40,976 bases of DNA. It comes from an uncultured Moraxellaceae bacterium. GTDB lineage: Bacteria; Pseudomonadota; Gammaproteobacteria; Pseudomonadales; Moraxellaceae. The stretch is from positions 1 to 40,976 of the forward strand of contig CAJXOR010000011.1 in assembly GCA_913057715.1 (NCBI GenBank), read 5' to 3'. A program made the translations under genes and the position numbers. Positions within the stretch are counted from its first letter, which is position 1. Each line of letters starts with the position of its first letter. The notes beneath the pieces were generated by a model. That model worked only from the letters and a program-made list of their open reading frames with translations. It ran no database searches and was not told where the DNA came from. Below are positions 1-40,976 of this stretch, piece by piece.

Positions 1-47
1 GAGATCATGCCTAGTCTCGTGGGCTCGGAGATGTGTATAAGAGACAG
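1..47. other. Nextera sequencing adapter (P7 side), not genomic
   Basis: Bases 29-47 are the Tn5 mosaic end AGATGTGTATAAGAGACAG, preceded at 14-28 by GTCTCGTGGGCTCGG, the Nextera read-2 adapter. Bases 6-13 (CATGCCTA) sit where the i7 index belongs and match my recollection of index N706; bases 1-5 (GAGAT) are the end of the P7 primer. Genomic sequence starts at 48. An open frame beginning in this adapter (7-207) is an artefact. Confidence 0.98.
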
Positions 48-203
48 GCTAAAAGTCAGCCCACACCTCTGGCCAACTTTCCGAGCGCCAAACCGCTTTG
101 TCGCTCACCACTTCGCTTTAGGCCGGGCTACCAGCTGTGGTTTAACTGAGGTAAGTGTGAAGCACACTGACACCCACGGCTCTTTAAACCATGGGCTAAA
201 GCT

Positions 204-1475
204 TTAAGCTTTATCCAGCGCCTGAGCAACATCGGCGATGATATCGTCAATATGCTCAATCCCAACAGAGATCCTCACCAAATCTGCGCTCACGCCGGCA
301 GACTCTAGCTCTCTCTCATTTAACTGCCGGTGCGTGGTCGATGCCGGGTGGCACGCCAGTGATTTGGCATCACCGATATTTACCAGACGCAAGATCATAT
401 CTAGCGAATCGATGAACCGAGTGCATGCCTCGATCCCGCCCTTGATACCAAAACTTAAGATCCCCGATGCCTTGCCTCCGGTTATCTTCTTGCACAGCTC
501 ATGATAGGAGCTCTCAGGCAAAGCCGCATAATTCACCCACTCTACTTTTTCATGCTGCTGCAAAAAGGCGGCGAGTTGCTCGGCGTTGTAACAGTGACGA
601 TCCATACGCAAACCCAGCGTCTGCAATCCTTGGAGCAGCTGAAACGAGTTCATGGGTGATATCGCAGCGCCGGTGTTTCTAAGTGGCCCCACCCGGCAGC
701 GCCCGATAAAAGCGGCCGGTCCCAACGCTTCGGTATACACCACTCCATGATAAGAAGGATCGGGCTCGTTCAGTATGGCGAAGCGCTCTTTGTTGGCTAC
801 CCAGTCAAATCGACCCGAATCCACGATTGCACCCCCGATAGAAGTACCGTGCCCACCGATGTATTTGGTCAAAGAGTGAATCACGATATCCGCACCCAAC
901 TCAAAGGGTCGGCAAAGATACGGCGTGGCCACGGTGTTATCGACAATCAGTGGCACCCCGTGCTTGTGCGCGATCTCAGCTAGACGCGGGATATCGACGA
1001 TATTGCCAGCCGGGTTACCGATTGATTCGCAAAACACCGCTTTGGTCTTGCTATCGATGGCATTTTCAAAACCTTCAAAATCATCGTGAGAGATCATACG
1101 GGCTTCGATGCCCTGCCGCGGCAAAGCGTGCGCAAAAAAGTTGTAGGTACCGCCGTATAGCTGGCTGGTGCTGAGGATGTTGTCCCCTACCTCAGTGATG
1201 CACTGGATCGCGTAAGTAATCGCGGCCATGCCAGAGGCAACACAGAGCGCGCCGATACCGCCCTCCATCGCTGCGACGCGCTGCTCCAGCACGTCGGTTG
1301 TCGGGTTCATGATGCGGGTGTATATGTTGCCCGGCACTTTGAGGTCAAACAAATCAGCGCCGTGCTGCGTATCGTCAAAGGTGTATGAAGTGGTCTGATA
1401 GATGGGAACCGCGGCAGACTTGGTGGTTGCTTCGGATTTATAGCCTTCATGCAAGGCGATGGTTTCAAGTTTCAT
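204..1475 (-). CDS. metY: O-acetylhomoserine sulfhydrylase (Cys/Met metabolism PLP enzyme)
   Basis: This cytoplasmic PLP enzyme of the Cys/Met metabolism family makes homocysteine (or methionine) from O-acetylhomoserine and sulfide (or methanethiol), giving direct sulfhydrylation. The protein has 423 residues, the usual MetY length; MetB-type enzymes are about 380-400. It opens with LETIALHEGY and has PIYQTTSY near residue 25 and the PLP-binding lysine at about K204 in SLTKYIGGHG. The long insertion around residues 225-260, with DPSYHGVVY, is typical of MetY and absent from MetB/MetC. The ATG has a purine-rich stretch (AAGAGAAG) just upstream. It stands alone, facing the left contig end, and I see no SAM riboswitch or clear MetJ boxes in its leader. 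Family assignment is firm; choice of O-acetyl over O-succinyl substrate is inference from length and similarity. Confidence 0.93.
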   Translation of the reverse strand: MKLETIALHEGYKSEATTKSAAVPIYQTTSYTFDDTQHGADLFDLKVPGNIYTRIMNPTTDVLEQRVAAMEGGIGALCVASGMAAITYAIQCITEVGDNILSTSQLYGGTYNFFAHALPRQGIEARMISHDDFEGFENAIDSKTKAVFCESIGNPAGNIVDIPRLAEIAHKHGVPLIVDNTVATPYLCRPFELGADIVIHSLTKYIGGHGTSIGGAIVDSGRFDWVANKERFAILNEPDPSYHGVVYTEALGPAAFIGRCRVGPLRNTGAAISPMNSFQLLQGLQTLGLRMDRHCYNAEQLAAFLQQHEKVEWVNYAALPESSYHELCKKITGGKASGILSFGIKGGIEACTRFIDSLDMILRLVNIGDAKSLACHPASTTHRQLNERELESAGVSADLVRISVGIEHIDDIIADVAQALDKA

Positions 1476-1990
1476 GAGCTTCTCTTAAGGTGTCGACTTG
1501 CTGGTTGCTGCCCCTGTTTTATCAGTTTTCAGCGCAAACCCCAAGTTTGTTAATTGTTAAGGGTGCTGCGTGAGTAACTGGGTGCACTTCTAGTCAAATG
1601 TGAACGTAGACAGTTGGTTTCACTGATTGCTGATTAACGCCGTATTTAGCAACTTTGACCACTACAATGCTTTGTTGGTATATGCGTGGTCACTTCTTGC
1701 TCAACGTTGCCCAGCATAGTTTCCACTTCGCCATACTTGACGCAGAACATCGCGCGATCAGCCCGCTCAGCTACGGTGTTAAGGCAAGCTGGGAGCGCAT
1801 TATGGCTGTCAGTTCAGGTTTTTTTAATCATCCGGTTCGCCAGTGTTCGAGTCCTTGGCCTACGCAGGGCAAAGCCGTTGGCGATTTTTAGCGGCTACGG
1901 CACCAGCGCACAGGCACGCTAAATCAATTCCTGTCAGGAGGATGGCCGCGTTGCTGCGGCAGTGGTGGTGAAGGTTCATATACAACCGCT
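1476..1990. other. Non-coding interval between metY and the GGDEF-EAL gene
   Basis: About 515 bases without a convincing gene. Open frames of about 78 codons here (1655-1891, 1686-1922) lack a good ribosome binding site and resemble nothing I recognise. It holds the metY leader (metY reads leftwards from 1475), one copy of a diverged repeat (1561-1620), and a short GC hairpin (GCCGC/GCGGC, near 1943-1960) that could help end transcription of the GGDEF-EAL gene. Confidence 0.6.
1561..1620 (+). repeat. Diverged direct repeat, copy A
   Basis: Starts GGGTGCTGCGTGAGTAAC and continues with blocks AAATGTGAA and GACAGTTGGTTT. Copy B at 5338-5397 starts GGGTGCCGCGTGAGTAAC and continues AAATGTCAA and GACAGCTGGTTT, same order and orientation. 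By eye roughly 70% of aligned bases match. The copies flank the GGDEF-EAL gene. Function unknown. Confidence 0.6.
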
Positions 1991-4900
1991 CTAGAACTGT
2001 AAAGACTGCATAGCCTCTTGGAAGGGCAAGGGTCGAGCGAACAGATAGCCCTGAGCCTGGTCGCAACCACGACGTTTGAGCATCGCAAGCTGATCCTCGG
2101 TTTCCACACCTTCAGCGATCACCTTGAGCTCCAGGCTATGAGCCATGGCAATAATGGTATTGGCGATGACTTCACTGCCGCGATCGGTGGTCACTTCGCC
2201 GATAAAGGATTTATCAATCTTTATCGTGTCGATGGGGAACCGCTTAAGATAACTCAGGCTGGAATACCCAGTGCCAAAGTCGTCCAGGGAAATACTCACG
2301 CCCAGCGCACTCAGTTCGGACATGGTGACAATAGCCGTTTCAACATCGTAGATAACCGCACTTTCGGTGATCTCGAGTTCCAGGTTTTCTGGCGGCATGC
2401 CCGTTTCATCAAGAATCTCACGAACGGTAGAAACGAGGTTTTGCTGATGAAACTGGCGGGCGGACAGGTTTACCGCCATCCGTAGTCCTTTTGACACAGC
2501 GCCCCTAGAGCAAGCCTCCCGCAGAACCCACTCCCCAATAGGTATGATCAATCCGGTTTTCTCGGCCAGAGGTATAAAATGATCCGGCGGTATCATGCCA
2601 TCCACCGGGTGAAACCAGCGCAACAGCGCCTCAAATCCAACAACCTCTCGCGAAGCAATATCAACCTGGGGCTGGTAGAACAGCTGGAACTCCTGCTGTC
2701 CCAGCGCTTGGCGCAACGAGGTCTCAAGCGCCAAGCCGTTGCTGGCGGGTCTGTCGGTTCGACCCACAAAATGCCGGTAATCGTTGCCGCCATGCTCCTT
2801 GATAGCAGCCATCGCAGATCTTGCACTGGTGATCAATTCATCGGCATTGCGCCCGTCCCGCGGGTACTCAGCAATACCGATACTGCAAGAAATGAACAAC
2901 TCCCGGTCATCATCCAGAACGATAACCGGATGAAGCTCCTCTATAATACAATTGGCGGTGTGGGCAACTTGCTGAGCGTCCTGCCCGGGAAGCAGGGCGA
3001 TAAACTCGTCACCTCCCCAGCGGGCCAAGGTGTCCGAGCCCTCCAAACACTCGATGATGCGCTTCGACACTTTGCGCAGAACATCATCTCCCCCGCTGTG
3101 ACCGAGACTGTCGTTGACCTGCTTGAAGCGGTCGATGTCCAAGTAAAGAATGCTTACAGTGCTTTTTCCGCTATCGGCATAAAACATTGACTGATTTAAT
3201 CTGTCCGACAGCAATCGGCGGTTTGGAAGACTCGTTACTCTGTCAAAATGAGTCAGGTAATCTAACTGCTGGCGCTTTTCCAAGTTATCGATTGCAAAAG
3301 CAATGTCTCCAGCCACTTCGCCGAGCAAGTTCATTTCTGCCGCGTCGAACGAAAACCGGTCACGGTGGTAGAGCACCAGAGCAATGTCTGCAGAGTCGTC
3401 AGCAGTTCTGAGCGGAAAGACCCCAAACGACTCGATACCGAGATTGATCAGATCTGTCAGTTTGTTCTGATCCGGGTGCTCGGAGAGGTTTTTTCGTACG
3501 ATAGTGTTAAAATTCTGTAGGGACTCACGGATCGCATCCAGCTCGTAGCCAGACAGCTCCTGATTGTCAAACCTCTTATCTGCGGCATGGGCGTGAACCA
3601 TACTGAACCCATCTGACTCTGGCTGGCGCTCCACGACTAGCGCCCTCAGCAACTCCCCCTCCTCAATCATAATACGAGTTGCTTCGGTACACAGATATTC
3701 ACGGCTCTGGACTCTTACAATCAAAGTATTGATGCCACTCAGTACTTTGTGGATGCGATTCAGACGCAGAATTTTCTGCTCAGCCTCCACCCGCTCGGTG
3801 ATATCCACTATTGCTGCCATCACGTAGCGCGCTTCCGCTGTCTGCACGGGATTAAGCGCGATTTCTGCCTGAAACATCGTGCCATCTTGGCATAGGGCGA
3901 ACAATTCACTCCCCTCCCCCATCTGCCGCTGTGTGGGGGCTTGCAGATAATTCTGGCGAAGGCGCTTATGATTAACACGGAAGCGACCAGGGAGCAGTTG
4001 TTCGACCGACAGACCCAACATCTCACCGTTCGAATACCTAAACAGCGAGTGTGCCAGCCGGTTCGCCATTTGGATCGTACCGTTCGCGTCAGTCATGATT
4101 GTGGCGACGGGGGATGAATCTATCGTTGATCGGAAACGCTCTTCTTCACGATTGAGCGCTTCGGCGCCTAGCCAACCGACAAGGCTAAGCACCAAGATAC
4201 TGGACAAACTGGTCAGCGCAAACCCGAAGGCTGAAGAGTAGTGGCCGCCCCCTACGCCCTGAAGGCTCAGCCAGCCCATCAAAACAGGCGTCACTATGAT
4301 GAAAGGCAACAGGCGTCGCAGTGAACGACCCCCAATGAGCACACTCGTGGCGGAGCTCATAAGCCCATCACGGTGCTGCAAAAGCAGTATGGCGACGCTA
4401 CTCAGCACAAAAAGCAAAGAGGTATGTAGGGCCATCGATGAGAAAATAGAAAGCTTGAGGTTTTGTATGCCATAGACATACCCAAGCAGGGCGGCGCCGG
4501 CGATTAAAAACACGGCCATGGCCAGAAGTTGTTGCGTTAGTATCGCCCGACGTATTGGCAGACGGGGCGTCATCCAAGACAGGCCAATCAGACAGAAGCA
4601 GAAGGCCGTGGCTACAGACATTCGACCGGGCCACTGTTCTGGGGGAGTGGCAGTGTCCATTAAGACGAGATTGTCGATACCGTATTGCCAGCCAAATCCG
4701 TATTCCAAAAGCGTAAGACCCGATACCATAAACACAACAAGCGCCAGCACGCTGACCACCCAACCGCTGCCGCTAACGAGAACCCTGGACCGCGAGCTAA
4801 GCCCGATAATCAAGCCGGTAAGCATAAAGCAAAAGGCCGTGTTGAACTTCATGCTTGGAAAATCCGGAAGAACCCTCTTCCCTGTTTCGAAATCAAATAC

Positions 4901-5035
4901 CCATGAAAACAAGCCCAGCATACTGATGGCGAAGATTAACCAGCCAATGAGACGTGCACTGTTTCGGTATGCCGGAGCCATAGAAGTGTCCGGAGAAAAT
5001 CTACCAAGATCCTGAAACTCTTCATTCGGTTTCAT
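1991..5035 (-). CDS. Membrane PAS-GAF-GGDEF-EAL cyclic-di-GMP protein
   Basis: Large inner-membrane c-di-GMP signalling protein. Starting at the ATG at 5035 (ribosome-site-like GAGG just upstream) it has 1014 residues; the frame extends 61 codons further upstream, but that stretch is arginine-rich and unlike a protein start. In order: about eight membrane segments (residues about 30-290), PAS (about 299-414), GAF-like (about 434-584), GGDEF (about 589-754), EAL (about 769-1012). The cyclase signature is intact (RWGGDEF, GGDEF at 674-678). The position of the inhibitory RxxD site reads EGSD, so the usual product-inhibition site is missing. The phosphodiesterase half is also intact: [36 protein letters not shown] and AEGVET are all present. 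Either or both activities may operate. It stands alone, flanked by long non-coding stretches with a diverged repeat on each side. The ligand sensed is unknown. Confidence 0.92.
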
Positions 5036-5660
5036 TTTTGCCTCAACTTCCTGTGGGCTTTTAAAAGTAGCTCGGTACCACTTTAAAAAGTGTAGCACAC
5101 GACTTGCGATTTCATTTTCTATACCCGACGCGAGGGACGCGCGACCCGCTACCGTCGTCCCAAGGCATCGTCGTGGCCGCGCGCATGGCAGCAACCTGCG
5201 CACTATTACCCTGCTCAAGACTCACACTTACGCTGTCCAGATAGACCTCGGTCGTGTTTCTATATAGGGGTTTTTGCTGTCATCAACCAGATAGAAGCTA
5301 TCAGCTATATCACTAAGCTAAAGCCGCTTTGCGTCACGGGTGCCGCGTGAGTAACCAAGTGCATCTATCAATAAATGTCAAAGTTGACAGCTGGTTTAGC
5401 AGGTTTGGATCATCAACTTTATTGATGGCTGGGGGTTGGCCTGACAATGACCACTAATTTAAAGGCGGCGGTATCACCTACCAATTAAAAGAACTGAAGC
5501 CGATGTGATCAGGAGGGCTCAGCTATAAAGCTCTGTCATATCGTCGCCCGTAAATTGATGATGGAGTTTAAGCAGGCTGTCTATTGACGCTTTCCTCAAC
5601 GGACAAATACGAGTGCCAGCGAGTGTTTTACCGTTGCAGCAACTTATTATGGCTCTGAAT
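5036..5660. other. Non-coding interval upstream of the GGDEF-EAL gene
   Basis: About 625 bases that hold the leader of the GGDEF-EAL gene, repeat copy B (5338-5397) and the 3' flank of the MAPEG gene. A frame at 5519-5815 partly overlaps the MAPEG gene in another frame and looks like a shadow. No tRNA, terminator or small gene is convincing. Confidence 0.55.
5338..5397 (+). repeat. Diverged direct repeat, copy B
   Basis: Partner of the copy at 1561-1620: 17 of the first 18 bases match, followed by matching blocks AAATGT and GACAG-TGGTTT in the same order. It lies just upstream of the GGDEF-EAL gene. Confidence 0.6.
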
Positions 5661-6200
5661 CTAAGTATTAGAAAAAATTCGAACGAATAACACAATACAG
5701 CAGTAACTGAGTCCCAAAACCGCAGGCAATATGCCCATTGCAAAACCGGGTCCGCGCCAAAGCGCATTGTGTTTATAAGCCGCCCAAAAAATGACACGAC
5801 CAGCAACGAAAACAAATGAGTAAATGGGTAGCAGACTCAGATATTTGTACGGAAGAAAAACAGACAGCGCCAATGTATTTAGAGCGAACAAAACCACTTG
5901 TTCATGCGTATTTGATAACACTCTGAGGTTGACTTCCATTGACTCTGAATTGGCAAGAACCTTTACTGGGTTGTCAGATGGATTACCAAATCTTTGCGAG
6001 CCTACCCTAATCACGGTAAACAGAAAAAATGTCGCTGGAAATACGAGGCACTCAATACCCAGCTTTATCCGGTCAACGAGTTCCATTTCAGAGACATATT
6101 GTGGAACTAAGATATAAAGAGTGACGAACAACAGGAGTGTGCCTAAACCACCAATAACCATTCCGGACAGAACTATTCTATTATTCTCTACTTGAGACAT
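5661..6200 (-). CDS. MAPEG-family membrane protein
   Basis: Small inner-membrane protein of 179 residues from the ATG at 6200 (MSQVENNR). The frame reaches a GTG at 6266, but the added 22 residues are polar and uncharacteristic. There are about four membrane segments. The central part carries the MAPEG (eicosanoid/glutathione metabolism) signature: LSNTHEQVVLFALNTLAL, then a second helix with GRVIFWAAYKHN and LWRGPGFAMG. MAPEG proteins in bacteria are trimeric membrane proteins, some with glutathione transferase or peroxidase activity; the substrate here cannot be read from sequence. No strong ribosome binding site is visible, so the start is uncertain. It is a single-gene unit in an otherwise sparse region. 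Confidence 0.78.
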   Translation of the reverse strand: MSQVENNRIVLSGMVIGGLGTLLLFVTLYILVPQYVSEMELVDRIKLGIECLVFPATFFLFTVIRVGSQRFGNPSDNPVKVLANSESMEVNLRVLSNTHEQVVLFALNTLALSVFLPYKYLSLLPIYSFVFVAGRVIFWAAYKHNALWRGPGFAMGILPAVLGLSYCCIVLFVRIFSNT

Positions 6201-6652
6201 AAATTTTGCAGCGTATGGACCATAACTACACTTGTATGGCACGGATCGCCCTATAAGTAAAACCACCTATCCATAGCAAGCATCATACTTTGTTAAAATC
6301 AAGAGTCATCACACGCTGGATATATAGTACTTATCTGTAATATCAAAACCCAGACCTTTGGCAGATGCGACTTAGATACAGATCCAACATGGCTGGGTCA
6401 ACTTTAAGTAAGGTAAAAGCGCGCTTCAGCCTAAAACACAAGCATAGCGCGACCTAACAACCCAAACGACACGCCAAATTAAGTCGCGCGACCCTGGCTT
6501 CAAGCACTTAACCAACCACCCCATGACCGCTGAAGCCCCTCCCTTGAGCAAGGTTGAAAGAGGAGGCCATTTGCCACGTCCAGATCAAAGCCTCAACTCA
6601 ACACATAACCACGTAAAGCACATGATGGTCCCTTTGCTCAGGTGACTTAACA
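6201..6652. other. Non-coding interval
   Basis: About 450 bases between the MAPEG start and the terminator of the BCCT gene. It must hold the MAPEG promoter. I see no open frame with a ribosome site, no RNA gene and no strong repeat. Confidence 0.5.
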
Positions 6653-6693
6653 CAAAAACCCCGAGCCAGTAACGGTACTGGCTCGGGGTTTTT
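6653..6693 (-). terminator. Strong intrinsic terminator of the BCCT gene
   Basis: A 13-bp perfect stem (CCCCGAGCCAGTA at 6659-6671 with its complement at 6676-6688), loop ACGG, flanked by AAAAAA on the left and TTTTT on the right. The symmetric A/T runs let it work in both directions; the gene that needs it is the minus-strand transporter ending at 6772. Confidence 0.92.
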
Positions 6694-6771
6694 AAAAGTC
6701 AATTTTAGCCAACCAACACTTAAGGATTTAAAAGCAGCTCTCTACTCCTCAACCCCCAAGTGTGAAGTGCC

Positions 6772-8349
6772 TCAATCAGCTGCGCGCGCCTCTTGCTCGT
6801 CTTCAGCCTCCTTGATCAGAACCTTCTCAAGCCGCCGTGACTCCTGCCCCAGCAGGCGGATCAGACCAAAGGCCATCGCCATGAGCACCAAGGCAAAGGG
6901 AAGTCCGGTCAGGAGCGCAGCACTCTGCAAGGCTCCGTATCCACCCGAACCCAGCAGCGCCGCAGCTAAGCAACCGATCAAGATTGCCCAGGTAACCCGA
7001 GACCTAAAGCTGGCTTCTTGCGACCCACCAGAGGCGATCATGGCGGTAACCAGCGCCCCGCTGTCAGCCGAGGTCACAAAGAAGATCACTACGATCACGA
7101 TCGCAAGTGCGGACAAAGCGGTCGCAAACGGGTAGTTCGCTAGGAAGCTAAACATCGCATCGGGCATGCTGGCGTTGACCGCTTCTGAGAGCCCGCCGTT
7201 ACCAAACAACTCGATATACAGCGCGCTGTCACCAAAGATCGTCATCCAGGCAAAGGTGAAGAGTGTCGGCACCAACAGCACGCCAAAGATAAACTCACGC
7301 ACACTGCGCCCGTAGGAGATCCGAGCGATAAAGATCCCTACAAATGGCGACCAGCTCACCCACCACGCCCAGTAAAAGACCGTCCAACTGCCCTGCCAGT
7401 TGTCGTTGCTGTAGGTTTCAGTCCAAGTAGACAGGTAGATAAAGCGCTGAGCATAGTAACCCATGTTCTGAACAAACCCGTCTAGCAGGAACACGGTGGG
7501 ACCCACGATAAACACGATCAGGGCAAAACAAACCGCCAAGCTCAGGTTAAGCTCAGACAACCGGCGTATGCCCGTACCCAGCCCCAGTGCCACCGATATG
7601 GTGGCAAGCAAAGTGACCGCCGCGATGATCCAAGCCTGACTTTCACCGTTCTGCTCGATACCAAACAAAAGCTCCAGCCCAGCGTTGATTTGTGAGGCAC
7701 CAAAACCTAAGGACGCAGCCACACCGCAGACGGTCGCAACGATCGCGAGCACATCAACCCCAAGCTCCACTACGCGCGGCGTCTTGGGGTAAGCGGACTT
7801 CAAAAAAGCCCCAATGCTGAGCGGTTTTTTGCGGTTAAAGGTGATAAACGCCAAAGCCAACCCGATGATCGCGTATATGCCCCAAGCGTGCAGCCCCCAG
7901 TGCAGATAGGTCAGCCCCATGGCGTGCTGAGCGTTGCCAAACACCCCTCTTGGCAAGGCAGCATCTGGGTTAGAAAACGCCGTACTGGGCGCGTTTGAGA
8001 AGTGCATGATCGGCTCGGCGACCCCATAGAACAAGAGCCCTATCCCCATACCAGCACCAAAGAGCATCGAAAACCAGGTCAGCCGATTAAACTCAGGTTT
8101 GGCGTGCCGCCCACCGATGCGCACCTCGCCGATGCGGGTAAAGGCTAAGTAAAAGCAGGTCCCCAGCAGCAGATTCACGATCAATATGAGTAGCCAGCCA
8201 AAGTCATCGCTGACAAAAGACTGGACGACGCCAAACATCTCGGAGGCCGACTCAGGAATCAGGATTGAAAAAGCGATCAATATACTGATGATCACTATCG
8301 AGCCGATAAAGACGATTGGTTTGAACTTAGCAGGATCTTGCGAGTCGAT
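6772..8349 (-). CDS. BCCT-family betaine/choline/carnitine transporter (ATC start proposed)
   Basis: Twelve-helix inner-membrane carrier for quaternary ammonium compounds (betaine/choline/carnitine type), probably ion-coupled and used for osmoprotection or as a carbon and nitrogen source. Family marks are GAGMGIGLLFYGVAEP near the N-terminal third and the aromatic stretch WAWWVSWSPFVGIFIARIS in helix 8. The conventional start would be GTG at 8295 (507 residues), which has no ribosome site and cuts off most of the first helix. In frame upstream lie 18 more codons reading DSQDPAKFKPIVFIGSI, which match the usual BCCT N-terminus. They begin at ATC (8347-8349) exactly six bases after AGGAG, and an in-frame TAG overlaps that AGGAG. 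No ATG, GTG or TTG lies between. I therefore place the start at 8349 (525 residues). The substrate is not determined. A strong terminator follows at 6653-6693. Confidence 0.9.
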   Translation of the reverse strand: MDSQDPAKFKPIVFIGSIVIISILIAFSILIPESASEMFGVVQSFVSDDFGWLLILIVNLLLGTCFYLAFTRIGEVRIGGRHAKPEFNRLTWFSMLFGAGMGIGLLFYGVAEPIMHFSNAPSTAFSNPDAALPRGVFGNAQHAMGLTYLHWGLHAWGIYAIIGLALAFITFNRKKPLSIGAFLKSAYPKTPRVVELGVDVLAIVATVCGVAASLGFGASQINAGLELLFGIEQNGESQAWIIAAVTLLATISVALGLGTGIRRLSELNLSLAVCFALIVFIVGPTVFLLDGFVQNMGYYAQRFIYLSTWTETYSNDNWQGSWTVFYWAWWVSWSPFVGIFIARISYGRSVREFIFGVLLVPTLFTFAWMTIFGDSALYIELFGNGGLSEAVNASMPDAMFSFLANYPFATALSALAIVIVVIFFVTSADSGALVTAMIASGGSQEASFRSRVTWAILIGCLAAALLGSGGYGALQSAALLTGLPFALVLMAMAFGLIRLLGQESRRLEKVLIKEAEDEQEARAAD

Positions 8350-8355
8350 AGGACA

Positions 8356-8360
8356 CTCCT
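8356..8360 (-). promoter_or_regulatory. Ribosome binding site that points to an ATC start codon
   Basis: On the minus strand AGGAG lies six bases before ATC GAC TCG CAA, the 5' end of the BCCT reading frame. It is the best ribosome site for this gene and it has no ATG, GTG or TTG at the right distance. The in-frame stop TAG overlaps it, so translation cannot begin further upstream. Confidence 0.6.
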
Positions 8361-8817
8361 ATTTAAATTGATGCTTTTTAAAGCTGCGGCCGCTGGCCAA
8401 AATGCCCACGAGCCTGGGCCAATTTGGCGGGTTACATGCGAACCTAGGCCTAACAGCTTAACCAAAGCTGATCGAAACTGCACCCCTGGGTGTTAGTGGA
8501 AACTAGGATTCAACCTGATAAAAACAAGAAAAGAGTGAAAAATGTCAGCGTGATTTAGCCTCAGTACTTAAAACCAAGTCTCCGCAGTTAACGAGTGCCG
8601 CCCTATCAAGGCGACATCAATCTATATTTTTTTGAGGTCAAAAATTTTAAGCCATCCCTTTGAACTATCATCAAACTCGCTTCACGTTGCGGCACCTACC
8701 CTCGCCTATCGTACCTAGGCTGTGCCAAGCGTGAAGTTGTTAATAGGCAGATTGATAAATGACACCAGTAGCAGATAACACCATAAGCTACTGCCCTCAA
8801 CATGGAACAGCTGTAAC
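8361..8817. other. Non-coding interval with a long imperfect hairpin
   Basis: About 457 bases between the BCCT start and the end of the lipoprotein gene. It contains the BCCT promoter region and an inverted repeat at 8680-8736. The arms are CTTCACGTTGCGGCAC and GTGCCAAGCGTGAAG. No gene is apparent. Confidence 0.55.
8680..8736. repeat. Imperfect inverted repeat downstream of the lipoprotein gene
   Basis: The left arm begins CTTCACG and ends GGCAC; the right arm begins GTGCC and ends CGTGAAG. About 12-13 bases pair around a loop of about 26. There is no T-run, so it is not a standard intrinsic terminator. It sits about 80 bases beyond the stop of the 8818-9492 gene. Confidence 0.5.
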
Positions 8818-9492
8818 TTAAATACCTTGCTTACTACTGATAAGGATTGAAAAATTCACTCCTTCAGAGGATGGCCGATGCTCTAGAAAGTACTTACCAT
8901 CGCCCACATCACGCATGCTTACGAGATGATAGCCTGAGCTAGTAAAGTCAATATTGTGGTCATAGCTTTCGCCATCCATAGTAAAAGTACCTGTAACTTT
9001 GCATGGCTTGTTTACATAGACAAGTATTAGGTAGTCTTTGGTGTCCTCTTCAACAAACCCACCCCCACCTATTAGCCTCCCTGTTACCGGGTTAAATGGA
9101 AATGTCCCAATTCTTGCCAAACGTGTGTTTGCCGGTGAAATAGAAAGTCCCTTTTCTCTCCATTTTGCCAATAGTGGTATGGCTACCTTATCGATCTTCT
9201 TAACAGAACCTTGTAAATCAAGGTAAAAATCTTGATTATTTTTCGACCTCACTTGAAACAATACCTCTGACTTCGGCGAGCCAAATATTTCTCCAGGCAT
9301 ATAAGGGAACTGAAGAACCACTTGATTTGGAAAGTAAATCGATGGCAGTGGCTCCCTATCCATGTTCAGATACTCTACGGATGCGTCCAGGCGCTGAATT
9401 CCTGTATCTAAACTTGCTGTATCCAAGTTTCGCTGAGTAGCGCAACCTGAAATAAATAGCACAGTGGCAATTAAAAATACCCGGATCATCAA
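8818..9492 (-). CDS. Putative lipoprotein of unknown function
   Basis: 224 residues. The N-terminus is a clear lipoprotein signal: MMIRVFLIATVL followed by lipobox FISGC (Cys at about residue 17), predicting lipid attachment and release to the periplasm or outer membrane. The mature part is mixed and soluble with no membrane helix, and it includes a glycine run (GRLIGGGGF) near the centre. I do not recognise a family. It is the first of five same-strand genes of unknown or accessory type between the BCCT gene and purB; the gap of about 112 bases to the next gene leaves a shared transcript open. The ATG lies close to AGGAAATATTG upstream, a weak ribosome site. Confidence 0.75.
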   Translation of the reverse strand: MMIRVFLIATVLFISGCATQRNLDTASLDTGIQRLDASVEYLNMDREPLPSIYFPNQVVLQFPYMPGEIFGSPKSEVLFQVRSKNNQDFYLDLQGSVKKIDKVAIPLLAKWREKGLSISPANTRLARIGTFPFNPVTGRLIGGGGFVEEDTKDYLILVYVNKPCKVTGTFTMDGESYDHNIDFTSSGYHLVSMRDVGDGKYFLEHRPSSEGVNFSILISSKQGI

Positions 9493-9604
9493 TATTTCCT
9501 GTTTTGTATAAAGCCGCGCTCTGCAGCCAATTTCAAGCGCCGCGGAAAATCAGTGCGACAACTTGGATTTGTTAAGGCTGAGTTTAAGCACACGAGAGGC
9601 TCAA

Positions 9605-10006
9605 CTAGTTGCTAGACCTATCTCTTAAATACAGAGCCGCTCCTAAACCCATAAATACCACCATAACGGTAAACCCAGAAATATAGTCACTAAATGCATT
9701 TAAACCACCAACCCCGGTAACTTCAGTTATTTCTGGGGACCCTTTTATAGATAGCATTGTTATAACGACAAATATATTAAGTGTTGCTCCCATAAACAAG
9801 GTGATACCAGTCGCCTTTTTCCAGCTCGCACCTTTGTAGCTAACTAACCCAATTAGATGAAATATAGTAAAGGGAACGCTTAGGCCCATTATCATGATTT
9901 TTTTAGACCCAGTATCATCAAGGTCTAAGAAGGCAAGAAGACCGATCATATATACAAAAAAACCCGATATGACCAAAAATATGATCCCTATGACGTTACG
10001 AATCAC
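9605..10006 (-). CDS. Small four-helix membrane protein, unknown function
   Basis: 133 residues with about four hydrophobic helices (about residues 5-28, 38-58, 68-88, 108-128) and short polar loops; the tail is RDRSSN. No family is recognised. Its start overlaps the end of the upstream membrane-protein gene (9996-10397) by 11 bases, which implies translational coupling. Both proteins have 133 residues, but by eye their sequences are not clearly similar. Base composition is AT-rich compared with the housekeeping genes around it. Confidence 0.75.
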   Translation of the reverse strand: MIRNVIGIIFLVISGFFVYMIGLLAFLDLDDTGSKKIMIMGLSVPFTIFHLIGLVSYKGASWKKATGITLFMGATLNIFVVITMLSIKGSPEITEVTGVGGLNAFSDYISGFTVMVVFMGLGAALYLRDRSSN

Positions 10007-10397
10007 TCATCAGCTCTCGTTGGTTGGAAGAAAAGTACTCATTAGCATTAGGTCTATATAAAAATATAGTGATTATCACAAAGAAAACCACTCCTGGAAT
10101 CAACATTGCTTTAGCGGGAGAAATAATTAGACCAATAACTAAAGAGGCAATACCCCATCCAACATATAAAACTCTGCCAACATTCTTGGCTTTGAGTAGT
10201 AGAAAACCACAAAATAGTGTTATCGCTATACCTAAAATCATAAATATGTACTGCGCAATTATTGGGATAGAACTTAATTCCATAATTTTATGCACTTGAG
10301 GATTATTATAAGTAAGGATTGTTGAGACTACAGACATCAAACTCGTGATAATAAGAAACCAACTAATAATGGTTATAGATATTGGACGACCTTTCAT
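9996..10397 (-). CDS. Small four-helix membrane protein, unknown function
   Basis: 133 residues with about four hydrophobic helices. The opening, MKGRPISITIISWFLIITS, resembles many bacterial small membrane proteins that begin with a positively charged residue pair and a W-F-containing first helix, but I cannot name a family. A ribosome site (GGAGA) lies a few bases before the ATG. It overlaps the next gene (9605-10006) by 11 bases and starts 27 bases after the stop of the nuclease-family gene at 10425. The nuclease, this gene and the next one therefore look like one transcript. Confidence 0.75.
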   Translation of the reverse strand: MKGRPISITIISWFLIITSLMSVVSTILTYNNPQVHKIMELSSIPIIAQYIFMILGIAITLFCGFLLLKAKNVGRVLYVGWGIASLVIGLIISPAKAMLIPGVVFFVIITIFLYRPNANEYFSSNQRELMSDS

Positions 10398-10424
10398 TTT
10401 CTCTCCTGTCGGCTAACGCTAAAG

Positions 10425-11519
10425 TTATGGGGCTAATTTAATAGGGCTAGCATTTGGTAAATTTTGAATTGAAGATTTTAAATTAGTCATCCGTCCGAAC
10501 CACTTAATCATGTCATCTTTTATATAGTCTAGCTCAGCAGACAAATCATACTTGTTCAATATATATCGAGAGTCTTTATTTAGTACTACGTCCATGTTAG
10601 ATAAATCTACAAGCTTTAAATATTCTATAGAGTTAGAATCGCGACCGAATAATGTGAGTTCCCAACCTTGAGGTGAAATATGAAGATCGAACGCTATTAA
10701 ATTTCCACAAATATTATAATCATGAACCAAGCAAAATTTGGAGTATATCCATTGCCTTTCGCAATCCTCTGGCTTTTGAATTAGATCAGATAAATTTCTA
10801 ATTTTTTTATTTAATTTCGCGATGAAATTATTTCTTGATTTTATTATCGAATTTACTCTTTCTTCATTTTCTATAAAAAATTGATCTATTTTATTTATTT
10901 CCATTTTTTTTCCACTTAATTTATGAATGGTACTCAAGAAGTCGATGAGATATAAAATCCACTTCTGAGAAGATGTAGTAATATACATACCTATATTTTC
11001 ATTGATCTTCGCAATAAAGTCTTCATATTTGACACAAATAAAACCTGAATTATTTGTTTCTTTTTTTATGCTAAGTACTATTTTTAAAGTATCTAAATTA
11101 TTTGGCTTAGCCCAATCATCAATTGATTTACTATAGTCATCGAGATTATTGTTGAGATGATGAAATATCTTATTTTCAATACCTATAATTTGGTTGTCAG
11201 TTTCAATAACTATATCAATCCTACCGCCATTATTTGTTGATACTTCTCGACTTACTTGAAAGTTTTCTTGCTGAACCTCAACACCACCAGTAAGATTAAT
11301 TAACGAGGTTAAAAGTAAGCCACCCAAGCCATGTTCATTATTTGGATTAAGGTAGAATGCTAAAATATTGCTAATCACATTTTCATAATGAGGGTATCCG
11401 GCAATCTCAAAAATACTTTCACTTTCTTTATTGTCTGGAAGCGACTCAAAATCATGAAGTATCGCCAGAAAATCATCATAAATATTATTATTGTTATCTC
11501 TTTGAATGCTAGCGCCCAT
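10425..11519 (-). CDS. PD-(D/E)XK nuclease superfamily protein (PDDEXK_4 type)
   Basis: 364 residues. The nuclease core is visible: NVISNILAFYLNPNNEHGLG (residues 48-67), which is the helix and HG motif typical of the PDDEXK_4 family (usually DPNxxHGLG). It is followed by RIDIVI with D102 and IGIENKI with E115 and K117, the D...ExK metal-binding active site. The C-terminal 200 residues are a lysine- and asparagine-rich region with no recognised domain. Known members of this superfamily cut DNA, and several are linked to restriction or defence, but this family has no fixed function. The ATG has a strong ribosome site (AGAGAGG). The gene is much richer in A and T than its neighbours, which suggests acquisition. 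It is followed by two small membrane-protein genes on the same strand. Confidence 0.85.
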   Translation of the reverse strand: MGASIQRDNNNNIYDDFLAILHDFESLPDNKESESIFEIAGYPHYENVISNILAFYLNPNNEHGLGGLLLTSLINLTGGVEVQQENFQVSREVSTNNGGRIDIVIETDNQIIGIENKIFHHLNNNLDDYSKSIDDWAKPNNLDTLKIVLSIKKETNNSGFICVKYEDFIAKINENIGMYITTSSQKWILYLIDFLSTIHKLSGKKMEINKIDQFFIENEERVNSIIKSRNNFIAKLNKKIRNLSDLIQKPEDCERQWIYSKFCLVHDYNICGNLIAFDLHISPQGWELTLFGRDSNSIEYLKLVDLSNMDVVLNKDSRYILNKYDLSAELDYIKDDMIKWFGRMTNLKSSIQNLPNASPIKLAP

Positions 11520-11887
11520 ACAACCTCTCTTTTTTGTAGAAAACTATTTGCGATAGAATATATAAAGTATAATAATGCGTTAAAAAGCGTAGCAGAAGAT
11601 TGTAACGATCAGATACTTGTTGTGCTTATCTTTCAAGCACTTCCTTAATAGCTCGATACACTTCGATTAATCTCCCATGCCTTCTCAGTCTCACAGAACT
11701 TGATGAGTGATATCACACTACCGATATTTAATCGTGATATTAAAAAAATATAAGTGCTGGTGAAGCTTAAATACTGAGTGATACCTCAACCAGAAAAAAG
11801 GGTGGTATTTCTTAAATTCTGCTTATTTCAAAAAATAATTCTATTAAGAATAATATAAACCTTAACTTGATAAGAAAATTATGCTTA
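11520..11887. other. AT-rich non-coding interval
   Basis: About 368 bases, strongly AT-rich, with short inverted repeats (for example ATATCAC at 11710-11716 with GTGATAT at 11734-11740, followed by an A-run). It must carry the promoter of the nuclease-family gene. No gene seen. Confidence 0.5.
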
Positions 11888-12385
11888 CTAATTTTCCACT
11901 TCTGTTTCAAATAATGTCTTTGCTAAGCTATTGTGAAACGAACCAACAATAAACAGCATTATGGCTGCACCTAAGCCAAAATACCATAATGCGTTATGAT
12001 CAAGGAAATAAATAATTGAACATAAAGAAATAATTAAAGAAATGCCAGCTATCGTATAACAGAAACTATAGAATGATTGGCCTAATTCGCTATTAAAATG
12101 CGAATAACTTTTTCTTCCTAATAAAATATATGATTCATAAATTCCGCCAAGACCAAGCCAGATTGGCATACCTAAGGCTGAACTATATAATGAAACTCTA
12201 AGTGCTTGGGACTCACTCCATATTTGGGCAAGCAGAATTATAATTAATAAATGTATGCCAGCTGCACCATACGATAGGTTTCTATACATAAGAAATTTGG
12301 ATTCGCTTGGGTAGCGATTGTAGGCATCAAGTAGTTTTTTTTCTGACTCTACTTTTTGTTTTTCTGGCATTAACCACTTCTCCAT
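11888..12385 (-). CDS. Hypothetical membrane protein, four helices
   Basis: 165 residues with a charged N-terminal 30 residues, then about four membrane helices (about residues 40-60, 66-90, 108-128, 132-152), ending in an acidic tail ETEVEN. No family recognised. The first ATG (12385) lacks a ribosome site. The second (12367, MPEKQKVE) has GGAG nine bases upstream and may be the true start. AT-rich like the nuclease-family gene beside it and unlike purB, which begins about 340 bases away. Confidence 0.65.
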   Translation of the reverse strand: MEKWLMPEKQKVESEKKLLDAYNRYPSESKFLMYRNLSYGAAGIHLLIIILLAQIWSESQALRVSLYSSALGMPIWLGLGGIYESYILLGRKSYSHFNSELGQSFYSFCYTIAGISLIISLCSIIYFLDHNALWYFGLGAAIMLFIVGSFHNSLAKTLFETEVEN

Positions 12386-12688
12386 TATTAAGGTTTGCTA
12401 TATTCGAGATTCAAAAATATTTAGATTTAACGCGTCCACATTTTAAGTGATGCTCAAAACACCCTTAAGTGGTACCAATAAAAATTTATGTGTTCAATTA
12501 ATTTTAAATCTTATTCTTTCAGACTAAAACAGATTTCCCTACCATAGCAACCAGTAATAACCCTAATCGACCATCAGCTCTGCAATCTCCCCAAACCTCG
12601 CTCTCCTGCCGCACCCACCACCGTAGGCATTTTACCGCTCACCCAGCAAAACTCAGACTCAAGCCCCAAGCCCAGCCGCCCGCAACTT
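12386..12688. other. Non-coding interval and composition boundary
   Basis: The left half is AT-rich like the accessory cluster; from about 12540 the sequence becomes C-rich and ordinary, leading to the purB promoter. I see no tRNA, direct repeat or integrase that would mark a classical insertion site. Confidence 0.5.
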
Positions 12689-14121
<1,433 letters not shown>

Positions 14122-14133
14122 TACTACGGTCAT

Positions 14134-14173
14134 AAAAAAACCCAGCGCCATGAATGTGGCGCTGGGTTTTTTT
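14134..14173. terminator. Bidirectional terminator between purB and the lipocalin gene
   Basis: Stem CCCAGCGCCA (14141-14150) with TGGCGCTGGG (14157-14166), loop TGAATG, AAAAAAA on the left and TTTTTTT on the right. Placed 12 bases after the purB stop and 35 bases beyond the lipocalin stop, it serves both genes. Confidence 0.93.
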
Positions 14174-14208
14174 ATGGCGGGCATTTTGCCCTTTGGGCTT
14201 TAAAGACT

Positions 14209-14751
14209 TTAAGCCTGAGGGGTCAGCAGCAGTTTTGAGGTGTCGATCTCTTTGGCTGCAAGATTACTCAAGATCTGATCATAAGTCGCTTGATCCAGCT
14301 GCGGGGTGCGGCTTAGCACAAACAGCGTGTAGCCCAGTGGATCAGTCACTACCGCGTATTGGTAGTTTTCCTCCAAAAGCACGATCAGATAGTTGGGATA
14401 GGGGAAGTCGGGCACGTCTGGAAAAGTAACCTTGAGCTCGGAGTTGGTCTTGGTGTCCTTGACCACGGCGTTGCCGATGATCTGACTGATTGGCCCGTCT
14501 AAAGTGTCCTGAAAACCGGTGTTGATCACCTCAACCGAGCCGTCGTCGAGCAAAGTGTACTCAGCGGTGACGCCAACTAACCCTTCATTAAATGACACTT
14601 CGTTAGCCGAGATCTGATACCAAAGCCCCATGTAGCTTGGGATATCGACATAATCGACAGTTTTATCGAGGTTACAGGCGCTCAAAAGTAAGCTTAAGCA
14701 AACCGCTAGGGTGTATCTGAGGGTTCTGGTGGCATTTTTAATTTGATTCAT
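14209..14751 (-). CDS. blc: Bacterial lipocalin, outer-membrane lipoprotein type
   Basis: 180 residues. A lipoprotein signal ends in lipobox LLSAC (Cys at about residue 26), predicting an outer-membrane lipoprotein. The lipocalin fold is marked by the GxW motif in YMGLWYQIS, the strand VTAEYTLLDDGSVEVINTGF, and the closing VLSRTP motif. E. coli Blc has the same three landmarks and binds lysophospholipids and fatty acids, helping membrane maintenance under stress; that role here is inferred from family. Single gene, convergent with purB and sharing its terminator. The 5' flank is long (535 bases). Confidence 0.9.
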   Translation of the reverse strand: MNQIKNATRTLRYTLAVCLSLLLSACNLDKTVDYVDIPSYMGLWYQISANEVSFNEGLVGVTAEYTLLDDGSVEVINTGFQDTLDGPISQIIGNAVVKDTKTNSELKVTFPDVPDFPYPNYLIVLLEENYQYAVVTDPLGYTLFVLSRTPQLDQATYDQILSNLAAKEIDTSKLLLTPQA

Positions 14752-15286
14752 AATTAGAGTATTAACCTTAGAAAATTAATCATCTAATTGTTTGTCAGTC
14801 AGATCAAAGCCAGTTGAGTAACCAACGCTACGGTTCGGTTACATAGCTTCGGTTGGCACGATAATCGAACGTGCTATGAATATAGTCGCGATATCCGGTC
14901 AATCTATACGAAGCGCGCATGCCTGATGATCTAACAACTCCGTGGAATTGATAGGCTTTTTTTTAATGAGCAGACTTCGCTCACTCCCTGCCACTTAGGG
15001 ATTCCCATCTAACTAACCTGCTCAGTTCATAACGCGCTTAGCGACTTCATACGCACTGACAATGATAAAACCTTAAACCAAATTAGGGCGCTTGCTTATG
15101 GTGCTCATGATCAAAAAACGGCTTGAGATCGTGTCAAAAGGTGCAATCTTCAAAGTCAGACATTTGCCATGCGAACTTAATTAACAGCCAGATGCTGTGT
15201 CGCTACCAACTCCAAGGTTACACAATCTCAATTTAAAAATTGCCGCACAAAGCTAAGCTGCCCAATTGTTGACCACATAAATCACC
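14752..15286. other. Non-coding interval between divergent genes
   Basis: 535 bases between the lipocalin start and the DUF2238 start, holding both promoters. There is a T-run near 14960 (TTTTTTTT) without a convincing stem. I see no open frame, tRNA or strong repeat. Confidence 0.5.
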
Positions 15287-15940
15287 ATGACTCAAACTCA
15301 CCTGCTCGATCAACCTGCTCGAAACTTCTATAAACCCCTGATCAGTGTGCTCGTGCTCTTTGCACTGATTGGTATCGTCTCATCCTTAAACCAAGACGAC
15401 TGGGTCGCCTACTCTTTGCACCAGATCAGTACGGTGGCGGCGATCGCGGGGCTGCTGCTGGTGATTCACCAGTTTCGCGCGCGTCTGATCAGCACGATCA
15501 TGGCCAGCGCCTTTGTGGTGATCCACATGATCGGCGCCGCTTACCTCTACTCCTACGTGCCCTACAACGAGGTAGTTCTCTCGCTCACTGGTTTCAACAT
15601 CGACCAAAGCTTTGGTTTCGAGCGCAACATGTACGACCGCTTAGTACACTTCAGCTACGGACTGCTGCTCTACCCGCTCATGAGCGACGCCTATCGAAGC
15701 CTATATAAAATCGCGGGACTGGCGCTGGTGTGGGCGGTGCTCATGACCAACATGGCCGGCTCCATGCTCTATGAGGTGATCGAGTGGCAGATCGGGGTGA
15801 ACTTCTCAGAGGGGTCAGCAAAGAACTACAACGGTCAGCAAGGCGACATCTGGGATGCCCAAAAGGACATGCTGATCGCGCTGGTGGGCGGCGGACTTGG
15901 CGCGCTTATCCCTAGATTCAGACAAGCCAAAAACCAGTAA
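15287..15940 (+). CDS. DUF2238 (YjdF-type) inner-membrane protein
   Basis: 217 residues, about six membrane helices. Family marks are RNMYDRLVHFSYGLLLYPL (charged residues inside the membrane region) and the C-terminal stretch MLYEVIEW followed by YNGQQGDIWDAQKDM, which matches the GDxWDxQxDM hallmark of the DUF2238/YjdF family. The molecular function of this family is not known to me. The conserved polar residues in helices suggest transport or a membrane enzyme. Single gene; the ATG has no obvious strong ribosome site. Convergent with the GalE-like gene, with only a weak stem (AGCCGC/GCGGCT, 15953-15988) between them. Confidence 0.85.
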   Translation: MTQTHLLDQPARNFYKPLISVLVLFALIGIVSSLNQDDWVAYSLHQISTVAAIAGLLLVIHQFRARLISTIMASAFVVIHMIGAAYLYSYVPYNEVVLSLTGFNIDQSFGFERNMYDRLVHFSYGLLLYPLMSDAYRSLYKIAGLALVWAVLMTNMAGSMLYEVIEWQIGVNFSEGSAKNYNGQQGDIWDAQKDMLIALVGGGLGALIPRFRQAKNQ

Positions 15941-16139
15941 AATGCTTATGTTAGCCGCAACCTTTCAGAAGCCTTGATTTAAGCGGCTGCTAAGTGGCGG
16001 ATCAAGCGCTGAGCCTCACTTCCATACAGGCTTTAAACCGGTTAAACAGTTATAAAAAGGAGGCTGAGCCGGATTTGCTACTGATTTGGCTAGCGCGGGC
16101 ATTTGACTTAAGACTTTAAAACTCACCAAGCTTAAAACA

Positions 16140-17123
16140 CTAACGAGGCTGCTCCTGGAGCGAGAAGGCCATAGCGTCTTCACAGATGCGCTGCAGATCC
16201 AGTTTCGGCTCCCACTTAAGCACCTCGTGCGCGTGCGAGATATCGGCGATGCGGCGCAAGTCCGATAAAGTTTCTGGCAACTTGAGATCAACCGGTTTAC
16301 CGCTGGCCAGCTCCATGGCGTCTGCAATCTGCTGCCAGCTAACTGCCTCACCGCTACCGATGTTGAAGCAATCAAAACTCTGATCAACGCTATGCAGGTA
16401 GGCCAGCGCTTGCAGGTTAGCCTCTACAGCATCGTCGATGTGAAGCATGTCGATCTGACGAGTGAGCGCCTGCTCATCGAACAAAAAACTCAGCGCATCG
16501 ACCGTCCCGCCGGTGTTAGCCGCATGGGTAAACACCGGCATGATCCGGTTAGACATACACTTAGGGTGTTCACCAATCAGGTGTGTGGCGTCAGCGCCGC
16601 CAAGCTCAAAGTAGCGCATGATCGCAATCCGCCAGTTATCCTGCTTATCCAGATCGCTCATGATTTGCTCGCATACATCGAAACTACGCGCCAAGGGGCC
16701 GGGCGGATCTATCTCGCTCAGCTCGCTGAGTTTGTCTGTCCCTGCACCGAGCACGTGGGAGCAGGAACCGTAAACCAGCGTGTTGATCCCCGAGCGACTC
16801 ATCGCCCGAAGCAAGCTCAGCACGCCGCCGACGTTTGAGTTGTAGGCCTCAAGTGGGCTTGGGTTGCTACTTGGGTTCATGCCAGCCAAGTGCACCACCG
16901 CGCTGACTCGGTACTGATCAAAAATTCGCTGCAGCGCAGGTGTGTTACGGATGTCTTGGTGAACATAAGTCACCACCCGACCCACGATTTGCTCAAGTCG
17001 CTCAAGCATAAAAAGTTTGGAGTTGAACTGATTGTCGATCAGCACGACTTCGTGGTTTTCTTTGAGCAGCTTGGCTGCCGTATGCAGGCCGATGTAACCC
17101 AGACCGCCGGTTATCGCTATCAT
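16140..17123 (-). CDS. GalE-like SDR protein lacking the catalytic residues
   Basis: 327 residues with the overall plan of an extended short-chain dehydrogenase, closest to UDP-glucose 4-epimerase. The NAD-binding loop TGGLGYIG (residues 5-12), DNQFNSK (30-36), DIRN (57-60) and VVHLAGMN (76-83) are intact. The catalytic region is not. Aligned with E. coli GalE, the SSSATVYG stretch reads SCSHVLG, so the catalytic serine is Cys. The YxxxK pair in SPYGKSK becomes GPLARSF, so Tyr is L144 and Lys is F148. RYFNPVGA becomes RYFELGGA, removing the sugar-binding Asn. The flanking helix (CEQIMSDL) aligns well, so this is substitution and not misalignment. It may bind nucleotide or nucleotide sugar without epimerising it, or act on another substrate. 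A purine-rich site (AAGAGA) precedes the ATG. It is divergent from tusD. The frame is open over full length, so it is not an obvious pseudogene. Confidence 0.85.
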   Translation of the reverse strand: MIAITGGLGYIGLHTAAKLLKENHEVVLIDNQFNSKLFMLERLEQIVGRVVTYVHQDIRNTPALQRIFDQYRVSAVVHLAGMNPSSNPSPLEAYNSNVGGVLSLLRAMSRSGINTLVYGSCSHVLGAGTDKLSELSEIDPPGPLARSFDVCEQIMSDLDKQDNWRIAIMRYFELGGADATHLIGEHPKCMSNRIMPVFTHAANTGGTVDALSFLFDEQALTRQIDMLHIDDAVEANLQALAYLHSVDQSFDCFNIGSGEAVSWQQIADAMELASGKPVDLKLPETLSDLRRIADISHAHEVLKWEPKLDLQRICEDAMAFSLQEQPR

Positions 17124-17381
17124 GTTTTTTATCTCTTATAAAATTTGGTGTCGCCATCCTTGGCGCTCACTTATTATTAGACCATTTTTACTTAAGTTTC
17201 TGGCTTATCCACCAATCAGTCGCAAAACCCCATCGCGATGCCCACAGCGACTTACACTTTGTAAAATCATCAACCCAGCCCTTGCGCAGCATATCCCATC
17301 AAATGTCGCCGCTAGCCAGCATCAAGCGAAAGCTCACTTCAGCTTAACTGCTCAGACATGATAAAAGGTTAGCAGCTTAGG

Positions 17382-17387
17382 TATAAT
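17382..17387 (+). promoter_or_regulatory. Probable -10 box of the tus operon
   Basis: A consensus TATAAT lies 28 bases before the tusD ATG in the 292-base gap that separates tusD from the divergent GalE-like gene. No good -35 is seen. Confidence 0.5.
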
Positions 17388-17415
17388 TGGTTTTTTATCT
17401 CTGATTGGCCCTGTT

Positions 17416-17796
17416 ATGCGCCTCGGACTTATCTTGACCCAGCGATCGCTGGCAACGCAGCAGATTGCGCTGGCCGAAGAAGCACTGAGCTCGGTTGAGC
17501 TTGAGGTGTTTTTTTATCAAGACGCGGCCATGTTGGCCCTAAACTCAATCTTTGAGCCCAGATTGAACTTGATCCAGCGTCGCTGGCAAGGACTTAACAA
17601 ATCGCACGGCTTAACTTTATCTGTCTGCGTGGCTTCAGCACTGGCGCGAGGTGTCACCGATCCAGCGAACTCCCAAAGACACGGCCTACTCAGCTCTGAT
17701 CAACCGATCGACACCCTGCTTCCCGGCTTTGAGCTTTGCGGTCTGGGCGCTCTGCATGAGATTGCTGAGCGCTGTGATCGGTTGGTGAGCCTGTGA
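17416..17796 (+). CDS. tusD: Sulfur relay protein TusD
   Basis: Catalytic subunit of the cytoplasmic TusBCD complex. It receives persulfide sulfur from TusA and hands it to TusE, for 2-thiolation of wobble uridine in tRNA for Lys, Glu and Gln by MnmA. 126 residues, the usual DsrE-like length. The active cysteine is C71 in LSVCVASALARGV, which corresponds to Cys78 of E. coli TusD. Its last codons overlap the GTG start of tusC by four bases (GTGA), showing coupling. An ATG start is used with little ribosome-site signal. Confidence 0.93.
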   Translation: MRLGLILTQRSLATQQIALAEEALSSVELEVFFYQDAAMLALNSIFEPRLNLIQRRWQGLNKSHGLTLSVCVASALARGVTDPANSQRHGLLSSDQPIDTLLPGFELCGLGALHEIAERCDRLVSL

Positions 17797-18083
17797 CTGC
17801 GCCTCATGTGAACGCGCCTAAGCAGTACCTTGTGATCCTGCGTCAGTGCGATGAGCTCTTGATCAGTGAGGGCATACAAGCCGCGATGATCTTTGCCTCG
17901 TTCGGTGAGTCTGTAGCGCTGGCTTACAGCGTTGAGTGCAGCGGTCTGATCAATCAAACCGGAACCCACGTCGCTAAGCTGATCAGCAGCCTAGAGTTTT
18001 ACGACATCGAAGCTCCCCTCGAGCTAAACCATGAGCTGAGCGAGCTTAACTTTGGGCAGTTTCAACAGGTGCTGAGTTTTTAA
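17793..18083 (+). CDS. tusC: Sulfur relay protein TusC
   Basis: DsrF-like structural subunit of the TusBCD heterohexamer. 96 residues, slightly shorter than the E. coli protein (119). It has the DsrE-like fold pattern, with the helix SEGIQAAMIFASFGESVALAYS, but no obvious catalytic cysteine is needed in this subunit. It starts at GTG inside the tusD stop (four-base GTGA overlap) and is followed by tusB after one base. Identification rests on position and length as much as on sequence. Confidence 0.85.
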   Translation: MTAPHVNAPKQYLVILRQCDELLISEGIQAAMIFASFGESVALAYSVECSGLINQTGTHVAKLISSLEFYDIEAPLELNHELSELNFGQFQQVLSF

Positions 18084-18084
18084 C

Positions 18085-18378
18085 ATGACCCTATACCAGC
18101 TAAGCAGCCGCGCCTGCCACCAACCAACCACTTTAGAGCTGCTCAGCCGCCAGCATCAAATCGGTGACGCTGTCTTGATCCTTGAGCCGCTTAGCGACGC
18201 TCAGTTGGTTGAACTTCAGGCTCGGCTTTGTGAGTTTGATTGCTACCAACTGGCGCCATCAGACGATAGCCTTACCCAGTCAGGCAACCAGCATCCAGCA
18301 GCCTCGGTGATTAAAACGCTATCAACTAAGGGGTGGCTGGAGTTGATCGCACGTGCTGATCGGACGGTAACCTTATGA
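18085..18378 (+). CDS. tusB: Sulfur relay protein TusB
   Basis: DsrH-like subunit of TusBCD, 97 residues. It begins MTLYQLSSRA and has the short GDAVLILE strand typical of the family. In the same operon as tusD and tusC. Its stop codon overlaps an ATG (ATGA) that opens a 25-codon reading frame running exactly to the tusE start. Confidence 0.88.
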   Translation: MTLYQLSSRACHQPTTLELLSRQHQIGDAVLILEPLSDAQLVELQARLCEFDCYQLAPSDDSLTQSGNQHPAASVIKTLSTKGWLELIARADRTVTL

Positions 18379-18452
18379 GCTCAGAGGTAGGGCAATTGAT
18401 CTACGATTGCTCATCTAGCGGCGGCATTTATGGTTTTAGGAGGCAGGCGTGA
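18375..18452 (+). CDS. 25-residue coupled micro-ORF between tusB and tusE
   Basis: Starts at ATG inside the tusB stop (ATGA overlap at 18375-18378) and ends at TGA overlapping the tusE GTG start (GTGA at 18449-18452). The peptide begins MSSEVGQLIY and ends GGIYGFRRQA, with one Cys at residue 12. The strong AGGAGG that serves tusE lies inside its last codons. Two readings fit: a small translated gene, or a leader whose translation couples tusB to tusE so the ribosome reaches the tusE start. I see nothing that decides between them. Confidence 0.45.
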   Translation: MSSEVGQLIYDCSSSGGIYGFRRQA

Positions 18453-18769
18453 GAGCTGCGCTCGATTTGGATCAAGATGGACACCTAAAGGACCCCGCTA
18501 ACTGGGATGAGTTGAGCGCCGAGCAGTTGGCACTGACTTTAGAGGTGACTTTGACGCCGGTTCACTGGCAGATCTTAGAGGCCACCCGCCAGTTTTACGC
18601 TGACTTTGATCACATACCCAGAACTCGGCCCTTTGTGAAGTATCTGCAAAGTGCGCTGCCTGAGCTTGAGCTCACCAACGCTGAGCTCCAAAAACTTTTT
18701 AACACTGGGGTTACGGTCCGCGAGATTGCGCGGGTTGCTGGACTGCCAAAACCTGCGCACTGTTTATGA
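18449..18769 (+). CDS. tusE: Sulfur carrier TusE (DsrC family)
   Basis: Accepts sulfur from TusD and passes it to MnmA for tRNA 2-thiouridine synthesis. 106 residues. Family marks are LTPVHWQILEATRQFYADF in the middle, TRPFVKYL, and the swinging C-terminal arm GLPKPAHCL with the penultimate cysteine C105 that carries the persulfide. The second, upstream cysteine of true dissimilatory DsrC proteins is absent, so this is the tRNA-modification type. GTG start after a strong AGGAGG. Last gene of the tus operon. Confidence 0.92.
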   Translation: MRAALDLDQDGHLKDPANWDELSAEQLALTLEVTLTPVHWQILEATRQFYADFDHIPRTRPFVKYLQSALPELELTNAELQKLFNTGVTVREIARVAGLPKPAHCL

Positions 18770-18830
18770 TTTATCTTTATCGATAAAAACTGGCTAACAA
18801 CCAGCCAGTAAAAACTAAGCAGCTCAGGTC

Positions 18831-18873
18831 TTAAGTGGAGCTTGGCCTGATTCTCAAGCCAAGCTCCACTTAA
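18831..18873. repeat. Perfect 16-bp inverted repeat between tusE and trmL
   Basis: TTAAGTGGAGCTTGGC (18831-18846) and its exact complement (18858-18873) around an 11-base loop. The tusE and trmL genes converge here. There is no T-run on either side, so it is either an atypical bidirectional terminator or another RNA/DNA structure. Confidence 0.75.
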
Positions 18874-18909
18874 CCGCTTACTCGTAAAATCGCTGAGACA
18901 AGTTAGACC

Positions 18910-19380
18910 TCATACAGCCCCGCCAAACTGCTGCTGCCGCCAGGCTTCATAGACCCCCACTGAAACCGCGTTGGCCAAGTTCATGCTGCGTGAATCCGCC
19001 TGCATCGGCAGGCGCAAGCGAAAGCCTGTATCAAATAGTCCGCGCTCATCATCACTGAGTCCGCTCGTCTCCGAGCCAAACACCAGCGCCACATCTTTGC
19101 TTAGGTCTGCTTCAAAAAAACTCGATGAACCCTTGGTGGTCATGGCAAAACAGCTTACCTGTTTGCTGCCCAGATGCTCTAAAACCTCACCCAAATCCTC
19201 CCAGTGCGTGATCCGTGCCCACTCGTGATAATCAAGTCCCGCTCGTCTCAAGCGCTTATCATCGAGCTCAAATCCCAGCGGATGCACCAAGTGCAAGCTG
19301 GCGCCCGTGTTTGCACACAGCCGGATAATCGATCCGGTGTTGTTGGGGATCTCAGGACGATTTAACACGACATGTATCAA
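18910..19380 (-). CDS. trmL: tRNA (cytidine/uridine-34-2'-O)-methyltransferase TrmL
   Basis: SPOUT-class (trefoil knot) methyltransferase that 2'-O-methylates the wobble base of leucine tRNAs with S-adenosylmethionine. 156 residues, the normal length. Motifs are NRPEIPNNTGSIIRLCANTG at the N-terminus, LVFGSETSGL in the middle and the knot sequence ADSRSMNLANAVSVGVYEAW at the C-terminus. Start is TTG (19380), supported by AGGG eight bases upstream; no ATG in frame precedes the conserved N-terminus. Convergent with the tus operon. Confidence 0.95.
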   Translation of the reverse strand: MIHVVLNRPEIPNNTGSIIRLCANTGASLHLVHPLGFELDDKRLRRAGLDYHEWARITHWEDLGEVLEHLGSKQVSCFAMTTKGSSSFFEADLSKDVALVFGSETSGLSDDERGLFDTGFRLRLPMQADSRSMNLANAVSVGVYEAWRQQQFGGAV

Positions 19381-19433
19381 GATGTAACCCTATTGGCTAA
19401 AAAGCGCTAAAAACTGCAACAGCTTAACAAAAA

Positions 19434-19462
19434 TTGGCAATTCAACTTACAAAACATAGCAT
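19434..19462 (+). promoter_or_regulatory. Probable promoter of the first entericidin-like gene
   Basis: TTGGCA (19434-19439), a spacer of exactly 17 bases, then TAGCAT (19457-19462). The untranslated leader would be about 65 bases. The sequence between trmL and the lipoprotein gene holds no better candidate. Confidence 0.45.
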
Positions 19463-19534
19463 CAAAATCTGAGCGCTGGCTTAGCATAGGCAGGTACTTT
19501 ACGTGCAAATCTAAATTAATCAGGAGCTTTACCC

Positions 19535-19657
19535 ATGAAAAAATTAATCTCTGCTGTTGTATTTTCTGCTGTTGTTTTGACTGGCTGCAACACTTTGGGC
19601 GGTTTTGGTCAAGACGTTGAAAACACTGGCGAAGCAATCTCTAACACTGCTCGCTAA
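19535..19657 (+). CDS. Entericidin-like small lipoprotein, copy 1
   Basis: Encodes 40 residues. Signal peptide MKKLISAVVFSAVV ends in lipobox LTGC (Cys18), followed by NTLGGFGQDVENTGEAISN. This is the entericidin (EcnA/EcnB) pattern: a tiny lipoprotein with a short amphipathic mature part containing G-x-D-x-x-x-x-G-E-A-I. In E. coli EcnB is a stationary-phase membrane-active toxin-like lipoprotein and EcnA its proposed antidote; whether that pairing holds here is open. A strong ribosome site (AGGAG) precedes the ATG, and an intrinsic terminator follows directly. Confidence 0.88.
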   Translation: MKKLISAVVFSAVVLTGCNTLGGFGQDVENTGEAISNTAR

Positions 19658-19688
19658 GTTTTGACGGATCAATTTATTGATCTACTTA

Positions 19689-19714
19689 ACTCTGCCCATG
19701 GGCAGAGTTTTTTT
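19689..19714 (+). terminator. Terminator after entericidin-like copy 1
   Basis: ACTCTGCC pairs with GGCAGAGT around CATG, followed by seven T. It separates the two small lipoprotein genes. Confidence 0.85.
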
Positions 19715-19735
19715 AACTCTACGGGAAACTGACTC

Positions 19736-19861
19736 ATGAAAAAACTGATCGCACTCACCTTGATCTCCACGGCGCTCTTAAGTGGTTGCAACACGTGGAT
19801 GGGCTTTGGACAAGACATGGAAGAAACTGGCGAAGCCATCCAAAATTCAGCTCAGCGCTAA
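19736..19861 (+). CDS. Entericidin-like small lipoprotein, copy 2
   Basis: Encodes 41 residues. Signal MKKLIALTLISTALL, lipobox LSGC (Cys18), then NTWMGFGQDMEETGEAIQN. It is clearly homologous to copy 1 over the whole length (MKKLI, SGC/TGC-NT, GFGQDxExTGEAI), so the pair arose by tandem duplication. The ribosome site is weak (GGGA about 11 bases upstream) compared with copy 1, suggesting lower translation. It is followed by its own terminator. No dedicated promoter is obvious; TTGACG at 19661 with a poor -10 lies before the first terminator. Confidence 0.85.
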   Translation: MKKLIALTLISTALLSGCNTWMGFGQDMEETGEAIQNSAQR

Positions 19862-19867
19862 TTCCTA

Positions 19868-19891
19868 AACCCTGCCATTTGCAGGGTTTTT
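19868..19891 (+). terminator. Terminator after entericidin-like copy 2
   Basis: AACCCTGC pairs with GCAGGGTT around CATTT, running into a T-tract. Confidence 0.85.
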
Positions 19892-20101
19892 AACAAATGT
19901 CTATGCTGGCTAACCCTTAGCCGGATTTTGTTTTTACCCATAATCGAAGATGCACATGGGCATCAGATACCGAACCCACTTCTATAAAGCTCTTCAATCA
20001 AAGCGCCTCAGTCGATGCCCCTCGATCAATGCCCTTCATCTAAAGCAACTGATTCAGAGACCTCCAATTGCGGAGCGACCAGTAAGACCCCTACACACGC
20101 T

Positions 20102-21376
20102 CTAATCCAAAAACTCAGCCAACACCTGATTTAAAAACTGCAAACCGAGCTCAGTGCAGACAATTTGCTGATCCAGCGGCTTAACCAAACCTCGACTCGC
20201 CAGTCGATCAAAGACCGGCTCAAGCACACTAATTGGCAGTCCCGTGGTCGCCTCAAAGTTCTGAGTCGTGCTGCCATCTCGCAGCCTTAAAGCATTTAGC
20301 ATGAACTCAAACACCAGCTCATCATCAGAGATTGGACTTAACCAATCAGGTAGCTTCATCTTTTCTTGATTAACCGCGCACGCTGAATTAGTACTCAAAC
20401 TCACGCTTTGATCGAAACCCGTAAAGTCCACCGCCAGATAATCTTTAGGCAAACGTGTCCGACTAAAGCGGCAAACTGCTGCTCCCTTATCATTAGCCTG
20501 CGAATCTACAGAGTTAAAGCCCGCCAACTGAGGCTCGCCAAGTGTGACTTTACCGTGCGCGCCCGCGCCGATCGCCGCATAGTCACCAAATCGCCAGTAG
20601 TTGAGGTTGTGACGGCACGGATCGGGTCGATCTTGCCGGGTCCAGGCTGACACCTCATAGTTATCAAAACCATGCGCGCGAAGTAGCTCCTCCCCTGCTA
20701 GCTGAATCTGGTGCAGCTCATCCACCACCGGCAGTGTTGGCGGCCGCTTGGCAAACACCGTGTTTGGCTCCAAGGTCAGCTGATACCAGCTGATGTGGCT
20801 GACCTCAAGATCCAGCGCGCTTTGCAAATCACTCAAAGCTTGATCCAAGGTTTGATCCGGCAAGCCGTGCATCAAATCGATATTGATGCGCGTAAAACCA
20901 GCGGCTTTGGCCGCGCGCACGGCGAGGAGCGCCTCATCAGCTCCGTGGATGCGGCCTAGTTTTTTTAGTTTGTCATCATCAAAGCTCTGTACACCGATCG
21001 AGAGCCGGTTGATCCCCCCTGCCAGGTAATCTTCAAAAGGGTCGTGCTCAAGGGTGCCAGGGTTCGCCTCAAGCGTAACTTCAGCGTGATCGTCGATAGC
21101 GAAGACATTTTTCAGCTCGCTTAAAAGCTTGCCGTATAGCGCCGCCGGCATGAGCGATGGCGTACCCCCGCCGATAAAGATGGAACTGACCGTGCGACCC
21201 AAAAAAAGCGGCGCTTGAGCGCGCGCATCGCCGATCAGCTGATCGACGTAAGCAGCAAAATCCGGCGATGCGGCAGGTTCATGCGAGTTAAAGTCACAGT
21301 AAGGACACTTTTTGACACACCAGGGCACGTGCACGTATAGCCCAAGCGGGATAAGCTCGGGATTAATTGATGACAT
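20102..21376 (-). CDS. hemW: Heme chaperone HemW (radical SAM, HemN-like)
   Basis: Radical SAM protein of the oxygen-independent coproporphyrinogen oxidase family, HemW branch. These proteins bind heme and insert it into respiratory enzymes and do not act as the oxidase. 424 residues, slightly longer than usual (about 380). The 4Fe-4S cysteines are C20, C24 and C27 in VPWCVKKCPYCDF. GGGTPS follows near residue 73, and HNLNYWRFGDYAAIGAGAHG carries the HNxxYW heme-binding motif that marks HemW. An extra segment of about 25 residues around 325-350 has no counterpart that I recall. The start ATG lies only 12 bases from the divergent EVE gene, and no ribosome site is evident. Confidence 0.93.
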   Translation of the reverse strand: MSSINPELIPLGLYVHVPWCVKKCPYCDFNSHEPAASPDFAAYVDQLIGDARAQAPLFLGRTVSSIFIGGGTPSLMPAALYGKLLSELKNVFAIDDHAEVTLEANPGTLEHDPFEDYLAGGINRLSIGVQSFDDDKLKKLGRIHGADEALLAVRAAKAAGFTRINIDLMHGLPDQTLDQALSDLQSALDLEVSHISWYQLTLEPNTVFAKRPPTLPVVDELHQIQLAGEELLRAHGFDNYEVSAWTRQDRPDPCRHNLNYWRFGDYAAIGAGAHGKVTLGEPQLAGFNSVDSQANDKGAAVCRFSRTRLPKDYLAVDFTGFDQSVSLSTNSACAVNQEKMKLPDWLSPISDDELVFEFMLNALRLRDGSTTQNFEATTGLPISVLEPVFDRLASRGLVKPLDQQIVCTELGLQFLNQVLAEFLD

Positions 21377-21388
21377 AGGTGGAGTTCC

Positions 21389-21859
21389 GTGGCGAACTGG
21401 CTACTAAAATCGAGCCCTAAAGGCTTCAGTATAGATGATCTCAAGGCAGCAGGCACCGAGCCTTGGGACGGCGTGCGAAACTATGAAGCGCGCAACAACA
21501 TCCAGAGCATGAAAAAAGGCGACACCGGTTTTTTTTATCACTCAAGCGCAAACCCAAGCGGGATCATCGGCACCCTAACGATCGCCTCCGACCCCAAACC
21601 TGATCCAACCCAGTTTGACCCCGATGCGCGCCACTACGATCCAGATAGTGACGCTGACGATCCGACTTGGTTTTTGGTGGATGTGAGCTTTGATGACAAA
21701 TGGCAACAAGTCCTACCCCTTTCAAGGCTAAAGGAGCTGGAAACTTTAGAGAACTCACCTCTGATCAATCATGGGCGCTTGACCATCATGCCGATTGAGG
21801 AGGATGAGGTTGAGGCGATACTGCACACGGCGCGTCAGGAGGGTTGTCTGCCGGATTGA
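21389..21859 (+). CDS. EVE-domain protein
   Basis: 156 residues forming a single EVE domain, the fold related to PUA and YTH domains that reads modified bases in RNA or DNA. Marks are NWLLKSSPKGFSIDDL at the start, WDGVRNYEARNNIQSMKKGD and GFFYHSS near 25-52, then GIIGTLTI. The function of stand-alone bacterial EVE proteins is not settled. GTG start after AGGTGGAG. Divergent from hemW with 12 bases between start codons, so the two genes must share or overlap control signals. Its last codons are part of a 24-bp tandem repeat. Confidence 0.9.
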   Translation: MANWLLKSSPKGFSIDDLKAAGTEPWDGVRNYEARNNIQSMKKGDTGFFYHSSANPSGIIGTLTIASDPKPDPTQFDPDARHYDPDSDADDPTWFLVDVSFDDKWQQVLPLSRLKELETLENSPLINHGRLTIMPIEEDEVEAILHTARQEGCLPD

Positions 21860-21966
21860 TCCTTGAGTGGTCTGCCAGGATTATCCTTTGTGGATCTGCC
21901 GAATTGATCGCGGGATAACCTTCCAGATCAACCTCTAAGCCCTCTGCCGGATTAACTTTTTTGCCC
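21847..21966 (+). repeat. Degenerate tandem repeat, 24-bp period, about five copies
   Basis: Copies begin at 21847, 21871, 21895, 21919 and 21943. Four of them open with TCTGCC followed by a variant of GGATTGATCC; the one at 21919 is worn but in register. The first copy encodes the C-terminus of the EVE protein and its stop, and the others are in the gap before the MATE gene. Spacing is exactly 24 bases, a multiple of three. Confidence 0.7.
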
Positions 21967-22027
21967 TCACCGATCCTTAAGCTTTATGCGTAAAATGCAC
22001 CCCTAAATCCAGTCCACTGAGCAACCT

Positions 22028-23383
22028 GTGATCAACCGTTTTATGCGCCTACTGCGCCGTAACCGTGAGCTGTGGGTGCTGATGCTACCCATATTGATTA
22101 CCCAGTTCGCCCAAGCGGGCTACGGGTTGGTCGATACCTTCATGGCCTCTCGCTACTCAGCTTTTGATCTGGCGGCCGTGGCACTGGGCGCGGGGATCTG
22201 GTTGCCGCTGTTTATGTTCATGCTTGGGGTGATCGTCGCCACCGCGCCGATCCTTGGCAAACTGATCGGAGAGCTTAGGCACAGCGAAGTGGCACTGGGC
22301 GCGCAGCAGTCACTGTGGTTATCGCTCGCTTTGGGTATAGGCTTTGCCGTTGTCTTAAGCTTAAGCCCGCTGGCATTTGAGGTTATGCGTGTTCCCGATA
22401 ACTTGAGGGGCGAAACCGCCCAGTACCTAAGGTTTGTTGCAATCGGTTTTCCAGCGATCGCGCTCTACACTTCCCTTCGCTCCTATAGTGAAAGCCTGTC
22501 GCTAGCCCTGCCGGTAACGGTGATCTCGGTGATCGGTGTGCTACTTAACATCCCGCTAAACGCGCTGTTTATCTATGGCTGGTTAGGTGCGCCTGAACTT
22601 GGCGGTGCTGGCGCCGGGGTCGCAAGCGCGATCGTGATGTGGTCGACCCTACTTATGCTGGCGATCTACCTTGCAACCTCGCACCGTTATGAAAAGGTGC
22701 GCTTTTATCGCTCCTTTGCCCGCCCAAGTCGCCTGCTGATTGGTCAGATCTTAAGCTTGGGACTGCCGATTGGGGTGGCGATCTTTTTTGAGGCCAGTTT
22801 GTTTTCCCTGGCCGCGGTGTTTCTCGCCAAGTTTGGTGAGGTGACGCTGGCGGCGCACCAGATTGCGCTCTCAATCACCGCGCAGCTGTTTATGATCCCG
22901 CTCTCCATGGCGCTGGCGCTCACGATCTTGGTGTCGCGCTGCTATGGCGCTCGCGACTGGAAAAAGTACCGCCAGCTTCGCAGTGACGCGCTTACCATCT
23001 CTACCTTGCTGGCACTTGCCACCATGGCGGTGCTGATCATCTGGCGGGCACCGCTCACCGCACTGTACACCGATAACCCTGCGGTGGCGCTGCTTGCCAG
23101 TCAGCTGCTGCTCTTTGCTTTTGCCTATCAGTTAGTCGATGCCTGGCAAGTGGTGTTTGCCGGAATCTTACGAGGACTGCACGACACCAAAACCGCGATG
23201 TGGATGACCCTGATCAGCTACTACGCGATTGGTCTGACCATGGGGGTGTGGCTCGCCCATGTCGCCGGTTTTGAGGCCAGGGGTTTTTGGTTTGGGATCG
23301 TGGTGGCGCTGAGCGTAGCCGCGGTGCTGCTCGGTGTGCGGGTGCGGATCATGGAGAAGCGCTTGATGTCGCCTGAGGGCTGA
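22028..23383 (+). CDS. MATE-family multidrug/sodium efflux pump
   Basis: 451 residues, twelve membrane helices, NorM-like branch of the MATE family. These inner-membrane antiporters expel cationic drugs and dyes in exchange for Na+ or H+. The opening WVLMLPILITQFAQAGYGLVDTFMAS carries the helix-1 QxxQ-like stretch and the D of the VDT motif. The two-fold repeat is seen in helix 7 (GLPIGVAIFFEASLFS) with its conserved glutamate. GTG start; a candidate -10 TAAAAT lies at 21991-21996 with no good -35. Substrate unknown. The last residues are charged (RIMEKRLMSPEG). Confidence 0.9.
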   Translation: MINRFMRLLRRNRELWVLMLPILITQFAQAGYGLVDTFMASRYSAFDLAAVALGAGIWLPLFMFMLGVIVATAPILGKLIGELRHSEVALGAQQSLWLSLALGIGFAVVLSLSPLAFEVMRVPDNLRGETAQYLRFVAIGFPAIALYTSLRSYSESLSLALPVTVISVIGVLLNIPLNALFIYGWLGAPELGGAGAGVASAIVMWSTLLMLAIYLATSHRYEKVRFYRSFARPSRLLIGQILSLGLPIGVAIFFEASLFSLAAVFLAKFGEVTLAAHQIALSITAQLFMIPLSMALALTILVSRCYGARDWKKYRQLRSDALTISTLLALATMAVLIIWRAPLTALYTDNPAVALLASQLLLFAFAYQLVDAWQVVFAGILRGLHDTKTAMWMTLISYYAIGLTMGVWLAHVAGFEARGFWFGIVVALSVAAVLLGVRVRIMEKRLMSPEG

Positions 23384-23478
23384 CTGATAGCGCTGATTAA
23401 AAGACTTAAACCAAATGCCGCCGCTGGCCGAACCCACCCATAAAATCAGCACTGAGATTCACTAATACAAGTCAGTTT

Positions 23479-23832
23479 TTATAGTGCTAAAGCGCGGGCG
23501 CCGGAAATTAGCTTCGCATTGTCTGGTCTGGTTTCAAGGTGATTGTTCAAATCAACCACGGGAAGCAGGTAGCGCCGCGTGTCGATCCCGCTGCTGTCCA
23601 TGCGCGCGTGCAATTGGTCGGCTACTTGCTGATCGTCGACGCTTTGGAACTCAAAGCTGACACCGGCGGCTTCTAGTTCGCGCATCGTTTGTTGAGTGAA
23701 CCCGCAACTGTCTCGGCCATAGACCACGAGGTATGGCGAGCGATACAGCGGATCGATCTGCGAGTCTTGGTAGTGCTGGTAGCCAAAAAACAAGCCGATC
23801 GAAACCAATACAACCAAAAACCACTGACTCAT
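23479..23832 (-). CDS. Membrane-anchored glutaredoxin-like protein
   Basis: 117 residues. An N-terminal hydrophobic stretch (residues 3-18, FLVVLVSIGLFFGY) predicts a membrane anchor or uncleaved signal, so the rest may lie in the periplasm. The thioredoxin-fold part begins LVVYGRDSCGFT; the active site is one cysteine (C43) in SCGFT, as in monothiol glutaredoxins. LLPVVDLNN supplies the cis-proline loop. The C-terminal helix is short. A redox or Fe-S related role is possible, but no partner is shown. A purine-rich site (AGAGAAAA) precedes the ATG. Same strand as ybaK, 81 bases downstream. Confidence 0.75.
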   Translation of the reverse strand: MSQWFLVVLVSIGLFFGYQHYQDSQIDPLYRSPYLVVYGRDSCGFTQQTMRELEAAGVSFEFQSVDDQQVADQLHARMDSSGIDTRRYLLPVVDLNNHLETRPDNAKLISGARALAL

Positions 23833-23913
23833 AAAATTTTCTCTTTGTTCTTAAAAACACATGGCAGCCACATAGCCAACCTAAACGGATATCTAAAATA
23901 CGAAGTTGAGTAT

Positions 23914-24384
23914 TTACCTATGGATGATCGAGGCAAACTGAGCATCGAGCAGTTTAGCCAGATCCATCGGTGCAATCTCAATCTCAAGCCCCCGGCGTCC
24001 GCCGCTGACAAAAACCGTGCTGTGCAGCTGAGCGGAATCAGCAATATAGGTTTTTAGACTGAGCTTTTGACCCAAAGGACTGACGCCGCCGAGCACATAG
24101 CCGGTGGCGCGCTCCACCTCGCTTGGGCTTGCCATGACGCACTTTTTGGCTCCGGCAGCCTTTGCCATCGCTTTAAGGCCGAGCATATATCGCACCGGCA
24201 CTAAACCTACCGCCAGCGCCCCGCTATCTAGCTTAACCACCAGCGTTTTAAGCACGCGCTCAGCCTCTATGCCGAGTTTTTGAGCTGCCTCAAGTCCGTA
24301 TGAAGTCTTTGCTGAGTCATGAGTGTATTGATGCACGCGGTATGAAATGTCCGCCTGCTTGAGCAAGCGAATCGCGGGGGTCAA
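23914..24384 (-). CDS. ybaK: Cys-tRNA(Pro)/Cys-tRNA(Cys) deacylase YbaK
   Basis: Small trans-editing enzyme that removes Cys from mischarged prolyl tRNA. 156 residues, full length. Marks are TPAIRLLKQADISYRVHQY at the start, LKTLVVKLD with the catalytic-region lysine near residue 46, GYVLGGVSPLGQK near 95-107, and the closing FVSGGRRGLEIEIAP. Start is TTG with AGGGG seven bases upstream. It follows trpS on the same strand by 73 bases and precedes the glutaredoxin-like gene; a common transcript is likely. Confidence 0.93.
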   Translation of the reverse strand: MTPAIRLLKQADISYRVHQYTHDSAKTSYGLEAAQKLGIEAERVLKTLVVKLDSGALAVGLVPVRYMLGLKAMAKAAGAKKCVMASPSEVERATGYVLGGVSPLGQKLSLKTYIADSAQLHSTVFVSGGRRGLEIEIAPMDLAKLLDAQFASIIHR

Positions 24385-24457
24385 CGCAGGCCCCTTAACT
24401 TTAAGGTTACAACTGTCCAGCTCAAGGCGTCATCCGAGGTGCCATCTAGCGTGCTGT

Positions 24458-25522
24458 CTAGGGCGCCAACTGCTTAGCCAAATGCTCAAACTTCATGTCT
24501 TTGAGCATACCCGCCAAGTTCTTCTGTGCGATCTTGCGCACCTTGGCTGAGCTGGCATCGAGGATCTCTTGCACCCGCTCAGCTGAGCACTCAGCTGAGT
24601 GATAGCGCGCCTGGATCGGCTCGATCAAAGCCGTCATGTGCTCTGCTATCGCCTGCTTTAAGTAGCCGTAAAACTTCTGTTCACCCGTAGCGTGACGCGC
24701 CAAGTACTCTTCATAAACCTCGCTTGGCGCCACTAGCTTGAGTAGCTCATACAAATTAACCATCGGCTGGCTCATGGGCTCTCCCACCACCGGGCCGGTA
24801 TCGGTGACCGCCGCCATGACCTTTTTACGGATCTGCTTAGGGGTGTCTGAGAGGTAAATCACGTTGCCTGGACCACCCGTCGACTTGGACATTTTGCCCT
24901 CACCGACCAAACCCGGCACCCGGATCGCGGCGGTTTTGAGCGGTTGCGGCTCCACGATCAGGTGGTTGTCGCCAAAGTAGTGGTTATAACGGCGCGCGAT
25001 CTCACGAGCGATCTCGAGGTGCTGCAACTGATCCTCGCCGACGGGGACGATATCGGCGTTACAGAACAGGATATCGGCGGCCATGAGCACCGGATAGGCG
25101 AAGAGCCCCACGGTCACCATCTTGTTTTTGGTTTCCATGTCGGCCGATTTTTCTTTAAATGTCGTGCAGCGGCGCACCTCACCCTCGGGCGCGATCATCG
25201 AGAGCAGCAAGTTAAAAAACGGAATCTCAAGGATATCGCTCTGGCGATAAATCAGCGCCTTGCTCGGATCAACGCCGCAAGCCAAGTACCAACGCAGCAC
25301 GTCGATACTCGCGGCATCCAGATCGATCTTGTCTTCCATCGCGGTGGTCAGCGCATGCAGATCGGCGACAAAAAACAAGCAATCGTTGTCAGTTTCTTGC
25401 AGATCGATAAAGTGACGGATCGCCCCAAAGTAGTTACCGAGGTGGATCTCGCCGGTCGGCCGGATACCGGACAAGACAATCGGCGTGGGATTGGGCGGGG
25501 CAACTTTAGCTTCTGTGGTCAC
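24458..25522 (-). CDS. trpS: Tryptophanyl-tRNA synthetase
   Basis: Class I synthetase that charges tRNA(Trp). With GTG at 25522 (AGGA upstream) it has 354 residues; an ATG at 25570 would add 16 residues that lack family similarity. GEIHLGNYFGA carries the HIGH-like HLGN motif and GKMSKSTGG the KMSKS loop. The middle has LMAADILFCNADIVPVGEDQ, the tryptophan pocket. It is followed by ybaK. A possible -10 TAAAAT lies 85 bases upstream of the start. Confidence 0.96.
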   Translation of the reverse strand: MTTEAKVAPPNPTPIVLSGIRPTGEIHLGNYFGAIRHFIDLQETDNDCLFFVADLHALTTAMEDKIDLDAASIDVLRWYLACGVDPSKALIYRQSDILEIPFFNLLLSMIAPEGEVRRCTTFKEKSADMETKNKMVTVGLFAYPVLMAADILFCNADIVPVGEDQLQHLEIAREIARRYNHYFGDNHLIVEPQPLKTAAIRVPGLVGEGKMSKSTGGPGNVIYLSDTPKQIRKKVMAAVTDTGPVVGEPMSQPMVNLYELLKLVAPSEVYEEYLARHATGEQKFYGYLKQAIAEHMTALIEPIQARYHSAECSAERVQEILDASSAKVRKIAQKNLAGMLKDMKFEHLAKQLAP

Positions 25523-25927
25523 GGTGAGTTCCTGATAAGCAACCGATTCAACACTCAGGCAAATGCCCACTCTGGTTGAATCATGCTGGGTCGATGATTG
25601 GGCTCAATTTTACACGCTCAAGAGCAGAATCAAAGCCGCATTCCAGACGCTGTAATTAATCAATTTAGAACAGCGTTAAAAAGATCGGTTAGATATCAAT
25701 CGAGTTCACGACTCGCAGACAAACACGAATTGAATTCAATCAATTAATCAGCTGTGCAAGCTTGCAAACCTAAGCTGATCAAGTTCTTGCCTGAATCGGC
25801 TAGAAGTAGTCTGATCAAGGTTAAAACTATAGTCTGATTTAATTTCGACCTAGCCAAGCCGCTAATTCTGGCTTAGCTGTCCTAAATCACGGCCTAACTC
25901 ATGTAGTGCATTTATCGATTCAAAAGC
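25523..25927. other. Non-coding interval upstream of trpS
   Basis: 405 bases between trpS and the end of the SafE-like gene, both on the minus strand. It holds the trpS leader. No open frame, RNA gene or strong terminator is visible. Confidence 0.5.
25607..25612 (-). promoter_or_regulatory. Possible trpS -10 box
   Basis: Minus-strand TAAAAT, 85 bases before the trpS GTG, with TTTGAT-like sequence 16 bases further upstream. The same GTAAAAT core occurs before ccoS and the MATE gene. Confidence 0.35.
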
Positions 25928-26830
25928 TTATTCAGCCTGCTTCATTGGCATGTCAGCCGCTGATTCAGCGTGCATCGGCATGTTCGCATGAGCACCCTCG
26001 GGATTCATGTAATCACCCGATCCATGCGACTTCATGCTGTGATCTTCAACTTGATCATGACCCGTCACCATGCCGGCATGATCATTCTGCATATTTTGAC
26101 TACTGTGATTGCTGTGCTCGCCGTGCATACCATGATCGCCGTGCATACGCTGCATCACCATCGGCGCCGCCAAAGTCACCGCCCCACTGAGGATTAATAC
26201 CAGCGCGGTGAGCTCACGACCGTAGGTTTTTTTAAGTCGGTTTTTGAGTCCTGCTGCCGCGGCAGCGGAGAGCACCAGCATCGGCACCATGCCGAGCCCA
26301 AAAGCCGCCATGGTAACTGCGGCATGAGCCGCCGAGCTTGCAGCTAAGCTCAGCGTGACCGCCGCATACACCAAGCCGCAGGGAAGCAAGCCCCAAACTA
26401 GTCCCAGCCCCAGCGCCTTTGGGAAACTATCGACCGGGAGCATTTTGGTTCGGATGGGCGCAAGCTTTAACCAGAACTTGCCGCCAGCGCGCTCAAGCCA
26501 CAGCGGGCTCAGCTTTCCCCAAACCACGAGTCCAGCGATGATCAGGGCGACTCCAGCGAGCACTCTGATCCAGCTTAAACCTGCCATGCTGGCTGAACCG
26601 CTAGGCAGCAGCGCGCGCCCCATAGTGAACACCAGCACACCCAAGATCACATAGGTCAGTATCCGCCCAGCGTGAAAACCCGCGACATAAAGGCCGCGCC
26701 GCGCAGGGTTTTTAATCCCCTGCTCAAAAGCAAACACCAGACCGCCGCACATACCCAGACAGTGCGGCGATCCCATCACCCCCATGACCAGCGCCGCGAT
26801 GATCAAACCAAAAAAGGAGAACTCACTCAT
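25928..26830 (-). CDS. TauE/SafE-like membrane protein with a Met/His-rich tail
   Basis: 300 residues, about six to seven membrane helices in the first 225, of the sulfite exporter TauE/SafE-like family with a DsbD-like core. MGSPHCLGMCGG near residue 20 contains a CxxxC pair, and LLPCGLVYAAV near 150 contains another family-conserved Cys. Such genes lie beside ccoS/ccoI in many proteobacteria and are linked to copper supply for cbb3 oxidase. Residues about 229-300 are a hydrophilic tail with many Met and His (RMHGDHGMHGEHSNH, NMPMHAESAADMPMK), a composition expected to bind Cu(I) or Cu(II). It overlaps ccoS by eight bases, so translation is coupled. The transported species is inferred. Confidence 0.85.
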   Translation of the reverse strand: MSEFSFFGLIIAALVMGVMGSPHCLGMCGGLVFAFEQGIKNPARRGLYVAGFHAGRILTYVILGVLVFTMGRALLPSGSASMAGLSWIRVLAGVALIIAGLVVWGKLSPLWLERAGGKFWLKLAPIRTKMLPVDSFPKALGLGLVWGLLPCGLVYAAVTLSLAASSAAHAAVTMAAFGLGMVPMLVLSAAAAAGLKNRLKKTYGRELTALVLILSGAVTLAAPMVMQRMHGDHGMHGEHSNHSSQNMQNDHAGMVTGHDQVEDHSMKSHGSGDYMNPEGAHANMPMHAESAADMPMKQAE

Positions 26831-27041
26831 GTTCTTGACCTTGCTGCTTGGCCGCCTCTAGCGACTCTGGAGGCTCAGCATTGAGTGACTCGCGCCGCTC
26901 CTGTTTATCATCGAAGATCAGGCGCTCAGCTTCACGGTCCAGATCATCGAACTGGCCCGATTTGACTGCATAGCGGATCGCCCAAACCGCGACGATCAGT
27001 AGCACAAAGCTCAGAGGAATCAACAGATAGATACTTTCCAT
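26823..27041 (-). CDS. ccoS: cbb3-type cytochrome oxidase assembly protein CcoS
   Basis: 72 residues with one membrane helix near the N-terminus (SIYLLIPLSFVLLIVAVWAI) and a charged cytoplasmic tail. CcoS helps insert cofactors into the catalytic subunit of cbb3 oxidase. Family marks are the helix followed by RYAVKSGQFDDLDREAERLIFDD. The N-terminal helix and the GQFDDLD-type motif are normal. It overlaps the SafE-like gene by eight bases. The structural genes ccoNOPQ and ccoGHI are not in this window. The shared 83-base gap with the divergent yjgR gene carries a -10-like GCGTAAAATG (27078-27083). Confidence 0.92.
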   Translation of the reverse strand: MESIYLLIPLSFVLLIVAVWAIRYAVKSGQFDDLDREAERLIFDDKQERRESLNAEPPESLEAAKQQGQEHE

Positions 27042-27124
27042 GGGTTTGCTGCCTAAGCTAAATTTAAGCCAGTGGGCATTTTACGCTAAACTTAGGCACA
27101 CCCGACAAAAACAAAAGGTCATCC

Positions 27125-28759
27125 ATGCCCGATATCGCCCTCGCAGGTAGCGCAGGCTCCCCCATCACGCTCAAAGCTCGCATGGCCAACCGCCACGGTT
27201 TGATCGCAGGGGCGACCGGAACCGGCAAAACCTTTACGCTCAAACTCTTGGCCGAGCAGTTTTCAGCCGCAGGCGTGCCGGTGTTTTTAGCCGACGTTAA
27301 AGGCGACTTATCTAGCCTTGCCAAAACCGGTGAAATGTCGACCAAGCTCAGTGAGCGCTTAAGCAAACTTAACCTTCCTGAACCTGCTTTTAGTGCTTAC
27401 CCAACCCTTTTTTGGGATGTTTACGGCGAGCAAGGTCACCCGGTTCGCACTACTTTAAGTGAGATGGGACCCCTGATCTTAAGTGAGCTCTTGGGGCTCA
27501 ACGACACCCAAACCGGCGTGATCAACATCGTTTTCCGCGTCGCAGACGACAACGGCTGGTTGCTGCTGGATCTGGATGATCTGCGCACCCTGCTGGCCTA
27601 CGTCTCCGATCACAAAAGTGAACTACAAACCACTTACGGCTCGGTTTCACCTGCTTCGGTTGGTGCAATCCAGCGATCGCTGCTCAGTTTAGAGGATCAA
27701 GGAGCACGGGAGTTTTTTGGCGAACCTGCTTTAAGCCTAGATGACTTCATGCAAACCGACACCGATGGGCGCGGGTATATCTCGGTGCTGGCAACCAGCA
27801 AGCTCATGCTCAACCCCAAACTCTACAGCTGCTTTTTGCTGTGGATGCTGAGCGAGATCTTTGAGCTGTTACCTGAAGTGGGTGATCTCGATAAACCAAA
27901 ACTGGTCTTTTTCTTTGATGAGGCGCATCTGTTGTTTGAAAACATCAATCCGGCGCTTGAGCAAAAGATTGAGCAAGTGGTTCGTCTGATCCGCTCAAAA
28001 GGCGTTGGGATCTACTTTGTGACCCAAACCCCGGCCGACATACCAGACGATGTGCTGGGTCAGTTGGGTAATCGCGTGCAGCATGCACTGCGCGCTTTTA
28101 CCCCGCGCGATCAAAAAGCCGTCAAAGTGGCCGCGCAAACTTTTCGAGCCAATCCTGATCTGGATACCGAAACCGCGATCATGGAGCTTGGGGTGGGTGA
28201 GGCGTTGATCAGCTGCCTAGATGAAAAAGGCTCACCTAGCATGGTTCAGCGCGCGTGGATGCGCGCTCCCGGCTCAGCCTTTAGTCCGATCAGCGAGACT
28301 GAGCGCGCGCAGCTCATGGCAACCAGCATCGTTGCTGGTGCTTACGATGAGCCAATTAACCGCGAAAGCGCTCATGAGATCTTAAGTTTAAAAACCGAAC
28401 AAGCACAGGCTGAGGCAGTGTTGGCACAAAAGCAGATTGAAGAGCAAAAACTCAAGGAAGCTGCTGAAGCGGATCAGCTCAAAGCTGAGGCCAAGGCAGC
28501 GATAGAGCTTGAAAAAGCGCAGCTTAGGGCTGAAGCTGATGCGGCGCGAGCCGCCTTGAAAGAAGCGCAAGATCGCGCCAAAGCTGCCCAGAAAAAAGCA
28601 GATGAAGAAGCTAAGGCCGCTCAGAAAAAGTCAGACGAGCGCGCTAAGCTACTTAACCGCGTGGTTGGTAACTTCGCTTCGAGTGCGGCCAGATCGCTTG
28701 GCTCTAAGACGGGTCAGACCTTGCTTCGGGGCGTTTTGGGGTCACTGCTTAAGCGTTGA
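27125..28759 (+). CDS. yjgR: DUF853/YjgR-type HerA-like ATPase
   Basis: 544 residues. A P-loop ATPase related to HerA helicases. The Walker A motif is GATGTGKT (residues 29-36) and the Walker B motif is [12 protein letters not shown] near residue 260. [19 protein letters not shown] follows, and the conserved arginine region [14 protein letters not shown] is near residue 320. The last 130 residues (about 415-515) are an Ala/Glu/Lys-rich coiled coil, ending in a glycine-serine-rich tail. The cellular role of YjgR is not known; a DNA or protein translocating ATPase is a reasonable guess. ATG with AAGG upstream. Divergent from ccoS and convergent with the DUF21/CBS gene. Confidence 0.9.
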
Positions 28760-28927
28760 CAGGCAAACTAAGGTTATGGCCAAGATCGCTGATTTAATTT
28801 TAACCAGGTCCAGTCTTAACCGAAGCTACGATGAGACAAGCCTTGGGACCCAGTTGCCCAATACACCATCGCTAAATTACACTCACATCGGCCACTGCCT
28901 TAGCCCGACCCAGCCAAAGCCACCAAT

Positions 28928-28958
28928 AAAAAAACCGACCTGCAAGGTCGGTTTTTTT
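28928..28958. terminator. Bidirectional terminator between yjgR and the DUF21/CBS gene
   Basis: CCGACCT pairs with AGGTCGG around GCA, with AAAAAAA on the left and TTTTTTT on the right extending the stem. It serves the two convergent genes. Confidence 0.93.
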
Positions 28959-28987
28959 ATATCAGCAGCCAGATCGAGCAAGACAGA

Positions 28988-30178
28988 TCAATCTTCGTCG
29001 TCTTCAGCATCTGCGTCAGCAGCTGCTTTTTCTTTGGCTTTTTTCTTGTCTTTTTCACGCTGTTCGGACTTGGGACTGTGAGTGTCTGAGTCGTCTTCTC
29101 GCATCTCCATGATGCCCAGTTTTTTCGCGCGCTCTTTCCACTTTTTACGCGCAAACTCTTGTAGATCAGACACCGAGTCCATCTCATCGACGATTTCCTG
29201 ACCAAAGAGAGTCTCGATCAAGTCCTCCATGGTCACGATGCCGCGTAACACACCAAACTCATCAATCACGATATTCATGTGCTGGTTTTGCTGAACCATC
29301 TGATTAAAGAGCACTGGTAAGGTCGCGACATCTGACACCATGCCAACATCTCGGCGGATATCGGACAGTGGACGCTCACCCTCACCCTCAATCAGTTTTT
29401 GCAGCAGCAAATCTTTAAGCAAAATACCCGTGATGTGATCGCGCGAATCGCTATACAGCGGAATCCGCGAAAAGGTCATGCGGTTTTTATAAGTGTCATA
29501 AAATTCACGCAAAGTCTGCTTTTCATCCGCCATCATCACCACGTTTCGCGGCGTCATGATGTCTTCACTCGACAGTTTCTCAAAGCCAAGCAAGTTATTG
29601 ATAATCTGAAACTCAGAGTCACGAAGCTCACCTGACTTTTCAGCCGACTGCACCATCACTTGAAAGTCGAGCCTAGAGAGCACGCTCTCTTCTTTGTTCT
29701 TTTTCAGTGCACGGGTGATCAACTGACTCATGAACACAAAAGGACCCAGAACGATCAGCAGGATCTTGATTGAGCGCGCCGTAAAGGGCGCCAGCGCCTT
29801 CCAGTTATTCGCCCCAATGGTTTTAGGGATGATCTCTGAGAACACCAAGATCGCAAGCGTCATGAGGACAGCGACGATGGTTTCGATCGACAGCGAAAGA
29901 CTGCTGCCACCCAATCGGTAGCCGCCAAAGATCTTTGAGGCTTGAACACCCACCCCGATCGCACCGGCGGTATGAGCGATGGTGTTAAGCGTCAGGATGG
30001 CAGAAAGCGGACGGTCGATGTCTTGTTTAAACTTCTCAAGCGTGCGTCCAGCCGAGTTACCGTCAGCCTTAAGGCGATGGATAAAGGTGGGCGTAACACT
30101 GAGCAGCACCGCCTCCCAAACCGAACACATAAAGGAGAAAAGGATAGAAAGAAAGAAAAATGCCAGCAATAGAGTCAT
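28988..30178 (-). CDS. DUF21/CBS-domain (CNNM/CorC-like) membrane protein
   Basis: 396 residues from the ATG at 30178; GTG at 30193 would add five residues and has no ribosome site. The N-terminal part is a DUF21 module with about four helices (MTLLLAFFFLSILFSFMCS, VLMTLAILVFSEIIPKTIG). This is followed by a CBS pair (IMTPRNVVMM, FSRIPLYSDSRDHITGIL, VIDEFGVLRGIVTMEDLIE). The usual C-terminal CorC_HlyC domain is missing; instead there is a 50-residue tail of Lys, Glu and Asp repeats ending in EDDED. Proteins of this group move or sense Mg2+/Co2+. Single gene with the terminator shared with yjgR. Confidence 0.87.
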   Translation of the reverse strand: MTLLLAFFFLSILFSFMCSVWEAVLLSVTPTFIHRLKADGNSAGRTLEKFKQDIDRPLSAILTLNTIAHTAGAIGVGVQASKIFGGYRLGGSSLSLSIETIVAVLMTLAILVFSEIIPKTIGANNWKALAPFTARSIKILLIVLGPFVFMSQLITRALKKNKEESVLSRLDFQVMVQSAEKSGELRDSEFQIINNLLGFEKLSSEDIMTPRNVVMMADEKQTLREFYDTYKNRMTFSRIPLYSDSRDHITGILLKDLLLQKLIEGEGERPLSDIRRDVGMVSDVATLPVLFNQMVQQNQHMNIVIDEFGVLRGIVTMEDLIETLFGQEIVDEMDSVSDLQEFARKKWKERAKKLGIMEMREDDSDTHSPKSEQREKDKKKAKEKAAADADAEDDED

Positions 30179-30295
30179 ATTAGTTACGACCACCGCTGAT
30201 TAAATATGAAGAGGAATTGATCAAACCAAACTTGTTAACACTTAAGTATCGACTCGGTGGTTCTGGGTCTTGCAGATTCATAAATCAAAATTCAG

Positions 30296-30348
30296 GCATA
30301 AATAGCCCTCTATTTTGCACGAGCGCCTGTATTTATGCATCCTTTTTT
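30296..30348 (+). other. Hairpin with T-run in the gap before aspS
   Basis: GCATAAATA (30296-30304) pairs with TATTTATGC (30330-30338), loop 25 bases, then a six-T run (30343-30348). No gene on this strand ends near it; the upstream gene on this strand stops at 28759. It may end a small RNA or a short transcript from this gap, or have no role. Confidence 0.35.
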
Positions 30349-30487
30349 ATCTTTGTGACGTCCAAATTGGGTAACTAACCGGCTGGGTTTGAGTCTGGAT
30401 ACTCACTTGGGCTTGCTATGGTTGGCATTTTGGCAGATAAAACTGATCTACAAATCCTCAATCCGCTTAAGCCAGAGCAAGCCCTGC

Positions 30488-30516
30488 TTGAGACTTCCAG
30501 CCCGCGCAGGCATAAT
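30488..30516 (+). promoter_or_regulatory. Promoter of aspS
   Basis: TTGAGA (30488-30493), a 17-base spacer, then CATAAT (30511-30516) followed by CGC. The start would be near 30523, which excludes a long N-terminal extension of AspS that would begin at 30389. Confidence 0.75.
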
Positions 30517-30550
30517 CGCTCCCTTATATCAAGTCATGCTGAGACCCACT

Positions 30551-32335
30551 ATGTGCGCGCAATACTGCGGATCTGTCGATGAAAAACTACTGGAACAAAC
30601 GGTCACAATCAACGGCTGGATCCACCGCCGCCGTGACCACGGTGGGGTGATCTTCCTCGACATGCGCGACCGAGAGGGTTTGCTGCAAGTGGTGATTGAC
30701 CCTGACACCCCTGAAGCCTTCGCAACCGCCGATAGCGCGCGTCCCGAGTACATACTTAAGATCACCGGCCGCGTGCGCACTCGCTATGCAGGCACCGAAA
30801 ACGCGCACATGAAAAGCGGTAAAGTTGAGCTCTTGGCTAAGCATATCGAGGTTTTGGCGAAGTCTGAAACTCCGCCATTTCCGCTCAACGACGACTTCAC
30901 TAACGTGAGCGAGGAGCTGCGCTTAAAGTACCGCTTTTTAGACATGCGTCGCCCCGAGATGTTTGCGCGCATGAAGTTTCGGGCTCAGGCCACCTCAGTG
31001 ATCCGCCGCTACTTGGACGAGCACGGTTTTTTTGATGTCGAAACACCGATCCTAACCAAGGCAACCCCTGAGGGCGCGCGCGACTATTTGGTGCCCTCGC
31101 GAACCAAGCCTGGCAACTTTTTTGCACTGCCGCAGTCACCGCAGCTTTTTAAACAGCTGCTCATGGTGGCCGGTTTTGATCGCTACTATCAGATCGCCAA
31201 GTGCTTCCGCGATGAGGATCTGCGTGCGGATCGTCAGCCTGAATTTACTCAGATTGATATTGAGACGTCATTTATCGATGACGAGGAGATCATGAACTTA
31301 TCTGAAGGTCTGACCCGCGATTTGTTCCAGCAGATGCTGGATGTCACCCTGCCCGACTTTCCGCGTATGACCTACGCGGATGCGATGCGTGACTATGGCT
31401 CAGACAAGCCGGATCTTCGCGTGCCTATGAAGCTGATCGACGTCGCTGATCTGATGCAGACTGTCGACTTTAAAGTGTTCAGTGCGCCTGCCAAAGATCC
31501 TAAAGGCCGCGTTGCCGCCCTAAATGTCCCCGGCGGCGCATCGCTGTCACGCAAACAGATCGATGCTTATACTCAGTTTGTCGGGATCTATGGCGCCAAA
31601 GGATTGGCATATATCAAGGTGAACGATCTCTCTAAAGGCATAGAAGGTTTGCAGTCACCGATCGTTAAGTTCATCGAGCCGATCGTGATGGAGCTGGTTG
31701 AACGTGTGGGCGCTAAAGACGGTGACTGCGTGTTCTTTGGTGCAGACAAAGCCCGCGTGGTTAACGATGCCATGGGAGCATTTCGGATCAAAGTGGGTCA
31801 TGAACTGGGGCTGGCAAGCTCCGGCTGGGCACCACTTTGGGTCGTTGACTTCCCGATGTTTGAAGAAACTGACACTGGCAGCTTAACCTCGGTTCACCAC
31901 CCCTTTACTTTGCCCAAAGGCGATATCGAGCAAATCAAAGCCAGCCCCGAAACTGCTTTGTCTGTGGCCTATGACATGGTGTTAAACGGAACAGAGGTTG
32001 GCGGCGGATCACTTAGGATCAACAACCTTGAGATGCAAAAACAAGTGTTTGGGATCTTAGGAATCGACGAGGAAGAGGCAAACGACAAATTTAGCTTCCT
32101 ACTTGACGCACTGAAGTACGGTGCGCCGCCGCATGGTGGCCTCGCCTTTGGACTGGATCGTCTGATCATGCTCATGACGGGCGCAAGCTCGATTCGTGAC
32201 GTGATCGCTTTCCCGAAAACCAAGACCGCTGAGTGCCCACTGACCGACGCACCCGCTCCAGCTCCGGCCAACCAATTGCGCGATCTGGGTATCCGCATCA
32301 AAGAGAAGCCCGTTAAAGACCAACCAGCTGCCTAA
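30551..32335 (+). CDS. aspS: Aspartyl-tRNA synthetase
   Basis: Class II synthetase. 594 residues from the ATG at 30551; the open frame extends upstream to 30389, but that part precedes the promoter. ATG at 30536 is an alternative, adding five residues. The N-terminal OB fold holds the expected YCGSVDE start and [21 protein letters not shown]. Motif 2 is [20 protein letters not shown] and motif 3 is [16 protein letters not shown]. The bacterial insertion domain is present in the middle. It may be discriminating or also charge tRNA(Asn); the sequence alone does not decide. The acyltransferase gene starts two bases after the stop, so the two are likely one transcript. Confidence 0.97.
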
Positions 32336-32337
32336 CC

Positions 32338-33264
32338 ATGAACTGGCTAGCCCGCTCGATCCAGATCGTGCCCCTCGGGGGGCTCAGAGCGATCGCGCGG
32401 GTTGGCGCTTTCTTTCTTAAAGCGCGATCTCACGAGCCGAGCAAAATCCGCCGCAACATCCGCACTAACCTGTTACTCACTCACCCAAACCTAAGCGAAA
32501 CTGAGCGATTGAAGCTTGAGTGTGAAACCATCGACTATCTGTGTGCTACTGCCGCTGATTCACTCAAGTGCTGGGTCACTCCGCCCTCCGAGGTGATGGG
32601 CTGGATTACCCAGATTCACGGGGAAGAGACTTATCTGGAGGCGACGCAAGCTCCCGAGGGTCTGATTGCGATCGTGCCGCACATGGGTAACTGGGAAGTT
32701 ATGAACGCTTGGGTGTCAGAGCATGCCAGCCCAACGATCATGTATAAGCCTGACAAAAGCCCAGCGCTTAACCAGATGATGCTGGCTGGCCGTCAGCGGT
32801 TAAACGCAACATTGGTACCCACCGACGCAAGCGGGGTCAAATCGATCTTTGTGGCAATTAAAAATGGCGGCTTTAGCATCATCCTCCCCGACCACACGCC
32901 TACGCTCTCAGGCGGCGTCAATGCCCCTTTTTATGGCATACCTGCCCTGACCACGACCTTGGTCGGCAAGTTGGCCAGTAAGAGTGGCTGCCGACTGATT
33001 GCCCTCAGCTGCCTCAAAACCAGCGATGGCTACTCAATCTACTGCGATCCCTTGAGTGACCCTGATCTGTGGTCAAAAGACCCAGTGGTTCAAGCAACCG
33101 CCATGAACCGCGTGATTGAGAAGCAGATCAGCCGTGCCCCATCGCAGTACATTTGGAATTACGAGCGGTTTAGGCGCGGCGACCCAACATTACAAGGTGT
33201 TTACAGCTGGTCGACACCGTCAGTTCAGGCCTTCGCAAAACGCCTTCAATCCAACGGGAGATAA
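32338..33264 (+). CDS. Lipid A biosynthesis lauroyl/myristoyl acyltransferase-like protein (LpxL/HtrB family)
   Basis: 308 residues, single N-terminal hydrophobic stretch (LARSIQIVPLGGLRAIARVGAFF) that should attach it to the inner membrane. The acyltransferase motif PHMGNWE (H115, E120, the HX4E pair) and the closing APSQYIWNYERFRRG are typical of the LpxL/LpxM family. The region LPDHTPTLSGGVNAPFYGI is the expected middle motif. The acyl chain and position used are unknown. Two bases after aspS, no separate promoter visible. It reaches an inverted repeat whose T-run lies on the other strand. Confidence 0.9.
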   Translation: MNWLARSIQIVPLGGLRAIARVGAFFLKARSHEPSKIRRNIRTNLLLTHPNLSETERLKLECETIDYLCATAADSLKCWVTPPSEVMGWITQIHGEETYLEATQAPEGLIAIVPHMGNWEVMNAWVSEHASPTIMYKPDKSPALNQMMLAGRQRLNATLVPTDASGVKSIFVAIKNGGFSIILPDHTPTLSGGVNAPFYGIPALTTTLVGKLASKSGCRLIALSCLKTSDGYSIYCDPLSDPDLWSKDPVVQATAMNRVIEKQISRAPSQYIWNYERFRRGDPTLQGVYSWSTPSVQAFAKRLQSNGR

Positions 33265-33296
33265 TCTCCCAACAGCAACACGCAAACTGCAGGCAC

Positions 33297-33332
33297 AAAA
33301 AAGCGGTGGATCCAATCCGGCATCCACCGCTT
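33297..33332 (-). terminator. Terminator of the DUF445 gene
   Basis: AAGCGGTGGAT (33301-33311) pairs with ATCCACCGCTT (33322-33332) around a ten-base loop. On the minus strand it is followed by TTTTTT. On the plus strand there is no T-run, so it mainly ends the minus-strand gene that stops at 33346. Confidence 0.85.
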
Positions 33333-33345
33333 AATCATTGAGCAA

Positions 33346-34638
33346 CTAAGTCAGATTAATCGCAAACTGGACACTGCCCAAGATCAAGCCGATCATCGCG
33401 CCGACCACCACACCGTTGATGCGGATCATGTGCAGATCCCCGCCCACTTCAGATTCGATCTTATCAATCATAAACTCAGTGTCCCAAGCCTGTATTTGTA
33501 CCCGTATGTAAGTGATGATCGCATCCGCATAGCGCTCAGCAGCAAACTCAGCGATGTTGGCGATCTCTTGATTGATTGAGCTTCGCGTAGAAGCATCTTC
33601 ACTGAGTGCACAGGCAATCTGCACTGCCAAGCGCTCAAGGCTATACGCGATAGACGAATCGCTCGACTCGAGATCCTGGATGATGTTGTCACGGATGTTG
33701 TTGGTCACGAGCAGCACAAAACGAGTCACTGTTTCGTTGTCCAGCAAGTCGTTTTTCAGTGTTTCAATCTGAATTGACTCTTCAGATTCATCGTCTTTTA
33801 AGCGCTCCATCCAGTGAAGCATCGACTCAGAGATCATGCGGCGAATCGGGTGCTCAGGGTTTTTTTGCAGCTCACCCACGGTTTTGACCACACCAGTGAT
33901 CGCTTGTTCTTTAATGTCAAAACCAAACATGGTCGCGCCACGCGACACAAATCCCAGCACGCTTGATTCATCGAGCACTTTTTGCAAGATATAGCGGGTT
34001 TGTTCTGGGTTCTTTTGGATCCATCCATAAAACACATCCAGGCCAACTTGGATCACGCTTTGGTGCATCTGATTAGCAAAGATCGCATCGAGGATCTGCG
34101 ACAGCGGCTTGTTGATGCGGGTATTTTTGAGCCACTCAACTAAGTTTTGTGAGAAAAACTGCTCGATATCCGGTTTCTCAAAGATCCTGAGCATCTTCGG
34201 TACCAGACGCTTGAGTTCACGGGTCAACGCGTGGGCATTTTTATCCTGCTTGAGCCAAAGGGAGGCCACCAGCACCACGTCTTTATCGAGTATGTTCTGA
34301 CGCACAATATGCGGCGCCAAAAAGTTTTCCTGAACAAAGCGCCCCATCGAGTCAGCGATGCGGTTTTTGTTGCGCGGTATGATCTGGGTATGATCGCGGA
34401 TGAATCTGGGCGTCCAGATATACTTAAAGGGATCGTGAAACAGCACCGTGATCGCGTACCAGTCAGCCAGACCACCGATCATGCCGGCCTCAGCACCCGT
34501 CACCAAGATATCAATCCAAGGCGCTTGCTCGTGATACAGACGCATGATGATGAGCAAAATCACCCAAAGCACGCTCATCGCAATCAAAAGCAGAGTGGCT
34601 CGGCGGCGATTGACAGCGAGCGAGGGAATCGGGTGCAT
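33346..34638 (-). CDS. DUF445 (YjiN-type) membrane protein
   Basis: 430 residues. Family signature is near the N-terminus: a helix (RRATLLLIAMSVLWVILLI), then GAEAGMIGGLADWYAITVLF and HTQIIPRNKNRIADSMGRFVQENF. The middle is a long, helical, charged region, and the C-terminus has a final helix (INGVVVGAMIGLILGSVQFAINL). DUF445 proteins have no assigned function. A long amphipathic centre between two membrane anchors suggests a scaffold or tether. Single gene; the terminator follows 14 bases beyond the stop. Confidence 0.88.
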   Translation of the reverse strand: MHPIPSLAVNRRRATLLLIAMSVLWVILLIIMRLYHEQAPWIDILVTGAEAGMIGGLADWYAITVLFHDPFKYIWTPRFIRDHTQIIPRNKNRIADSMGRFVQENFLAPHIVRQNILDKDVVLVASLWLKQDKNAHALTRELKRLVPKMLRIFEKPDIEQFFSQNLVEWLKNTRINKPLSQILDAIFANQMHQSVIQVGLDVFYGWIQKNPEQTRYILQKVLDESSVLGFVSRGATMFGFDIKEQAITGVVKTVGELQKNPEHPIRRMISESMLHWMERLKDDESEESIQIETLKNDLLDNETVTRFVLLVTNNIRDNIIQDLESSDSSIAYSLERLAVQIACALSEDASTRSSINQEIANIAEFAAERYADAIITYIRVQIQAWDTEFMIDKIESEVGGDLHMIRINGVVVGAMIGLILGSVQFAINLT

Positions 34639-34933
34639 AACTTACGTCCATGTTGTTTGCAGACATGATCGCCGATTGCGCGCTCAGGTTCCAGACTTTC
34701 GCTCATGCTTTGGACGATTTAGCAAAATGTCCACGCTAGCAGACCGCCAACCCCAGTCAGGCGCATTAGCTTTAGCCAACTTCTCCAACCTCGCCCTATT
34801 CGCTCATGCCGACAATTGCGATGGTTAGGTCTTGATAAGAATTCAACACACCGGCTAAATTCCAGAATTGATAGTAGCGCTCATAAAAACACTCATATCA
34901 GTGCAACCGAAACACTTTTGCTACCCCAGAACT
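34639..34933. other. Non-coding interval
   Basis: About 295 bases between the start of the DUF445 gene and the ilvE terminator. It should hold the DUF445 promoter. No gene or structured element recognised. Confidence 0.5.
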
Positions 34934-34967
34934 AAAAAACCCTGAGGTTAATCTCAGGGTTTTTTTA
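34934..34967. terminator. Terminator of ilvE
   Basis: AAAAAACCCTGAG pairs with CTCAGGGTTTTTT around GTTAAT. It lies 13 bases beyond the ilvE stop and can act in both directions. Confidence 0.93.
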
Positions 34968-34979
34968 GCAAAACGATCA

Positions 34980-35909
34980 TCAATCTAAGTAGCTGAGCCA
35001 CTCGCTGTAGTTGTCGTTTTTGCCCTGAACCACATCAAAAAACAGCGTTTGCAGTTTTTCGGTGACCGGACCGCGTTTGCCATCGCCAATCATGCGGTCG
35101 TCGTACTCACGGATCGGCGTGACTTCAGCCGCGGTTCCAGTGAAAAAGGCTTCATCGCAGATGTAGAACTCATCACGGGTGATGCGGCGCTCCACAAACT
35201 TGATGCCTAGATCGGCGCAAAAGCGCTGCATCACTTGACGAGTGATCCCATCCAGCGCGCCGCCAGAGAGATCCGGTGTGTGTACTTCGCCGTTTTTGAC
35301 TAGGTAGACATTTTCCCCGCTGCCCTGACAGACAAACCCGTGCGGGTCCATGAGCATCGCTTCGTCATAGCCGTTTTGGGTCACTTCGCGGTTCGCCATG
35401 ATTGAGACGGGGTAGTTGCTGACCGCCTTGGCTTTACACATCGAGATGTTGGGCATGTGGTGAGTGAAACTTGAGGTTTTTACCCGTATGCCTTTGTTGA
35501 TGCCATCTTCACCCAGATAAGCACCCCAAGGCCAAGCAGCTATAGAGACATGAATTTGGTTGTCGCGCGCCGAAACACCCATCTTCTCCGAGCCAATCCA
35601 GACCAGCGGGCGGATATAACCACTTTTAAGCTGATTTTGACGCAGCACGTCAAGTTGAGCCTCGACCAATTGATCATGATCAAAGGGGACCTTCATCTGA
35701 AAGATCTTGGCGGAGTTAAGCAGGCGGCGGGTGTGATCTTTTAAGCGAAAAACTGCAGTGCGTCCGTCGTGGGTCTCGTACGCGCGGACTCCCTCAAACA
35801 CCCCCATGCCGTAGTGCAGGGTGTGGGTTAACACGTGGATCTTGGCCTCGCGCCAGGGAACCATCTCACCGTCTAACCAGATAAAGCCATCGCGATCGGC
35901 CATGCTCAT
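34980..35909 (-). CDS. ilvE: Branched-chain amino acid aminotransferase
   Basis: PLP enzyme (fold IV) that interconverts leucine, isoleucine and valine with their 2-oxo acids. 309 residues. The PLP lysine is K161 in SMCKAKAVSNYP. Other marks are HTLHYGMGVFEGVRAYET near the N-terminus, NGYDEAMLMDPHGFVCQGSGENVYLV around 180-206, and FFTGTAAEVTPI near 257. The product is slightly longer than some IlvE because of a tail NDNYSEWLSYLD. ATG start (35909), weak ribosome site. No attenuator or leader peptide of the kind used by ilv operons is visible. Single gene. Confidence 0.95.
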   Translation of the reverse strand: MSMADRDGFIWLDGEMVPWREAKIHVLTHTLHYGMGVFEGVRAYETHDGRTAVFRLKDHTRRLLNSAKIFQMKVPFDHDQLVEAQLDVLRQNQLKSGYIRPLVWIGSEKMGVSARDNQIHVSIAAWPWGAYLGEDGINKGIRVKTSSFTHHMPNISMCKAKAVSNYPVSIMANREVTQNGYDEAMLMDPHGFVCQGSGENVYLVKNGEVHTPDLSGGALDGITRQVMQRFCADLGIKFVERRITRDEFYICDEAFFTGTAAEVTPIREYDDRMIGDGKRGPVTEKLQTLFFDVVQGKNDNYSEWLSYLD

Positions 35910-36005
35910 GCGCGTCTATCCATCATCAAAAATCAAAGGCAAATGGTAGTCTGCTTTAGGTGATCGAGCAACCGGCAGTTTGTGTCGCTTGGAGAATTAA
36001 TTAAG

Positions 36006-39000
36006 TTAACTCTCCAGGCTATCTGAGATCGCCGCACGCCAAGCAGAAGCAACCCGCAAGCGAAGCGGCCTCCAATCACTGCTGTGTGCGAGCAGATCCG
36101 TCATACCAAGGGCGCGGTAGTGAATTTCAAATCTGAGCTTCAGGTAATCAGCGCTCAAGTCTTCTATCTGAGATTGAGTTAGGCCTAGCTCCGCTATGCC
36201 CAGCGCAGATAGCGCTTGAAAGATACGAATATTGTCGGTGTAGCGAATCAGATCAGGGTGATCACTACTGAAGCACAGCACGGCAAACTGCGCGATAAAC
36301 TCGATATCGACGATCGCTCCGCGATCTTGTTTGAGGTGGAACATGTCAGTTTTGATTGAGGAGCTAACTCTGCGCGCTCTTGATTGGCTCAGCACGCGAC
36401 TGAAGTTCTCGTGCGATGCCGCCTGCTCCTCACATTGAGCGGTTGGCAAATGGGACTGAGGCTTGGCTTGGTTTTGGTTTGAGGCCTGAGCGCCGCTTTG
36501 GACATCGCGCAGGCTGATCTGACTTGTGCTTAAGGAGTTATGCGCAGACTCTTCTTGCGATTGCGTTTCCAAAAAAGTACCGCCGGGCTCATAACCTAAG
36601 TGATCGCGCATCTTTTGTCGCATAGAGGCCACTTCAAAGCGGATTGCTTGAGTGTCTCTAGGGGTGCTCAGTACGCGTGCGCGCAGTTCATCAAACTGCC
36701 CAAGCACCTCAGCATCCCCGCAGATCGGACGCGCTCGAACCAGCGCTTGGTGCTCCCAAACCCAAGCTTTGGTTAACTGGTAGTGAGTGAGTGCACTTAA
36801 ACTGGTCACCAAAACTCCGGCGTGACCCGAGGGTCTCAGGCGCGTATCAACCTCATAACACCGCCCGTCACGGGTTTGCGTGGCAAGCAGATTCATGAGC
36901 TTTTGAGCCAAGCGCGCGCTAAACCTGGAACCCGAGAGCTCTCGGGTTTTTCCGGTTGCTGAGAGCGCGCCGCTTGACACCCCTATGTCGCTATAAGCAT
37001 GGGCAAACACCAAATCTAGATCTGAGCTATAAGACAACTCTATCCCGCCAAGCTTCCCGTAGCCGACGATCCCAAAACCGCTAGCGGATTCACTGGCGTA
37101 TGTGCCATCCATGAGCATAGGGAAACCGTACTCACGGACCATAGCCACATAGACACGGTTGAGCGCAGCCTCAAGCACCACCTCAGCCACCCAAGTCAGG
37201 GCGTCAGATACGCGCATCAGTGGTTTTTTGGACAAGATATCGCTGGCGGCGATCTGTAGTAGCTCCCCTTTTTTAAACAGTCTTAGGGTAGAAAGTAAGC
37301 CCTCATCGTCGTCTGGTTCGACTCTAAGCAGCAGTTGATCCAGTTTTTGTTTGAGTTCATCTCGGGTCGGCAGCGGACTAAAGCGGTTAAGCAAAAAAGA
37401 ATCCAGCAGCACCGGGTAACTCGATAGCTCCTGAGCCACGAGCGGTGAGGCAACCAGCATACGCACTAGGTGGCGAACTGCCTCTGGGTTTTCCTTAAGC
37501 AGCACCAAGTAGATCGAGCGGCCCATCACCGCTTCAACGAACTCGGTGATTTTGCGGGCAGCTAGCGTTGGCGCGTTGCTTCGAGCGACGGCATTTTGGA
37601 TGAGCGGCCAGAGATCCCTCAAGCGCTCGCTGGACTCCTTGGCCAATCTGACCACCACTTTTGAGCTCATAAACTCATCTAAGATCTGCGTCGCTTCAGC
37701 CAACACTTCAGCACTACAGATCACCGGACTTTCCTGCTGATCGAAGTTGGCGTCAGACTCAGCTTCGGAGGCGCCCCTACGAACTCCGGCGCCAGTGCGC
37801 TCTCCCACCAATTGGTTAAACTCATGCTGAACGCGGGCTTTGTAGTCAATTAGCTGCGCATCAAATGCACCCAGATCAGCAAACCCCATGACAGCCGAGA
37901 TGCGTGCCAACTCCTGCTCATCAGCAGGCAGACTCTGCGTTTGCTCATCATTGGTGGCTTGCAGTGCATGCTCAAGACGGCGCAAAAACCGGTAAGCCTG
38001 TTCAAGCAACTGTGCCTGTTCAGGTTCTACAAACCCCGCTTTGGTGATCTGCTCAAGTGCATTTAGTGTTCCAAGCACCTGAAGATCAGGATCTCGTCCG
38101 CCATAGATCAACTGGTGCGCCTGCACCACAAACTCGATATCACGTATCCCGCCCGCTCCAAGCTTCACGTTTGAAGCGTCACCTCGCTGGACAACTTGTT
38201 TTAAAATCAAGTTTTTCATCTCACGAAGCGCAGCAAACGCGGTGTAATCCACGTAGTAGCGATAGACAAAACGAGTGCGTATTTGCTCAAACGCTTCTAA
38301 AAATTTCTCAAAACTCCCTGCGACTTTTGAGTCAGACTCTTGATCTGACTGGTTTAATTTCTCTGGCAGACCGCAGGACAAGAGTCTGGCTTTAAGCCAA
38401 GCAAAGCGCTCCCACTGACGACCATGCTCACTTAAGTACTTATCTAGCGCGGCCAGTGAAACTGCCGTATCTGAGCCGTCTCCCCAAGGTCTGAGCCGCA
38501 GATCCACTCGAAAGACAAAACCGTCTTGGGTGCGCTGATCCAGCAGTTTGACGGCGATCCTCACTGCTTTGATCATCAGCAGCTTGATCTCATGCGCCCT
38601 GCCGCCCGCGCCGATCAGCTCGCCGTCTTTGGGGTACAGATAAACCAAATCGATATCGCTCGATAAGTTCAGCTCCCCTCCGCCCATCTTGCCCATCGCT
38701 GCGGTATAAAGCTTAAGCGACCCTTCCGGCAGCTCGTAGCGACTGACGATCTGTTCAATCGCAAAATGACTACTCAATCTCACCGCCGCGCAGGCAAAAC
38801 TACTGAGCGCGCCGGTTAGCTCCTCAAGCGTCAAGATCCCAAGCGCATCTTGCCAAATCAGGCGCACCATCAGGCAGTTGCGGCTTTGTCTGAGCGCCTG
38901 GCTTAAGTCCTCGAACTCCTGTAGATCATAAAGTGGATCGCAAAGCTTGCCGGCTGCCTCAGCACTCATGACAGCGGACAGGCCCAGATCTCCGATAAAA

Positions 39001-39101
39001 GCCTGGCAAGCGTGGTCATTTTGGTAGCGCTCATAGGCAAAGTCGCTTGCGCGCTTTAGGGAATTTAACTGATCAGAGCTGGGCGAAAATTGTGTTGGCA
39101 T
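36006..39101 (-). CDS. glnE: Bifunctional glutamine synthetase adenylyltransferase/adenylyl-removing enzyme
   Basis: Cytoplasmic regulator that adenylylates glutamine synthetase when nitrogen is plentiful and removes the AMP when it is scarce, under PII control. 1031 residues (usually about 950). The N-terminal nucleotidyltransferase half (deadenylylation) carries GGGELNLSSDIDL (140-152). The C-terminal half (adenylylation) carries GYGKLGGIELSYSSDLDLVF (680-699) and HLKQDRGAIVDIEFIAQ (from 922). Two anomalies: a Gln/Ser-rich, charged stretch of about 84 residues (837-920) fills what is normally a short loop between MRDHLG and FHLKQDRG. The linker around residues 440-480 is also extended and acidic. 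All core motifs remain, so the protein should still work. Divergent from ychF. Confidence 0.95.
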   Translation of the reverse strand: MPTQFSPSSDQLNSLKRASDFAYERYQNDHACQAFIGDLGLSAVMSAEAAGKLCDPLYDLQEFEDLSQALRQSRNCLMVRLIWQDALGILTLEELTGALSSFACAAVRLSSHFAIEQIVSRYELPEGSLKLYTAAMGKMGGGELNLSSDIDLVYLYPKDGELIGAGGRAHEIKLLMIKAVRIAVKLLDQRTQDGFVFRVDLRLRPWGDGSDTAVSLAALDKYLSEHGRQWERFAWLKARLLSCGLPEKLNQSDQESDSKVAGSFEKFLEAFEQIRTRFVYRYYVDYTAFAALREMKNLILKQVVQRGDASNVKLGAGGIRDIEFVVQAHQLIYGGRDPDLQVLGTLNALEQITKAGFVEPEQAQLLEQAYRFLRRLEHALQATNDEQTQSLPADEQELARISAVMGFADLGAFDAQLIDYKARVQHEFNQLVGERTGAGVRRGASEAESDANFDQQESPVICSAEVLAEATQILDEFMSSKVVVRLAKESSERLRDLWPLIQNAVARSNAPTLAARKITEFVEAVMGRSIYLVLLKENPEAVRHLVRMLVASPLVAQELSSYPVLLDSFLLNRFSPLPTRDELKQKLDQLLLRVEPDDDEGLLSTLRLFKKGELLQIAASDILSKKPLMRVSDALTWVAEVVLEAALNRVYVAMVREYGFPMLMDGTYASESASGFGIVGYGKLGGIELSYSSDLDLVFAHAYSDIGVSSGALSATGKTRELSGSRFSARLAQKLMNLLATQTRDGRCYEVDTRLRPSGHAGVLVTSLSALTHYQLTKAWVWEHQALVRARPICGDAEVLGQFDELRARVLSTPRDTQAIRFEVASMRQKMRDHLGYEPGGTFLETQSQEESAHNSLSTSQISLRDVQSGAQASNQNQAKPQSHLPTAQCEEQAASHENFSRVLSQSRARRVSSSIKTDMFHLKQDRGAIVDIEFIAQFAVLCFSSDHPDLIRYTDNIRIFQALSALGIAELGLTQSQIEDLSADYLKLRFEIHYRALGMTDLLAHSSDWRPLRLRVASAWRAAISDSLES

Positions 39102-39232
39102 GGGATTTTGATAAACAGATCGATTGCCTGATCTTGGCAGGCTTGAGCGCAGTTATCCAGCCGAAGCTTGATCAGAGGCGCGCAGGGTAAGTTGCGAAAA
39201 GTCGGCGCCAAGCGCCAAAGCACGGACTGAAT

Positions 39233-39241
39233 TGCTATAAT
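39233..39241 (+). promoter_or_regulatory. Extended -10 promoter of ychF
   Basis: TGCTATAAT, then CGCGCCA. The 17-base block TTGCTATAATCGCGCCA is identical to the purB promoter block. The ATG follows 28 bases after the -10, with no ribosome site in the short leader. Confidence 0.75.
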
Positions 39242-39269
39242 CGCGCCATCATCACTTTTGGCTTTTATC

Positions 39270-40361
39270 ATGGGATTTAACTGCGGTATCGTCGGCCTGC
39301 CAAACGTCGGCAAATCCACGCTCTTCAACGCGCTGACCAAAGCGGGCATCGCCGCTGAAAACTTCCCGTTTTGCACCAAAGATCCGAACACCGGCATCGT
39401 GCCAGTGCCTGACCCACGTCAAAACGAGCTGGCCAAGATCGTGAGGCCCGAGCGTGTGATTCCGACCTCCATGGAGTTTGTCGATATCGCAGGACTGGTC
39501 GCTGGCGCTTCCAAAGGTGAAGGCATGGGTAACCAGTTTTTGGCCAACATCCGTGAAACCGACGCGATCGCGCATGTGGTTCGCTGCTTTGACGACGACA
39601 ACGTCGTGCATGTCGACGGCCGCGTCGATCCGTTATCCGACATCGCCACCATCAACACTGAGCTTGCGCTCTCCGATCTTGAAGCGGTCAGCAAGGCGAT
39701 CTACCGACTCACTAAATTAGCCAAGGGCGGCGACAAAGACGCCAAAGAGCAGCTCACGGTGTTTGAAAAGATCGAGCCTTTCGTCAACGAAGGTCGCCCT
39801 GCTCGCCTAGCGAACCTAGATGCAGATGAGAAAAAAGCGATCCGTAGCTACGGGCTGATCACACTCAAACCCACGCTTTATGTGGCCAATGTCAGCGAAG
39901 ACGGTTTTGAGAACAACCCCTACTTAGATCAGCTCATGGCTTATGCCGAAGATGAGCAAGCGACCGTGCTGCCGATGTGCAACCAGATCGAGGCGGAGAT
40001 CGCGCTCCTTGACGAAGCCGATAAAATTGAGTTTTTGGAAAGCATGGGTATGGATGAGCCGGGACTCAACAAGTTGATCCGCGCTGGCTACTCACTGCTT
40101 GATCTGCAAACTTACTTCACCGCCGGCGTCAAGGAAGTGCGCGCTTGGACGGTGCCGGTGGGTGCCACGGCTCCGCAAGCGGCAGGCGTGATCCACACTG
40201 ACTTTGAAAAGGGCTTTATCCGCGCTGAAGTCACAGCATATGATGACTTCGTGCGCTTGGGCGGTGAAGCGGGCGCCAAAGAAGCAGGTAAACTGCGCTT
40301 GGAGGGTAAAACCTATATCGTGCAAGACGGCGACGTCATGCACTTTAGATTTAACGTGTAA
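39270..40361 (+). CDS. ychF: Ribosome-binding P-loop ATPase YchF
   Basis: Obg-family ATPase (homologue of eukaryotic OLA1) that binds the ribosome and prefers ATP over GTP. 363 residues from the ATG at 39270; a TTG four codons upstream is open but the conserved N-terminus [17 protein letters not shown] fits the ATG. Walker A is [26 protein letters not shown] is switch II; NQIEAEI is the specificity strand that replaces NKxD of true GTPases; the C-terminal TGS domain is present ([20 protein letters not shown]). Very short 5' leader. Terminator follows at once, and dgt begins about 140 bases downstream. Confidence 0.97.
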
Positions 40362-40363
40362 TT

Positions 40364-40389
40364 AAAGCGCCCACCTTGGGCGCTTTTTT
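40364..40389 (+). terminator. Terminator of ychF
   Basis: AAAGCGCCCA pairs with TGGGCGCTTT around CCT, followed by a T-run to 40389. Starts two bases after the ychF stop. Confidence 0.93.
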
Positions 40390-40504
40390 GATTGGGTTTA
40401 GTGGTTATAAATTAAGCCAAATGCCAGCGATGGCAGACCAAAACTGAGGGCCAAGCTTGCAAACTTGCGAGGCTCTTAACACCAAGACATTTGAGGGAGA
40501 ACTC

Positions 40505-40925
40505 ATGAGCATGCGTTGGGATCAGTTGTTGTCGAGCGCGCGTTTTGGCTCCACCAGCGGGCATGAGCCCGCGCGCTCCGCGTTCCACAAAGACTACGAC
40601 CGGATCATCTTCTCCCAGCGTTTTCGCCAGCTCAACCGCAAGACTCAGGTGCACCCGCTCACCAATCACGAGGGGATTCACACCCGCCTCACCCACTCGC
40701 TTGAAGTCTCCTGTGTTGGCCGATCCTTGGGCATGTTGGTTGCCGAGCAGATCAGCGATCAACTGCCCACTGGGATCACGCCAGCTGATTTGGGCGTGAT
40801 CGTGCAAGCGGCGTGTCTTGCGCACGACATCGGTAACCCGCCCTTTGGGCATGCTGGAGAGTACGCGATTCGCGATTGGTTTGAAGACCCCAAGCACGCG
40901 CACTTTATCAATGGACTCACCCGTG
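40505..40925 (+). CDS. dgt: dGTP triphosphohydrolase, 5' fragment (contig end)
   Basis: The first 140 residues of an HD-domain deoxyguanosine triphosphate triphosphohydrolase; the full protein usually has about 400-500. ATG at 40505 after GAGGGAG. Marks are [40 protein letters not shown] with the first metal-binding His, and [16 protein letters not shown] with the HD pair. Translation past 40925 continues into adapter and gives the well-known artefact peptide [13 protein letters not shown], which is not protein sequence of this organism. The gene is cut by the end of the contig, not by a mutation. Confidence 0.93.
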
Positions 40926-40976
40926 CTGTCTCTTATACACATCTGACGCTGCCGACGAAGAGGATAGTGTAGATCT
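40926..40976. other. Nextera sequencing adapter (P5 side), not genomic
   Basis: CTGTCTCTTATACACATCT (40926-40944) is the mosaic end, followed by GACGCTGCCGACGA and AGAGGATA. The reverse complement of AGAGGATA, TATCCTCT, matches my recollection of the S503 index. The next ten bases (GTGTAGATCT) are the start of the P5 primer. Genomic sequence ends at 40925. Confidence 0.98.

Follow-up and report, generated by a model that had tools for sequence, protein, structure and literature searches.

The GalE-like gene beside the tus operon

The DNA analysed here (the window) is a stretch of 40,976 nucleotides from an uncultured Moraxellaceae bacterium, positions 1 to 40,976 of contig CAJXOR010000011.1 in assembly GCA_913057715.1. 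It carries a gene for a protein related to UDP-glucose 4-epimerase (GalE), divergent from the first gene of the tus operon. The features to which we refer below are as follows.

16140..17123, minus strand: GalE-like gene, 327 codons from ATG to stop, no internal stop
16761..16763, minus strand: C121 codon, which aligns with Ser124 of GalE
16692..16694, minus strand: L144 codon (read from the sequence), which aligns with the catalytic Tyr149
16680..16682, minus strand: F148 codon (read from the sequence), which aligns with the catalytic Lys153
16605..16607, minus strand: E173 codon, which aligns with the substrate residue Asn179
17124..17415, no strand: upstream region common to the divergent GalE-like gene and tusD
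17416..17796, plus strand: tusD (Pfam DsrE), which opens the tus operon for 2-thiouridine sulfur relay
17793..18083, plus strand: probable tusC, assigned by position and matching the tusD-tusE interval of loci L071 and L115; no Pfam match
18085..18378, plus strand: probable tusB, assigned by position; no Pfam match
18449..18769, plus strand: tusE, DsrC-like (Pfam DsrC)
15287..15940, plus strand: gene encoding a DUF2238 membrane protein (Pfam), across the GalE-like gene from tusD

The initial annotation described the reading frame as intact, and we agree. A first-order Markov model of the same DNA predicts a mean of 11.7 in-frame stops over the GalE-like frame, and none of 2000 sequences drawn from the model was free of stops. 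The synonymous codon preference of the frame (0.113) lies among those of the 14 other scored window genes (0.043 to 0.196), and the other five frames of the same DNA give values from -0.117 to 0.043.

The region shared by the two divergent genes contains a sigma-70-like match at 17358-17387 pointing to tusD, and sigma-70-like matches in 17124..17415 show no excess over shuffled sequence. The window TusD scores about 69-70 bits with TIGR03012, below the cut-off of 89, and is the weakest of 39 TusD matches, a hint that the whole locus may evolve fast in the window lineage. On the far side of the GalE-like gene the window has the DUF2238 gene, a place that is occupied by fumC in an Acinetobacter locus (L070) and in a g10 locus (L033). 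Elsewhere in the window are a HerA-like helicase gene (27125-28759; PF05872, 719 bits) and a gene for a PD-(D/E)XK nuclease family protein (10425-11519; PDDEXK_4, NCBIfam match absent). Anti-phage models gave no match to the GalE-like protein.

Fold and residues of the window protein

The protein is a full-length homologue of GalE. The Pfam Epimerase model (PF01370) matches residues 2-256 with 108 bits, and the galE model TIGR01179 matches residues 2-322 with 190.4 bits, which does not reach its curated cut-off of 262.3. The Acinetobacter nosocomialis orthologue L070, the single one from that genus to be scored, lies above this cut-off at 271.2 bits. By sequence, GalE structures are the best solved relatives of the window protein. 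An AlphaFold2 model built with 47 aligned sequences has a mean pLDDT of 90.7 and a pTM of 0.92, and in Foldseek its best TM score to solved GalE structures is about 0.9. PDB entries for GalE include 7kn1, 3enk and E. coli 1nah. Since GalE proteins were part of the alignment given to the program, the model indicates that the sequence is compatible with the fold and is not independent proof of it. The glycine-rich loop TGGLGYIG (GxxGxxG), the acidic Asp30 for NAD and the Rossmann-type model place the protein in the extended SDR fold superfamily. These results agree with the claim made in the initial annotation that the NAD loop and the GalE fold are retained over the full length.

Residues were compared in an alignment that joins the window protein to 29 members of the tus-linked group, the GalE encoded by the host and E. 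coli GalE. The E. coli sequence used is one that we take to be the reference, and its letters fall on the expected catalytic residues. At the positions of Ser124, Tyr149, Lys153 and Asn179 of GalE the window protein has C121, L144, F148 and E173, exactly the replacements first noticed in the sequence. It also has Asn for Lys84, Ser for Asn99, Arg for Asn199 and Ile for Arg231. In the portions of PMC6668579 on which we draw, where numbering is one higher, these four residues are described as contacting NAD or the UDP-sugar, the E. coli triad is described as catalytically important on the basis of mutagenesis, and the triad lysine is described as contacting and holding the nicotinamide ribose. 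The UDP-sugar contacts Asn179, Asn199, Arg231, Arg292 and Asp295 read Glu, Arg, Ile, gap and Asp in the window protein, so that one of the five is kept; at Arg292 a gap stands in one alignment and Thr in another. Residues that remain are the glycine loop, Asp31, Asn32, Asn35, Ser36, Asp58, Ala81, Ser123, Tyr177 and Asp295. The cofactor site has thus kept most of its adenosine half and lost most of its catalytic half. A separate GalE with Ser, Tyr, Lys and Asn all present is encoded on another contig of the host genome (C66:9430-10425).

The losses extend beyond the active site. Among 55 columns conserved at 90% or more in 46 other sequences, the window protein retains 37 and has lost 18; nine of those 46 sequences, compared in the same way, keep 51 to 55 (0-4 lost). 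All four of the conserved pocket residues are lost, against 14 of the 51 other conserved columns (Fisher p 0.009, for a set picked after the alignment had been seen); the same test over the literature contact columns gives p 0.08. In all five regions of the protein the window copy is less like each of three references than is L003. Residues 171-240 are the most consistent region of lower likeness (sign p 0.0003 to 0.03) and others show it too; a clean regional pattern of faster evolution is therefore not claimed.

An alignment shift that restores Tyr and Lys, which had been named as a way in which the finding could be mistaken, was examined and ruled out. Residues 95 to 241 contain no Tyr except Y118 and Y171, and residues 101 to 180 no Lys except K131 and K160; with none within reach, no shift restores a YxxxK motif. 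The block from Tyr149 to Lys153 is free of gaps. The description of the alignment as gapless holds beside the motif and fails over the full length, where the window protein has small deletions relative to E. coli GalE at 86-87, 219-221 and 291-293 and single ones at 135, 145, 168 and 300, the exact places depending on the alignment.

The tus-linked group in Moraxellaceae

A search of the host genome and 57 relatives, which outside the family took in a single genome from each of 21 further families of the order, gave a match in 55 of the 58, with a higher-scoring set that stands apart from ordinary GalE. The wider searches covered 348 Moraxellaceae genomes and, with an alignment as query, the named genomes, where at least 80 loci were returned; a scan of the named genomes with a single sequence confirmed no relative. 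The tus-linked GalE-like group has so far been seen only in Moraxellaceae. Of the matches listed from named genomes, 43 lie outside Acinetobacter when the g12-type L074 is set aside, and every one of them carries Lys at position 153 (E. coli numbering, here and below).

Within Acinetobacter (coded g15; G118:C1, for example, is A. nosocomialis CP107049.1) we read 160 proteins, 119, 19 and 22 from three sets of searches, and one more (G027) was added by eye, giving 161 of 175 genomes. Left out are G155, G156, G189, G195, G210 and G230, whose places were not listed, six genomes without the gene, G185, which is 65% complete and gave no match, and G186. Position 153 is Gln in 157 of the 160 and Leu in three; Lys occurs in none, and G027 has Gln. 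Tyr149, Asn179, Arg231 and Ser123 are present in 160/160 and Ser124 in 159/160, with Thr in one. The 36 named Acinetobacter loci among the matches listed, which overlap the 160, all have Gln at 153. In the other lysine-less lineages this position is Leu (g10, four genomes), Thr (g8, G007) and Phe (window). Apart from the window protein, the lysine-less relatives keep Ser124, Tyr149 and Asn179, so that of the four residues only Lys is gone. The initial annotation had asked whether L144 and F148 are conserved in orthologues; these two residues were seen in the window and in no other protein read.

The pocket of the lysine-less group is altered on both the nicotinamide side (Phe80, Ser122, Tyr177, Pro180) and the uracil side (Phe218, Arg292, Asp295). 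Among the lysine-less members compared, 26 of 26 have changed Phe80 and Pro180 and the majority have changed Ser122 and Tyr177; all 26, like the window protein, retain the glycine loop, Asp31, Asn32 and Asp58. At position 198, where GalE has Asn, at least 98% of the Acinetobacter proteins carry Lys, unlike the window protein, L004, L003 and L042; this is possibly a migrated lysine near the old sugar site.

tusD adjoins the GalE-like gene in the window, L003-L006, L010, L041-L045, L047 and L049-L065, and not in L046. Within 1.5 kb on each side of 22 Acinetobacter group loci, tusD was found in 16 and fumC in 20, and the order in A. nosocomialis L070 is tusE-B-C-D followed by the divergent GalE-like gene and fumC. 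Among the matches listed, tusD was found in the stretch of 32 of the 36 named Acinetobacter loci with the divergent Tus proteins of the window as queries, and one of the four other stretches ends at a contig end. In L077 and L078 tusD lies about 3 kb from the GalE-like gene; in L077 (Acinetobacter sp. ANC 3832) an amidohydrolase gene (L077:3936-5612) stands between them and an ORF of 464 aa, the length of fumC, is still downstream. This neighbourhood points to a possible tie of the GalE-like protein to the sulfur relay. A dependence of tus on the GalE-like gene was considered and is not supported, as tusD, found in 39 of 40 genomes tested, is kept where the GalE-like gene is absent. In six Acinetobacter genomes (G060, G062, G066, G083, G137, G201) the only match is an ordinary GalE, and there tusD directly adjoins fumC. 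Broken copies number two among the 160 read (L146 in G139; L166/L319 in G122). The gene is thus dispensable, being absent from 6 of 175 Acinetobacter genomes and broken in 2 of 160.

The initial annotation had named orthologues with intact Ser, Tyr and Lys in this neighbourhood as evidence against a pseudoenzyme, and such genes were found in part. Four g12 genomes (L042-L045) have Thr124, Tyr149, Lys153 and Asn179 in the gene beside tusD. In two g5 genomes (G004, L314; G019, L315) an ordinary GalE, in which Ser, Tyr, Lys and Asn are all present, is encoded divergently about 1.8 kb from tusD, with one gene between the two (an FGGY carbohydrate kinase gene in L314). Because g12 is a sister lineage, its lysine dates the loss, and the g5 copies fall with canonical GalE on the tree; a GalE gene has either reached this locus repeatedly or been replaced there. 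A Lys-bearing GalE of g12 type also occurs away from the tus operon in one Acinetobacter-coded genome (G186; loci L046 on G186:C29 and L316 on G186:C58), which could reflect a transfer or a foreign contig in the assembly.

In a tree of 67 proteins the tus-linked group forms one side of a branch (100/99) and the state of the lysine needs one change. Removal of the active-site columns leaves the lysine-less rows, the window protein included, together on one side of a branch (100/99), and the AU test rejects (p 0.008) a grouping of the window protein with the Lys-bearing tus proteins. Thr62, Pro63, Asn98, Arg109 and Arg113 are common to the window protein, L003, L004 and Acinetobacter and are absent from E. 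coli GalE and L042. The window protein thus has a residue other than Lys at 153, falls in the clade and neighbours tusD, the features by which we define the tus-linked lysine-less group. Its end branch, 2.03 changes per column, is the longest of the tree, so its place is taken with the usual caution. Most simply, Lys153 would have been lost once in a common ancestor; because the replacing residues differ by lineage (Gln or Leu, Leu, Thr, Phe), separate losses are possible.

Across Acinetobacter the median dN/dS is 0.045, with a 5-95% range of 0.024-0.092 over 192 non-independent pairs of dS 0.05-0.8 (Nei-Gojobori counts). This low ratio shows that the lysine-less form is maintained in that genus, though it can be lost. 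The window genus is represented by one genome, and maintenance there is argued from the intact frame, the codon usage and the retained fold.

Possible roles of the lysine-less proteins and their relation to known systems

We consider it reasonably probable that the GalE paralogue of the tus locus has become a non-epimerase, either a pseudoenzyme or a repurposed protein, with the window protein as its most derived member. As nearly all the relatives read are lysine-less and yet strongly conserved, the family is probably no longer a UDP-glucose 4-epimerase. In SDR enzymes the catalytic lysine lowers the pKa of the tyrosine. A protein that lacks the lysine which holds the nicotinamide ribose and lowers the Tyr pKa, and whose nicotinamide pocket is remodelled, should no longer be able to carry out the NAD-dependent epimerase cycle. 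Both changes would most simply predate the split between Acinetobacter, g8, g10 and the genus of the window. The folded protein that was kept would probably hold the adenosine end of a dinucleotide, and residual nucleotide binding by the lysine-less proteins can be expected from the residues that they retain. Outside the window lineage a small ligand probably occupies the retained Ser-Tyr-Asn-Arg pocket, and the proteins may act by binding, as nucleotide-dependent partners or regulators, and not through redox chemistry. The window lineage has lost the ligand pocket too, so that its protein, less constrained, could do no more than bind a nucleotide or serve as a scaffold.

The suggestion of a maintained pseudoenzyme made in the initial annotation finds support for the family as a whole, where the lysine is lost in the window, G007, the four g10 genomes and 161/161 Acinetobacter proteins read and dN/dS is low in Acinetobacter. 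Its details find no support, as Leu149 and Phe153 were seen in the window protein only and the lysine-less relatives keep Ser, Tyr and Asn. A role as UDP-sugar sensor is unlikely for the window copy because most UDP-sugar contacts are gone. Several observations sit less well with a non-epimerase that acts by binding: the conserved Ser-Tyr-Asn-Arg pocket of Acinetobacter fits new catalysis as well as binding, residue 153 differs by lineage, the gene is dispensable, tusD is kept without it, the window protein keeps Tyr177 and Asp295 of the old site, and its loss of 18 of 55 conserved columns would suit relaxed selection too. More specifically, and as a tentative proposal, the Acinetobacter protein between tus and fumC could be a non-redox binder dependent on NAD or ADP-ribose or a new Tyr-based enzyme, with the window protein as the end point at which the whole pocket is gone and the fold is kept. 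This proposal takes the lysine loss as ancestral and the nicotinamide and uracil pocket as rebuilt in a protein that the standard model scores as a UDP-glucose 4-epimerase, and it extends to nearly the whole of a medically important genus.

One alternative is that the window gene is under relaxed selection and heading for loss, the triple substitution being drift. It is suggested by the length of its end branch, by the 18 of 55 widely conserved columns that it has lost, by the losses and broken copies in some Acinetobacter and by the weakness of the window TusD (69 bits), which hints at a fast-evolving locus. Against it are the 327 intact codons where composition predicts 11.7 stops, the ordinary codon usage, the 37 of 55 conserved columns kept, the confident predicted fold and the concentration of losses in the pocket (4/4 against 14/51, with the post hoc choice of residues and the weaker p of the wider contact list noted above), and we regard relaxed selection as the less probable explanation. 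That the lysine-less proteins are enzymes of another reaction, with Tyr149 and Ser124 as acid and base, Gln in place of Lys, no hydride cycle and a different small ligand, seems to us rather unlikely. Such a reaction would account for the invariance of Tyr149, Asn179 and Arg231 and the near invariance of Ser124 in the 160 Acinetobacter proteins, for a position 153 that is not free to vary (Gln in 157/160) and for the low dN/dS; the joint change of the uracil-side contacts (Arg292, Asp295, Phe218) and the nicotinamide-side contacts is also what a new ligand would lead one to expect. However, the loss of Lys removes the contact to the nicotinamide ribose described in the cited portions of PMC6668579, and the window protein lacks both Ser and Tyr, so that it would have to represent a lineage that lost the new activity.

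We disfavour, as very improbable, an ordinary UDP-glucose 4-epimerase with unusual but tolerated residues. The full-length match, the fold and the passage of L070 over the curated galE cut-off (271 against 262 bits) are what such an enzyme would show, but in the window Ser, Tyr, Lys, Asn179, Arg231 and Lys84 are all replaced, the E. coli triad is reported to be important by mutagenesis (PMC6668579, in the portions cited) and every one of these residues is present in another GalE of the host. An error of sequencing or assembly, or a chance ORF, can hardly be the cause: the genome is a draft in 131 contigs, but the gene has several separate substitutions in an intact frame, its position next to tusD is conserved and its codon usage resembles that of other genes.

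If the lysine-less paralogue is a non-epimerase, as we prefer to think, the assignment of the Acinetobacter protein to GalE by TIGR01179 is, we think, wrong as to activity. As the curated model accepts L070, metabolic models of capsule and UDP-galactose may count a non-enzyme. In the portions of PMC12604733 on which we draw, two UDP-glucose 4-epimerases, their genes not named, are among the genes with impaired fitness in blood only. A full-text search, which covers few subscription papers, returned no paper on tus-linked or lysine-less GalE among the matches listed. The proteins of this one locus form a graded series, with Lys in g12, Gln or Leu, Leu and Thr with Ser and Tyr kept in Acinetobacter, g10 and g8, and all of these residues lost in the window, and the series is a natural experiment that follows an SDR as it gives up catalysis and shows which features stay.

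Compared with GalE as described by TIGR01179, the window protein has the full-length homology, the fold, the glycine-rich loop and the adenosine site of Asp31, Asn32 and Asp58 in common, whereas Ser, Tyr, Lys, Asn179, Arg231, Lys84 and Asn199 are replaced and the score is below the curated cut-off. The tus-linked Acinetobacter proteins share with it the tusD neighbour, the clade, the lost lysine, Thr62-Pro63, Asn98, Arg109 and Arg113; unlike it they keep Ser124, Tyr149, Asn179, Arg231 and Lys84, and they are usually followed by fumC (20/22 loci). The tus-linked GalE of g12 belongs to the same locus and orthologous group but has Tyr149, Lys153 and Asn179 intact, with Thr at 124, and it is probably still an epimerase. 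Loss of catalytic residues in the SDR fold is a known kind of event. Atypical SDRs and SDR pseudoenzymes such as NDUFA9, CSP41 and HSCARG/NMRAL1 have kept the Rossmann fold, lost catalytic residues and taken on binding roles; they belong to other SDR lineages, and the window protein resembles them in the first two features and may do so in the third.
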